The notes under the pieces were generated by a model that saw only the letters and a list, made by a program, of their open reading frames with translations, did no database searches and was not told the origin of the DNA. Position numbers and translations under genes: made by a program. From Bacteroidaceae bacterium (GTDB taxonomy: Bacteria; Bacteroidota; Bacteroidia; Bacteroidales; Bacteroidaceae), in the NCBI GenBank assembly GCA_017617235.1, contig JAFZWQ010000035.1, positions 1 through 50,845 on the forward strand: 50,845 bases of DNA. Direction: 5' to 3'. Shown piece by piece: positions 1 through 50,845 of the stretch; position 1 is the stretch's first letter, and every line of letters begins with the position of its first letter.

Positions 1-430
1 ATATTATATATATTAATATATATAATATTACTTTATGGCGTCAAATGCGTATGTTTTTCTTAATGACTAATGACTTAATGACATTAATGACTGCGAATTT
101 GTGGTGCAGTTTCTTGCGAATGTGGGGAAAAGTGTGTAACTTCGTAGCGGAATAAAGGATAAAGAGTGAAGTGAGGAAGAGCATGGAAAACAGGAGAACG
201 GAACGTAACTCGCTGATTAACAAAAATGCCCCATTCCATCGAGGATTTTGCTATGCGGCTGGGGATAACTTTTATACCTTTAGGTATAAAAATCGATATT
301 TTGGGTCTAAAAGAGGCGCTGTCCGAGGGATGGCGCCTTTTTTGTTGGGGAAAAGATTCCTATGGCAGCGGAAAATAAGATGTAAGAGGGAAGACGTAAG
401 AGGTATTTTATTTTAAATAAAATCGCGATT
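1..430. other. Intergenic, A+T-rich left edge
   Basis: I see no convincing gene here. The first 40 bases are an A/T palindrome-like stretch. Positions 61-91 hold four copies of the 7-mer TAATGAC, the last two separated by one or two extra bases. A terminator-like hairpin lies at 314-343. Short open frames have no family resemblance and no promoter. Confidence 0.6.
314..343 (+). terminator. Orphan terminator-like hairpin
   Basis: GGCGC at 315-319 pairs with GCGCC at 333-337 and is followed by six T. No gene lies upstream within the window, so it ends either a transcript from beyond the left edge or a small RNA. Confidence 0.5.
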
Positions 431-838
431 TTACGGATGAAGGAGTTTTAGGAAATCCCTCAAGGAAATAATGTCGACAACGGGAAAATCGATGGTGCGC
501 AGAACGTCGTAGTGGCGGTCGTTGGTAACGATGTACCGTGCATTACCCACAATGGCGCAGTCGACGAACTTGTTGTCGTCGGGGTCGGCAGTAATGAGGT
601 TGAAACGGAAGTGGGGCGTGATATGTTCGACGTATTTGCATTTAATTATCGCGCCCAGCACGTACTCGGCCGTTTCCTTGCCAGCAAGCCTTTGAAGTAT
701 TTCGGCGTATTCCTCCAGAATCTCGTTGGTAATGCACAACGTATTCTCTCCGTTAAGGATGGAACGCCATACAGGATGATAGGGACTTCTCTCAGGAATA
801 CTCTGGATAAGGGCGTTGGTGTCGAGAACTATGCGCAT
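431..838 (-). CDS. PIN-domain toxin (putative ribonuclease) of a toxin-antitoxin pair
   Basis: This 135-residue protein looks like a single PIN domain of the COG1569 type. PIN toxins are metal-dependent RNases. The N-terminus reads MRIVLDTNALIQ, giving the first acidic ligand D6. Further acidic positions are E42/E43, D88 and D93 in the DPDDNKFVD motif, and TND follows near the C-terminus. It lies 6 nt downstream of a small gene on the same strand (845-1099), the usual antitoxin-then-toxin order. The set of acidic residues looks complete, so it is probably active. The RNA target cannot be told from sequence. Confidence 0.8.
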   Translation of the reverse strand: MRIVLDTNALIQSIPERSPYHPVWRSILNGENTLCITNEILEEYAEILQRLAGKETAEYVLGAIIKCKYVEHITPHFRFNLITADPDDNKFVDCAIVGNARYIVTNDRHYDVLRTIDFPVVDIISLRDFLKLLHP

Positions 839-844
839 AGAAAG

Positions 845-1099
845 TCAGACGGATTGTTCAACAGCTTTTTGTTCGCGCAACCAGGCGTGAAGGTCCATTT
901 CATTGATTTCGTCGAGACGTTTCTGGTCGAGAACACCTTCGTCCCAAAGTTTATTGAGATGGGCATTCATTCGCTTGGCATAGTAGTCGCTGATGAGCTT
1001 CTTGATGTCAAGTAGTTCGGCTTCCGACTTGATTTCGGAAAACACCTCCAGCAGATATAACTGAGCAGGTGTAAACACGGTGGGTTGTGCAGTTGTCAT
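845..1099 (-). CDS. Putative antitoxin partner of the PIN toxin
   Basis: This 84-residue, mostly helical, charged protein precedes the PIN gene with a 6-nt gap. It contains a helix-rich segment EIKSEAELLDIKKLI followed by YAKRMNAHLNKLWDEG, similar to small antitoxins found beside Bacteroidales PIN toxins. It has no obvious DNA-binding domain. A promoter-like TAACTTCG lies on the minus strand at 1126-1133, so the pair is probably one operon. The antitoxin role rests on position and size. Confidence 0.65.
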   Translation of the reverse strand: MTTAQPTVFTPAQLYLLEVFSEIKSEAELLDIKKLISDYYAKRMNAHLNKLWDEGVLDQKRLDEINEMDLHAWLREQKAVEQSV

Positions 1100-1125
1100 C
1101 TCAATTAATTATTGGTTTTACGATG

Positions 1126-1133
1126 CGAAGTTA
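1126..1133 (-). promoter_or_regulatory. -7 box for the PIN toxin-antitoxin operon
   Basis: TAACTTCG on the minus strand matches the Bacteroidetes -7 box TAnnTTYG and lies about 27 nt before the antitoxin start. Confidence 0.5.
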
Positions 1134-1230
1134 CAAATAATATTGAAAAGGAAAAAATAAAACAAGGAAAAACAGTGAAAACCGAGAGCAGAGTGATGCT
1201 TGCATCGACTTTGCCGAATGGCTAACGGCG

Positions 1231-1284
1231 AAAAAAGGCGCTATTACGTTGGGGGATAGCGCTTTTTTTTGTATCTTCGCAGCG
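1231..1284 (+). promoter_or_regulatory. Composite terminator hairpin and promoter
   Basis: GGCGCTA (from 1237) and TAGCGC form a hairpin followed by eight T, then TATCTTCG (1272-1279), a -7 box. The hairpin loop holds TTG (1249-1251), 20 nt before the -7 box, the expected -33 position. Nearly the same element recurs at 46592-46646 and, inverted, at 29934-29986. Confidence 0.65.
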
Positions 1285-1318
1285 AATTTAAATGCCTGAA
1301 CGTTAAATAAGAACAGAG

Positions 1319-1831
1319 ATGGACGTTAGCATAGCGGAAAAAGAGATTGTGGAAGCTGCCGGCAAGGGCTGCGAGGCTTTTGTAGAGCTGTTCGTGGAAA
1401 AGACGCTGCAGGCCATAGGTGGCGAACTGACTGCAGAGACTATGGCGAAGCTGTCGGCCGACCAGATTACCCTGTTGGCATACTGGACCGTGAGGCAGGA
1501 GGTGATGGAGGGCGGCTTCATCCAGCTGATACATAACGGATATGGGCCTTTCATCTTCCTGAATCCCTTTGCCAAAGCCATGCGCATGTGGGGTGCCCGC
1601 GAGTTCTGCAAGCTGATTTACGACGGCAGGGCCCTGTACGAGAAATATGCCGAGCCGTTGACGCGCGACTGCACGGACGAGGAGTTCATGGCGTTGTACG
1701 AACAGTATGAGGAGTTTGACGAGCTGGACGACGAGTTCATAGAGATGGAGGAAGAGGTGACGGAGACGGTGGCGCACCACATCGACGAAAACGTGATGGC
1801 CTTCGGCCAAGTTCAGCGTTCAGAGTGCTGA
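1319..1831 (+). CDS. DMP19-like (DUF4375) protein
   Basis: This 170-residue acidic protein has the core [18 protein letters not shown] then [20 protein letters not shown], which I recognise as the DMP19/DUF4375 type. Some family members are DNA-mimic proteins, but no role can be assigned here. The C-terminus is very acidic ([15 protein letters not shown]). Its last codons (QVQRSEC) are written by a run of heptamers (GTTCAGC, GTTCAGA and relatives, 1811-1838) that continues to the smpB start. It is the first gene after the composite promoter at 1231-1284 and lies 10 nt from smpB, so the two are probably co-transcribed. Confidence 0.6.
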
Positions 1832-1838
1832 GTTTAGA
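1811..1838 (+). repeat. Heptamer tract (GTTCAGA-like, 4 units)
   Basis: Units GTTCAGC, GTTCAGA, GTGCTGA and GTTTAGA end three bases before the smpB start codon. The stop codon of the upstream gene lies inside the third unit. Confidence 0.7.
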
Positions 1839-1841
1839 GTT

Positions 1842-2318
1842 ATGGTGGAGAAGAAAAAGACATTCGTAAGTAAGGTGAACATCAAGAACAAGAGGGCGGC
1901 ATTCGACTTCCTGCTCTTGGACGATTATACGGCTGGCATCGTGCTGACGGGTACGGAGATAAAGAGCATCCGTGCGGGAAAGGCCAGTCTGGTGGATACG
2001 TATTGCATCATCATCAATGGCGAGGTGTGGGTGAAGAACATGTACATCGCCCAATACGAGCATGGCAGCTATAACAACCATGTGGAGCGTCGCGACCGTA
2101 AGCTCTTGCTGAACCGTAGGGAAATACGGAAATTGGCTTCGGCAGTGAAGGCTCCTGGATTCAGCATTGTGCCGACATTGCTGTTCATCGACGAGAACGG
2201 GCGTGCAAAGCTGGACATCAGCGTGGCGCGAGGCAAGAAGGAGTATGACAAGCGCGAAACGTTGAAGGAGAAGGAAGACAGGAGGGAAATTGCCAGAACC
2301 TTCAAGAAGGACTTCTGA
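1842..2318 (+). CDS. smpB: SsrA-binding protein SmpB
   Basis: SmpB binds tmRNA and delivers it to stalled ribosomes for trans-translation. At 158 residues it has the usual length. Diagnostic stretches are [33 protein letters not shown], an [20 protein letters not shown] segment, and a basic C-terminal tail [18 protein letters not shown], which in known SmpB enters the mRNA channel. It follows the DMP19-like gene by 10 nt. A heptamer array begins 10 nt after its stop. Nothing looks damaged. Confidence 0.97.
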
Positions 2319-2328
2319 CAATTTCCCA

Positions 2329-2405
2329 GTTCAGAGTTCAGAGTTCAGAGTTCAGAGTTCAGAGTTCAAAGTTCAGAGTTTAAAGTTCAGAGTTCAGAGT
2401 TCAAA
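2329..2405 (+). repeat. Heptamer array GTTCAGA, 11 units
   Basis: Eleven consecutive 7-nt units, mostly GTTCAGA with GTTCAAA and GTTTAAA variants, fill the space between smpB and the four-helix-bundle gene. The same heptamer reappears inside metH. Confidence 0.9.
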
Positions 2406-2415
2406 GTGAAAGGTG

Positions 2416-2775
2416 ATGGCAGAGAGTATAGTTGCAACTAAGGCTTCGGCGTTTGCCTTGAGAATTGTGAAACTACATAAGTATTTGACCATGAAGGCTC
2501 CAATTAAAGAGTATGTCATGTCGAAGCAGGTGTTGAGAAGTGGGACGAGCGTTGGAGCAAACATAGAGGAGGCATTAAGGGGACAGTCGCGCGCTGATTT
2601 TGCTGCTAAAATGAATATATCTTTAAAAGAGGCATGTGAGACGCGCTATTGGTTAACATTATTAAGGGATTCAGAATATATTGAATCGTCGGCTGCACAA
2701 TCAATACTAAAGGATTGTGATGAGATAATTATAATACTTAAGTCAATTGTAAAATCAACGAATGAAAAGAGATAA
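2416..2775 (+). CDS. Four-helix-bundle protein (S23/IVS, Avd-like fold)
   Basis: This 119-residue all-helical protein matches the family of four-helix-bundle proteins encoded in 23S rRNA intervening sequences (TIGR02436). The signature VLRSGTSVGANIEEALRGQS is clear, followed by FAAKMNISLKEACETRYWL. Relatives include Avd of diversity-generating retroelements; the function of the free-standing proteins is not established. I chose ATG 2416 over an in-frame GTG just before it. It is preceded by the 11-unit heptamer array and overlaps the metH start (2762) by 14 nt, so it sits as an insert between smpB and metH. Confidence 0.85.
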   Translation: MAESIVATKASAFALRIVKLHKYLTMKAPIKEYVMSKQVLRSGTSVGANIEEALRGQSRADFAAKMNISLKEACETRYWLTLLRDSEYIESSAAQSILKDCDEIIIILKSIVKSTNEKR

Positions 2776-4078
2776 CTCAGCACTCAGCACTCTGAACTCA
2801 GAACTGGCAAAGCCCCAAGCGAAGTCCTTGCACTCAGAACTGGCAAAGAGGATTCTTTGCCTGGATGGTGCCATGGGAACGATGATTCCCAAGGGCAAGG
2901 GATTGGGCGATTTGTTGTGCCTGACCTGTCCCGATCTGATTCGTGATATCCACGAACAGTATCTGGAAGCCGGTGCTGACCTGATTACCACAGATACCTT
3001 TAATGCGCAGCGGATTTCGCTGGCAGACTATAATGCCCAACTGTTGGTGCGCGAGGTGAATCTGGCGGCTGTGCGACTGGCCCGTGAGGCGGCAGACAAG
3101 TACAGCACTCCCGAGAAGCCGCGTTTCGTGCTGGGTTCCGTGGGACCTACGAATAAGTCGTGCAGCATCAGTCCGGATGTGAATAATCCTGCCCTGCGTG
3201 CCATCACTTTCGACGAACTGATGGAGGCCTATACGGAGCAGATGACGGCCCTGATAGAGGGTGGGGTGGATGCCCTGCTGATGGAGACCATCTTCGATAC
3301 GCTGAATGCCAAAGCGGGTATCTATGCCGCGGAAGAGGCGATGAGAAAGGTGGGCAAACGGGTGCCGCTGATGCTGAGCATGACGATTAGCGACAAGTCG
3401 GGACGCATCCTGACAGGACAGACGATAGAGGCGTTCCTGATTTCCATAGCCCATGCACCCATACTGAGCATAGGTTTCAACTGTTCGTTTGGCGCCCGGG
3501 ATATGTTGCCCAACCTGCGTGCATTGGCACAACGTGCTCCATACTACATCAGCGCCTATCCCAATGCCGGACTGCCGAATGGAATGGGCGAGTACGAGCA
3601 GACGCCTGAGATGATGGCGGAAGAGATGAAGCCGTTTGTGGAGGAGGGACTGGTGAACATCATCGGTGGCTGTTGTGGAACTACACCAGAACACATTAGG
3701 GAATTGGCAAAAATGTTAGCCAATTCCCAGTGCAAAGTTCAAAGTGAAAAGTGCAAAGTTCAAAGTGAAAAGTTCAGAGTTCAAAGTTCAAAGTTCAAAC
3801 TCAGAACTCAGCACTCAGAACTCAGAACTGGCAAAGCCTGCACTCAGCACTCTGAACTCAGAACTGGCTTCGCCCCAAGCGAAGTCCTTGCACTCAGCAC
3901 TGGCAAAGCCCGAACTCAGCACTCTGAACTCAGAACTGGCTTCGCCCCAAGCGAAGTCCTTGCACTCAGCACTGGCAAAGCCCGAACGGCTTTGCCTAAG
4001 CGGTTTGGAGCCCATGGAACTGACGCCAGAGGTGGGATTCGTGAATGTGGGCGAACGATGCAACGTGGCTGGCAGTAG
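2762..4078 (+). CDS. metH: MetH N-terminal part: homocysteine-binding domain (split gene)
   Basis: Cobalamin-dependent methionine synthase moves a methyl group from methyl-THF to homocysteine. This frame holds only the homocysteine module (about residues 30-320): [12 protein letters not shown] at its start, the zinc ligands in NCSFGA and in [10 protein letters not shown]. Residues 7-29 are written by a repeat unit ([20 protein letters not shown]). After about position 3727 the frame enters a long repeat tract, and from about 3987 it reads the pterin-binding domain out of frame until its stop. The rest of MetH is in the frame of 3744-5741. The gene is therefore broken or uses a frame change inside the repeats. 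Losing one 7-nt unit would join the two frames. Confidence 0.85.
2771..2850 (+). repeat. Repeat element copy at the start of metH
   Basis: ACTCAGC/ACTCAGA-type heptamers followed by CTGGCAAAGCCCCAAGCGAA form a shortened copy of the 72-nt unit seen at 3843-3986. Here it is translated as the first residues of the MetH N-terminal part. Confidence 0.7.
3728..3990 (+). repeat. Heptamer tract plus two 72-nt units inside metH
   Basis: Irregular heptamers lead to GTTCAGA and three GTTCAAA units (3772-3799), then ACTCAGA/ACTCAGC units. Two identical 72-nt units follow (3843-3914 and 3915-3986). Each carries a stem-loop, CTTCGC/GCGAAG with loop CCCAA. The tract is free of stop codons in at least two forward frames and separates the homocysteine and pterin domains of MetH. 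Confidence 0.9.
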
Positions 4079-5741
4079 GAAATTCCTGCGACTGATAAAC
4101 GAAGGGAACTACGACGAGGCCCTCTCGATAGCCCGACAGCAGGTAGAGGCTGGGGCGATGGTGATAGACATCAATATGGACGATGGCCTGTTGGATGCCA
4201 AGAAGGAGATGGTGACCTTCCTGAACCTGCTGGGCAGCGACCCGGACATTGCACGAGTGCCTGTGATGATAGATTCCTCGGACTGGCAGGTAATCGTGGC
4301 AGGACTGAAGTGTCTGCAAGGCAAGGCCATCGTGAACAGCATATCCCTGAAGGAGGGCGAGGAACGTTTCTTGGCCCATGCCCGTGAACTGCGACGCTTT
4401 GGTGCTGCTGTGGTGGTGATGCTGTTCGACGAGCAGGGACAGGCAACGACCTACGAACGTCGCATAGAGGTTTGCCAGCGGGCCTACCGCCTGTTGGTGG
4501 ATGAGGTAGGTTTCCCAGCATCGGACATTATCTTCGACCCCAATGTGCTGGCCATCTGTACGGGTATGCCGGAACATGATGCGTATGCTGCCGACTTTAT
4601 CCGTACCGTAGAATGGATACACCAGACGATGCCGCTGGTACACATCAGCGGTGGCATCAGCAACCTGTCTTTCTCGTTCCGCGGCAACAACTATCTGCGC
4701 GAGGCCATGCATGCCGTATTCCTGTATCATGCGCGTCAGCGGGGTATGGATATGGCCATCATGAATCCTGCGGCAAAGGTGATGTACAGCGACATCCCTG
4801 ACGAGCTGTTGAATTTGTTGGAGGCGGTTATCCTGCATCCTTCGGCAGAGGCGCGCGAAGAACTGATTGGCTTCGCCAGTGCTGAGACTTTGCCACAGGC
4901 AAAGTCAGTTCAGAGTGCAGAGTTCAAAGCTCAGAGTGCAGAGGGACTTACCGTGGAAGAACGCCTCATTGCGGCTCTACAGCGAGGTGTGAGCGATAAT
5001 CTGGAGGCGGATTTGGAGGAGGCTTTGAAAGTTTATCCGCGTGCTGTGGACATCATAGAGGGGCCCTTGATGAAGGGCATGAATCTGGTGGGAGAGTTGT
5101 TCGGACAGGGCAAGATGTTCCTGCCACAGGTGGTGAAGACGGCACGTACCATGAAGCGGGCTGTGGAGTTCCTGACGCAACATTCAGAACTCAGCACTCA
5201 GCACTCAGAACTGGCTTCGCCACAAGCGAAGCCTAAGGTTTTGTTGGCTACGGTAAAGGGTGACGTTCACGACATCGGCAAGAACATCGTGAGTGTGGTG
5301 ATGGCTTGTAACGGTTACGAGATTATAGACATGGGTGTGATGGTGCCTGCTGAGGATATTGTGCGCAAGGCGCTGGAGGTGAAGGCAGACGTCATCGGAC
5401 TTTCAGGTCTGATAACCCCGTCGCTCGAGGAAATGGTGCATGTGGTGAGTCTGTTGCGCGAGAGTGGCATACATGTTCCCGTGATGATTGGTGGCGCCAC
5501 GACAAGTCCGTTGCATACGGCCCTGAAGATTGCACCTGTGTACGAAGGGCCCGTCATCTGGGTAAAGGATGCCAGTCAGAATGCACCACAGGCAGCGATG
5601 TTCCTGAACAAAGACACCCGCGAGGAAGCCGTCAGCAAGTTGCGTCGCGAACAGGATAAACTGCGCCAGGATGTTGAACAGCACGACGAGGAAATCGTAA
5701 GCCTCGAAGAAGCACGTAAGCGGAAACCCAATCTGTTCTGA
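3744..5741 (+). CDS. metH: MetH C-terminal part: pterin-, cap- and cobalamin-binding domains (split gene)
   Basis: Real MetH homology begins near [17 protein letters not shown] (about position 3992), followed by the pterin-binding domain ([23 protein letters not shown]). A cobalamin cap domain follows, then the cobalamin domain with the cofactor histidine in [11 protein letters not shown]. The AdoMet-reactivation domain of long MetH is absent; the protein stops soon after the cobalamin domain. Upstream codons are repeat-derived, so the listed start may not be used. Further repeat inserts lie at the pterin-cap linker (4868-4942) and the cap-cobalamin linker (5182-5233), both in frame. The stop overlaps the next start (TGATG). 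Confidence 0.88.
4868..4942 (+). repeat. Hairpin plus heptamer insert at the MetH pterin-cap linker
   Basis: A perfect 9-bp stem GACTTTGCC/GGCAAAGTC (4886-4906) is followed by five heptamers of the GTTCAGA/GTGCAGA type (4908-4942). It is read in frame as about 25 residues rich in Ala, Gln and Ser. Confidence 0.85.
5182..5233 (+). repeat. Heptamer plus hairpin insert at the MetH cap-cobalamin linker
   Basis: ATTCAGA, ACTCAGC, ACTCAGC and ACTCAGA units (5182-5209) are followed by a perfect stem GGCTTCGC/GCGAAGCC with loop CACAA (5213-5233). Heptamers and hairpin are in the opposite order to the 4868-4942 copy. Confidence 0.85.
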
Positions 5742-6277
5742 TGACCAAACAAGAACTGCGACAATATATCCGGCTGGAGAAGGCGACACATAGCGAGGAG
5801 ATGGGACGATGGTCGCATGCTATCTGCGAGACCATAGCGAAGCATCCCCTGTGGGAGCGTTCCCAATGTGTATTGCTGTATCACGCTTTGCCCGATGAAC
5901 CGCAGTTGGGCGCTTTGTACGATTTGGCCCTTTCGGCAGGAAAGACGGTTTTGTTGCCTGTTGTCGATGGCGACGATTTGGTGTTGAAACGATACGAAAG
6001 TACCGACTCGTTGCAGGAAGGTGCGTTCCACATTATGGAACCAACAGGAGAAACATTTCCCATTAATCGGTACGCGGAAATAGATTGGGTACTCGTCCCA
6101 GGGATGGCCTTCGACGGCTGTGGGCATCGGTTGGGAAGAGGAAAGGGGTATTACGACCGTTTGCTCCCTCGTTTATCCAAAGCCCATAAGACAGGCGTTT
6201 GCTTCCCGTTCCAGTTGTTGGAAAGCATTCCTTGCGAGGCGCACGATGTGGTGATGGACGAGGTGCTGACCCTTTAG
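5741..6277 (+). CDS. 5-formyltetrahydrofolate cyclo-ligase
   Basis: This enzyme uses ATP to turn 5-formyl-THF into 5,10-methenyl-THF, returning a storage folate to the one-carbon pool. The 178-residue protein carries the family signature GRGKGYYDRLL near its C-terminus, with VLVPGMAFDGCGHRLG before it and a basic N-terminal helix ELRQYIRLEK. It starts inside the metH stop (TGATG), which suggests translational coupling and fits a shared folate role with MetH. It converges with tilS; the two genes overlap by 4 nt at their stop codons. Confidence 0.93.
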   Translation: MTKQELRQYIRLEKATHSEEMGRWSHAICETIAKHPLWERSQCVLLYHALPDEPQLGALYDLALSAGKTVLLPVVDGDDLVLKRYESTDSLQEGAFHIMEPTGETFPINRYAEIDWVLVPGMAFDGCGHRLGRGKGYYDRLLPRLSKAHKTGVCFPFQLLESIPCEAHDVVMDEVLTL

Positions 6278-7485
6278 AGGTGCAGCACGAGGATGCGACG
6301 GGTGTCTTTGGTAATGCGATAACGATGGTCGGGTCGCAGGTTGCAAACCCACACGATATCCTGACCGCTACATGCCAACCATTGCTTTTCTTTCTCGAAG
6401 AGATTCAAACGATTGTCGGTGAGGAAATCGCTGACAAGACGGGTGCCGCGTTTCATGCCAAAGGGTTGGAAACGGTCGCCCTGTTGGGGATGACGTAAGG
6501 TGAGGGGGTGTGTAATCTTGTCGGCATCGAGATAGGCTCTGTCTGGGCTGAGATTCTGCTCTTTCAGATAGGCAAGGGCATCTTCTACTTCGACAACGGA
6601 ACTGTATAGGGTAGGGGCTTCCTGCTGATTGTCGGCTTTCGCTTCCAGGATGAATTGTCCCCTGTCGCGCAACAGACGATGGGTGGGACTCTCGTACACG
6701 GCTCCGGGTTGACCCTCTGCTTGTTGCAGGATGGCGGCCTCCTGAGCAGGTGTGAACCCGCAGCCTCGCAGCTTTTCGTGCAGGGAGGTTGCCGTCAGCT
6801 CATCCGATTCGCCGATGCCTTTCTCATAATAAGGAAGGGCCTCTGCTACATGTTTTGCCGCTTCGGAGATATGGCGAACAGCTTGTGGATTAATCTGTTG
6901 CAGCAGGGGAATGACATCGAGACGTATCTGATTACGTTGTGCATCGCGCTCGAAGTTGCTGCTGTCCGTCACATAGTCCTGTCCGATACTATCGAGGTAG
7001 GTCAGAAGCTCTTTCTTAGAGAGGTGGAGTAGCGGACGAAAGATATGCCCATTGCGAATGCTCATACCGGCCAATCCCCTCAGGCCCGTTCCCCTTACAA
7101 GGTTTAGAAGTACCGTTTCGGCCTGGTCTTCAATGTGATGAGCCACAGCTATGCATTCCGCTTTTCTGGCCACTCTCATCTCCTCGAACCATCGGTAGCG
7201 TTGTTCGCGAGCTGCCATCTCCATACTTATGCCTTGTGCACGGGCATATGTCCTTGTCTCGAAGTGTTTGATGTGAAGGGGAATGTCCAATCGTTGACAA
7301 AGTGCTGACACAAAGTTCTCGTCGCGTTTCGATTCGTCGCCCCTCAGTCGGAAGTTGCAATGCAGAGCCTCGATGCGCTCGGGCATGCGTTCGTGCAGCA
7401 ACCTGAGCAAAGCCACAGAATCGGCTCCGCCACTCAGGGCCACCAGAATCTTACCCTTGACGTTGGACAAATTGATATCGAGCAT
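6274..7485 (-). CDS. tilS: tRNA(Ile)-lysidine synthase
   Basis: TilS adds lysine to C34 of the CAU-anticodon tRNA-Ile so that it reads AUA. The N-terminal PP-loop ATP site is SGGADS at residues 18-23, followed by LHCNFRLRGDESKRDE and the AREQRYRWFEE segment typical of the family. The C-terminal domain contains DRFQPFGMKRGTRLVSDFL, a common TilS substrate-binding motif. At 403 residues it is slightly shorter than the E. coli enzyme. It is the last gene of the operon beginning with dnaN and lies 9 nt after recN. Confidence 0.96.
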   Translation of the reverse strand: MLDINLSNVKGKILVALSGGADSVALLRLLHERMPERIEALHCNFRLRGDESKRDENFVSALCQRLDIPLHIKHFETRTYARAQGISMEMAAREQRYRWFEEMRVARKAECIAVAHHIEDQAETVLLNLVRGTGLRGLAGMSIRNGHIFRPLLHLSKKELLTYLDSIGQDYVTDSSNFERDAQRNQIRLDVIPLLQQINPQAVRHISEAAKHVAEALPYYEKGIGESDELTATSLHEKLRGCGFTPAQEAAILQQAEGQPGAVYESPTHRLLRDRGQFILEAKADNQQEAPTLYSSVVEVEDALAYLKEQNLSPDRAYLDADKITHPLTLRHPQQGDRFQPFGMKRGTRLVSDFLTDNRLNLFEKEKQWLACSGQDIVWVCNLRPDHRYRITKDTRRILVLHL

Positions 7486-7494
7486 ATTGACGGA

Positions 7495-9162
7495 TTATTT
7501 TGTTCCTAACAGAGATTTTGCATTGGCGATTGCGGCTTCGGTAAGGGTGCTGCCCGATAGCATGTGGGCAACCTCCTCGATGCGTTCCTCGGGAGTGAGT
7601 CTGACGATGTGACTGGTTGTTGTGTCCTCGCTATCCGTCTTATACACCCGATAATGCTGTTCGCCCAAAGCGGCAATTTGTGGCAGGTGGGTAATGGAAA
7701 TCACCTGTCTGTGGTGGTTGGTTCCCATTTCCTGCATGATGTGGGCCATCTTCTCTGCGATGTGTCCGGAAACACCTGTGTCTATCTCGTCGAAGATGAT
7801 GGTGGGCAGTTTTACGGAGCTGCTGATGATGGCCTTCAGTACAAGCATCAGACGGGCCATTTCGCCACCGCTGGCAACTTGCGAGAGGGGCTGCATGGGG
7901 ATATTCTTGTTGGCGCTGAAGAGATAGACAATCTTGTCACGACCCGTTGGCGAGAACATCTTTTCTGTCTGGATGTTGACTTGGAATTGAACATTCGGAA
8001 TACCCAGAGCTACCAGTCGGGAACACATTTCGCCTTCCAGCTTGGACGCAGCCGTTGTACGTTGTTTGGTAAGCTGAACGGCCATCTTGTCGAGTTCCTT
8101 TTCGTGTTGGGTAATTCGACGTTGCATTTCCAAAAGATACTCGTCGCTGTTATCGATGAGGGAAAGGCGTTCTGCCAGTTCCTCTTCTATCTGAATCAGT
8201 TCCTCGATGTCGTCGGCATGGAACTTTTGTTTCAGGCTGTGGATGGTGGAGATACGTTCGTTGACGTAGTTCAGTCGTTCGGGGTCGAACTCCATAGTCT
8301 CCATATCACTTTCAACTTCATCGGCTATATCGCGGACTTCGATGTAACAGCTGTCCATTCGTTCGGCAAGTTCCTGTGCAGGTGGGTAAACCGAAGCCAT
8401 TGATTCGAGTTTGCGCTTTACGTCGCGCATCTGGTCGATTAGTCCGTTTTGCTCGCTGTTCAGTATGCTATTGCATTGATACAGAGCGGTTTTTATTTCC
8501 TCGGCATGTTCCAGCGTTGTGAGTTCCTGTTCCAATGCCTGTTCTTCCTCGACGGATAGTTGGGCTTCCTGGAGTTGTTTCAGTTGGAAGGCCAAATACT
8601 CTTGCTCCTCTTTGTCCTTATCGCTTTGTGCCTTTTTGCTTTCCAGTTCGTCGCGCAATTGGCAGTATTCCTTATAGTTCTGCTTGTATTGGTCGAGCAG
8701 AGCGGAATCTTGAGCCAACGCATCCAATACTTGCAATTGGAAGTTTTCCTTGTTCAGCAGCAGGTTTTGGTGCTGGCTATGGATGTCGATGAGTTGGTCG
8801 CCAAGTTCCTTCAGTTCGTTCAGCGAGGTAGGGGTGTCGTTAATGAAAGCGCGAGACTTTCCTGTAGAAGTCAGTTCGCGACGGATGATGCACGAATGAC
8901 CGTCGAAGTCGAGGTCGTGTGTGGTGAAGTAGTCGGCAAAATCGTAATCCGTCAGGTCGAACTCAGCCTCGATAACACAGCGTTGTGCTCCTGCTTTCAA
9001 CATCTTCATGTCGGCACGTTGACCCAACAACAATCCGATAGCCCCCAACAGGATGGACTTTCCGGCACCTGTTTCACCCGTAATGACGGAAAAACCCTTC
9101 TCGAAACTGATGTCCAGTTGGTCGATAAGGGCATAGTTTTGTATGTGTAGGGATTGCAGCAT
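7495..9162 (-). CDS. recN: DNA repair protein RecN
   Basis: RecN is an SMC-like ATPase acting in double-strand-break repair. The Walker A site GETGAGKS is at residues 29-36. A long coiled coil fills the middle (about residues 150-360). The C-terminal half contains LSQVASGGEMARLMLALK-like signature sequence (here VASGGEMARLMLVLKAI) and the Walker B region PTIIFDEIDTGVSGHIAEK. The 555-residue length is normal. It starts immediately after the DUF4835 gene, within the dnaN operon. Confidence 0.97.
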   Translation of the reverse strand: MLQSLHIQNYALIDQLDISFEKGFSVITGETGAGKSILLGAIGLLLGQRADMKMLKAGAQRCVIEAEFDLTDYDFADYFTTHDLDFDGHSCIIRRELTSTGKSRAFINDTPTSLNELKELGDQLIDIHSQHQNLLLNKENFQLQVLDALAQDSALLDQYKQNYKEYCQLRDELESKKAQSDKDKEEQEYLAFQLKQLQEAQLSVEEEQALEQELTTLEHAEEIKTALYQCNSILNSEQNGLIDQMRDVKRKLESMASVYPPAQELAERMDSCYIEVRDIADEVESDMETMEFDPERLNYVNERISTIHSLKQKFHADDIEELIQIEEELAERLSLIDNSDEYLLEMQRRITQHEKELDKMAVQLTKQRTTAASKLEGEMCSRLVALGIPNVQFQVNIQTEKMFSPTGRDKIVYLFSANKNIPMQPLSQVASGGEMARLMLVLKAIISSSVKLPTIIFDEIDTGVSGHIAEKMAHIMQEMGTNHHRQVISITHLPQIAALGEQHYRVYKTDSEDTTTSHIVRLTPEERIEEVAHMLSGSTLTEAAIANAKSLLGTK

Positions 9163-10101
9163 TTATTTCTTTAACTTTTCCCAGTACGAACTAAGTGAAG
9201 TGTTTATGCCAAAAAGGATGTCGTAGACAGCATCCCTTTCCTCGGAGGTTCCTTTACCGCTATAGATGTTTACCATCTCGTCGCGTTTGTATTCCGTGAA
9301 GAGAACGGGCAGTTGACTCATGGTGCGGGCGTCCTTGGAAGATTCCAGCAGGTTCAGCGCCTCCGTAATGGCTGCACGTCCTTTTTCAGCATCGTCTGCC
9401 ATTTGGTCGAGACCGTCGCGATGGTATTTGTAAACCAACATGCGGTAGTCTTCCATAGAACCGTCCAAGTAGTCGTTGAGGAGACCGAAGCGATTCTTGT
9501 TGTCGTTGAATGAACTCCATCCCGGGAATCCCAGGTTCTGGGCATTGTTGACAATATTTTCTGCGGTTTGCAGATAGGTGGTTCCGCCTTTGGGAGACAT
9601 GGAATCCATATCGTAACCGATAATCATGTAGGCATAGTATGCCAACATAGCTGTAAGGTTATTGTCGACATTGTCGGCATTCCATTCCAATTGGTCGGAT
9701 GCCTGAAAGCGGAATTGGAACTCTCCGTCGCGTACACTATACAGAGTGGTGTTATAGGTGCTGTTGAATACGGGACGGCTGCAGGTCATGAGCAGGGCGC
9801 TTTTTATCATTCCTTCCGATTCGTCCCAACTGTTAACCGTGATGTTGAAGTTGCAGTCGATTTTCTCGTTCTCCTTGAATTGCAGGCTGGTCCATTGGTG
9901 GTCGTTGAGGAAGGCTTCTGTCTTTTCGCGCAAGGCATCGAATACCTCTGTCTTGGTGTTTGAGAGCTGAGCCGTGTTGACAACCACCTTTGCCTTCAGT
10001 TCCTGGGCATGAAGAACTGGGGTGATAGAGAACATGAGAAGGCAGGAAAGCAGCCACAGCCATTTCCTTACTTCTTTATTATAAGATGTTCTACCGGTCA
10101 T
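9163..10101 (-). CDS. DUF4835 family exported protein
   Basis: This 312-residue protein begins with a signal peptide (WLWLLSCLLMFSITPVLHAQ, cleavage probably after HAQ). The mature part, starting ELKAKVVVNTAQLSNT, matches the Bacteroidetes DUF4835 family, found next to coaBC and recN in many members of the phylum. Its function is unknown; the signal peptide places it in the periplasm or outer envelope. It overlaps the coaBC stop by 4 nt (ATGA) and abuts recN, so it is expressed with DNA-maintenance genes although it is exported. Confidence 0.88.
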   Translation of the reverse strand: MTGRTSYNKEVRKWLWLLSCLLMFSITPVLHAQELKAKVVVNTAQLSNTKTEVFDALREKTEAFLNDHQWTSLQFKENEKIDCNFNITVNSWDESEGMIKSALLMTCSRPVFNSTYNTTLYSVRDGEFQFRFQASDQLEWNADNVDNNLTAMLAYYAYMIIGYDMDSMSPKGGTTYLQTAENIVNNAQNLGFPGWSSFNDNKNRFGLLNDYLDGSMEDYRMLVYKYHRDGLDQMADDAEKGRAAITEALNLLESSKDARTMSQLPVLFTEYKRDEMVNIYSGKGTSEERDAVYDILFGINTSLSSYWEKLKK

Positions 10102-11288
10102 CCCAATTTTACTAATTCGTCTACAATATCGCGAGCAACTTCCGTCTTGGCTTTCAGTTCGTATTCTGTTTCCCCACGTTGGGAAATGATGGTTACCTTG
10201 TTGGTGTCGAACATAAAGCCTGCCTGCTTGTCGTTGAGGGAATTCAGGACAATGAAGTCGAGATTCTTCTTCTGAAGCTTTTCTTTTGCGTGGATTTCTT
10301 CGTCGTTGGTTTCAAGGGCGAAACCAATCAGGTGTTGTCCAGTTTGCTTCATACGTCCCAATGCTGCTGCAATGTCCTGTGTAGGAGTTAGTTGCAAACA
10401 GAGTTCATCGCCCTCGCGCTTAATCTTCTGGTCGGCTTTCTGACGTGGTGTGAAGTCGGCAACAGCCGCACAAAGGATACCTGTTTGGCAGGAAGGGTAG
10501 AGGCGTGTGGCAGCCTCGTACATTTGCTGGGCACTCTCGACTTGGGTGATGTGAATGTTGTCGTGCTTGGGAAGTGTATGCACTGGACCGCTCACAAATT
10601 CAACGCTTGCTCCTCGTTTGGCGCACTCTTCGGCAAGGGCCATTCCCATTTTACCGCTGGAGTAATTGCCGATGAAGCGAACTGGGTCGATTTTTTCGTA
10701 GGTGGGGCCCGATGTTATCAGTATCTTCTGTCCTTCCATATCCTTGGGATAGAAGAACTCGTCCAACACCTGTACAATTCTTTCGGGTTCCTCCATACGT
10801 CCTTTGCCCACCAGATGGCTGGCCAGTTCACCGCTTGCGGGTTCTATGATGTAGTTGCCGCGTTTGCGTAGTATGGACAAGTTGTCTTGTGTGGAAGCAT
10901 GGGCAAACATGTCGAGGTCCATAGCTGGTGCCACGAAGACGGGTGCCTTCATGGACAGATAGGTGGTGATGAGCATGTTGTCGGCAATGCCATTTGCCAT
11001 CTTGCCAATGGTGCTGGCTGTGGCGGGCGCAATAAGCATGGCATCTGCCCACAGACCCAAATCGACATGGCTGTGCCACGTTCCGTCGCGTTGCGAGAAG
11101 AAGTCGCTGATGACAGGCTTACTAGTCAGGGCACTCAGGGTGATAGGAGTGATGAATTCTTTGCCTGCAGGGGTAATAACCACTTGAACCTCGGCACCAC
11201 ACTTTACCAGCTGGCGGATAATCAGACATGCCTTGTATGCGGCAATGCTGCCTGTAATGCCCAGGACTATTTTCTTACCTCTTAGCAT
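10098..11288 (-). CDS. coaBC: Bifunctional phosphopantothenoylcysteine decarboxylase / phosphopantothenate-cysteine ligase
   Basis: CoaBC carries out two steps of coenzyme A synthesis: joining cysteine to phosphopantothenate (CoaB, C-terminal) and decarboxylating the product (CoaC, N-terminal FMN domain). CoaC features are GITGSIAAYKA, WHSHVDLGLWADAM and APAMDLDMFAH. CoaB begins near residue 185 with KILITSGPTYEKIDPVRFIGNYSSG (split here by its SGPT and NYSSGKMG motifs). At two CoaC positions the sequence differs from the E. coli pattern: PAMD instead of PAMN, and GELASHLVGKGRM where a Cys is usual. It overlaps the exonuclease gene by 14 nt and DUF4835 by 4 nt. Confidence 0.95.
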   Translation of the reverse strand: MLRGKKIVLGITGSIAAYKACLIIRQLVKCGAEVQVVITPAGKEFITPITLSALTSKPVISDFFSQRDGTWHSHVDLGLWADAMLIAPATASTIGKMANGIADNMLITTYLSMKAPVFVAPAMDLDMFAHASTQDNLSILRKRGNYIIEPASGELASHLVGKGRMEEPERIVQVLDEFFYPKDMEGQKILITSGPTYEKIDPVRFIGNYSSGKMGMALAEECAKRGASVEFVSGPVHTLPKHDNIHITQVESAQQMYEAATRLYPSCQTGILCAAVADFTPRQKADQKIKREGDELCLQLTPTQDIAAALGRMKQTGQHLIGFALETNDEEIHAKEKLQKKNLDFIVLNSLNDKQAGFMFDTNKVTIISQRGETEYELKAKTEVARDIVDELVKLG

Positions 11289-12081
11289 ATTTGAGCCAAA
11301 GTCTTGTAAACTCCTGTTTGGTGTTTCTGGTGAAGTCTGCTTGCTGAATCCATCCGTAATACCCGGGGTCGCGCTGGAAGACGTCGCTGATTTTTACACC
11401 TTTGTATTTTCCGAAGTTTACCACCTCGTTGCCTTCCTCGTCGTATACCAGACGGCCGGCAAAGTCTACGGACGGTTGTCCGGTCCGACTTGCTGCTTCC
11501 AATGCTTCAATACTGTTCTCCAGCTGACGTTCTTTCTCTTCCTGACGTCCAGGTGCGTACATGTCCAGCTGTGCCTGCAATACTCGCCATGTTGCTTCGG
11601 TATCTTGGTCGGCCAGATGTGCCTGGAAGTCATCTTCCATGCGACGTCCGCAATAGAACTTGTATGCTGCAGCCAGATTACGTCTTTCCATCTTCTTGAA
11701 GATGCTGCAAGAATCTATGAAGTGGGCTTTCGAGAAGTCGAAATTGATGCCGGCACGAAGGAACTCTTCGCACAGGAGTGGGAGGTCGTAGTAATTCGAG
11801 TTGAATCCGGCAAAGTCGCATCCCTTGAATTCTTGTGCCAATGTGGGTGCCAGTTCCTTGAACGTTTTAGCGTCCTTTACCATATCATCGTTAATGCCCG
11901 TAAGTTGTTGTACTTCTTGTGGAATGGGCATTTCGGGGTTGACGAACAAATTGTTGCGTTCCTCGCTGCCATCGGGTCTTGCGATGATATATGATATCTG
12001 GATGATTCGTGCGGTAGCGATATCCAATCCGGTTGTTTCCAGATCGAATATCACCAGCGGGCGTGTCAGGTTGAGTTTCAT
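11275..12081 (-). CDS. DnaQ-like 3'-5' exonuclease
   Basis: This 268-residue protein has an RNase T/DnaQ fold. The first catalytic motif is FDLETTGLD (D13, E15); a second is CDFAGFNSNYYDLPLL, and the third is AHLADQDTEATW (DEDDh type). The C-terminal 60 residues (VVNFGKYKGVKISDVF, PGYYGWIQQADF) resemble the small tail domain seen in ExoX-like nucleases and DUF3820. It may be a proofreading or repair exonuclease. It starts 6 nt after dnaN, which fits a replication role. Whether it is the main Pol III proofreader is not clear. Confidence 0.88.
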   Translation of the reverse strand: MKLNLTRPLVIFDLETTGLDIATARIIQISYIIARPDGSEERNNLFVNPEMPIPQEVQQLTGINDDMVKDAKTFKELAPTLAQEFKGCDFAGFNSNYYDLPLLCEEFLRAGINFDFSKAHFIDSCSIFKKMERRNLAAAYKFYCGRRMEDDFQAHLADQDTEATWRVLQAQLDMYAPGRQEEKERQLENSIEALEAASRTGQPSVDFAGRLVYDEEGNEVVNFGKYKGVKISDVFQRDPGYYGWIQQADFTRNTKQEFTRLWLKYAKR

Positions 12082-12087
12082 TTCTTT

Positions 12088-13209
12088 TTAATCGTTTAGC
12101 ATCATGGGCATCAGGAGCATCAGAGTCTCTTCGCTTTCGGGCTGCTCGGCAGGGATAACAACACCTGGACGGCTGGGGTCTGCCAACTGGATGGTGAGGG
12201 CATCGCCTTCCATGATGTTGGCAATCTCAATCATAAAGATGCAGGAGAAGCCAATGCTGATGGGGTCACTCTGGTATTCGCAAAGCAGATTCTCTTCGGC
12301 ACGTGTGGCGTAGTCGTTGTCTTCACCTGTCAGTCGCATCTGGTTGTTTTCCAGGTGCAGTTTCATCAGACCGCTGCTTTGGTTACAGAATACGCTGATA
12401 CGCTTCAGAGCGCTGATGAGGCTTGCACGGTCCACGGTGGCAACGTAGGGATTGTTTGTGGGAATTACACCATTGTAGTTCGGATAGCGGCCTTCTACCA
12501 GACGGAAGTACAAGTCGAAATCTTCGGCATGAACCAAACCCTTTTCGTTGTCGAAAGTCAGGGTAATCTGCGTTCCCTTCTGCAGTACGTTCTTCAGGAT
12601 GGCTGCAACCTTCTTAGGCAGGATGAAACTGGTTTCGATGCCAGACTTCACTTCGCGGTTGATATAACGAACCAACTTGCGGCCATCTGTGCCAGCAAAG
12701 GTGATGTCTTCGGGATGAACATCGAGGAATATACCTGTCATCACCACGCGGATTTCGTCGTTTGCCGTAGCGAATAGACAGCGGTTGATACCCGTGAGCA
12801 GGATGTCTGCCTTCAGTTCCAGCGTTGTGCTCTGGTCGTTGATGGGCTTCTGGCTGGGATAGGTTGTGGCATCAAACGTCATTACAGAGAAAACACCTGT
12901 CTGATGCTGACCCTGCAATTCATGAGATTCGGGATTGAAGTCGAAGGCCAAAGGCTGTTCTGCAAGTTCCTTTATGGAATCCATGATGGTTTTAGCCGTA
13001 ATGCAGAATTGGGCATTGTTGTCGCTGTCCACAAGAGGAACGGAAGTGATGAAGTATTTTTCTCCGTCGCTAGCGGTAATGGTCACTTTGCCATTCTTGA
13101 TGTCGAACAGGAAACAGTCGAGAATGGGCATTGAATTTTTGGCTGACATAACTTTGCTGGCAGCGGCAAGGCGGCTATACAAAGCCGAGCTGGAAACTAC
13201 GAATTTCAT
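12088..13209 (-). CDS. dnaN: DNA polymerase III sliding clamp (beta subunit)
   Basis: The beta clamp encircles DNA and tethers polymerase III and many repair proteins. The 373-residue length fits three clamp domains. Family stretches include SSALYSRLAAASKVMSAKNS at the N-terminus, DFNPESHELQ, FTFAGTDGRKLV-like sequence (ITFAGTDGRKLVRYIN) and the C-terminal LLMPMML, where the clamp hydrophobic pocket lies. It is first in a six-gene minus-strand operon, behind a promoter at 13251-13258. No replication origin is visible beside it. Confidence 0.97.
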   Translation of the reverse strand: MKFVVSSSALYSRLAAASKVMSAKNSMPILDCFLFDIKNGKVTITASDGEKYFITSVPLVDSDNNAQFCITAKTIMDSIKELAEQPLAFDFNPESHELQGQHQTGVFSVMTFDATTYPSQKPINDQSTTLELKADILLTGINRCLFATANDEIRVVMTGIFLDVHPEDITFAGTDGRKLVRYINREVKSGIETSFILPKKVAAILKNVLQKGTQITLTFDNEKGLVHAEDFDLYFRLVEGRYPNYNGVIPTNNPYVATVDRASLISALKRISVFCNQSSGLMKLHLENNQMRLTGEDNDYATRAEENLLCEYQSDPISIGFSCIFMIEIANIMEGDALTIQLADPSRPGVVIPAEQPESEETLMLLMPMMLND

Positions 13210-13250
13210 ACTATTATACTTTTCTATTTATTTGTTTATACATTTCCTCG

Positions 13251-13310
13251 CAAAGATAAGAAATATTTTTCAATTTTCAATTTCCATTTCTTATTTTTTT
13301 CGTACCTTTG
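13251..13310. promoter_or_regulatory. Divergent promoters for dnaN (-) and DUF3127 (+)
   Basis: TATCTTTG on the minus strand (13251-13258) precedes dnaN. TACCTTTG on the plus strand (13303-13310) precedes the DUF3127 gene. Both are good Bacteroidetes -7 boxes in an A/T-rich 143-nt gap. Confidence 0.7.
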
Positions 13311-13352
13311 CAATCATTATGATTTTAAACTAAAAATTATTAAATTATACTT

Positions 13353-13763
13353 ATGGACGTAACAGGAAGAATCATTGCCGTATTGCCTGAGCGCTCGGGT
13401 ACGAGTGCGCGTACGGGTGCAGAGTGGAAAGTAGGAACCTATGTGCTGGAAACACAGGAACAATACCCCAAGAAGATTTGTTTTGAGGTCTTCGGTGTAG
13501 AGCGAATGCAGAACTTCAATATACAAGTGGGGGAGATGATGACGGTTTCCTTCGATATTGATGCTCATGAATATCAGGGTCGTTGGTTTAACACGATTCG
13601 TGCCTTCCGTGTCGACCGTAATATCCAAAATGCAGCACCTGCTGCCGAAATGCCTGGTGCACCTGCACCCGCAGCTGCTCCTGCATTCAACGCTGCTCCT
13701 CTTCCAGAGGTTACTCCTTTTGGAGAAGAACCTGCTGGCGACGGAAGCGAGCTGCCTTTCTAA
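13353..13763 (+). CDS. DUF3127 protein with SSB-like tail
   Basis: This 136-residue protein starts MDVTGRIIAVLPERSG and continues as a small beta-rich, OB-like domain (KICFEVFGVERMQNF, VGEMMTVSFDIDAHEYQGR), which I recognise as DUF3127. The C-terminal 40 residues are low complexity, rich in Ala and Pro, and end GDGSELPF. That acidic, hydrophobic end resembles the DDDLPF tip through which single-stranded DNA-binding protein recruits partners. A role in ssDNA binding is an inference. It is transcribed away from dnaN and followed by a strong terminator. Confidence 0.75.
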   Translation: MDVTGRIIAVLPERSGTSARTGAEWKVGTYVLETQEQYPKKICFEVFGVERMQNFNIQVGEMMTVSFDIDAHEYQGRWFNTIRAFRVDRNIQNAAPAAEMPGAPAPAAAPAFNAAPLPEVTPFGEEPAGDGSELPF

Positions 13764-13795
13764 AAAAAGTCTCTTATACCTTATTTAAATAAAGG

Positions 13796-13831
13796 GGAGT
13801 CTTGCACATCATAGCAAGGCTCCTTTTTATT
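13796..13831 (+). terminator. Terminator after the DUF3127 gene
   Basis: GGAGTCTTGC (13796-13805) pairs with GCAAGGCTCC (13814-13823) across an 8-nt loop, followed by TTTTT. Confidence 0.85.
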
Positions 13832-13864
13832 ACTATGAACCCGATGAAGTTTCTACTATAAAAG

Positions 13865-13897
13865 ATGCCCCGTCACACGTGAAGTGCAACGGGGCAT
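13865..13897 (-). terminator. Terminator of the BspA-like gene
   Basis: ATGCCCCGT pairs with ACGGGGCAT. Read on the minus strand it follows the stop of the gene at 13919 and is succeeded by CTTTTAT. Confidence 0.75.
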
Positions 13898-13918
13898 TAG
13901 TATAAGAAATCTGTTTTC

Positions 13919-16708
13919 TTACTTTATCATAACCTTGCGGACGGTTCCATCGGACATCCGAATCAGGTTGATACCCTGACGAGGTTGTGCCAAACGTCTG
14001 CCATTCAGGTCATAAACCTCGCGGTACTGGCTAAGGGTGGCCTTAGCTTCTTCAATGCCTGTCAAAGGTTTGGTCTCCGACTGTTCATCGGTTCTTTCAA
14101 CAATCATGTTGTTCTCGCCAAATTCCTTCCAGGTGTCGGCTTCCTTGTAATCATTGAGTGTGCCGGCAGGAACAGATACACGGCAGGTCTTCTTCTTGAC
14201 ATCCTTCAAGGCGTCCTTACCACATGTGGGAGGAACTGTTCTCATACATGCAATACTGTCGAGAGCGGAACAACTTGTAAAGGCTGCATCACCAATGCTG
14301 TCGATATTCTCGCCCAGGGTGAGGAGAACCAACTTCTTGCTGTTCAGGAATGCATTGCCGCCAATTGTACCCTTGCTCTGAATGTCTGCAGCTTCGATTT
14401 CTGCATTGTCGAAGAATGCATAAGGCATAATGTCTGTTACAGGAAGTTCAACACCAGTAGCCTCGTTTGTTACGGTTTCAGGAATGTTTAATTCAACGGG
14501 AACTCCGAAATAAACGCTACCGACAACGGTATAGGCGCTCTTATCAGCATTGATTACATAGGAAATGCTGTCTGCAACGAAGATATCCTCGAAGTTTGCT
14601 GCACATACAGCAACGAAGTCCTTCCAAGAATCTGCTGCGGCATAATCATCTGCTGTGTTAGCGGGGATGAAGAGACGGCTCTTCTTCTTGTCGACATCTT
14701 TCAGCGCATCCTTGCCGCAAGTGGGTGCTACAGCAGCCTTGCAGATGAAACGCGTTACGGCCTTACAATCCTTGAATGCAGTTTCCTCGATAGTCTTAAT
14801 CTTGCTGCCGATGGTTACCGTCTTAAGACCGCTACATCCGGTGAATGCGCCAGCCTGAATGGTTTCGAGATCCATCGTCATTGATGTGATGTCTGAACAC
14901 TTGAAGAATGCATAGGGAAGGATTTGGCTTATTGTCATTGTGTTACCCTCGTATTCAATAGTTGCGGGAATCTCCACTTCCTTATACTTTTCGTTTCTTC
15001 CTAAGATGTAGCAAGAATCGTTGGTGGCATTGCTAACTAACTTCCAATCATCTGTGTCGAAAATACGGTCGATGTCTGTGGGACAGATAGCTCCGAAGTC
15101 CTTCCAACCCACAGCCTTCTTGTAATCAGCCTGTGCGCTAGCATAGAGAATCAGTTTACAGGTCTTGTTGAAAGCGGAAACGGATGTCTTAGTGCATGTA
15201 GCAGGTTTCAGGGGCTTGGAAACAACGTTCTCGACATTCTTACAACCATTGAAAGCGTCTTCGCCAATAGATGCGATGTTCGATGAAATGGTTATGCTCT
15301 TAAGTTCGGAACAACTGCGGAATGCGTTGCTGGCAATTGAGTCTACACAAGCAATGTCGAGGCTCTCCATCTGTGTGCAACCGTAGAATGAATATGGCAT
15401 AACATAGCTGACAGGAATGCTGCTGCCCTTGTAGTTAAGAGAACCAGGAATCAGGACATGACCAGTTTCGTCTGCGGGCAGACCACCAATTACATAGCAC
15501 TTGTCGCCTGCGTCGTTGAGGACATACTTCAACTCATTGTCGTCGATGATATTGTTGATAGCTGGGCAAACGGTAAGATTGGGCAGATAATTCAATGTTG
15601 TAATTTTATATTGCTTTTTAGCATTGTCCCAAATCCATTGCTCATTTAGATATTTCTTACAGCTATCGTTCAGCACATAGTTGGCATCGAACATCAGCTT
15701 GTCATAACCGGCAGGTGCAGGTTTGTCTGCATCTACGTCAATCAGCCAATAGGCAATCGAGGGCTTGCACACATCGATATTGACATCGTCGATGTCGTTA
15801 TCGAAAATGCTCAAACCGAACTTCTCCATACCAGCACCGATAGAAACGAAGTGGAAATTCGTGTTGTAGAAAGCACAGTCCTCAATTTCCTTCACGCTAT
15901 TGGGTATCGTACAAGTATTGGAGGTGATACCATAGCATCCAGCGAATGCCCATGCGCCAATGGTTTCTACCGTAGAACCGAAGTCAATAGACTTCAAATT
16001 GCTTCCACCATGGAAAGCGTAGTTGCCCACCTTCTTAACACCAGCAGGAATTACCAGATTTGTAACTTCCGTGCCCGCGATATATAAATGATGTGCATAG
16101 TAAAGGGGATTACCCAACCATTGGAAGTCAATTGAACAAAGACTCTCGAGGCTAACGTATTCGGCTTTTGTCAAACTCTCGCATCCGTGGAAAGCATGCT
16201 CGCCAACACTCTTCAAGCTGGCGGGAAGGCTGACACTGGTAAGGGCGTCGCACTCGTAGAATGCCCAACGTGCGATGGAATCCACACCTTCGGGAATAGC
16301 CACAGATGTTAATCCCTTACATTTTGAGAAAGCATAGCTTCCAATAGATTTTACACTGGATGGGATGTTGATGGAGGTAAGTCCACTACACCACACAAAA
16401 GCTGAACTTTCAATAGAGGTAACGCTGTTGGGAATGGATACTGAGGTCAGACCCTGACAATTGGCAAATGCCCACCAACCAATGGAGGTTACATCGTAGG
16501 TTGTACCCTCGTGGGTTACGGTAGCAGGGATAGTCACCGCTCCAGTGTACGCATTCTGGTTGTTGTTCTTCTCGAAGAACGTTACCGTGGCCTCAGACCC
16601 ATTGAAATCATAGTAGATGTCATTAATCTTGGCGTCATAGGCCATAACTTTGCCTGCCATTGCGCAAACAAACATGGCAAACAACACTTTCGCTTTGTGG
16701 TTCTTCAT
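13919..16708 (-). CDS. BspA-like leucine-rich-repeat surface protein
   Basis: This 929-residue protein begins with a signal peptide (VLFAMFVCAMAGKVMAYDA). The body is a string of LRR_5 (BspA/TpLRR-type) repeats such as LTSVSIPNSVTSIESSAF and LKSVGEHAFHGCESLTKA, interrupted by spacer domains near residues 330-440, 540-590, 680-720 and 840. Such proteins lie on the cell surface and bind host or microbial ligands in some species. The last 50 residues (YREVYDLNGRRL, GTVRKVMIK) resemble a type IX secretion sorting domain, suggesting export by PorSS. It is monocistronic, with a promoter at 16740-16747 and its own terminator. Confidence 0.92.
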   Translation of the reverse strand: MKNHKAKVLFAMFVCAMAGKVMAYDAKINDIYYDFNGSEATVTFFEKNNNQNAYTGAVTIPATVTHEGTTYDVTSIGWWAFANCQGLTSVSIPNSVTSIESSAFVWCSGLTSINIPSSVKSIGSYAFSKCKGLTSVAIPEGVDSIARWAFYECDALTSVSLPASLKSVGEHAFHGCESLTKAEYVSLESLCSIDFQWLGNPLYYAHHLYIAGTEVTNLVIPAGVKKVGNYAFHGGSNLKSIDFGSTVETIGAWAFAGCYGITSNTCTIPNSVKEIEDCAFYNTNFHFVSIGAGMEKFGLSIFDNDIDDVNIDVCKPSIAYWLIDVDADKPAPAGYDKLMFDANYVLNDSCKKYLNEQWIWDNAKKQYKITTLNYLPNLTVCPAINNIIDDNELKYVLNDAGDKCYVIGGLPADETGHVLIPGSLNYKGSSIPVSYVMPYSFYGCTQMESLDIACVDSIASNAFRSCSELKSITISSNIASIGEDAFNGCKNVENVVSKPLKPATCTKTSVSAFNKTCKLILYASAQADYKKAVGWKDFGAICPTDIDRIFDTDDWKLVSNATNDSCYILGRNEKYKEVEIPATIEYEGNTMTISQILPYAFFKCSDITSMTMDLETIQAGAFTGCSGLKTVTIGSKIKTIEETAFKDCKAVTRFICKAAVAPTCGKDALKDVDKKKSRLFIPANTADDYAAADSWKDFVAVCAANFEDIFVADSISYVINADKSAYTVVGSVYFGVPVELNIPETVTNEATGVELPVTDIMPYAFFDNAEIEAADIQSKGTIGGNAFLNSKKLVLLTLGENIDSIGDAAFTSCSALDSIACMRTVPPTCGKDALKDVKKKTCRVSVPAGTLNDYKEADTWKEFGENNMIVERTDEQSETKPLTGIEEAKATLSQYREVYDLNGRRLAQPRQGINLIRMSDGTVRKVMIK

Positions 16709-16739
16709 ACAAATCGTGTTATTAAGGTTACTTTTGTGA

Positions 16740-16747
16740 CAAAGTTA
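16740..16747 (-). promoter_or_regulatory. -7 box of the BspA-like gene
   Basis: TAACTTTG on the minus strand, about 32 nt before the start codon. Confidence 0.55.
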
Positions 16748-16814
16748 ATGTATTTTTTTGAAATGAACTAAAAAAATTTAATTTTTTTTATGATTTCATC
16801 CCTCTAAATACAAA

Positions 16815-16848
16815 GAAGCGCAATTCTGTTAGTTTAGAATCGCGCTTC
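16815..16848 (-). terminator. Terminator of the RND efflux operon
   Basis: GAAGCGC plus AATTCT pairs with AGAAT plus CGCGCTTC with one mismatch. On the minus strand it is followed by TTTGTATTT, 23 nt after the stop of the outer-membrane gene. Confidence 0.75.
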
Positions 16849-16870
16849 ACGTATTGTTTTATGTCAGATA

Positions 16871-18310
16871 TTATTCTGTACCGCCTCCCAAAGCCTGGTA
16901 TAGAGCAATAGTTCCGGAAATCACGTTGAATTGATTCGTGACTTGACTAATCTGAGCCCCAAGCAGTCCGCTTTGTGCAGTCAAGACGTTCAGATAAGTC
17001 ACCTGGTTACTGTTCTTCATTAACTCCTGAGTGGCTTCTACGGCATCGGTCAGGCTTACGACCTGTTTGTCAAGGAATTCCTGTTCAGCTGTGAAAACCT
17101 TGATGCGTGCCATCGATCCAGCAACTTCGTATCCGGCATCAAGAACACTCTGCTGGAATCCAATCTTGGCAACTTCCATTTCTGCCTTCGCGTTTTTATA
17201 GGCTGCACGCAACTTGCCTCTGGCAAAGATGGATTGTGTGAGGCTTCCAACCAGAGAGGCTATTATGCCACCGGGATTGATAACCAAATTACCAAGAGAG
17301 TTGGTGTATTGTCCTGATGCAGAGATGTTTAGAACTGGGAAGAACGATGCCTTTGCCTGATTCTTTCCGTAGAATGCACTGGCCAGTGCCAATTCTGCCT
17401 GGCGCACGTCGGGACGACGATTCAGAATGCTGATAGGTACACCCGTTACACACATAGAAGGTTTCTTGAACGAATCCAATGTGTTGCGATCAAACGAATG
17501 AGGCACTTCGCCAATCAGGTTGGCCAACGTGTTCTCTGTTCTTGTAATCTGGTCCTTAATCTCAACGATATTTGCACAGATTGACCAATAGTTGGCTTCT
17601 GTGCTGGCAACAGCAGCTTTGTTCGATTGTCCGGCTTCCATCAAGAGTTTTGTAACCTCCAAGTTCTGCTTCCAATTATCACGGGTCTCTTCGCTGATAC
17701 GCAACTGTTCGTCCAGCAGACAAAGCGTGTAATAAAGTGTGGCAACGTTGGCTATTATACCTGTCTGTACGGCCTGACGTATGGATTTCATGTTCTCAAC
17801 AGCCACCTCGCTGCCTTTCTTGGCATTACGTAGCTGACCAAAACAATCCACTTGCCATTGGGCAGATAATGGCAAAGAATATGTTTTTGTTGCTCCGCCT
17901 CCTAATGTGCCTTTATATGCTGCACGGTCTTGTGGATCCCACGCACCGCTAATGGTACCTTGTGGTGCGAAAGTCAACATCGGCAGGAAGGCTAGTTTTG
18001 CAGCTTTTAGGTTGTTTTGTGCCTCTTCAATGCGCAACTCTGCTTGTCGCATATTGGCATTCTGTGCCAAACCTCGTTCTATGATGGCCTGCAGTTTGGG
18101 GTCGGTGAATACTTCACGCCACGACAGGTCGCCAAGTCCCAGAGAGTCGCCACTCAGGGCACGGCCATAGATACCGTCGGTCTTGATGTCGTCCGGGCGC
18201 TCATAGTTCTTATAGACTCCACACGAACTGAGTAAAAGGATAAGAAGCCCCATCCCCAATCCCCTCCCGAGGAAGGGGCGTATATACGCTTGTGATTTTG
18301 TCATATTCAT
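16871..18310 (-). CDS. RND efflux outer-membrane lipoprotein (TolC/NodT family)
   Basis: This 479-residue protein is the outer-membrane channel of the tripartite pump whose other parts are upstream. The lipobox LLSSC (Cys at about residue 30) marks a lipoprotein. Two OEP repeats follow, with long helices (MRQAELRIEEAQNNLKAA; NRRPDVRQAELALASAFYG). Residues 9-22 (IRPFLGRGLGMGLL) are encoded by a C/G-rich repeat unit (about 18243-18290), so a dispersed repeat has become part of the signal peptide. It lies 61 nt after the RND gene, the gap holding another repeat of that type. Confidence 0.93.
   Translation of the reverse strand: MNMTKSQAYIRPFLGRGLGMGLLILLLSSCGVYKNYERPDDIKTDGIYGRALSGDSLGLGDLSWREVFTDPKLQAIIERGLAQNANMRQAELRIEEAQNNLKAAKLAFLPMLTFAPQGTISGAWDPQDRAAYKGTLGGGATKTYSLPLSAQWQVDCFGQLRNAKKGSEVAVENMKSIRQAVQTGIIANVATLYYTLCLLDEQLRISEETRDNWKQNLEVTKLLMEAGQSNKAAVASTEANYWSICANIVEIKDQITRTENTLANLIGEVPHSFDRNTLDSFKKPSMCVTGVPISILNRRPDVRQAELALASAFYGKNQAKASFFPVLNISASGQYTNSLGNLVINPGGIIASLVGSLTQSIFARGKLRAAYKNAKAEMEVAKIGFQQSVLDAGYEVAGSMARIKVFTAEQEFLDKQVVSLTDAVEATQELMKNSNQVTYLNVLTAQSGLLGAQISQVTNQFNVISGTIALYQALGGGTE
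18243..18290. repeat. G/C-rich REP-like repeat inside a signal-peptide coding region
   Basis: CCCCATCCCCAATCCCCTCC followed by CGAGGAAGGGG has the same character as 18342-18372 and 46328-46388 (CCTCCC...GGGAGG cores with GGGGATTGGGG-like parts). Here it codes residues 9-22 of the outer-membrane lipoprotein. Confidence 0.6.
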
Positions 18311-18341
18311 TATTATAATACCGTTATTTCCCGTAACTTCT

Positions 18342-18372
18342 CCCTCCCTTTGGAGGGTGAAGGGGTAGGGGT
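18342..18372. repeat. G/C-rich REP-like repeat between RND and TolC genes
   Basis: CTCCCTCCCTTTGGAGGGTG then AAGGGGTAGGGGT forms a small stem (CCCTCC/GGAGGG). It resembles the elements at 18243-18290 and 46328-46388. Confidence 0.6.
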
Positions 18373-21300
18373 CAGTTTCTATTTTCGTTTTTCTCTCGTT
18401 GGCTCCGTTCTCGTTCTTTCAGGAACTGCTGGTCGGCTTCTTCCTTCATAACAGGTCGAATCTTTTCCTGCAGATACTCGAAGAAGATGAAGAATACGGG
18501 CACTGTGAACAAAATGGCCAATGTGCCGACAATCATACCACCAACTACACCCACACCGATGGTGCGGTTACCATTGGCGCCAGCACCTGTAGCCATGAGC
18601 AGGGGAACCATACCCAGTACGGCTGTCAGTACCGTCATCAGAATGGGACGCAGACGTGCTTCTGCAGCAGCGTATGCGGCTTCTACAATACCCATACCCT
18701 TACGACGACGTTCCAAAGCGAACTCCGTAATCAGGATAGCCGTCTTGGCCAGCAAACCGATAAGCATGATAACACCCGTTTGCAGATAGATGTTATTTTC
18801 GATTCGACCGATTGGTGGGAATACGGCATAAATTTGATTCCAAACCCAGGCAAAGCCAAACGAACCCATCAGACCTGCGGGTACGGAAAGGATAACCGCC
18901 ATGGGGATGAGGAAACTCTCGTACAAACTGGAGAGAATCAGGAAGATGAGAATAACGCAGACGCCATAGATAAGCAGCGATTTGTTGGAACCCATCTGCT
19001 CGTGCTCTTCACGCGATATGCTACCATATTCATAAGTAATATAGTCGGGCAGAGTCTGCTGCTTTACTTCCTCGACGGCTTTCATCACGTCTGTTGAGGT
19101 GTAACCCTGTGATGGCGAAGCCATGATGGTGATTTCCGAGAACAGGTTGAAACGTGTGTCGTTCTCAGGTCCCAATACGGGAGTAAGCTTAACGAACTGC
19201 GAGAGAGGAGCCATAGATGTACCGATGCGGACATACATATTCGAGAGGTCCATTTCATTGGTACGCAGTTTCGGGTCGGCTTGCAGCATTACGCGGTAAA
19301 CCTTACCAAACTGGTTGAAGTTCGACACATATGAACCACCACAGTATGAGCCAAGGGTCGAGAGAACCGTCTTGGGCGATACACCGGCCAGTTTGCACTG
19401 GGCAGCATCTACTTCAACCTGATACTGGGGATAAGAACGTGCATACGATGTCATAGCCATCTGTACTTCGTCGCGGGCATTCAATGCAGCCAGGAACTTC
19501 TGGGTCAATTCCAGGAACTGTCCCTTGTCACCGTCGGATTTATCCTGCAGGTGCAAGTCAACGTTCGAACCCATACCGTAGCCGGGAATCATACCTGGTT
19601 CGAATACGAAGATTTGTGCCTCAGGAATTTCCCTTGCCAATTGTCCCATGAGCATATACTTCTTAATAGAAGAGGTGTGTATGAATCCTGTTCCAGGAAT
19701 CCAACTACCAGAACGCTCGTCCCAATGTTTCAGTTTCAGGATGACCATAGCGTTGGCTGCACCCTGACCGCTCATCATACCATAACCCGAAACACGTGAG
19801 AAGTCGCGGATATCCTCGTCCTTCTCGACAATGGCTTGAATCTTGTCCAATACCTTTTCTGTTTGTCCCAGGTTCGAGCCGGGAGGACAGGTCACGTTCA
19901 CCATCATTACACCTTGGTCTTCCTGAGGTACCAGTCCCTTAGGTAGGTTCGTCATCGTCAGATAAAGCAGTACGAAGGAAATAACGACACTGAGGGTAGC
20001 TACCCAACGGTGGTTGACAACCCCACGAAGGAATCGGGTGTATTTGCCCATTACGGCACCAAACGAAGCCTCGTATGCAGCACGGGTTCGTTTATTCAGT
20101 CCAATGAAGAAACCGTCTATGGAATTGCGCTTCGTACGTTCTTCCTTGGCTGGACGCATCATCATGGCACATAGGGCAGGGCAGACAACAAGTGCACTTA
20201 CACAGGATATACCTACGGCTGTAGCCAGCGTTACACCAAACTGGGTATAGAACATACCGGATGTGCCTCCCATCATGGTTACGGGGATGAACACAGCCAT
20301 AAATACGAAGGTACACGAGATTACGGCCATCGTTACATCGCTTAATGCATCCTTTGTGGCCTGATAGGGGCTCTTGTAACCGGCATCGAACTTTGCCTGT
20401 ACGGCTTCCACCACCACAATGGCATCATCCACCACAGTACCGATGGCCAGCACCAATGCGAACAATGTCAGCAGGTTCAGGGTGAATCCCGCTACACGCA
20501 AGGCGGCAAACGTACCTACCAGCGAGATGATGATGGAGATGGAGGGTATCAGTGTGGCCTTGAAGTCCTGCAGGAAGAAGTAAACCACAATCAGCACCAG
20601 AATCAGGGCGATGATCAGGGTTTCCTCTACATTGGCGATGGATTCCAGAAGGAAGTCGTTCGAGGACATCATCTGTACAAAGTACATACCCTTGGGCAGG
20701 TCCTTCTCCAATTCTTTCAGTTTAGCCGAAAAACGGTCGTTGGTTTCCTTGGCGTTTGCACCAGCCAACTGGAAGGCCATGAACTGAACGGCATGCTTGC
20801 CATCCACCTGACCGCTGTATCCGTAGTCGGCTTGTCCCATTTCCACATCGGCTACATCTTTCAGACGCAGTAAACTTCCGTCTTGCTTGGCCAGAATGAC
20901 GATATTTTCGAATTCTTCTACGCTTCTCAAACGTCCAGTATACTTCATGGTGTACTGATAGACGTTATCAACGTTCTTTCCGTGGCCACCTTCGGTGGGC
21001 TTTTCGCCTAATGTGCCGACGGCAGCTTCCAGGTTCTGTTCTGCCAGACAGTTTGTTATGTCGCTGGGAATGAGCCCGTACTGAGCCATCACTTCTGGCT
21101 TCATCCATACACGCAGCGAATAGGATGCACCCAGACAGAACACCTCACCTACACCCTGGATACGCTTCAGCTGCGGAGTAACGTTGATGTTCATGTAGTT
21201 CGACATGAAGTTTGCGTCGTAGTCGGGATTCTCCGTTACTAATGCGTTAATCTGCAGGAATGATGTCTGTCGCTTGTATGTGGTGACACCAATCATGGTT

Positions 21301-21668
21301 ACCTCCTGTGGCAGCAATCCCTGTGCCATAGACACACGGTTCTGCACGTTTACGGCAGCCATATCGGGGTTGGTACCCTGCTTGAAGTAAACCGTTACGG
21401 TACCCGTTCCTGAGTTTGTGGCGGTGCTGGTCATGTAAATCATGTTTTCCACACCGTTGATGCTCTCCTCCAGCGGCTGAATAACGGCTTTCGTAACCGT
21501 TTCGGCACTGGCGCCTGGGTATGTTGCATTCACCACAACAGTTGGTGGTGCGATATCGGGGAACTGTTCAACAGGCAGGCTGAAGTATGACAGCGCTCCC
21601 AGGAACAGAATAACGATGGCGATGGATATAGCCATCACCGGACGTTTGATAAATATATTGCCTTTCAT
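18372..21668 (-). CDS. RND multidrug efflux transporter, HAE1/AcrB family
   Basis: This 1098-residue inner-membrane pump uses the proton gradient to export hydrophobic compounds through the paired adaptor and TolC-like channel. The N-terminus MKGNIFIKRPVMAISIAIVI is typical, as is LPVEQFPDIAPPTVVV. The proton-relay aspartates sit in GTVVDDAIVVVEAV of the fourth membrane helix. Two large periplasmic loops and about 12 membrane helices are present. The charged tail (FLKERERSQREKNENRN) is short. It is preceded by the adaptor gene with 1 nt between stop and start codons, so the two are co-translated. Substrates cannot be predicted. Confidence 0.96.
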   Translation of the reverse strand: MKGNIFIKRPVMAISIAIVILFLGALSYFSLPVEQFPDIAPPTVVVNATYPGASAETVTKAVIQPLEESINGVENMIYMTSTATNSGTGTVTVYFKQGTNPDMAAVNVQNRVSMAQGLLPQEVTMIGVTTYKRQTSFLQINALVTENPDYDANFMSNYMNINVTPQLKRIQGVGEVFCLGASYSLRVWMKPEVMAQYGLIPSDITNCLAEQNLEAAVGTLGEKPTEGGHGKNVDNVYQYTMKYTGRLRSVEEFENIVILAKQDGSLLRLKDVADVEMGQADYGYSGQVDGKHAVQFMAFQLAGANAKETNDRFSAKLKELEKDLPKGMYFVQMMSSNDFLLESIANVEETLIIALILVLIVVYFFLQDFKATLIPSISIIISLVGTFAALRVAGFTLNLLTLFALVLAIGTVVDDAIVVVEAVQAKFDAGYKSPYQATKDALSDVTMAVISCTFVFMAVFIPVTMMGGTSGMFYTQFGVTLATAVGISCVSALVVCPALCAMMMRPAKEERTKRNSIDGFFIGLNKRTRAAYEASFGAVMGKYTRFLRGVVNHRWVATLSVVISFVLLYLTMTNLPKGLVPQEDQGVMMVNVTCPPGSNLGQTEKVLDKIQAIVEKDEDIRDFSRVSGYGMMSGQGAANAMVILKLKHWDERSGSWIPGTGFIHTSSIKKYMLMGQLAREIPEAQIFVFEPGMIPGYGMGSNVDLHLQDKSDGDKGQFLELTQKFLAALNARDEVQMAMTSYARSYPQYQVEVDAAQCKLAGVSPKTVLSTLGSYCGGSYVSNFNQFGKVYRVMLQADPKLRTNEMDLSNMYVRIGTSMAPLSQFVKLTPVLGPENDTRFNLFSEITIMASPSQGYTSTDVMKAVEEVKQQTLPDYITYEYGSISREEHEQMGSNKSLLIYGVCVILIFLILSSLYESFLIPMAVILSVPAGLMGSFGFAWVWNQIYAVFPPIGRIENNIYLQTGVIMLIGLLAKTAILITEFALERRRKGMGIVEAAYAAAEARLRPILMTVLTAVLGMVPLLMATGAGANGNRTIGVGVVGGMIVGTLAILFTVPVFFIFFEYLQEKIRPVMKEEADQQFLKERERSQREKNENRN

Positions 21669-21669
21669 A

Positions 21670-22776
21670 TTACTTCTTTACTTTCTGGTCGTCTTTCACC
21701 ATGCTTGCGCCTTCGGCAACAATCTCTGTGCCGGCTTCCAGGCCTGCGGTGACAATAAATTCCTTACCGTTGTTTTGGGGTAGTATGTCAACAACCTTGC
21801 TGTGTGCCACACCGTCCTTATCCACGATAAAGACTTTGTGCTTGTCCTGAGTCTGTACCACAGCTGTTGCGGGAACCACCAGAACATCCTTGTATTCTAC
21901 GGGGAAAATCACATTGCCGGTACTGCCCGAATGCAGCATGTGGTTGGGGTTGTTGAATACGGCACGCAACTGCACGCTACCCGTTGAACGGTCCACAACA
22001 CCGCTTGCGGTTTCTACCGTGCCTGTCGATTCGTATATGCTGCCGTCTACCAGTTGCAGCTGAACGGCAGGCATTGCCTTTATCAGTTTCTCAGCGCTGC
22101 CGGCTTTGCGGGTCAGAGCCAGATACTGGCTTTCGTTCATGCTGAAGTAAACATACATCTGGTTGTTGTCAGATACGGTGGTCAGAGCCTGGGGCATCGA
22201 AGGGCCGACCAAAGCACCTTGGCGATAGGGGAGCGTGCCCACAACGCCGTTGGCAGGACTCTTCACTACGGTGTACGAGAGCGAGTTTCTGGCGTTTACC
22301 AACTGAGCCTGTGCCTGTGCCACCTGGGCTTTGGCAGAGAGCAGCGTGTTTTGTGCGGTTTGCAGGTCGAATTCACTTACCACCTGCTTGTCGAACAACT
22401 GTTTGCGACTTTCACACGTGAGCTGTGCTGTAGCTTCCTGTGCCTGTGCGGCTTTCAAAGCAGCTTCAGCTGTGTTCAATGCAGCCTGATAGGGCACTTG
22501 GTCTATGATGAACAGGGTCTGTCCCTTGCTTACCTTCTGACCTTCAGTTACGCACAGACGCTGTAACGTACCGCTTACCTGAGGATAAACCTCAATGTCT
22601 TGCCGACCACGGATGGTGGCGCTGTACTTTGAATTCAGGGTTACGTCCTGTTGGGTAACTTTTGTGGTCTTGAACTCTACGATGGCAGCTTCCTGCTGTT
22701 TCTTCCCACCGCACGAGCACAGCATAGCGGTCATGACTAATGCTGATACCACAGCGAATTTAATGTTCTTTCTCAT
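21670..22776 (-). CDS. RND efflux periplasmic adaptor (MFP, AcrA/HlyD family)
   Basis: This 368-residue lipoprotein links the inner-membrane pump to the outer channel. The signal ends in the lipobox MLCSC. The biotinyl-lipoyl-like halves flank a helical hairpin (AALKAAQAQEATAQ, LSAKAQVAQAQAQL), with IEVYPQVSGTLQRLCVTEGQ before it and SPANGVVGTLPYRQGALVG after it. It is the first gene of the operon adaptor > pump > outer-membrane channel, from a promoter at 22811-22818. No dedicated regulator lies nearby. Confidence 0.95.
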   Translation of the reverse strand: MRKNIKFAVVSALVMTAMLCSCGGKKQQEAAIVEFKTTKVTQQDVTLNSKYSATIRGRQDIEVYPQVSGTLQRLCVTEGQKVSKGQTLFIIDQVPYQAALNTAEAALKAAQAQEATAQLTCESRKQLFDKQVVSEFDLQTAQNTLLSAKAQVAQAQAQLVNARNSLSYTVVKSPANGVVGTLPYRQGALVGPSMPQALTTVSDNNQMYVYFSMNESQYLALTRKAGSAEKLIKAMPAVQLQLVDGSIYESTGTVETASGVVDRSTGSVQLRAVFNNPNHMLHSGSTGNVIFPVEYKDVLVVPATAVVQTQDKHKVFIVDKDGVAHSKVVDILPQNNGKEFIVTAGLEAGTEIVAEGASMVKDDQKVKK

Positions 22777-22810
22777 ATTGTTAAGGAGTTATTAATTTCA
22801 AAATCGGCTG

Positions 22811-22854
22811 CAAATATACGAAAAAAAAACGAACCACGGGGTTCTCGTGATTCG
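22811..22854 (-). promoter_or_regulatory. Terminator of the TlpA-like gene running into the RND promoter
   Basis: On the minus strand a hairpin CGAATCACG/CGTGGTTCG (22854-22830) is followed by nine T and directly by the -7 box TATATTTG (22818-22811). This ends the upstream thioredoxin-like gene and starts the efflux operon. Confidence 0.65.
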
Positions 22855-22879
22855 TAATTAACAATCTTTAATTGTTAGG

Positions 22880-24094
22880 TTATTCGGCAAACAGTTTGTC
22901 AATGAAGTCCGAAAGGTCTTTTCCGCGCAACTTTTCGGCAATAATCTTGCCGCTGGCATCCATAATGAAGATGCTGGGAATGTACTGCACCTGATACTCC
23001 ATGATGGCCTGTTTGTCCACGTCGATGTAGTTGCACCAGGGCTCGTCCATCTCGTCCAGCGTCTCCTCCCAGTCCTCGAAGTGGCGGTCAACGCTTAAAC
23101 CTATGATGTCCAAACCTTTGGAATGATATTTCTCGTGCAGGCGCTTCAGGTTGGGGACTTCGTTCAAGCAGGGTTCACACCACGATGCCCAGAAGTCGAG
23201 CAGCAGATAGCGGTTGGTTTGGTGCGTAAAAGAAAGCAGCTTTTCCTGACGGTCGCGGTTCATTACGGCAACCGTGGGTGCAATGTTCCCTACCATTGAT
23301 GGGGGATATACGGCATCCTTTACCTCGCGTCCATAGTAACTTTGCTTTGCAGCATCGCTCATGGCGTCGTAAAGTTGGCGCTGGTTCTTGTCGATATTGT
23401 TGCCGAAACGGAGCATAAGTAAAGGTGCAAGAAAAGTCTCTTTCTGCTTCAGTATCATCGACTTATAGTAATCATTTAAGTCGATATAGTTGTTCGTTAC
23501 ACGTCCTATGTACTCTTGTCCCTGTGCGGTTTGGTACATATCGGCAATTACCTGTTCGTTTTTCTCTTCTTTGGCTTTACGGATAACTCTCTGCACATCG
23601 CGGAATTGGCTGCTGACGATGTCTGTCAGACTGTCCATATGCAGGAAATAATCGGTAACCGCTGTCTTATAGGTTGTTTGCCAGGCAGCCCCCGAAACGT
23701 CCATTTTGGAGAACTCCACAATATTGCGATTCCCGTTCTTGGCTTTACGCAGACGTCCGGATACGCGGATGTCCTCGTTGGGACTGGCCAGTATCTCGAA
23801 ACCACCGTTGTATCCCTTCATTCCCAGGATAATCAATCGGGGTTCGTTCAGGGGAATACGCAGCGTCAGATTCTCTTTTGCTTCCGTTTGCAGAATCAGT
23901 GGGGAAGTGGGTTTGTTGAACGTTCCCCACGACAGGGTGATGCTGTCGCCGTTTTGTGTTCCCTTTAGGTCCAGGGTGATGCGTGCCTCCTTTTGTGCAA
24001 ATACCGTTCCAATTGAAAATTGAAAATTGAAAATTGTAAATTGGGCTACGCAAGATAGCATTATCAATGCTGACAAAAACCTTCTTATATTCAT
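22880..24094 (-). CDS. TlpA-like exported thiol-disulfide oxidoreductase
   Basis: This protein of about 404 residues has an N-terminal beta-rich domain like DUF4369 and a C-terminal thioredoxin domain with the active site WASWCEPC and VPNLKRLHEKYH after it. It probably acts in periplasmic redox chemistry. I prefer ATG 24094 (MNIRRFLSALIMLS) over an upstream TTG at 24112. Most of the signal peptide core (QFTIFNFQFSIG) is written by a run of heptamers AATTGAA (24011-24043). It lies downstream of rho on the same strand, and its terminator is shared with the efflux promoter. Confidence 0.85.
   Translation of the reverse strand: MNIRRFLSALIMLSCVAQFTIFNFQFSIGTVFAQKEARITLDLKGTQNGDSITLSWGTFNKPTSPLILQTEAKENLTLRIPLNEPRLIILGMKGYNGGFEILASPNEDIRVSGRLRKAKNGNRNIVEFSKMDVSGAAWQTTYKTAVTDYFLHMDSLTDIVSSQFRDVQRVIRKAKEEKNEQVIADMYQTAQGQEYIGRVTNNYIDLNDYYKSMILKQKETFLAPLLMLRFGNNIDKNQRQLYDAMSDAAKQSYYGREVKDAVYPPSMVGNIAPTVAVMNRDRQEKLLSFTHQTNRYLLLDFWASWCEPCLNEVPNLKRLHEKYHSKGLDIIGLSVDRHFEDWEETLDEMDEPWCNYIDVDKQAIMEYQVQYIPSIFIMDASGKIIAEKLRGKDLSDFIDKLFAE
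24011..24043 (-). repeat. Heptamer tract (AATTGAA) inside a signal peptide
   Basis: Three AATTGAA units and AATTGTA in tandem, ending AATTG, code part of the hydrophobic core of the TlpA-like signal peptide. A short AAAATTG-type tract also occurs at 44312-44335. Confidence 0.8.
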
Positions 24095-24112
24095 AATCTC
24101 ATCAATATTCAA

Positions 24113-24147
24113 TAACCATTAACCATTAACCGTTAACCGTTAACCAT
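24113..24147. repeat. Heptamer tract (TAACCAT/TAACCGT, 5 units)
   Basis: TAACCAT twice, TAACCGT twice and TAACCAT once run without a break up to the rho stop codon, filling the gap between rho and the TlpA-like gene. Confidence 0.85.
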
Positions 24148-25919
24148 TATGAGTTCATGCTAATGAGGAATTCCTCGTTGTTCCTGGTGTGTTCCATGCG
24201 GCTCTTCAGTTCGTTCATGGCCTCTATGGGGTTCATGTCCGAAAGGAATTTGCGCAGAATCCACATGCGGTTCAGGGTGGTCTGATCCTGCAGCAGGTCG
24301 TCGCGACGTGTGCTCGATGCCACGATGTTTACGGCAGGGAAGATACGCTTGTTGGCCAGCGTGCGATCCAGCTGCAGTTCCATGTTACCTGTACCCTTGA
24401 ACTCCTCGAAGATTACTTCGTCCATCTTCGAACCGGTATCTGTCAGGGCTGTGGCGATGATGGTCAGCGAACCGCCGCCTTCAATGTTACGTGCAGCACC
24501 GAAGAAGCGCTTGGGTTTGTGCATGGCGTTGGCATCCACACCACCTGTCAGCACCTTTCCGCTGGCGGGTGTTACGGTGTTGTAGGCACGTGCCAGACGG
24601 GTGATGGAATCCAGGAAGATGACTACGTCGTGTCCGCATTCCACCATGCGTTTGGCTTTCTCCAGCACGATGCCGGCAATCTTCACGTGACGTTCTGCGG
24701 GTTCGTCGAAGGTGCTGGCAATCACCTCTGCATTTACGGTTCGTGCCATATCTGTAACCTCCTCGGGGCGTTCGTCCACGAGAAGCATCATCAGGTATGC
24801 CTCAGGGTGGTTCTTGGCGATGCTGTTGGCTATATCCTTCAGCAACAGTGTCTTACCGGTCTTTGGCTGAGCCACAATCAGTGCGCGCTGACCCTTACCG
24901 ATGGGTGCGAACAAATCTACGACACGCGACGACAGAGAGTCACCCTTGCCTGTGCACAGCTTGAATTTCTCGTCGGGGAACAGGGGTGTCAGGTGCTCGA
25001 AGGGACTGCGGTCGCGAACTATGCTGGGGTCGCAGCCATTGATGCGTGTGGCACGTATCAGGGGGAAGTATTTCTCGCCTTCGCGTGGTGGGCGCACAGG
25101 TCCTTCCACTACATCGCCCGTCTTCAATCCCAGTGTTTTTACAATCTGTTGGCTGACGTATATATCGTCGGGCGAAGCCAGGTAGTTATAGTCGCTGGAA
25201 CGCAGGAATCCGAAACCTTCGGGCATGATTTCCAGCACGCCTTCGCCCTTGATGCGTTCGCCAAAGTCGTATCGCTGCATGCGAGGCAGTTCTGTGGGCT
25301 TTTCATCATCCTTCCTCTCTTCTTCGCCTACGGGGCCTGCCACTTGTGGAATGTCCTTGATGATGATGAAGTCGGGTTCATCGCGCTTGAAAAATTCCTC
25401 CGCCGTCATTGCTTTGGGCTTCGGCTGCTGCTTGGGAGCCTCCTCTGTCTGTGCCTTGGGGGCTTCCTTGGGCTGCTTGGCTTCCTGCTTCTTCACGGGC
25501 TTAGCCTGTTCCTTAGCCTGTTCCTTTGCCTCTTTCTTGGGCTGTTCCTTGGGCTGTTCCTTTGGCTGTTCCTTGGCCTCTTCCTTAGGTTGCTCCTTGG
25601 GTTGTTCCTTCTTCTTCCGACCGGACTCCTTGGTGGCTTTGGTTTCGTCCTTTGGCTTTTCGGGCTCCTGCTCCTTGGTTTCCTTCTTGGGACGTCCGCG
25701 CTTGGGTTTGGGCGTCTCAGCGGCAGGCTGTTCCTTTTCGACCTTCTTGGGGCGTCCGCGTTTGGGCTTTTCGCTTGCTGCTGCGGGCATGGTGGATTCC
25801 TTATCTATAATGTTATATATGAGCTCCATTTTGTCGTTCGACATCTGTGCTCCAATGCTCAATCCAAGCTCCACGAGCTGTTCGGGAGTCATGCTTTCGA
25901 GTTCACTCTTTGTGTGCAT
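24147..25919 (-). CDS. rho: Transcription termination factor Rho with long low-complexity insert
   Basis: Rho is a hexameric RNA helicase that ends transcription. The 590-residue protein is much longer than E. coli Rho (419). Residues 1-45 form a Rho_N helix domain ([19 protein letters not shown]). Residues 50-190 are a K/E/P/Q-rich repeat region ([16 protein letters not shown] three times). The RNA-binding domain starts near [15 protein letters not shown]. The ATPase core has [10 protein letters not shown] and the R-loop region [16 protein letters not shown]. Similar inserts are usual in Bacteroidetes Rho, and phase separation driven by the insert has been reported in Bacteroides. A TACCTTTG box lies at 25994-26001. 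Confidence 0.96.
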
Positions 25920-25993
25920 GTAAACGTTGGGTTATAAAGTGTTATTAGGAATTATTCGTGGGATTCACGGCAGCGAATTGCCGTTTTCTACAC

Positions 25994-26084
25994 GCAAAGG
26001 TAAGAAATAAATATGAAATACGTATCACGAAATCCTGTTTTTTTGCAATTTGTTTTATTATTTCGCGAGAAATGTGTATTTTCG
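25994..26084. promoter_or_regulatory. Divergent promoters for rho (-) and the ABC-F gene (+)
   Basis: TACCTTTG on the minus strand (25994-26001) precedes rho. TATTTTCG on the plus strand (26077-26084) precedes the ABC-F gene. Confidence 0.6.
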
Positions 26085-26110
26085 TGCTGCGTTTCAAGTA
26101 ATCCTATCCT

Positions 26111-27922
26111 ATGGCTCAGGTGAATTCCTTCCTGCAAGTCAACGGCTTAAGTCGTAGCGTGGGCGACCGTGTGTTGTTCTCGGATGTTTCCTTCGGCATT
26201 GCCGAGGGACAGCACGTCGGCCTTATTGCCCAGAACGGAACGGGCAAGAGCACCTTGTTGAACATTCTGGCGGGCAAGGATTCTGCAGACGCAGGTACGG
26301 TCATTTTCCGCAACGGCATCCGGGTGAGCTATCTGGAGCAGTTGCCCCGTTATCCGATGGAACTGACGGTTCGCGAGGCGGCCCACTGGCACCTGCAGCT
26401 CGACCAGATGGACGAGGAGGAGCGGCAGGAAGTTGCCATTAAGTCGGACCGCATCCTTACGAAACTGAAGATTTCCGACCTCGACCAACCCCTTTCGCAA
26501 CTTTCCGGCGGACAGCTCAAGCGTGTGGCGCTGGCCAACGTGCTAACGTTGGAACCAGACTTCCTGATTCTGGACGAACCCACGAACCACCTGGACCTGG
26601 AGATGATAGAGTGGCTCGAGAACTACCTTTCGCGCAGCAACATGACGCTGCTCATGGTTACCCACGACCGCTATTTCCTCGACCACATCTGCTCCCTCAT
26701 CCTGGAACTCGACAACCAGACGCTCTATGCCTATCGGGGCAACTATCAGTACTATCTGGAGAAGCGCCAGGAACGTGTCGATGCCCTGAGTGCCCAGATA
26801 CAGCGTGCCCAGAACCTATACCGCACGGAACTCGACTGGATGCGTCGCATGCCCCAGGCCCGTGGTCACAAGGCCCGTTATCGCGAGGAGGCTTTCTACG
26901 AACTGGAACGTGTGGCCAAGCAGCGTATGGAGGAGAAACGTCTGCGCCTGCAAGCCAAATCCACCTATATCGGCTCCAAGATTTTTGAGGCGGCCTACGT
27001 CAGCAAGTCCTTCCCCACGTCGGACGGTGGGCGGAAAGTCATCCTGCGCGATTTCTACTACAATTTCTCGCGCTTCGAGAAAATGGGCATTGTGGGTGCC
27101 AACGGAACAGGGAAAAGCACCTTTGTAAAGATGTTGCTGGGCGAGGTACAACCCGACAGCGGTCGCTTCGTTATTGGCGAAACCGTGCGCTTCGGCTATT
27201 TCTCGCAGGAAGGTATGCAGTTCGACCAGCAGATGAAGGTGATAGATGCCATCCGCAAGGTGGCCGAATACATCGACCTGGGTGGTGGTCGGCATCTCAC
27301 GGCCATGCAGTTTCTCCAGCACTTCATGTTCACGCCCGAACAGCAGCAGAACTACATCTACAAACTGTCGGGTGGCGAACAGCGTCGTCTCTATCTGTGT
27401 CAGGTGCTGATGCAGAATCCCAACTTCCTGGTGCTCGACGAACCCACCAACGACCTGGACATCCTTACGCTGCAAATCCTGGAGGAATACCTGCAGGACT
27501 TTCGCGGCTGTGTCATCGTGGTCAGTCACGACCGTTACTTTATGGACAAGGTGGTGGACCACCTGCTGGTGTTCCGTGGCGAGGGCGATGTAAAGGACTT
27601 CCCGGGCAACTATACGCAGTTCCGCGAATGGGAACGCCTGCAGCCGCGTCCGCAGTCGGAAGCCAAGAGCGAGGGTAGGGGACAGCGCCCTCAGCGTTCC
27701 GACGAGAAACGTCGTCTCACCTTCAACGAACGTCGCGAATTCGAACAACTCACCCAGGACATCGAGTCGCTGGAACGCGAGAAGTCGGAAATCGTGGAGG
27801 CACTGTCGGGTGCAGCCTTGTCCGTCGATAGAATCACCGAACTGTCCAAACGCCTGCCCGTCCTGCAGGAGGAGCTCGACGAGAAGGAGATGCGCTGGCT
27901 GGAACTCAGCGAACTGGCCTGA
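26111..27922 (+). CDS. ABC-F family ATPase (Uup/EttA-like)
   Basis: This 603-residue soluble protein has two ABC ATPase domains and no membrane segments. The first Walker A is QNGTGKSTL with signature LSGGQLKRVALA and Walker B FLILDEPTNHLD. The second is ANGTGKSTF, LSGGEQRRLYL and FLVLDEPTNDLD. The linker between them (about residues 215-290, LYRTELDWMRRMPQARGHKA) and a C-terminal coiled coil (from about 520) fit the Uup subgroup. ABC-F proteins act on ribosomes, and Uup is linked to DNA and RNA stability. It has its own promoter. Codon use is more G+C-rich than in the island genes. Confidence 0.93.
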   Translation: MAQVNSFLQVNGLSRSVGDRVLFSDVSFGIAEGQHVGLIAQNGTGKSTLLNILAGKDSADAGTVIFRNGIRVSYLEQLPRYPMELTVREAAHWHLQLDQMDEEERQEVAIKSDRILTKLKISDLDQPLSQLSGGQLKRVALANVLTLEPDFLILDEPTNHLDLEMIEWLENYLSRSNMTLLMVTHDRYFLDHICSLILELDNQTLYAYRGNYQYYLEKRQERVDALSAQIQRAQNLYRTELDWMRRMPQARGHKARYREEAFYELERVAKQRMEEKRLRLQAKSTYIGSKIFEAAYVSKSFPTSDGGRKVILRDFYYNFSRFEKMGIVGANGTGKSTFVKMLLGEVQPDSGRFVIGETVRFGYFSQEGMQFDQQMKVIDAIRKVAEYIDLGGGRHLTAMQFLQHFMFTPEQQQNYIYKLSGGEQRRLYLCQVLMQNPNFLVLDEPTNDLDILTLQILEEYLQDFRGCVIVVSHDRYFMDKVVDHLLVFRGEGDVKDFPGNYTQFREWERLQPRPQSEAKSEGRGQRPQRSDEKRRLTFNERREFEQLTQDIESLEREKSEIVEALSGAALSVDRITELSKRLPVLQEELDEKEMRWLELSELA

Positions 27923-28011
27923 TACCTTATATCATACCCGTACGCATATGTGCGTGCATGTGTGGCGGTAATTTTGATGACAAATTATTTGCAAAGTTGC
28001 CGTTTTCTTTA

Positions 28012-28019
28012 TAAATTTG
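28012..28019 (+). promoter_or_regulatory. -7 box of trpB2
   Basis: TAAATTTG with a TTG about 20 nt upstream, 42 nt before the start codon. Confidence 0.65.
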
Positions 28020-28061
28020 TAGCGATTAAATCCTTTTTAATCAAAATTGTAAGCTAAAAAA

Positions 28062-29414
28062 ATGAAAAAACAGAAAAGATTTCTCCTCTCGGAGAACGAG
28101 ATTCCAACGCAGTGGTACAACATCCAGGCCGATATGCCCAACAAGCCTCTGCCTCCCCTTCACCCCGCAACGCGTCAGCCGCTGGGCGTCGAGGACCTTG
28201 CCCACATCTTCCCCCTGGAATGCTGCAAGCAGGAGTTGAATACCACCGACCGCTTCATCGACATCCCCGAGCCCGTGCTCGAAAAGTACAAATTCTATCG
28301 TTCCACGCCTCTGGTGCGTGCCTATGAACTGGAGAAGGCGCTGGGAACTCCCGCCCACATCTATTTCAAGAACGAATCCGTGAATCCCCTGGGTTCGCAC
28401 AAGATTAATTCCGCCCTGCCACAGTGCTACTATGCCAAGCAGGAGGGCACCACGAACGTCACCACCGAGACGGGTGCCGGCCAGTGGGGTGCTGCGCTCA
28501 GCTATGCTGCCAGCGTCTTTGGTCTCGAGGCTGCCGTCTATCAGGTGAAGATATCCATGCAGCAGAAGCCCTACCGCTCCAGCATCATGCGCACGTTCGG
28601 TGCCACCGTCGAGGGCTCTCCCTCCATGTCCACCCGTGCCGGTAAGGACATCATCACCAAGAACCCCACCCACATGGGTTCGCTGGGTACTGCCATCTCC
28701 GAGGCCGTAGAACTGGCCATGACCACTCCTGGTTGCAAATACACCTTGGGCAGTGTGCTGAACCACGTGGGCCTGCACCAGACCATCATAGGCCTGGAAG
28801 CCGAGAAGCAGATGGAAAAGGCCGGTGAATACCCCGACATGGTTATTGCCTGCTTTGGTGGCGGCAGTAACTTCGGCGGTATCGCCTTCCCCTTCATGCG
28901 TCACAACATCCTCGACGGCAAGACCACCGAGTTCATCGCTGCCGAGCCCGAGAGCTGTCCCAAACTCACACGCGGTAAGTTCGACTACGACTTTGGCGAC
29001 GAGGCTGGTCTCACGCCCCTGCTGCCCATGTACACCCTGGGTCACGACTTTAAGCCTGCCAACATCCACGCTGGCGGTCTGCGCTACCACGGTGCAGGCA
29101 TGATTATCAGCCAGCTTATCAAGGACGGATACATGCACGGTGTCGATATTCCCCAGCTCGAGACCTTCGAGGCAGGTGTGCTCTTTGCCCGCACCGAGGG
29201 CATCATCCCTGCTCCCGAATCCAGCCACGCCATTGCCGCCACCATCCGCGAGGCGCTCAAGTGCAAGCAGACGGGCGAGGAGAAGGTCATCCTGTTCAAC
29301 CTCTCCGGACACGGACTCATCGACATGACGGCCTACGACCAGTACATCAATGGCGACCTCATGAACTATCAGGTTACCGACGACGAAATCGCCCACAACC
29401 ACATCGGTGTCTAA
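28062..29414 (+). CDS. trpB: Tryptophan synthase beta-like protein (TrpB2 type)
   Basis: This 450-residue PLP enzyme belongs to the TrpB2 group (TIGR01415), a stand-alone relative of tryptophan synthase beta. The cofactor lysine is K114 in NPLGSHKINSA. The substrate loop TETGAGQWGAALSYA and the phosphate-binding FGGGSNFGG are intact. No trpA lies nearby. It is monocistronic, from a promoter at 28012-28019 to a terminator at 29438-29467. TrpB2 enzymes make tryptophan from indole and serine or phosphoserine; the substrate here is not proven. Confidence 0.93.
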   Translation: MKKQKRFLLSENEIPTQWYNIQADMPNKPLPPLHPATRQPLGVEDLAHIFPLECCKQELNTTDRFIDIPEPVLEKYKFYRSTPLVRAYELEKALGTPAHIYFKNESVNPLGSHKINSALPQCYYAKQEGTTNVTTETGAGQWGAALSYAASVFGLEAAVYQVKISMQQKPYRSSIMRTFGATVEGSPSMSTRAGKDIITKNPTHMGSLGTAISEAVELAMTTPGCKYTLGSVLNHVGLHQTIIGLEAEKQMEKAGEYPDMVIACFGGGSNFGGIAFPFMRHNILDGKTTEFIAAEPESCPKLTRGKFDYDFGDEAGLTPLLPMYTLGHDFKPANIHAGGLRYHGAGMIISQLIKDGYMHGVDIPQLETFEAGVLFARTEGIIPAPESSHAIAATIREALKCKQTGEEKVILFNLSGHGLIDMTAYDQYINGDLMNYQVTDDEIAHNHIGV

Positions 29415-29437
29415 CCCCGTCGTCCCTGCAAAACATA

Positions 29438-29467
29438 GGCGCTATCCTCCCGGGTAGCGCCTTTTTT
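29438..29467. terminator. Bidirectional terminator between trpB2 and the thioesterase
   Basis: GGCGCTA (29438-29444) pairs with TAGCGCC (29455-29461), followed by six T on the plus strand. The thioesterase gene converges on it from the other side. Confidence 0.85.
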
Positions 29468-29909
29468 ATGAGGTTAGAGATTTTTCAATCTCATCATAGT
29501 CACTTATCGCCTTGCGCCACGCCTCGGGAAAGGGAATCGCCTGTTGCTTATCCAGGTCGAACAGCACCATTATCGACAGACATCGGCTCAACACCGCCTC
29601 CGTGTCCGTATCTATCAGTTCCTGCTCCAGGTGGAAACTCTTGTGTCCGATTTTTATTACACGTGTGCGGGCAGCGATGTGTGTGTTCGCCTTTATCTGT
29701 AACAGGAACTCCGCTTCTATCTTCACCACGATAATCGCCACGCGCTCCCAATCCACATTGCCGCAAACCCGTGCAAAATAGTCGGTTTTTGCCGTATCGT
29801 AGAACTGAAAGTAAATCGTGTTGTTCACATGCCCGAACTTGTCGATATCGTTGAAACGAATCTGCAGCGGCATGATGTGGTGAAATGTTTTGCGTCCTTC
29901 TTCCGTCAT
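29466..29909 (-). CDS. Acyl-CoA thioesterase, hot-dog fold (4HBT family)
   Basis: This protein of 147 residues contains the 4-hydroxybenzoyl-CoA thioesterase core: MPLQIRFNDIDKFGHVNNTI with the catalytic Asp in FNDID, then YFQFYDTAKTDYFARV and KANTHIAARTRVIKIGHKSF. These enzymes hydrolyse acyl-CoA or acyl-ACP thioesters. I chose ATG 29909 (MTEEGRK), which has AAGGAAAAAAG just upstream; a longer frame from 29966 would run into the promoter element. It converges with trpB2 and is driven by the composite promoter at 29934-29986. Confidence 0.88.
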   Translation of the reverse strand: MTEEGRKTFHHIMPLQIRFNDIDKFGHVNNTIYFQFYDTAKTDYFARVCGNVDWERVAIIVVKIEAEFLLQIKANTHIAARTRVIKIGHKSFHLEQELIDTDTEAVLSRCLSIMVLFDLDKQQAIPFPEAWRKAISDYDEIEKSLTS

Positions 29910-29933
29910 CTTTTTTCCTTGTTTTTCGAATTT

Positions 29934-29986
29934 CGCTGCGAAGTTACAAAAAAAGTCGCTACCCACAACGGAATAGCGACCTTTTT
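29934..29986 (-). promoter_or_regulatory. Composite terminator hairpin and promoter (third copy)
   Basis: On the minus strand GTCGCTA pairs with TAGCGAC, followed by seven T and the -7 box TAACTTCG. TTG in the loop lies 19 nt before the -7 box. It is closely similar to the elements at 1231-1284 and 46592-46646. Confidence 0.65.
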
Positions 29987-30034
29987 CTTGTGATTTTATG
30001 TTTTAGAAGTTTAGTTGCTTAGGCTTTTTGAAGT

Positions 30035-30056
30035 TAGCGGAGTTAGCGGAGTTAAA
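30035..30056 (+). repeat. Nine-base tandem repeat at the island edge
   Basis: AGTTAGCGG twice and then AGTTAAAG lie just before the type I methylase relic, at the left boundary of the toxin/restriction island. Confidence 0.55.
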
Positions 30057-30138
30057 GACGATACTTTTGAAGGGTGAAACATCCAGTCAAATACATTCTT
30101 TTCCAGTTATTAAAAGAACAAGTTTGAAAAAAAATTTT

Positions 30139-30146
30139 TATATTTG
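30139..30146 (+). promoter_or_regulatory. -7 box upstream of the hsdM relic and RhuM-Fic gene
   Basis: TATATTTG matches the -7 consensus, but the nearest TTTG is only about 12 nt upstream, so the -33 part is weak. Confidence 0.45.
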
Positions 30147-30186
30147 TAGCGGAAACGCTATGAAAAGCAAGAAATAAACAAAAGAT

Positions 30187-30294
30187 ATGGATAATCAACA
30201 AAGGACATCCCTGAACTTTTGAAGCAGCGAGAGCCATCGTCTCGAAGCTGGAATCCGTGAGAAACTCGCAGGTATTGGGTTTAACGTGAAGTGA
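30187..30294 (+). pseudogene. Collapsed hsdM relic (both ends of a type I methylase gene)
   Basis: ATG at 30187 opens MDNQQRTSLNF, then a stop, then in the same frame 23 codons reading SSESHRLEAGIREKLAGIGF and three more residues before TGA at 30292. The last part looks like the C-terminal tail of HsdM, the methylase subunit of type I restriction systems. The middle of the gene is missing. The RhuM-Fic start follows 1 nt later, which is how rhuM genes often sit after hsdM. The assignment rests on a short tail. Confidence 0.5.
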
Positions 30295-30295
30295 T

Positions 30296-31267
30296 ATGGA
30301 AGAGAACAAAATCGTCATATATCAGACAGAGGACGGACAGACGCAGATTGATGTCCGTCTGGAGAACGAGACTGTGTGGCTAAATGTTGCCCAAGTGGCA
30401 ACGCTTTTTGACAAGGAAGAGTCAAATGTCAGAAGGCACATTCTGAATGCCTTTCGTGAAGGTGAACTTGAAAGAGATGAGAATAACGTGCATTTTTTAC
30501 ACGTTAATGACGTGAAGAAGCCTGTACCTTTCTATAGTCTTGATGTTATCATCTCCGTGGGCTACCGTGTTCATAGCAAACGAGGCACCGCTTTCCGTAT
30601 CTGGGCTCGCAAGGTCTTGAAGGACTACCTTGTCAAAGGTTATGCCGTCAACGAGCGTCTCCGCAAGGAGCAGATAGGAGAGTTGCGTCAGTTGGTGGGC
30701 ATGCTGGCGCGTACCATCCAGAACCAACCTTTGCTCTCTAACGATGAGACAAATGCTTTGTTTGAGGTGGTGACAGACTATACCTACGCTCTCGACACCC
30801 TCGACAATTACGACTACGAGCGCCTGTCAATTCAGAAAACCACAAAGGAAGAGCCGTTCCACGCCACCTATGAAAACGCTATGGAGGCTATCAATGGCTT
30901 GCGCGACAAATTTGGTGGCAGCAGTCTTTTTGGCAATGAAAAGGATGACTCTTTCAAAAGCAGTATCGGGCAGATTTATCAGACCTTCGGTGGTGAAGAA
31001 CTCTATCCCAGCGTAGAGGAGAAAGCTGCTATGTTACTCTATCTGGTTACGAAGAATCACTCCTTTAGCGACGGCAACAAACGTATTGCTGCCACGCTGT
31101 TCCTGTGGTTCCTTAACAACAACCGCGTTCTCTATCGCGCAGACGGCAGCAAGCGTATAGCTGACAACACCCTTGTGGCGCTTACCCTGATGATTGCAGA
31201 GAGCCGAACAGAGGAGAAGGATGTAATGGTGAAGGTGGTGGTGAATCTTATAAACCAACAAAATTAG
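30296..31267 (+). CDS. RhuM-Fic/Doc fusion protein
   Basis: This 323-residue protein has an N-terminal RhuM (virulence-protein) domain, about residues 1-130: IVIYQTEDGQTQIDVRLENE, PFYSLDVIISVGYRVHS. The C-terminal Fic/Doc domain carries HSFSDGNKRIAA with the catalytic His at residue 255. Fic enzymes transfer AMP or phosphate to target proteins. Genes of this kind are common inside type I restriction loci. It follows the hsdM relic and is 5 nt from the BRO-Fic gene. No separate antitoxin is visible; the inhibitory helix could not be identified. Confidence 0.88.
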   Translation: MEENKIVIYQTEDGQTQIDVRLENETVWLNVAQVATLFDKEESNVRRHILNAFREGELERDENNVHFLHVNDVKKPVPFYSLDVIISVGYRVHSKRGTAFRIWARKVLKDYLVKGYAVNERLRKEQIGELRQLVGMLARTIQNQPLLSNDETNALFEVVTDYTYALDTLDNYDYERLSIQKTTKEEPFHATYENAMEAINGLRDKFGGSSLFGNEKDDSFKSSIGQIYQTFGGEELYPSVEEKAAMLLYLVTKNHSFSDGNKRIAATLFLWFLNNNRVLYRADGSKRIADNTLVALTLMIAESRTEEKDVMVKVVVNLINQQN

Positions 31268-31272
31268 GGACG

Positions 31273-32148
31273 ATGAGTAAGAAGTCAATACGTTTTTTCA
31301 ATGATCGCGAGGTGCGAGCCGTGTGGGACGATGACCACAATAAGTGGTGGTTCTCGGCAACTGACATCGTTCGTGCCATCAACGATGAGGATGATTATAA
31401 GAAATGTCGCAACTATTGGAAATACCTGAAAGGTAAGATGGTTAAGGACGGTATTGAACTGGTTAGTGTCACTAACCACTTCAAATTCCAAGCCCCTGAC
31501 GGCAAACAACGTTTTGCCGATGCGCTTGATGCAGAGTGTGTTAAGACGGTAGCAAACAACTATCCCAATAATCGTGCTCGTAAATTTCTTGAATGGTTTA
31601 CCTATAGCGATAATAGCATCGATGGACAAAGTAAAAAGAAGGCCTATACCCTTATTGAGAGCGGCTTGTTGGATAGCATGGAGCCAGGAACGGTAAAGTG
31701 CTTGCAACAGATTCATGCCTATCTGTTTGGTGGTCTCTACGATTTTGCAGGGCAGATACGAACAAAAACTATTTGGAAGGATGGTACGCTATTTTGCCGT
31801 GCAGAGTATCTGGCGGAGAATCTGAGAAATATCGAGGCAATGCCAGAGACGACTTTCGACGAGATTGCCAACAAATATGTTGAGATGAATGTGGCTCATC
31901 CCTTTATGGAAGGAAATGGTCGCTCAACGCGCCTCTGGCTTGATTTGCTCTTCAAGAAACGTCTGAAGCTTTGCGTGGATTGGAGCAAGATTGACAAGAA
32001 AGCATATCTGGAAGCTATGCGTAGAAGTACAACTGATTCTACTGCCATCAAGACGTTGCTACAAGGGGCTATGACCGATAAAATTGATGACCGCGAGATA
32101 TTCATGAAGGGTATTGACTATTCATACTATTACGAGCAGGAGGATTAA
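31273..32148 (+). CDS. BRO-Fic fusion protein
   Basis: This 291-residue protein joins an N-terminal BRO-like domain (VRAVWDDDHNKWWFSATDIV, about residues 1-110) to a C-terminal Fic domain. The Fic motif is HPFMEGNGRSTR, with the catalytic His at residue 209; the loop before it (YLFGGLYDFAGQIRTKTIWK) is typical. It follows RhuM-Fic by 5 nt, so the two are probably co-expressed. In the same frame, right after its stop, the sequence continues as 43 open codons (32149-32280) that look like an HsdM tail. The target of AMP transfer is unknown. Confidence 0.87.
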   Translation: MSKKSIRFFNDREVRAVWDDDHNKWWFSATDIVRAINDEDDYKKCRNYWKYLKGKMVKDGIELVSVTNHFKFQAPDGKQRFADALDAECVKTVANNYPNNRARKFLEWFTYSDNSIDGQSKKKAYTLIESGLLDSMEPGTVKCLQQIHAYLFGGLYDFAGQIRTKTIWKDGTLFCRAEYLAENLRNIEAMPETTFDEIANKYVEMNVAHPFMEGNGRSTRLWLDLLFKKRLKLCVDWSKIDKKAYLEAMRRSTTDSTAIKTLLQGAMTDKIDDREIFMKGIDYSYYYEQED

Positions 32149-32280
32149 GACGATGAGCAGATAGACTTCGACACCAAGATGCGCCAATTGCAATCGGAAA
32201 TGCGCGACCTGTTGCAGCAGGAAGAAGCCAGCAAGCAGGAACTTAAATCACTCTTTGAGAAGTTAGGCTATAGCCTCTAA
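32149..32280 (+). pseudogene. Second HsdM C-terminal relic, in frame after the BRO-Fic stop
   Basis: Directly after the TAA of the BRO-Fic gene the same frame reads DDEQIDFDTKMRQLQSEMRD, then LLQQEEASKQELKSLFEKLG, YSL and stop. This coiled-coil tail resembles the C-terminus of type I methylases. There is no start codon of its own near the 5' end. It is either a leftover of a deleted hsdM or a former C-terminal extension of the Fic protein. Confidence 0.45.
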
Positions 32281-32287
32281 AACTAAC

Positions 32288-32355
32288 AAATTCTTGCTAA
32301 TTTTGCAAAAACTTGCAAGAATTGGCAAGAATTTAAAATATTATTTGTATCTTTG
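32288..32355 (+). promoter_or_regulatory. Promoter with inverted repeats before the Fic gene
   Basis: AAATTCTTGC (32288-32297) and GCAAGAATTT (32325-32334) form a perfect 10-bp inverted repeat; a further TTGCAAGAATT lies at 32313-32323. The -7 box TATCTTTG is at 32348-32355, so the right arm covers the -33 region. This layout suits a repressor, perhaps the Fic protein through its C-terminal winged helix. Confidence 0.6.
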
Positions 32356-32381
32356 CAGCAAGAATAAAGATAAGAGGTTTT

Positions 32382-33665
32382 ATGATAGAATTACCACCAA
32401 AGATTGATAAAAAAACGCTTGTCAATGCCTTGCTGAAGGGAAGTGATGCGGAAATCGCCACAATCGTTGATAAAGTCAATGCCGACTATGAGTATTGGGA
32501 TAAGGTAAAGTACAAGTCTTTACCTGAAGGATATACGCCCCAAATGCTTTGGACCTATGTCAAGGCCTCACGTTTGGGGAGTATGATGACTGTATGGAAT
32601 AAATATGGAATCAAACTGTGTATCACTAGTCAGATGCAGCGGATATGCCATGACTTTGATATGAAGTTTGGTAGTTTTTGGGAAGATGGTAACGATGCCC
32701 AAAATCCAGAAAAGAAATACTATCTGTCGAGTTCGCTGATGGAGGAAGCCATCTATTCCAGTAAGATGGAGGGCGCCTCCACCACTCGGGTTGTTGCCAA
32801 GGAGATGTTGAGGAAGAAGAAGTCACCTCAAAACAAGGCGCAGCAGATGATAGTCAACAACTATAATACGATTCAGTATATCGTAGACCATAAGGATGAC
32901 CCTTTGACTGAAGAAGGGCTGCTATACATTCATAGGCTGATGACAGAGAAAACTTTGGATAACCCCGATGACGCAGGACGCTTCAGGACAAACGACAAAG
33001 TTGTTGTGGCAGATATGGTAGAGGGCGATATTGTCTATACGCCGCCTTCCTATAAGGAAATTCCTGAGTTTACAGAAACCCTGTGCGGTTTCTTCAACAA
33101 CGATAGTCCGCGTACTTTTATCCATCCCATCATCAAGGGTATCATTGTCCACTTTATGTTGGCATATATGCATCCCTTTGTTGATGGTAATGGGCGGACG
33201 GCACGTGCCTTATTCTATTGGTATATGCTGAAAGAGAACTACAAGTTGACAGAGTATATGTCGATATCAAGGGTCATCGCAAAGTCAAAACCCAGTTATG
33301 AAAAAGCATTCCGTTATACAGAGAACGACGGAAACGATATGGGGTATTTTGTAGCTTATAACCTGAGAGCCCTGGAGCTTTCTTTCCAGCAGCTTCGTGA
33401 TTATATACAGCGGAAGCAACGAGAGAAGAAAGCAGCCAGCACTTTCATGATGGCTGGTAACGTCAATCAGCGGCAGGCAATCGTTCTACAACGGCTTACC
33501 GATGAACCAGACACAATCCTTACAGTAAAGGATGTACAAGAACTATTCTCTGTTTCATCTATGACAGCAAGAAAGGACTTGTCAGATTTAGTGCAACAGG
33601 GCTACTTGACTGAGATTGCCATCAACAAAGTAACTCGTGGGTATATAAAAAAGCAAGAAGGATAA
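32382..33665 (+). CDS. Fic family protein with N-terminal inhibitory helix and C-terminal winged helix
   Basis: This 427-residue protein has a Fic_N-type N-terminal domain, the self-inhibition motif S126xxxE130G131 (YSSKMEGA), and the Fic motif HPFVDGNGRTAR with catalytic His 264. The inhibitory Glu makes it a class II Fic AMP-transferase, normally held off by that helix. Residues 370-427 (LTVKDVQELFSVSSMTARKD) form a DeoR/GntR-like winged helix, which may bind the inverted repeats upstream. It has its own promoter, apart from the RhuM-Fic/BRO-Fic pair. It is the third Fic protein within 3.4 kb. Confidence 0.9.
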   Translation: MIELPPKIDKKTLVNALLKGSDAEIATIVDKVNADYEYWDKVKYKSLPEGYTPQMLWTYVKASRLGSMMTVWNKYGIKLCITSQMQRICHDFDMKFGSFWEDGNDAQNPEKKYYLSSSLMEEAIYSSKMEGASTTRVVAKEMLRKKKSPQNKAQQMIVNNYNTIQYIVDHKDDPLTEEGLLYIHRLMTEKTLDNPDDAGRFRTNDKVVVADMVEGDIVYTPPSYKEIPEFTETLCGFFNNDSPRTFIHPIIKGIIVHFMLAYMHPFVDGNGRTARALFYWYMLKENYKLTEYMSISRVIAKSKPSYEKAFRYTENDGNDMGYFVAYNLRALELSFQQLRDYIQRKQREKKAASTFMMAGNVNQRQAIVLQRLTDEPDTILTVKDVQELFSVSSMTARKDLSDLVQQGYLTEIAINKVTRGYIKKQEG

Positions 33666-33712
33666 ATGGAATACAAACATTAGGAAAGAAGTAAAACGAA
33701 AACTATAAAGAT

Positions 33713-34540
33713 ATGGCAAATACGAACATAATAACGGTGAAAGATGTCAATATCAGGACGATGACAAAGGATGGCAAAGACTACATCTGCATTACAGACA
33801 TCGCTAAACAGAAAAACGAAACCGACCCTAACGGGGTGATAGGCAACTGGATGCGTAACCGCAATACTATTGAGTACCTCGGTTTGTGGGAAACTCTATA
33901 TAATCCGAATTTTAACCCCCTCGAATTCGAGGGGTTTAGAAGTCAGGCTGGTTTGAATGCCTTCACCCTCTCACCGTCACAGTGGATTGAGACAACACGT
34001 GCTATAGGACTAATCTCGCAGGCAGGACGTTATGGTGGAACCTATGCCCGCTCAGACATCGCCTTCAAGTTTGCAAACTGGGTAGCTGTAGAGTTTGAGC
34101 TTTATTTGGTGATGGAGTTCCAACGCCTGAAAGCCAAGGAGCAGGAGCAGATTGGTTGGACGGCCAAGCGCGAACTTTCGAAAATCAACTATCGCATCCA
34201 TACCGACGCCATCAAGCGCCATCTGATACCTGAAGAAGTGACTCGAGAGCAAGCAGCGATGAAGTATGCTGAGGAAGCCGACGTACTCAATGTGGCGATG
34301 TTTGGCATGATTGCCAAACAATGGCGCGAGGCCAATCCTGAACTCAAGGGCAATATCCGCGACTATGCCACCATTAATGAGCTCATCTGTCTCTCGAATA
34401 TGGAAAATATCAACGCCGTGCTCATCAACGACGGTATGCCACAGGGTGAACGACTCATCAAACTCAATCAGATTGCCATTCACCAGATGCAAGTGCTGGA
34501 GGATAATGAAGGGAGGAAGTTGTTGAAGGCTGCGAATTAG
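33713..34540 (+). CDS. KilA-N domain protein
   Basis: This 275-residue protein has the N-terminal KilA-N domain: DYICITDIAKQK, VIGNWMRNRNTIEYLGLWE, then GGTYARSDIAFKFANWVAVE. KilA-N is a DNA-binding domain of phage and viral proteins. The C-terminal part (TINELICLSNMENINAVLIN) is helical and found in similar Bacteroidetes proteins in restriction islands. It lies 47 nt after the Fic gene. Its leader shares GTAAAACGAAAAC and AAGATATG with the leader of the next gene. Its role in the locus is not known. Confidence 0.85.
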   Translation: MANTNIITVKDVNIRTMTKDGKDYICITDIAKQKNETDPNGVIGNWMRNRNTIEYLGLWETLYNPNFNPLEFEGFRSQAGLNAFTLSPSQWIETTRAIGLISQAGRYGGTYARSDIAFKFANWVAVEFELYLVMEFQRLKAKEQEQIGWTAKRELSKINYRIHTDAIKRHLIPEEVTREQAAMKYAEEADVLNVAMFGMIAKQWREANPELKGNIRDYATINELICLSNMENINAVLINDGMPQGERLIKLNQIAIHQMQVLEDNEGRKLLKAAN

Positions 34541-34621
34541 TGAGAGCAAAGAAAACAAGTTTTCATTTGCCGAGCGGAAGCAGGCTCGACCGGAAGTCAA
34601 GTAAAACGAAAACCCGAAGAT

Positions 34622-37600
34622 ATGATTCAGATAGAGAACTTAAAAGCTGTTTTATCCGAAATTGGATTTGTCAAAGAATCTATGGGCGATTATTACAAGC
34701 GGGATTATGATACTTGTATTGTTGCTGTTGACTTTGACAACAAGAAAATAATATATCCAGAAGGCAAAGGGCTTAAAGTGCATGACAAAACCACAAGTAA
34801 CTTTGACAAAAAAGAGAATTTTGTTGTATTGGAATGTGTGTGCCGTTTGCTTGAGAAAGGATATAGACCTGAACATATAGAATTGGAACCGCGATGGACG
34901 TTGGGGCATGATCCAAGTGGCGGAAAAGCTGATATTCTTGTTAAGGATAGTGAAGAAAAATCTTTGATTATTATTGAATGTAAGACAGCAGGTGAGAAGT
35001 TCAACAAAGAGAAGAAGAACACCGAAGAAGATGGTGGTCAGCTATTTAGCTATTGGCAGCAGGAAATATCTACCCGATGGCTTGCTCTCTATGCCTCTGA
35101 CTGGAAAGAAAATGGTCTTTCGTACAACTGCCTTGTGATTAATTGTACAGATGATGCCAACATCGCAAAGATGGCAGAAAAAGACAATGACGTAAAGATT
35201 TTCTCCAAGGCTCGTAATGACAAAGAACGTTTTGAAGTATGGGAAGAAACATACCAGAAGCAATGGCTTGATGATGTAATCTTTAACGAAGAAAGCCAAG
35301 CATATAAAATAGGAATACCACCATTAAGGAAGAAGAAACTTAAAGATTTTACTCCAGACGACCGCATCGTAAATCGTTTTGAGGAAATCCTTCGACATAA
35401 CAACGTTAGCGATAAGGAAAACGCCTTTAACCGTTTAGTGGCTCTCTTCATTTGCAAATTGGTGGATGAGATAAAAAAGCAAGACTTCGATGTTGTCGAT
35501 TTCCAATACAAACAAGGTCAAGATACATACGAAAGCCTGCAAGACCGCCTGCAGCATCTTCATCAGCAGGGCATGGAAGAGTTTATGAAGGAAAAAATCT
35601 TCTATGTGGAGGCAGATTATGCAGAGCGTCTATTCATGCAATATACTGGCCGACAGAGGAAAGCAGCCATTGAGGATTTGAACCGCACTATCCGCATTTT
35701 GAAGTTCTATAGTAACAACGACTTTGCCTTCAAGGATGTGCATAACGAAGAGCTTTTCTATCAGAATGGCAAGATACTTGTTGAGGTCGTACAATTGTTC
35801 CAACCTTATCGCATCGTTTATCCCAGTAAACATCAATTCCTTGGTGATTTATTCGAGCAACTGCTTAACAAAGGATTTAAGCAAAACGAAGGCCAGTTCT
35901 TTACGCCGACTCCAATTACTCGTTTCATTTGGGATTCGTTGCCCTTACAGAATTATATCAATGAACACGACCTGCCACGAGTAATTGACTATGCTTGTGG
36001 TGCTGGCCATTTCTTGACAGAAGGAGTTGAGGCTATTAATGCTGTGCGTCCTGATGGTGATAATAGTTGGGTGGAGAATCATATTTATGGAATAGAGAAA
36101 GACTATCGATTGGCCCGTGTGTCGAAAATCTCCATGTTTATGAATGGTGCTGGTGGCAGTAATATCATCTTTGGTGATGGTTTAGAGAATTATCCTGAAA
36201 AGGGAATTACGCCTGCCTCGTTTGATATACTTGTTGCCAATCCTCCGTATGCAGTTAAAGGATTCAAGCAACATCTAAAGCTCAAAAACAACTCATTCTC
36301 AATTCTTGATAAGGTAAGTAGGGATGGGAATGAAATAGAGATGTTGTTTGTGGAACGCATCGCACAACTATTAAAACCTAAGGGTATAGCAGCAGTTGTT
36401 CTTCCTTCTTCCATTCTTAACGATACGTCTTCAAGTGGTATAGCGGCACGTGAAAACTTATTGCAAAACTTTCTTGTTCATGCTATTGTGGCATTTGGTA
36501 GTCAGACTTTTGGAGCTACAGGAACAAATACGATAACATTATTCCTTGAGCGGTATAATGAACCACCTCGTTATGCCGAATTAGCAAATGATACCGTGGA
36601 TGGGATTTTATCTCATGGTGGAGATGCAGATTGGGAAGATGCGCAGGTTTTGGATGCATATATTACTCATCAAAGAATAGACAAAGAAACGTATCTTGCT
36701 TTCTTGCGACAATCCTTGACAAAGGAAGATGTCCTCGCTGATGCCTATTTGAAAGGCTATTACGAGTCATTTGCCTGGGGAACTATCAAATATCCTCAGC
36801 GTAGTAGCGATGAAGAGATGGCACAAATCAGAAAAGAAAAGTTCTATGCATGGGCATTGACGATAGAGAAAGAGAAACTTTACTACTTCTCGCTTGTTTA
36901 TCAGCAGCAGACGCTTGTCATTACTGCCCCAACAGATAATAAGGAACAAAAGGATTTCTTAGGATACGAATGGAGCAACAGAAAAGGACAAGAGGGCATT
37001 AAGATAAAGCAGCCAGGTGGAAAACTCTATAAAGATGAAGACCGATTTGCAAGAGGGACTTTAGCATGTGCAGTTAGAAATTCATTCTGGGGAGCTTCAA
37101 CTATAGGAATCTCAGAGGATATTGCAAAGCACATTAAAGTATATTGGTTAAAAGATATGATGGACTTCTCTCTTTCAGGGTTTAACAAGTCTATCACATT
37201 GACTGCAAAAATTGAAGACAAAATCAATAGTAAGTATCCACTGCTTCGGCTCAATGACCCTAATAAGTTTGAATTGAGAATAGGCCGTCGCGTTCTTTCG
37301 TCTGATATTGAGGAACAAGGTCAATATCCAGTATATAGCGCAAATGTAAAAAGTGAATTTGGTTATATTAACCATTTACTATTTGATGATTTTGACAAGC
37401 CTTCAATACTATGGGGAATCGATGGCGATTGGATGGTTGCATATATCAACAAGGATATTGCATTTTATCCTACTGATCATTGTGGTGTATTAAGAGTTTT
37501 AGATCCAGAGATAGAACCCTATTATATAGCCTTAGCACTTGAAGAAGTGGGAAAACACTATGGTTTTTCTCGCTCTTTCCGAGCATCAACTGAGAGAATT

Positions 37601-37777
37601 TCGGCTGTTCAACTCCCTCTTCCACCAAAAGTAATTCAAGATCAATTAGTGTCAGAATGCAGAGCCATAGACGAAGAATATAATACTAGCCGCATGAGCA
37701 TCGAAACCTACAAGCAGAGAATAGCGGAGATATTTGACAGGCTTGAAGTTGTGTCTATGCAAAATGGGGGGGGGTAA
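34622..37777 (+). CDS. Fused restriction-methylation-specificity enzyme (type IIG-like), probably phase variable
   Basis: This 1051-residue protein carries three functions. Residues 60-230 form an HsdR_N-like nuclease with a PD-(D/E)xK site (D104, E119-x-K121 in IIIECKT). Residues 410-700 form an N6-adenine methylase with motif I VIDYACGAGHFLT (D456) and motif IV ANPPYAVKGF (N540). Residues 885-1040 form one type I-style target-recognition domain (IGRRVLSSDIEEQGQYPVYS). The frame ends GGG plus stop in a run of nine G (37766-37774). A second recognition domain follows in another frame. Eight or eleven G would fuse the two into a protein of about 1,230 residues. The gene is A+T-rich, a sign of transfer. 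Confidence 0.9.
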   Translation: MIQIENLKAVLSEIGFVKESMGDYYKRDYDTCIVAVDFDNKKIIYPEGKGLKVHDKTTSNFDKKENFVVLECVCRLLEKGYRPEHIELEPRWTLGHDPSGGKADILVKDSEEKSLIIIECKTAGEKFNKEKKNTEEDGGQLFSYWQQEISTRWLALYASDWKENGLSYNCLVINCTDDANIAKMAEKDNDVKIFSKARNDKERFEVWEETYQKQWLDDVIFNEESQAYKIGIPPLRKKKLKDFTPDDRIVNRFEEILRHNNVSDKENAFNRLVALFICKLVDEIKKQDFDVVDFQYKQGQDTYESLQDRLQHLHQQGMEEFMKEKIFYVEADYAERLFMQYTGRQRKAAIEDLNRTIRILKFYSNNDFAFKDVHNEELFYQNGKILVEVVQLFQPYRIVYPSKHQFLGDLFEQLLNKGFKQNEGQFFTPTPITRFIWDSLPLQNYINEHDLPRVIDYACGAGHFLTEGVEAINAVRPDGDNSWVENHIYGIEKDYRLARVSKISMFMNGAGGSNIIFGDGLENYPEKGITPASFDILVANPPYAVKGFKQHLKLKNNSFSILDKVSRDGNEIEMLFVERIAQLLKPKGIAAVVLPSSILNDTSSSGIAARENLLQNFLVHAIVAFGSQTFGATGTNTITLFLERYNEPPRYAELANDTVDGILSHGGDADWEDAQVLDAYITHQRIDKETYLAFLRQSLTKEDVLADAYLKGYYESFAWGTIKYPQRSSDEEMAQIRKEKFYAWALTIEKEKLYYFSLVYQQQTLVITAPTDNKEQKDFLGYEWSNRKGQEGIKIKQPGGKLYKDEDRFARGTLACAVRNSFWGASTIGISEDIAKHIKVYWLKDMMDFSLSGFNKSITLTAKIEDKINSKYPLLRLNDPNKFELRIGRRVLSSDIEEQGQYPVYSANVKSEFGYINHLLFDDFDKPSILWGIDGDWMVAYINKDIAFYPTDHCGVLRVLDPEIEPYYIALALEEVGKHYGFSRSFRASTERISAVQLPLPPKVIQDQLVSECRAIDEEYNTSRMSIETYKQRIAEIFDRLEVVSMQNGGG

Positions 37778-38315
37778 TTTGTCGGTAATTAGTAATTTAT
37801 GCAAATACGTAACCCTTAGGGCAAATGAAATAAATATGGAATCGTACATCACTACTGATAACATGTTGCAGAACTGTGAGGGTATCCGTCCATACGATGG
37901 GACGGATAACATCACCTCTGCAATTGCGTATCAAACAGGGGACATCCTGCTCTCAAACATCCGTCCATATCTGAAGAAAATGTGGCAAGCTGACCACAAT
38001 GGGAGTTGCTCTCCAGATGTGCTTGTGCTTCGCCCTTACAAAGATAAAGTCGATGAGCGTTTCCTGTATTACAGCTTGCGTCGTGATGTGTTCTTTGATT
38101 ACATAATGAATGAAGCTGGCACAAGAGGGCTGAAGATGCCACGTGGCAATAAAGACGGAATTATCCGGTATCGTATAACTTTGCCAGATATGGAAGAACA
38201 AAGAAAAGTTGCAGCCGAGATTTCACATTGGGATGCACTAATAGCAGAGGCAAAGAATACAATGGCAGGTTGTATTATCCGCAAACAAGCTATTATGGAC
38301 AAATACTTGAAATAA
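37734..38315 (+). CDS. Second target-recognition domain (HsdS-like), out of frame beyond the 9-G tract
   Basis: From about position 37773 this frame codes a second specificity half: NLCKYVTLRANEINMESYIT, then GDILLSNIRPYLKKMWQADH and the C-terminal repeat IRYRITLPDMEEQRKVAAEI, ISHWDALIAEAKNTMAG. It has no convincing start of its own; the nominal ATG lies inside the previous gene. I read it as the 3' part of the fused enzyme, joined when the G tract has 8 or 11 bases. It could also be made separately at a low level by internal initiation or slippage. Confidence 0.8.
   Translation: MTGLKLCLCKMGGGNLSVISNLCKYVTLRANEINMESYITTDNMLQNCEGIRPYDGTDNITSAIAYQTGDILLSNIRPYLKKMWQADHNGSCSPDVLVLRPYKDKVDERFLYYSLRRDVFFDYIMNEAGTRGLKMPRGNKDGIIRYRITLPDMEEQRKVAAEISHWDALIAEAKNTMAGCIIRKQAIMDKYLK
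37766..37774 (+). repeat. Nine-G homopolymer tract at the frame switch
   Basis: Nine consecutive G end just before TAA. With 9 G (as here) the upstream enzyme stops; with 8 or 11 G it continues into the second recognition domain; with 10 G it stops four codons later. Such tracts slip during replication. Confidence 0.9.
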
Positions 38316-38331
38316 TTAAACACCTAACGAT

Positions 38332-38486
38332 ATGAACGAGAAACTATATTTGGATACGCTCAAGAAATATCAGAAGTGGGCGAAGGAGAATAAAAGCAGG
38401 TAGAGCAGGACTTTGCTGAACGTCGTGCTATGTGCGAAGATATGCAAGAATCATCAGGGACAGGTTCTTTGATTCGTAACCCATAA
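38332..38486 (+). pseudogene. Small frameshifted relic after the restriction gene
   Basis: ATG 38332 opens MNEKLYLDTLKKYQKWAKEN plus three residues and stops at 38401. In a neighbouring frame the sequence goes on EQDFAERRAMCEDMQESSGT to a stop at 38484. One frame change joins both into about 50 residues. I do not recognise the family. Confidence 0.35.
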
Positions 38487-38545
38487 CAATTGTGCCAGAC
38501 ACAATGATGTAACATTTTTGTGTTTTCTATACTATTTGAATGAAG

Positions 38546-38566
38546 ACATTAGACATTAGACATTAG
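38546..38566 (+). repeat. Heptamer tract (ACATTAG, 3 units)
   Basis: Three perfect tandem ACATTAG units lie 10 nt before the start of the second four-helix-bundle gene. Its sequence differs from the heptamers around the first such gene. Confidence 0.8.
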
Positions 38567-38576
38567 AATTTTGAAT

Positions 38577-38942
38577 ATGAAATCAAGTGATTATAGACAA
38601 TTGAAAGTGTGGCAGAAAGCGATGGACTTAACGGTAGAGATATACAGCCTCGTCAAACGTCTGCCGCGTGAAGAAACCTACGCTCTCTCTGACCAAATGC
38701 GAAGGGCCGTTGTCTCAATCCCTTCGAACATTGCTGAGGGACAGGGGCGAAATTCGGACAAAGAGTTCATAAACTTCCTGTCAATTGCACGTGGTTCGTT
38801 GTGGGAGCTGGAGACTCAAATAGAAATATGTGAGCGGCTACACTACATAGACTCTAAACTAGCGTCTAAAGTCTATATACTAACGACGGAGGTTAGTAAG
38901 ATGCTAAATTCCCTTTCAAACTCGCTAAAGTCTAAAGACTAG
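38577..38942 (+). CDS. Four-helix-bundle protein (S23/IVS, Avd-like fold), second copy
   Basis: This 121-residue helical protein has the family signature QMRRAVVSIPSNIAEGQGR and FLSIARGSLWELETQIEICE, more typical than the copy at 2416. The start is ATG 38577 (MKSSDYRQLKVWQKAMDL); a TTG two codons earlier is less likely. It is bounded upstream by three ACATTAG heptamers, and its last codons and the following bases are written in irregular CTAAAG-type repeats (38926-38953). Like the other copy, it sits between unrelated genes and beside short tandem repeats. Its function is unknown. Confidence 0.9.
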   Translation: MKSSDYRQLKVWQKAMDLTVEIYSLVKRLPREETYALSDQMRRAVVSIPSNIAEGQGRNSDKEFINFLSIARGSLWELETQIEICERLHYIDSKLASKVYILTTEVSKMLNSLSNSLKSKD

Positions 38943-38954
38943 GGCCTAAAGACC

Positions 38955-38978
38955 AATAATGACGGATTAAAACGTTAT
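38955..38978 (+). repeat. Direct repeat, left copy, flanking rhuM
   Basis: AATAATGACGGA plus TTAAAACGTTAT recurs nearly unchanged at 40088-40111, on the other side of the RhuM gene. Confidence 0.65.
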
Positions 38979-38998
38979 AAAAATAAAGAAGACGAGAT

Positions 38999-40036
38999 AT
39001 GAAAGAAGAAATAGGAAATAATAAAGGAGAGATTATCATCTATCAGTCAGAGGATGGTAAGATAAAACTGGATGTCAGGTTGGAGGAGAAAACGGTATGG
39101 CTGACACAGGAACAAATTGCTCAGCTGTATAGTAAGGGCAGATCAACGATAACAGAACACATCTCTAACATCTTCAAGGAAGGAGAATTGGAAAGAGAGA
39201 AGGTATGTCGGAAATTCCGACATACCACTCAACATGGTGCTGTAGAAGGGAAGACACAGAGTCAAGAAGTGACACTCTACAACCTCGATGTAATCATTTC
39301 TGTAGGTTATCGCGTGAAGTCTATTGTGGGCACACGCTTCCGTCAGTGGGCTACAGAGCGGCTGGCGGAATACATCATCAAGGGCTTCACGATGGACGAT
39401 GAGCGACTGAAGAATCTTGGTGGTGGGGGCTACTGGAAGGAGTTGTTGGATCGTATCCGTGACATCCGTTCATCTGAGAAGGTGATGTACAGACAGGTGC
39501 TTGACCTCTATGCTACCAGTGTTGATTATGACCCACGGACAGATGCGTCGAAACTGTTCTTTAAGATGGTGCAGAACAAACTGCACTATGCAGCTCACGG
39601 ACATACGGCTGCAGAGGTGATTTATGATCGTGCGGATGCTGACAAACCTTTTATGGGATTGACATCGTTCAAAGGTGAACTGCCTTGCATTAACGATATT
39701 AAGATAGCAAAGAATTATCTCACGGCTGAGGAACTGAAGATATTGAATAACATCGTTTCTGGATATTTTGACTTTGCAGAGACTCAGGCCCTTCGTCATC
39801 GACCTATGTATATGGAAGACTATGTTCGTCAGTTAGACAACATCTTGTCTGCCAATGGCGATGAACTGCTGGAAGGGGCAGGTTCTGTATCTCATGAGGA
39901 AGCAATGGATAAGGCTCTGATTGAGTACAGGAAATTCCTAGTGAAGACATTGTCGCCAGTAGAACAGGATTATCTAGAGTCTATCAAACTCATTGAGAAG
40001 AAAACCAAGAAGAAAGGCAGCTATAATAAGATGTAA
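38999..40036 (+). CDS. RhuM family protein
   Basis: This 345-residue protein has the same N-terminal domain as the RhuM-Fic protein at 30296 (IIIYQSEDGKIKLDVRLEEK, LYNLDVIISVGYRVKS) but a different C-terminal half, SEKVMYRQVLDLYATSVDYD, typical of the stand-alone RhuM family found in pathogenicity islands and type I restriction loci. No Fic motif is present. The biochemical role is unknown. Direct repeats of about 25 nt lie before and after the gene (38955-38978, 40088-40111), as in a cassette. Confidence 0.9.
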   Translation: MKEEIGNNKGEIIIYQSEDGKIKLDVRLEEKTVWLTQEQIAQLYSKGRSTITEHISNIFKEGELEREKVCRKFRHTTQHGAVEGKTQSQEVTLYNLDVIISVGYRVKSIVGTRFRQWATERLAEYIIKGFTMDDERLKNLGGGGYWKELLDRIRDIRSSEKVMYRQVLDLYATSVDYDPRTDASKLFFKMVQNKLHYAAHGHTAAEVIYDRADADKPFMGLTSFKGELPCINDIKIAKNYLTAEELKILNNIVSGYFDFAETQALRHRPMYMEDYVRQLDNILSANGDELLEGAGSVSHEEAMDKALIEYRKFLVKTLSPVEQDYLESIKLIEKKTKKKGSYNKM

Positions 40037-40087
40037 GATGTTAGAAGGAAGATGTATGATGGAGTCACGGATCTACGGAAACAAGAA

Positions 40088-40111
40088 ATAATGACGGAAT
40101 AAAAAAGTTAT
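40088..40111 (+). repeat. Direct repeat, right copy, flanking rhuM
   Basis: AATAATGACGGA followed by ATAAAAAAGTTA, matching 38955-38978 with one substitution block and one inserted base. Confidence 0.65.
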
Positions 40112-40135
40112 TAATATCCTAAAAACAATACAACT

Positions 40136-40528
40136 ATGAAAAAGATTTTATTTTGGAGCATGATGTTGCTCATGGTAATGGCGTTGCCTGTGATGGTGGC
40201 GTGCGGAGATGATGAAGATACTGTAGACCTGAATGAGATTGAAGGAACGTGGATGTGTGTGAAGAGTACGGATTCGTATCAAGGGCAGTCGGTCGATGGA
40301 CTGCTCGTTGGTGCAGAGATTACCATACGCTCAAATGGAACATATACCTCGACATCAGATAATTTCGGGCGGTCGGGTACCTATACCTATAACGGTGAAA
40401 CTTTTACGGCAAAAAGCAATACTGGCGATACGTTTATTGTGAAAATCAAGGTAAAAGGTAATGATATGAATTGGGTAGGTACAGCCAGCAATGGCGTCTC
40501 GTTTAATTATAGTTTCAAGAGAGAGTAA
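40136..40528 (+). CDS. Small lipocalin-like lipoprotein
   Basis: This 130-residue protein has a lipoprotein signal (FWSMMLLMVMALPVMVACGD; lipobox Cys at about residue 23) followed by acidic residues and then a small beta-barrel pattern: LNEIEGTWMCVKSTDSYQG, GTYTSTSDNFGRSGTYTYNG and a last strand VSFNYSFKRE. This fits the lipocalin-like lipoproteins common in Bacteroidales, whose ligands are mostly unknown. The protein is probably anchored in the outer membrane. It follows the RhuM repeat cassette by 24 nt and precedes a hairpin at 40551-40586. Confidence 0.75.
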   Translation: MKKILFWSMMLLMVMALPVMVACGDDEDTVDLNEIEGTWMCVKSTDSYQGQSVDGLLVGAEITIRSNGTYTSTSDNFGRSGTYTYNGETFTAKSNTGDTFIVKIKVKGNDMNWVGTASNGVSFNYSFKRE

Positions 40529-40550
40529 AGGTATACAAAAAATGTTTGAA

Positions 40551-40598
40551 AAATCCCTGTCGTTTCTTTGGAAGTGATGGGGATTTGTTATATCTTTG
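40551..40598 (+). promoter_or_regulatory. Hairpin overlapping a promoter
   Basis: AAATCCC (40551-40557) pairs with GGGATTT (40580-40586). TTTG (40567-40570) in its loop and TATCTTTG (40591-40598) after it are spaced 20 nt, as in a -33/-7 promoter. The layout matches the elements at 1231, 29934 and 46592, though the sequence differs. Confidence 0.6.
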
Positions 40599-40665
40599 CG
40601 GAGCAATCGGGCAGTAATGTGCACGTTGCAAATTTACTATATTTTTAATTATCTAACATACAACC

Positions 40666-42108
40666 ATGAAGAAGTATCTGATGAAGATATCGGGCGTGCA
40701 TTATGCAGCAAATAACGACTCTGTGGCCGGCCAGACGGAAACGGAGGAGATGCACGTGCGCACTCGTCAGATGCTTGCCTGGCTGAGGGACGAGAGGCCT
40801 ATAGTGGTGCTGGCTGCAGAACCCACGAACCACTGGAATCCCAATGCCGTGACGGCCCGTGCTCGCGGACGACGTATAGGACGTGTAGCGGACGAATGCC
40901 TTGATGTTGCCAACGGTCTGCTGGCATCGAGTGGTCGTGGCATGCTGACGGCCCGGGTGGTGGATGTTGCCGTAAAGGAGCACGGGTATGCAATGGTGGA
41001 GGTGTATGCCGAGGAGGCATCCCCTGTTCAGTCGTCGAAGGCTACGGATATAGAGTGGGATATGTGGATGTCCGACGGACAGCCGCTGTTGCCGCCCGAC
41101 GAACAGTTGGAGGCCGAGCTGGAAGCCTCTTTCGTGCTGGATACCATGTTGCTGCCCAATATGGCTGAGGCGGATTTCGACGAGCTGAAGGAGTACGTGG
41201 AGATATGGATGCGCGGCAGTGGTCACGACCTCAGTCGCGAGGCCCGTCAGGCACGTTCGATGTACATAGAGATGCTGGAGTCGGCACAATGCAAGGAGGT
41301 GCGCCAGCTGGCAGAACCGTTGAAGGAACAGCGCACTTCGATGTGCGGACGCAATGCCCTGGACGAGCGGTGTGGACTGTGGTGGCAGCAACAATTGGCG
41401 TCTGCAGACATGAAAAGGTTGTGGCACCAATGGACTGTGCGCCACGATGGAAGGCTGTGGAATGGTCTGCAGCAAATAGACATCCTGCTGAGGCAATTGC
41501 CAGGCGAGTTGTACAACGATATAGGTCAGTTGGACGTGATGTTGGCCCGTTTGTACTATATGAACACGCCTCGACAGGCCTTGCGAAGCGTTATTACTAT
41601 GCTGATGTTGCGCGAACTCTCGTGTCGAGAGCTGCATGTTGCCATGCGCCCCATGACGGAAGATGAATACAGACAGCATTCGCTCGTCGAGAATCCTATG
41701 GACATTCCCACCACCATTGGTCGGGTGCTGTCCTATGGCGAATCGCTGAACAGCAAAGCGAAGAAACAGACCATCGAGGAATTGTGTAAGTGGCTGAACG
41801 AGGATTTCCAGCAAAACGCAGTCAAAGAGGCGAACGAACTGGATTCCGACGAAGCAAGGAAGTATTGGCAACGGTTGCAGAAAGATGGTTTTGTGGACGC
41901 TGCACACCAACTGATGCCCTCGACCACACGCCAGCAGGCCATGTATATTGCTGAAGTTTTTGCCGAACGCCTTGGCCTGAAGGCAAAATGGAAGCCTTTT
42001 CAGGAGCTGTGGGGCATCAACAACCTGGCACAGGAGAAGAATAAATTCATGGAAACAGGCAAGTCGCCCTCGCGTTCCCAACGGATAGACAAGATTTTCG
42101 AAGATTAG
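40666..42108 (+). CDS. HIRAN-like domain protein of unknown function
   Basis: This 480-residue protein begins with a segment that resembles a HIRAN domain (VLAAEPTNHWNPNAVTARAR, then RIGRVADECLDV, residues 45-85), a fold that binds DNA ends in some repair proteins. The remainder is helical with no family I can name; it contains ELCKWLNEDFQQNAVKEANE and ends QRIDKIFED. There is no signal peptide or membrane segment. It has its own promoter and is followed by a strong terminator at 42138-42184. The HIRAN call is tentative. Confidence 0.6.
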   Translation: MKKYLMKISGVHYAANNDSVAGQTETEEMHVRTRQMLAWLRDERPIVVLAAEPTNHWNPNAVTARARGRRIGRVADECLDVANGLLASSGRGMLTARVVDVAVKEHGYAMVEVYAEEASPVQSSKATDIEWDMWMSDGQPLLPPDEQLEAELEASFVLDTMLLPNMAEADFDELKEYVEIWMRGSGHDLSREARQARSMYIEMLESAQCKEVRQLAEPLKEQRTSMCGRNALDERCGLWWQQQLASADMKRLWHQWTVRHDGRLWNGLQQIDILLRQLPGELYNDIGQLDVMLARLYYMNTPRQALRSVITMLMLRELSCRELHVAMRPMTEDEYRQHSLVENPMDIPTTIGRVLSYGESLNSKAKKQTIEELCKWLNEDFQQNAVKEANELDSDEARKYWQRLQKDGFVDAAHQLMPSTTRQQAMYIAEVFAERLGLKAKWKPFQELWGINNLAQEKNKFMETGKSPSRSQRIDKIFED

Positions 42109-42137
42109 CTAACGCGCTGATTCTCAACACCGATTTC

Positions 42138-42184
42138 CCCTATATAGGATGTGTTATAGCTCCTATATAGGGCTTTTCTTTTTG
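42138..42184 (+). terminator. Terminator after the HIRAN-like gene
   Basis: CCCTATATAGGA (42138-42149) pairs perfectly with TCCTATATAGGG (42161-42172), followed by CTTTTCTTTTT. Confidence 0.88.
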
Positions 42185-42194
42185 CATTTATCAC

Positions 42195-42202
42195 GAACTT
42201 CG
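42195..42202 (+). promoter_or_regulatory. Possible -7 box before the structured leader
   Basis: GAACTTCG followed by CAG resembles the TAnCTTCG boxes seen elsewhere in the window, with a G in the first position. No good -33 element is seen. Confidence 0.35.
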
Positions 42203-42206
42203 CAGT

Positions 42207-42317
42207 CGGAATCCAAGGGAGGAAAGCCCCAGCGTGGCTCCCGCCAGTCTCGGTAAACATCTGGCCATAGGACTGGTAACGCTACAGATGTTCACTTCCT
42301 AAAAAAAAATTAGAACT
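42207..42317 (+). ncRNA. Structured leader RNA with possible pseudoknot
   Basis: The 110-nt leader of the gene at 42318 has a stem GGGAG/CTCCC (42217-42242, extended by GCC/GGC). Two further stems cross each other: CCAGTC (42244-42249) with GACTGG (42271-42276), and AACATCTG (42256-42263) with CAGATGTT (42285-42292). Crossing order makes an H-type pseudoknot possible; otherwise the two stems would be alternatives. I do not recognise it as a known riboswitch. Confidence 0.5.
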
Positions 42318-42722
42318 ATGGAAGCAAAGAACATTTTTTCTGAGAATGCCAACCGCGAGGGTTGGAAGTGTAACACTTATCTGGGTGTGGACCTAAAGAC
42401 TTATATGCGCAGCGACAGGCGCACGAAGACGGGTAGGGAGTACCGGGGCGTGCTGAGGCGCGACTGGGATGCCCAGCTGGACGAGTTCCTGTGCCGCGAT
42501 GCGCACTACACGTTCATCGAATGCGAAACGCGTAAGGCCGACAAACGTAATCCGCGCGTCTTCGAGGGCCGCTACATCACGGTTACCCGCAGCGACAACG
42601 GCTCGCTGAATCCGAACTTCAAACGGATAATGATGCGACCTGGATTCAACGTGGACGGTTATGCGCTGGAAGTCGCCAACGAAATCCGACTGGCATTAAA
42701 AGGTCTTGTAGAGAGTGAATAA
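42318..42722 (+). CDS. Hypothetical protein, first gene of the DUF3987/HU module
   Basis: This 134-residue basic protein is not one I can place in a family. It has KTYMRSDRRTKTGREYRGVL, then a FIECETRKADKRNPRVFEGR segment and a C-terminal helix YALEVANEIRLALKGLVES. Many Arg and Lys residues suggest nucleic-acid binding, but no motif proves it. No signal peptide is present. The gene is preceded by the structured leader at 42207-42317 and followed by a 220-nt inverted-repeat region, then the DUF3987-like gene. Its G+C-rich codon use differs from the toxin island upstream. Confidence 0.65.
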   Translation: MEAKNIFSENANREGWKCNTYLGVDLKTYMRSDRRTKTGREYRGVLRRDWDAQLDEFLCRDAHYTFIECETRKADKRNPRVFEGRYITVTRSDNGSLNPNFKRIMMRPGFNVDGYALEVANEIRLALKGLVESE

Positions 42723-42734
42723 TGCATAATGGAA

Positions 42735-42904
42735 AATCTCAGAATCTCAAATCTCAGTTAAAAAAAAAGGTACCCCTCATCATCGATTTTCCTTCTTTAT
42801 TTATATTTAACTTATTAATAATTAATTAGTTATATATATAATAATATAGATATTGCGAAGTTGGGGGGTATCTTAAAAAACTACTGAGATACTGAGATTG
42901 AGAT
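42735..42904. repeat. Imperfect inverted repeat around an A+T-rich centre
   Basis: AATCTCAG, AATCTCA and AATCTCAG then poly-A and GGTACCCC (42735-42776) are mirrored by GGGGGGTATC, poly-A and ACTGAGATACTGAGATTGAG (42863-42904). The 86 nt between are almost pure A/T. It could be a MITE-like element, a paired transcript, or a replication or binding site. Confidence 0.55.
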
Positions 42905-42945
42905 AGCAAAGAGTATTAACAAACAATCTAATTATTTAAATAACA

Positions 42946-44268
42946 ATGAATTACAATATTTTTAGCAATGTCGCTCCGGCGATGCCCAACCCTTCGAAAG
43001 GCACAGAAATCTGTAAATTACTCCTCTCACAGGCCTCAAAAGACATGCGAGACCCCCTAGTTCCGATGGCAATACCTGCACTTGCTGCACATTTGACTGA
43101 TGTAAAATTCATGTATTCGGATAACAAATACTATGAACTTTGTGGGCAAATGGGGCATTTGATAGGTCCTTCGGGCATAGGAAAGGCCCAGTTGACGCAT
43201 CTCGTAGAGGCTATAATGAGACCGTTTCGTGAGCACGATGAGATGGAATACGATAAACTTGTCGATTGGCAACGGCAGTTAAAGACCAGGGGCGCAAACA
43301 AGGACAAACCCGAGCGCCCGGAAGTGAGTATCTGGTTTCCTCCTTCGGATATCACAGCCCCTGCCTTCCTACAAAACGCCATGGCGCTCGAAGCGCAGGG
43401 TGGCCGCACGCAGTACATCAATCTTCCCGAGGTTGAGATGGCCGACAAAATGTGCGGCGGACATCGTCAGGTGAGCCAGACCATCCGCAATATCTACGAC
43501 CGCCATCGGGCAGGGGCATTGAGAGCGACAGCAGAGGGTGTAACTGGAAATCCCATTATGCGAGTCAACATTACGTTCAGCTCGACACCAGACTCGGCAC
43601 GTTCTTTCTATAAGAAGGATTTGACTAACGGTTTCTTCGGTCGCATACCCTTTGCCTACAAGGCGCGTGGCGAACGCAAAGGAAAGATTCCGCGTCAGGG
43701 CACATACAACGAGGAGTTCCTGGCCAATCTCGATGAATACCTCTCGCGTTTGGATTGTTGCAAGGGCAGCTTCGTGGTGAAGCCTCTGAACAAGATTGCT
43801 GACCAGTTGGCAGAAGAGATGGCCCGTCTGGCCGACCTGGCTGATGACGACATGCTCTTCGAACTCTCGCACCGCAGCATATTCAGCGCGTGGAAAAAAG
43901 GTGCCACACTCTGGATTCTGAACAACCAGACGTGGACACGCTCCATAGGCGAGTTCGTAGTGTGGTTCTGCTACTACGACCTGTGGTCGAAAGTAATGGT
44001 CTTTGGCGATATGTTCAAGGGCGGCGACGTTCAACCTGAAGAAACCCAGAAGAAAGGACCGAGGAATATGCTCGATGGTCTGAAGAGTAATACTTTCAAT
44101 GAGCAGCAGCTGGAGGACCTGCGTGTGAGCCTGGGTAAAAGCAAAGAAGGTACTAGCCACCAACTCAGCGTATGGATGAACCGAGGTCTCATCGAGTACT
44201 CGAACCAGACGGGACTGTATACTAAAACCGCAAACTACCTGAAGGCTCGCTCGGCTAAAGGCGATTGA
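42946..44268 (+). CDS. DUF3987-like P-loop protein
   Basis: This 440-residue protein resembles DUF3987 proteins (YfjI-like, with a P-loop fold near primase-helicases). A Walker A-like loop GPSGIGKAQ is at residues 74-82, with Ala81 in place of the usual Ser/Thr. Later stretches are QYINLPEVEMADKM, RVNITFSSTPDSARSFYKKD and FFGRIPFAYKARG. The C-terminal 70 residues look like a winged helix (HQLSVWMNRGLIEYS). The P-loop change may weaken nucleotide binding. It is the largest gene of the module and lacks the N-terminal VirE/primase part of longer relatives. Confidence 0.7.
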   Translation: MNYNIFSNVAPAMPNPSKGTEICKLLLSQASKDMRDPLVPMAIPALAAHLTDVKFMYSDNKYYELCGQMGHLIGPSGIGKAQLTHLVEAIMRPFREHDEMEYDKLVDWQRQLKTRGANKDKPERPEVSIWFPPSDITAPAFLQNAMALEAQGGRTQYINLPEVEMADKMCGGHRQVSQTIRNIYDRHRAGALRATAEGVTGNPIMRVNITFSSTPDSARSFYKKDLTNGFFGRIPFAYKARGERKGKIPRQGTYNEEFLANLDEYLSRLDCCKGSFVVKPLNKIADQLAEEMARLADLADDDMLFELSHRSIFSAWKKGATLWILNNQTWTRSIGEFVVWFCYYDLWSKVMVFGDMFKGGDVQPEETQKKGPRNMLDGLKSNTFNEQQLEDLRVSLGKSKEGTSHQLSVWMNRGLIEYSNQTGLYTKTANYLKARSAKGD

Positions 44269-44275
44269 AAATTCT

Positions 44276-44376
44276 TGCTCCTCTGCGCTACGCAAGCGAC
44301 TTCGTCGATTAGAAGATTGAAAATTGAAAATTCTTGCTCCTCTACGCTACGCAAGCGAGCGAGCTCGATTAGAACA
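44276..44376 (+). repeat. Two direct repeats with hairpin arms
   Basis: CTTGCTCCTCTGCGCTACGC and CTTGCTCCTCTACGCTACGC, each continuing AAGCGA, occur 64 nt apart. AATTGAA-type heptamers separate them. Inverted relatives (GCTTGCG...GGAGCAAG) occur at 44891-44951. Confidence 0.7.
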
Positions 44377-44384
44377 TTAAATCC

Positions 44385-44480
44385 CTAAACTTCTAAACCT
44401 CTAAACTTCTAAACCTCTAAACTTCTAAACCTCTAAATCTCTAAATCACAAAATCACTAAATCACTAAATCACTACAACT
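44385..44480 (+). repeat. Octamer array (CTAAACYT/CTAAATCA), 12 units ending at a start codon
   Basis: Twelve 8-nt units run from 44385 and finish exactly at the ATG of the next gene at 44481. The last unit is CTACAACT. The whole region before the start codon is therefore repeat. Confidence 0.9.
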
Positions 44481-44759
44481 ATGCAAACGAAAATATGTAA
44501 AGTGGTTGCACAATCGGAAACCATATATGTGCAATCGAAGAAGAGCGAAACAGGAAAGATGGCCAAGAGCATCATGCGGCTGCGCGAACTGGGCGGCAGC
44601 TACGGCGACGAGTACGTATGCACCCTGCTGGGCCCCATTGCCGAGTACCAGTTCGACCCCGGGCAGACCATCTTGGCGGGACTGCGATTCCTGACGCACG
44701 AGTCCGGTGGCGTCTATTACCAGGACATCATCGCCAACGACATTATCCTCCTTTCCTAA
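44481..44759 (+). CDS. Small OB-like protein of the DUF3987/HU module
   Basis: This 92-residue protein has a beta-rich pattern: KICKVVAQSETIYVQSKKSE, then SIMRLRELGGSYGDEYVCTL, LGPIAEYQFDPGQTILAGL and YYQDIIANDIIL. The strand spacing resembles small OB-fold ssDNA-binding proteins and the DUF3127 protein at 13353, so an SSB-like role is possible; the acidic SSB tail is missing. This is a pattern match, not a clear homology. The octamer array runs up to its ATG. A G/C-rich repeat stretch follows its stop. Confidence 0.6.
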   Translation: MQTKICKVVAQSETIYVQSKKSETGKMAKSIMRLRELGGSYGDEYVCTLLGPIAEYQFDPGQTILAGLRFLTHESGGVYYQDIIANDIILLS

Positions 44760-44791
44760 AGGACCCCCCGACCCCCTTCAGGGAGAGAAGG

Positions 44792-44862
44792 CTAACGGCT
44801 AAGGGCTAAGGGCTTAGTAGGTTAATAGCTTAGTGGCTTAACAGCTTAATAGCTTAACAGCA
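44792..44862 (+). repeat. Degenerate 7-8-mer tract (GGCTAAG/AGCTTAAT types)
   Basis: GGCTAAC, GGCTAAG, GGCTAAG, GGCTTAG and then TAGCTTAG/CAGCTTAA-like 8-mers drift in sequence along the tract. A short relative occurs at 45239-45270. Confidence 0.7.
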
Positions 44863-44890
44863 ACCTCTAAACCTCTCGCTCGAACTTGTT

Positions 44891-44951
44891 CGCTTGCGTA
44901 ACAACGTGGAGCAAGTAATCGCGAAGCGCTTGCGTAACAACGTGGAGCAAG
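44891..44951 (+). repeat. Two direct copies of GCTTGCGTAACAACGTGGAG
   Basis: GCTTGCGTAACAACGTGGAG plus CAAG occurs twice, 31 nt apart. It is an inverted relative of the CTTGCTCC...ACGCAAGC unit at 44276-44376. Confidence 0.75.
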
Positions 44952-44957
44952 AAACTT

Positions 44958-45021
44958 CTAAGCCTCTAAATTTCTAAATCACTAAATCACTAAATCACTA
45001 AACCACTAAACCTCTAAACCA
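44958..45021 (+). repeat. Octamer array, 8 units, before the DUF4248 gene
   Basis: CTAAGCCT, CTAAATTT, CTAAATCA three times, CTAAACCA, CTAAACCT and CTAAACCA are followed by CT and the ATG at 45024. Confidence 0.9.
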
Positions 45022-45023
45022 CT

Positions 45024-45236
45024 ATGTTTACAATCCGACCGTACACGAAGAAGGAGCTGGCCCTGATGTACTTCCCCAGCAGCCAGCCACGTACCGCAGT
45101 CAACCACCTGATGTCGTGGATTCGCCGATGTACCCAACTATGGCAACAACTGCAGCAGATGGGCTACACCACCACCAGCAAGGCATTCACTCCCCGCGAA
45201 GTCCGCGCCATCGTCGCACAACTTGGCGAGCCGTAG
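45024..45236 (+). CDS. DUF4248 family protein
   Basis: This 70-residue basic protein matches the small DUF4248 family found in Bacteroidales next to HU-like genes. It starts MFTIRPYTKKELALMYFPSS and contains a helix-turn-helix-like pattern (ELALMYFPSSQPRTAVNHLM, then SWIRRCTQLW) and AFTPREVRAIVAQLG. DNA binding is plausible but unproven. The sequence before its ATG is an octamer array. The gene between it and HU is only 250 nt of leader and repeats. Confidence 0.8.
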   Translation: MFTIRPYTKKELALMYFPSSQPRTAVNHLMSWIRRCTQLWQQLQQMGYTTTSKAFTPREVRAIVAQLGEP

Positions 45237-45325
45237 GGAACGGCTAAGGGCTAACGGCAAACGGCTAATGTACAGCCATCGCACGCCATCGCCACGTATC
45301 GCCCAACTGCCAAAAGCAAATGTCG

Positions 45326-45333
45326 TACTTTTG
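45326..45333 (+). promoter_or_regulatory. -7 box of the HU-like gene
   Basis: TACTTTTG matches TAnnTTTG. It gives a leader of about 150 nt ending in octamers. The -33 part is weak. Confidence 0.4.
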
Positions 45334-45441
45334 TACTGTCGAAGCGAAAGAGTTGGCACGTCGAAGGTCGCGACGCGACGTAAAAACCCACCGCCCGACA
45401 CACGAGAACTAAAACCACTTATTACTAACAAAACAAAACCT

Positions 45442-45489
45442 CTAAACTACTAAACTACTAAATCACTAAATCACTAAATCACTACAACT
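45442..45489 (+). repeat. Octamer array, 6 units ending at a start codon
   Basis: CTAAACTA twice, CTAAATCA three times and CTACAACT end exactly at the ATG of the HU-like gene. The last four units equal the end of the 44385-44480 array. Confidence 0.9.
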
Positions 45490-46020
45490 ATGGCAAACAA
45501 AGTAATCGGAAAAATTCCCTACAGCCTGGCGCTGCGACCCAGCATCCCGGGCGACAAGAACTCGGAGAAGAAAATCTACGCCACGGCGCAGATTGACGAG
45601 AGTGTGGACCTGAAGACCCTGGCCAAGCACATGCGCCAGCACGGAAGCAGCTACTCGGTGGGCACCCTGCAGGGCGTGCTGACGGACATGGTGGAGTGCA
45701 CCCTGGAACTGCTGAAGCAGGGCAAGAGCGTGAACTACGACGGGCTGATGCGCCTGCACGTGACCATCTCGAGCGATGCCGTGGACGACGTCGAGGACTT
45801 CAACCCCGCAGCCCACATCAAGCGCGTGAACCTGCGCGGCGACGTGGACGAGAGTGCCAAGGCGTTCCTGAACTCCGACGTCGACTTCGAGTATGTCATC
45901 ACCCGCGAGGCACAGGCCCTGGCCAAGAAGGCTGCCAAGGAGGCCCTGGGCACCGGCTCCGGCGACGACAACGGCGAAGGCGGTGGTGACGGTGGCGACG
46001 ACAACGGCCAGACCGAATAG
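45490..46020 (+). CDS. HU-like DNA-binding protein with acidic Gly-rich tail
   Basis: This 176-residue protein belongs to the Bacteroidetes HU-like family: MANKVIGKIPYSLALRPSIP, then TLKTLAKHMRQHGSS-like sequence (DLKTLAKHMRQHGSSYSVG) and GLMRLHVTISSDAVDDVEDF. The HU core ends near residue 120. Residues 140-176 are a low-complexity tail, KKAAKEALGTGSGDD followed by Gly and Asp repeats. Such proteins bend or coat DNA. The usual module order DUF4248 > HU > smalltalk is kept; the amidase often found with them is absent. A long hairpin at 46015-46052 follows. Confidence 0.88.
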   Translation: MANKVIGKIPYSLALRPSIPGDKNSEKKIYATAQIDESVDLKTLAKHMRQHGSSYSVGTLQGVLTDMVECTLELLKQGKSVNYDGLMRLHVTISSDAVDDVEDFNPAAHIKRVNLRGDVDESAKAFLNSDVDFEYVITREAQALAKKAAKEALGTGSGDDNGEGGGDGGDDNGQTE

Positions 46021-46052
46021 TCAATGGGGCCTCAATGGCCCCCTGACTATTC
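46015..46052. terminator. Long hairpin at the end of the HU-like gene
   Basis: GAATAGTCA plus GGGGCC pairs with GGCCCC plus TGACTATTC, overlapping the stop codon. It lacks a clear T tract, so it may stabilise or attenuate the transcript instead of ending it. Confidence 0.6.
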
Positions 46053-46074
46053 TAAATCTTACCTTATTTTCATC

Positions 46075-46130
46075 ATCCCCAACTTATCTTCTGTTCATTT
46101 TCTTTGGCACAAAGAAAAAGGAACCAAAAG
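46075..46130. repeat. Dispersed repeat (TTTTCTTTGGCACAAAGAAA type)
   Basis: TTTTCTTTGGCACAAAGAAA followed by AGGAACCAAAAGAAG is of a kind I have met dispersed in Bacteroidetes genomes. It is not coding. Confidence 0.5.
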
Positions 46131-46327
46131 AAGAAGCATCCACCCCCCAAGCCCCCTATATGGGGGTTGTAATTGATGTCGGGCACAAGCGCCTCTCCAT
46201 CAAAGTTTTTGCATGGCTCACACAGCCTTTGCCCTTCGGGTGAGCCAAAGAATTTTTAAAGACCACCCGGGTCTTTGACGGCCCGGGTTCCTTAGTGAAA
46301 GAGCGACAGGAGAAGCGGTTGGATGCC

Positions 46328-46388
46328 CTCCCTGGAAAGGGAGGGGGCCGGGGGTAGGTCGAAGCCCCTTCATCGAAGGGGTTGGGGA
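46328..46388. repeat. G/C-rich REP-like repeat
   Basis: CCCTCCCTGGAAAGGGAGGG plus GGCCGGGGGTAGG and GAAGCCCCTTCATCGAAGGG plus GTTGGGGATG form two stem-loops. It resembles the elements at 18243-18290 and 18342-18372. Confidence 0.65.
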
Positions 46389-46448
46389 TGAATAGAAAGG
46401 AAGAAAGAAGAAACGATTAAACTGTTAACATTTAAAAACAAAAACACT

Positions 46449-46568
46449 ATGAAACCAGAAAGAAAGGCGGAACTCATGAAGTTCCTTTGGAAGCTGTTCA
46501 CAGCTTTGGTAGCCGCCCTGACTAGCGCTACAGCAGTCAGTTCCTGCTACACCGTGACGCTGGGCTGA
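46449..46568 (+). CDS. Smalltalk-type small protein
   Basis: This 39-residue peptide starts MKPERKAELMKFLWKLFTAL and continues VAALTSATAVSSCYTVTLG. A basic N-terminus, one hydrophobic helix and a lipobox-like SSC fit the short proteins that NCBI names smalltalk, which sit after HU-like genes in Bacteroidales. Their function is unknown. The Cys suggests membrane attachment. It lies about 430 nt after the HU-like gene, separated by repeats, so co-transcription is uncertain. Confidence 0.75.
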   Translation: MKPERKAELMKFLWKLFTALVAALTSATAVSSCYTVTLG

Positions 46569-46591
46569 CGCCCGACGAACGGCTAATGTAT

Positions 46592-46646
46592 AAAAAAGGC
46601 GCTATTCCGTTGGGGGATAGCGTTTTTTTTCGTAACTTCGCAGGCG
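46592..46646 (+). promoter_or_regulatory. Composite terminator hairpin and promoter (second copy)
   Basis: GGCGCTA pairs with GATAGCG, followed by eight T, then TAACTTCG (46633-46640). TTG in the loop (46610-46612) is 20 nt before the -7 box. It ends the smalltalk gene and starts the aminotransferase gene. Confidence 0.65.
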
Positions 46647-46662
46647 AAAACTGAAAATCATT

Positions 46663-47862
46663 ATGCCGAAGATTTCTACGCGCGGACACGAGATGCCCGA
46701 ATCACCTATACGCAAACTGGCTCCCTTGGCTTACGCTGCCAAGGAACGTGGGGTGCATGTCTATCACCTGAACATCGGTCAGCCCGACCTGCCAACACCT
46801 AAATCGGCGTTGGAGGCCATCCGCAATGTGGACCGTAAGATTCTGGAATACAGCCCCTCGCAGGGTTATCTGAGCTACCGCAAGAAACTGGTGGATTACT
46901 ACAAGAAGTACAACATCGACGTTACGCCCGACGACATCATCATCACCTCGGGTGGTTCGGAGGCTGTGCTGTTCTCGTTCCTGGCTTGCCTGAATCCTGG
47001 CGACGAAATCATCGTGCCGGAACCTGCCTACGCCAACTACATGGCCTTCGCCATATCGGCAGGTGCCGTCATCCGCACCATTGCCACCACCATCGAGGAG
47101 GGTTTCTCGTTGCCCAAGGTGGAGAAGTTCGAGGAGCTCATCAACGAACGCACACGCGCCATACTGATTTGTAACCCCAACAACCCCACGGGCTACCTGT
47201 ACACCCGTCGCGAGATGAACCAGATTCGCGACCTCGTGAAGAAGTACGACCTGTACCTGTTCAGCGACGAAGTGTATCGCGAATTTATCTATACGGGCAG
47301 TCCATACATCTCGGCTTGCCACTTAGAGGGAATCGAGAACAATGTGGTGCTTATCGACTCAGTATCAAAACGTTATTCCGAGTGTGGAATACGTATTGGT
47401 GCCCTCATTACCAAGAACCAGGAAGTGCGCAAGGCGGTGATGAAATTCTGTCAGGCGCGCCTGAGTCCTCCACTCATCGGACAGATTGCTGCCGAGGCTT
47501 CGCTCGACGAGCCCGAGGAGTACAGCCGCGAGGTTTACGACGAATATGTCGAGCGCAGAAAGTGCCTGATAGATGGCCTGAACCGCATCCCTGGCGTCTA
47601 TAGCCCCATACCCATGGGCGCTTTCTACACGGTGGCGAAGTTGCCCGTGGACGATGCCGAGAAGTTCTGCGCCTGGTGCCTGAGCGATTTCGAGTACGAG
47701 GGCGAGACCGTCATGATGGCTCCTGCCGCTGGTTTCTACACCACACCCGGAGCCGGTCGCGACCAGGTTCGCTTGGCATACGTGCTGAAGAAACGCGACC
47801 TCACACGCGCCCTCTTCGTTCTGCAGAAAGCCCTTGAAGCCTATCCCGGTACCAAACGATGA
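46663..47862 (+). CDS. Pyridoxal-phosphate aminotransferase, class I/II (AspC-like)
   Basis: This 399-residue enzyme transfers an amino group between an amino acid and a keto acid. It begins near the N-terminal motif YHLNIGQPDLPTPKSA. The cofactor lysine is K236 in SVSKRYSECGIRIG. NPNNPTGYLYTRRE and SDEVYREFIY (PLP contacts) are present, and the last Arg motif RLAYVLKK follows. It is probably an aspartate-type enzyme, but the substrate cannot be fixed. It is the first gene after the composite promoter, and its stop overlaps the permease start by 4 nt (ATGA). Confidence 0.94.
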   Translation: MPKISTRGHEMPESPIRKLAPLAYAAKERGVHVYHLNIGQPDLPTPKSALEAIRNVDRKILEYSPSQGYLSYRKKLVDYYKKYNIDVTPDDIIITSGGSEAVLFSFLACLNPGDEIIVPEPAYANYMAFAISAGAVIRTIATTIEEGFSLPKVEKFEELINERTRAILICNPNNPTGYLYTRREMNQIRDLVKKYDLYLFSDEVYREFIYTGSPYISACHLEGIENNVVLIDSVSKRYSECGIRIGALITKNQEVRKAVMKFCQARLSPPLIGQIAAEASLDEPEEYSREVYDEYVERRKCLIDGLNRIPGVYSPIPMGAFYTVAKLPVDDAEKFCAWCLSDFEYEGETVMMAPAAGFYTTPGAGRDQVRLAYVLKKRDLTRALFVLQKALEAYPGTKR

Positions 47863-49106
47863 ACTTTTCGTGGTACATGGCCCGTCGGCTGTATAGCCGC
47901 AGCGGAGGCACCCAACGTGCTTCCCGTTCCGCCATCGCCATAGCCACAGCCGGTGTCACCCTGGGGTTGGCCGTCATGATAATCGCCATCTCTGTGGTGC
48001 TGGGGTTCAAGACCCAGGTGCAGAACAAGGTGGTGGGCATCGGCAGCCACATCTCCATACTGAACTACCAGTCGCTCTATAGCAGCGAATCGCAACCCAT
48101 CGTCATTTCCGACAGCCTGCTGCGTGCCGTACGCGCTCTGCCCGAGGTGTCGCATGCCCAGCGTTTCTGTGTGAAAACGGGCATGCTCAAGACCGACGAC
48201 AGTTTCCAGGGCGTATTGTTCCGTGGTGTCGATGAGACGTATAACCTGGATTTCCTGCGTTCGCAACTTGTGGACGGCGAACTGTCCACACCTTTCTCCT
48301 CGAAGGAGAATACGGGGCGCATAGCCCTTTCCCAAACACTTTCCCAGCAGTTGCACCTTTCCGTGGGCGACCGTGTCTTTGCCTATTTCTTCGACGATAA
48401 GCTGCGTGCCCGCCGATTCACGGTTACGGCCATCTATGCCACACACCTGAGCGAATACGATTCGCGCCTGGTGTTCTGCGACTACCGCACGGCCCATCAG
48501 CTGCTGGGCTTCGAACCCGACCAGTCGAGTGGGGCAGAGGTCGCTGTCCGCCAGATGGAACTGCTGCCCCAGGCATCGGCAGAGGTGTCCGCCCTCGTCA
48601 ACCATCGGCAGGACCGCTATGGTGGCTACTATTCGTCGCCCACCATCAAGGACACCTATCCCCACATCTTTGCCTGGCTCGATTTGCTCGACCTCAACGT
48701 TGTCGTCATCCTCCTGCTCATGATTGCCGTAGCCGGATTCACCACCGTCAGCGGTCTGCTTATCATCATCCTGGAACGCACCCAGTTCATTGGTGTGCTG
48801 AAGGCACTGGGCGCCTCGAACGGCTCCCTGCGCCACCTGTTCCTCTACTATGCCATCCTCATCGTGGGACGCGGCATGCTGCTGGGCAATCTGCTGGGCA
48901 TAGGGCTGTGCTACCTCCAGCAAACCCTGGGGCTCGTACACCTGGATGCCGAAACCTACTATGTCGACACCGTTCCCGTACTCATGTCATGGCCCTGGGT
49001 GGCTGTGGTGAACGTGGCCATCTTTGTTGCCGCCACGCTGTCCCTGCTGTTGCCAACCCTCATTGTCTCCCACATTCATCCCGCCCGGAGCATCCGTTTC
49101 GAGTAG
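47859..49106 (+). CDS. ABC transporter permease, FtsX-like (LolC/E type)
   Basis: This 415-residue protein starts MNFSWYMARRLYSRSGGTQR and has four membrane segments: one at residues 26-50, a long periplasmic domain, then three near the C-terminus (VVILLLMIAVAGFTTVSGL, LFLYYAILIVGRGMLLG, VAVVNVAIFVAATLSLL). The cytoplasmic motif LGASNGSLRHLFLYY is typical of FtsX permeases. Lol proteins move lipoproteins to the outer membrane. No ATPase partner lies next to it here. It overlaps the aminotransferase by 4 nt. Confidence 0.88.
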   Translation: MNFSWYMARRLYSRSGGTQRASRSAIAIATAGVTLGLAVMIIAISVVLGFKTQVQNKVVGIGSHISILNYQSLYSSESQPIVISDSLLRAVRALPEVSHAQRFCVKTGMLKTDDSFQGVLFRGVDETYNLDFLRSQLVDGELSTPFSSKENTGRIALSQTLSQQLHLSVGDRVFAYFFDDKLRARRFTVTAIYATHLSEYDSRLVFCDYRTAHQLLGFEPDQSSGAEVAVRQMELLPQASAEVSALVNHRQDRYGGYYSSPTIKDTYPHIFAWLDLLDLNVVVILLLMIAVAGFTTVSGLLIIILERTQFIGVLKALGASNGSLRHLFLYYAILIVGRGMLLGNLLGIGLCYLQQTLGLVHLDAETYYVDTVPVLMSWPWVAVVNVAIFVAATLSLLLPTLIVSHIHPARSIRFE

Positions 49107-49165
49107 TTTTGCCACCTGTAACGAAAATATTTCGGAAAACATTTGGTGGGTTCGCGGAAAAGTAC

Positions 49166-49173
49166 TATCTTTG
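49166..49173 (+). promoter_or_regulatory. -33/-7 promoter of the tRNA genes
   Basis: TATCTTTG with TTTG at 49142-49145, exactly 20 nt before it, makes a near-ideal Bacteroidetes promoter for the tRNA pair. Confidence 0.75.
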
Positions 49174-49231
49174 CACCGCATTTGAGACAACGACCCCCAT
49201 ATGCGGGCATCAGCGGATGCTAAAAAGCTAT

Positions 49232-49318
49232 GGAAGTTTGGGTGAGTGGCTGAAACCACCAGTTTGCTAAACTGACGTGCGGGTTACCGTACCGGGGGTT
49301 CGAATCCCCCAGCTTCCG
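49232..49318 (+). tRNA. tRNA-Ser (GCU)
   Basis: The 87-nt sequence folds as a class II tRNA. The acceptor GGAAGTT pairs with AGCTTCC (one G-U). The anticodon loop is TTGCTAA in a CAGTT/AACTG stem, giving GCU, and the long variable arm fits serine. The T arm GGGGGTTCGAATCCCCC is perfect. CCA is not encoded. Confidence 0.93.
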
Positions 49319-49350
49319 CAAGGGGAAATCAGAGACTCAGATGCAAAACT

Positions 49351-49422
49351 GGCGCTTTCGTCTAGCGGCTAGGACACATGCCTCTCACGCATGGAACACG
49401 GGTTCGATTCCCGTAGGCGCTA
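49351..49422 (+). tRNA. tRNA-Glu (CUC)
   Basis: The 72-nt tRNA has the acceptor GGCGCTT pairing with AGGCGCT (two G-U pairs), the anticodon loop CTCTCAC giving CUC, and the T arm CGGGTTCGATTCCCG. It lies 32 nt after tRNA-Ser. CCA is not encoded. The integrase gene begins about 420 nt downstream, so its 3' end is a likely attachment site. Confidence 0.92.
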
Positions 49423-49447
49423 CAAGAGAACAAAAACAAGGAGAGCA

Positions 49448-49489
49448 AGAGCGTAATATCGACAACGATGTAACGCTCTTTTTCTTTTG
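49448..49489 (+). terminator. Terminator after the tRNA pair
   Basis: AGAGCGT (49448-49454) pairs with ACGCTCT (49473-49479), followed by TTTTTCTTTT. Confidence 0.8.
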
Positions 49490-49625
49490 TATGGAAGCGA
49501 GCGTAAGTCGTTGAAAATCAATAATAAATATTTTGTGTACGTGTCAGCAGCAGTTTAAAATTAAGTTTAATCTGCGTCTGAACTAGTGGATGACATGAAG
49601 GAGAAAATTTGACATAATTGGACAA

Positions 49626-49719
49626 GGTTATACCAAAAGTTATACCAAAATGAGGTAAAACGGTTATACCAGATGTTAAAAATCGGGAAATTTTGAGGTA
49701 AAACTGAGTTGGTATAACC
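49626..49719. repeat. GGTTATACC repeats before the integrase
   Basis: GGTTATACC or GTTATACCA occurs at 49626-49634, 49639-49647 and 49662-49670, with the inverse GGTATAACC at 49711-49719. GAGGTAAAAC occurs twice among them. The set resembles arm-type integrase sites or operator repeats at the end of an integrated element. Confidence 0.65.
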
Positions 49720-49840
49720 GATTTAAGGAATATTAACAAACCATTCGTCCAAAAAGCCATAATCTCCAAGGATAAGGAGCTTCTCCTATCCCTACCCGTT
49801 TGCCTGAGGCTTGTCTCTTACGCGCAAAGTATTTATTAAA

Positions 49841-50845
49841 ATGAACAAGGAGATTGTATCTGTCTGCTATGACAGGAAAAAAGAGGTAATTAAGAAGGGT
49901 TATGGAAAGGTAGATATCCGTATCTATCTTGGTAACAAGACCTCAAAGTATGTAACTGTTCACAGCTGTGACCCTTTCGAATGGAAAGAGTATCAGAACA
50001 GCGATGAACTACGTACTCAGCTTGCCATTTACAAGCATGTAGTAGAATCTATTCAGAAAAAAGGTGGCGAACTGACCCTAGAAAGCATCAATATGCGTAT
50101 GGGCATCGATACCGCTACGAACAAGGAGAAGCGTGAAGTCCGTGAGAAAAAAGCATCCAAGACAGGCTTCCTCGATTTCATTGTAGAGATGATAGCCAAG
50201 GAGCAGCTGAAGGAAAACACCATGAAGCGCAGGTATGTGGTACTGGATGCCCTGAAGCGATACAACAAGCTCAACGGCTTTGGTGACCTCACCCCCAAGA
50301 ACGTCAAGGGCTTTGATGACTTCCTTCACGAGGAAGACCCCAGTCGTACCCAGCCCACTATCCATGACTATCACAAGGTAGTGAAGAAGTTCACGAGACT
50401 GGCAGCACAATATGAGTATATAGAGAAGGATCCTTACGAAGCTCCCCTCTGCAAGTTCGAGCGTGGTAAGAGCAAGGAACGTCGCCCACTGACCGAGGAT
50501 GAACTGATTAGAATCCGTAAGTGCAAGCTGGGAGTGAAGGAAGGCCGTGTGCGTGACCTTTTCATCTTCTGTGCCTATACAGGACTTGCCTATATCGACA
50601 GTCAGAACTTCGACTATGAGACGATGACAGAGACCATCAACGGGCAGACCTATATCGACGGCAAGCGTATCAAGACCGGAAACAACTTCTACACCCCTAT
50701 CCTTCCACCGGCCATGAAGGTGCTGAAGAAGTACAACTACAAGCTGCCCCACATCAGCAATCAGAAGGCCAATGACTACCTTGACTTCGTGGAGATAGCC
50801 TGTAACATTCACAAGCCGCTGACCATGCACGTTGCCCGTCACAGC
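49841..50845 (+). CDS. Tyrosine recombinase/integrase (runs off the right edge)
   Basis: The open frame from ATG 49841 covers 335 codons to the end of the window. It starts MNKEIVSVCYDRKKEVIKKG and has a SAM-like N-terminal domain near residues 100-205 (SKTGFLDFIVEMIAKEQLKE). The catalytic domain contains FCAYTGLAYIDSQNF, where the usual box I Arg (TGLR) is Ala, and the box II motif MHVARHS. Loss of the box I Arg is seen in Bacteroides elements such as IntDOT. The gene lies downstream of tRNA-Glu, which suggests an integrative element extending beyond the window. The catalytic Tyr is not in view. Confidence 0.93.
   Translation, partial: MNKEIVSVCYDRKKEVIKKGYGKVDIRIYLGNKTSKYVTVHSCDPFEWKEYQNSDELRTQLAIYKHVVESIQKKGGELTLESINMRMGIDTATNKEKREVREKKASKTGFLDFIVEMIAKEQLKENTMKRRYVVLDALKRYNKLNGFGDLTPKNVKGFDDFLHEEDPSRTQPTIHDYHKVVKKFTRLAAQYEYIEKDPYEAPLCKFERGKSKERRPLTEDELIRIRKCKLGVKEGRVRDLFIFCAYTGLAYIDSQNFDYETMTETINGQTYIDGKRIKTGNNFYTPILPPAMKVLKKYNYKLPHISNQKANDYLDFVEIACNIHKPLTMHVARHS

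Follow-up and report, generated by a model that had tools for sequence, protein, structure and literature searches.

A poly-G tract between two recognition domains of a single-chain restriction-modification enzyme as a probable phase-variable specificity switch

Why should the gene of a restriction-modification (R-M) enzyme stop at a run of nine G when a second recognition domain follows directly in another frame? This is the arrangement in the window (the whole 50,845-nucleotide stretch of a Bacteroidaceae bacterium genome that was analyzed), and the initial annotation described it as a fused nuclease-methylase-specificity gene ending at nine G, with an HsdS-like domain next in a different frame. 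The coordinates (Table 1) and the Methylase_S profile PF01420, which the second frame matches at 22.3 bits against a Pfam cut-off of 22, barely over it (E 1.7e-4), confirm this description. The second frame, open from 37725 to a stop ending at 38315, also matches the PADLOC profile Specificity_I (E 1.5e-27) and the HsdS structures 5ybb_D and 3okg_A (E about 3e-10), and its C-terminus, KQAIMDKYLK, resembles the KQAILDKYLK of several fused relatives. The homopolymer lies inside a reading frame and its length sets the frame, as at a contingency locus; the arithmetic proposed earlier, by which 8 or 11 G join both frames and 9 G stops the protein after one domain, is right as far as lengths go. We consider it probable that the gene encodes a phase-variable single-chain Type IIG/IIB R-M enzyme, in which poly-G at the boundary between the recognition domains (TRD1 and TRD2) toggles the product between a HaeIV-like and an AloI/TstI-like form. 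Replication slippage would cause the length changes, and the recognition sequence would change with them.

The enzyme and its tract

As encoded, ORF1 carries nuclease, N6-methylase and specificity (S) parts in one chain, in the order of enzymes of the AloI kind, with a single TRD behind R and M as in those of the HaeIV kind. It matches the PADLOC profile REase_MTase_IIG (PDLC03624; profile length 1271) with an E value of 6.9e-292, the best stretch aligning residues 1-879 with profile positions 1-896. The residues D104, E119 and K121 of the nuclease are invariant in 38/38 aligned proteins, and form a motif that we take to be of the PD-(D/E)xK kind. A Pfam search of ORF1 gave no match in the nuclease part, and the assignment is based on this invariance, on the PADLOC profile and on the match to BsaXI. 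All 38 proteins likewise share D456, G460, G462, N540, P541 and P542 of the methylase. An AlphaFold model of ORF1 (mean pLDDT 84.6, pTM 0.68) places helices at 1003-1022 and 1027-1040 behind TRD1, and this whole helix region is retained in the short form. The top Foldseek matches of the model in the PDB are the RM chains of the Type IIB enzyme BsaXI (best E 1.9e-28), with a whole-chain TM of just 0.35-0.41; the domain arrangement of the two is therefore not the same. The best PDB sequence match is also BsaXI RM (8w0p_A, E 7.1e-36), its best stretch being the methylase at 405-645. The 9-G allele of the window has 1051 aa plus a separate frame, whereas naturally fused relatives, L049 (1244 aa) and L016 (1249 aa) among them, hold both TRDs in a single chain close to 1250 aa.

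Table 1. Features of the enzyme gene and its tract in the window
Feature	Position	Strand	Basis or remark
ORF1: fused nuclease, N6-adenine methylase and TRD1	34622..37777	+	1051 aa; Type IIG/IIB, one-TRD form at 9 G
Nuclease motif D104 ... E119-C-K121	34931..34984	+	Invariant residues in aligned proteins
N6_Mtase domain, residues 404-646, NPPY 540-543	35831..36559	+	Pfam PF02384, E 4.5e-33
TRD1 (Methylase_S, residues 883-1011)	37268..37654	+	PF01420, E 6.1e-11
Central helix region after TRD1, residues 1003-1040	37628..37741	+	AlphaFold model of ORF1
ATG in TRD2 frame overlapping the tract; possible separate TRD2 start at 9 G	37764..37766	+	Not conserved: 1/18 split alleles
TRD2 frame: another HsdS-like recognition domain, in a frame different from that of ORF1	37764..38315	+	183 aa from ATG
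Run of nine G between TRD1 and TRD2; putative site of slippage	37766..37774	+	Sequence; position kept in 28/81 genes
TAA stop of ORF1, immediately 3' of the tract	37775..37777	+	Sequence

A run of nine G is ordinary in this DNA. Shuffles of the window contained on average 0.18 such runs, with at least one in 13 of 100 shuffles, and the genome has 11 separate places with at least 8 G, 6 of those with at least 9 G; the idea that the run is rare in itself was rejected on these counts. What is not a matter of chance is the position of the tract, rather than a 9-G run as such. No recognition-domain gene was recognized at three other G runs of the genome (L001, L004 and L007). The longest run found in the genome has 16 G (G000:C47:56495-56510). 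A scan of 30000-42500 gave no RNA element near the switch at gathering score.

The tract among relatives

Relatives were collected by a pattern-seeded scan of the genomes of 84,980 species, which gave 185, and the best 80 were kept; with the window these make a set of 81 genes, analyzed over the first 3640 nt of each. Every G run of at least 7 in this set (28/28) lies between 3090 and 3300 nt of the gene, at the domain boundary; the three remaining zones, 277,052 bases in total, contain not a single one, and C runs of that length are absent from all zones. Tract-bearing genes are a minority: a tract of 7-11 G stands at the TRD1/TRD2 boundary in the window and in 27 of the best 80 relatives (of 185). 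A further G8 allele, on the viral contig L089, brings the tract alleles to 29, of which 18 are split and 11 fused, the fused share being near the one third expected if all tract lengths were equally common; one of the fused, L081, is scored as fused across the tract, yet its ORF1 is broken upstream. Most of these alleles come from metagenome-assembled genomes (MAGs), where homopolymer lengths can be wrong, and such an error is possible in any single record. According to their record titles, many of the relatives derive from samples of gut or rumen.

The closest comparison is between two records titled Actinotignum schaalii, whose identity is 100.000% in the 3143 nt preceding the tract and 99.8% in the 520 nt that follow it; L044 has 11 G and is split, whereas L045 has 10 G and is fused. 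This is a length difference between near-identical strains, subject to homopolymer sequencing error. Split and fused alleles also face each other in L048 (G10, split) and L052 (G9, fused), 85% identical over 3199 nt upstream, and in L089 (G8, split) and L039 (G9, fused), 91% identical over 2622 nt upstream. L058 (6 G) and L072 (7 G), 95% identical over 3795 nt, are both split. No further strain of the window's own species was found among 399 genomes of the family and 393 of the order; at the cut-offs used, gene matches occurred in 19 of the former and 10 of the latter (own genome included), mostly distant.

A tree of 74 rows, from which 7 of the 81 genes were omitted (L017, L059, L065, L066, L068, L074 and L081), was built by a quick method; its branches are supported by SH-aLRT alone, and one place where long branches meet was flagged. 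Its rows comprise 27 genes with a tract, 41 fused genes without a run of at least 7 G, and 6 short ones, namely five one-TRD relatives and L058, in which TRD2 lies in another frame. By parsimony the tract label changes 11 times, at least 8 of these changes being forced by starred branches, against an average of 22 with shuffled labels; the tree gives such changes without direction, as gains or losses. Tracts were found in Bacteroidota, Bacillota and Actinomycetota and in one MAG labeled Saccharimonadota.

A mobile or phage gene was also considered and rejected: tblastn of plasmid and phage collections gave no place at 60% identity or more, and the single plasmid place that covered 80% of the query did so at 28.8% identity. 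Among viral contigs, a first scan found one relative (L089) and a second scan with alignment found 34 loci, L089 included; the 11 best new loci of these 34 (L126-L136) have no G run of at least 7 in the gene. The contig classed as viral (L089, IMGVR_UViG_3300007961_000135) carries the switch gene in a split state with ORF1 also broken upstream; its fused counterpart L039 is from a Ruminococcus MAG, and the contig may be a provirus edge or misclassified.

The two forms and the competing explanations

A model of the S part of L049, a naturally fused relative, has a mean pLDDT of 86.2 and a pTM of 0.75. TRD1 is followed by a helix at 157-199, the tract-coded residues at about 202-205 (placed from coordinates), TRD2 from 207 and a further helix at 341-379. 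Among HsdS chains the best E value is that of 3okg_A (2.7e-23, TM 0.45) and the best TM that of 7vs4_C (0.76/0.77), and the BsaXI S subunit matches with an E of 4.2e-15. In this model the tract sits in a hinge behind the central helix and before TRD2, so the short form of the window would retain the HsdS-type pairing helix; in HsdS proteins, the central helix pairs the two halves (PMC3874165).

We propose that slipped-strand changes in the tract would make the gene alternate between two products. At nine G the short form, R-M-TRD1 of 1051 aa, keeps the whole catalytic part, TRD1 and the central helix; it is predicted to act as a homodimer and, as HaeIV does, to read a symmetric bipartite site. 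In relatives the long form, R-M-TRD1-TRD2, is intact at about 1220-1270 aa, and it would read an asymmetric bipartite site, as AloI and TstI do. Because the recognition domains are common to both activities, restriction and methylation would change together, and a population would be mixed in its methylation and restriction patterns.

The sequence behind the tract is of interest for the short form. The distance to a stop, taken as the larger of the two wrong frames after the tract, has a median of 5 codons, against 18 at other places in the same genes, which served as control (Fisher p 2.9e-6 for early stops, with related alleles counted as independent). The stops are quick in 24 of 28 alleles, and the opposite is seen in the other four (L044, L045, L050 and L088). 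Five relatives (L037, L060, L063, L064 and L069) consist of R-M-TRD1 only and have no G tract, and no TRD2 was visible by eye behind them in 700 nt in three frames. The single TRD of these relatives belongs to the type of TRD1 in the window (47-57% identity), a type that the search favors because it selected for resemblance to ORF1. That R-M-TRD1-only relatives exist with this TRD type supports the possibility of an active 9-G form. Their match to it is inexact, since only L037 retains the helix region of the 9-G form: L060 differs there, and L063, L064 and L069 end about 30 residues earlier, without the last part of the central helix. From these relatives, together with the precedents of NgoAV and H. 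pylori discussed below, we infer that both forms would be active. The window's TRD1 type is also the TRD2 of 20 of the 28 tract genes, so that by sequence a recognition domain of this type appears to move between slots; such domain movement has been described for the S genes of H. pylori (PMC3077401).

The same tract could instead be an ON/OFF switch, phase variable as proposed here but leaving the one-TRD protein made at nine G inactive and the enzyme off. Other Type IIG phase variation, for example that of Cj0031, is of this type (PMC4889913), and TRD1 alone of H. pylori JHP1422 did not modify the expected palindrome (PMC3936762). However, the Cj0031 tract is flanked on both sides by conserved domains with DNA-contact residues (PMC4889913), whereas that of the window comes after complete R, M and TRD1 parts and the central helix. 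Together with the one-TRD relatives of the same TRD type, though L037 alone keeps the same form of helix region, and with the clean C-terminus that quick wrong-frame stops preserve in most alleles, this leads us to regard an ON/OFF switch as unlikely.

The remaining alternatives concern what becomes of TRD2 in split alleles, where it is open for 168-190 codons 3' of the tract in 29/29 alleles, fused ones included. Pairs of split alleles with a TRD2 identity above 55% (13 pairs among 17 split alleles) gave TRD2 pN/pS ratios of 0.18-0.43 in all 13; raw pN/pS was used because dN/dS was not computable for most pairs, synonymous changes being saturated, and with pS near saturation in most pairs the true ratios are therefore probably lower. 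TRD2 thus looks selected in split alleles. This, and its open frame in every allele, argue against TRD2 being a dying remnant or the frame break a homopolymer error of assembly, which we hold to be highly improbable even though most alleles come from MAGs, the window's own genome is 85.53% complete in 50 contigs, and L081 and L089 are broken elsewhere in ORF1 too. Splits are seen, too, at as few as 7 G (L034, L072 and L088), and the split records of Leucobacter (L047), Lactococcus (L088) and A. schaalii (L044) have titles that do not mark them as MAGs. TRD2 might alternatively be made separately from the ATG at the tract and re-associate with R-M-TRD1, in which case specificity would hardly change; the overlap of this ATG with the end of ORF1 is a layout permitting coupled translation. 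Among the 18 split alleles, however, only that of the window has an ATG for the TRD2 frame at the tract or 5' of it, and 4 have any of ATG, GTG or TTG there. The window's near relatives L009, L010 and L023 lack the ATG, and the TRD2 frame of the split A. schaalii allele L044 offers its first start codon 206 nt from the tract start. Such a split but jointly acting enzyme is accordingly improbable, and two genes with their own starts were rejected as the pattern of the family. A slip of RNA polymerase or of the ribosome on the G tract, giving both proteins from one allele without DNA variation, is more improbable still: recoding on homopolymers is known (PMC5009743, PMC4256274) and the stop codon right after the tract could favor slipping, but DNA length does vary, the near-identical pair included, and 11 of 29 alleles are fused. 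Recoding could act in addition to DNA slippage.

The initial annotation had named two observations as counting against a slippage switch, a tract always of nine G and relatives with two separately started genes. The relatives gave neither, with lengths of 7-11 G and the scarcity of start codons just described, and the conserved place of the tract, in both split and fused alleles, supports the slippage-switch interpretation. The split alleles are most simply explained if TRD2 is translated regularly within the fused protein, and the split would then be reversible.

Known systems and the surroundings of the gene

A close counterpart in design is NgoAV, a Type I R-M system of Neisseria gonorrhoeae, in which poly-G at the end of the first TRD gene joins or separates a second by a change of frame; its one-TRD form reads GCAN8TGC and its fused form GCAN7STCA (PMC9577141). 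As in NgoAV, the tract of the window lies between TRD1 and TRD2. Unlike NgoAV, where hsdS encodes a separate subunit and R is separate too, the window has R, M and S in a single fused polypeptide rather than separate HsdS and HsdR subunits; its gene would work like NgoAV and is not a member of that group. The H. pylori genes HP1353-HP1354/JHP1272 are Type IIG, as here, and the frame set by a second homopolymer adds a C-terminal domain that changes the site (PMC3936762). These enzymes differ from that of the window in resembling MmeI and TaqII, in marking one strand only and in using C repeats, and their extra piece is a small domain similar to part of a TRD, compared with the HsdS-like second TRD of the window (PMC3936762). 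H. pylori also provides a precedent for one-TRD HsdS (PMC3936762).

AloI, PpiI and TstI are single-chain Type IIB enzymes with the order R-M-TRD-TRD (PMC3874165, PMC4027205). Compared by description only, they are like the fused relatives, R-M-TRD1-TRD2 in one chain of about 1250 aa, and the available text of these two sources mentions no phase-variable tract in them. HaeIV acts as two copies of R-M-[GAY] on the symmetric site GAYN5RTC (PMC3874165); with one TRD behind R and M it is, again by description only, like the 9-G form, and no switch is mentioned for it in the available text of that source. Slippage appears to take the gene of the window back and forth between the HaeIV and the AloI architecture. 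BsaXI, of composition (RM)2S, is related through the nearest solved RM structure (8w0p; PMC11997821) and a related S fold; it differs in that S is a separate subunit and in that the sequence match lies mainly in the methylase. An artificial BsaXI S subunit with a double TRD1 gave cleavage near the symmetric AC N5 GT (PMC9159934).

CjeI (Cj1051c) of Campylobacter jejuni is a two-TRD single chain listed with AloI (PMC3874165). Four clonal outbreak isolates had C tracts (as printed for the genome) of 9, 10, 9 and 9 in this gene (PMC5135748), and the CjeI group has phase-variable homologues in 22 Campylobacter genomes, with 26 others without (PMC6321876). The available text of PMC5135748, PMC6321876, PMC4889913, PMC4687069 and PMC5013579 does not state the place of the tract within cjeI; should it lie at the TRD1/TRD2 boundary, Campylobacter may share the design that we describe for other phyla. 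Published work already covers both phase-variable Type IIG genes and homopolymers that switch specificity; given the precedents of H. pylori and NgoAV and the possible sharing with CjeI, we regard the present case as a variation on a known kind of switch. Among the titles and abstract beginnings listed from the open-licence literature, in which most subscription papers are absent, none concerned a single-chain AloI-like enzyme with a homopolymer between TRD1 and TRD2, which is weak evidence of absence.

What such a gene would add is the use of the NgoAV and H. pylori trick in a single-chain Type IIB-like enzyme of Bacteroidota, Bacillota and Actinomycetota. AloI and CjeI are about 1250 aa long, and their action has been called a mystery, as one TRD lacks an RM part (PMC3874165); natural one-TRD and two-TRD versions of one enzyme bear on this puzzle of two TRDs per RM. 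We judge the chances to be even that the switch is one of stoichiometry as well as specificity, between symmetric 1RM:1TRD and asymmetric 1RM:2TRD forms, gained or lost at least 8 times within one family and across three or more phyla. If so, nature supplies matched pairs for the study of how AloI-type 1RM:2TRD enzymes act, and the methylation motifs of such bacteria are predicted to switch between symmetric and asymmetric within one population.

A distant relative of the enzyme (29% identity) is carried by the Lactobacillus gasseri plasmids pHL20_1 and pLgVSI26 (L124 and L125; 99.1% identical over 3.9 kb), with a G tract at another place, near residue 290 (L124:3744-3752 and L125:3744-3751). 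One strain has nine G and a split gene, the other eight G and an open frame of 1251 codons; the split state would cut the N-terminal nuclease part off from the methylase. In the genome of the window, further recognition-domain-like frames, with a match to the same Type IIG profile, lie at G000:C3:32306-36684. The enzyme gene itself is preceded in the window (30296-34540) by RhuM-Fic, Fic, SoFic-like and KilA-N genes and followed (38574-40036) by a four-helix-bundle (23S IVP) gene and a RhuM gene. Several of these flanking genes match PADLOC candidate defense families, and the enzyme is probably part of a defense island.
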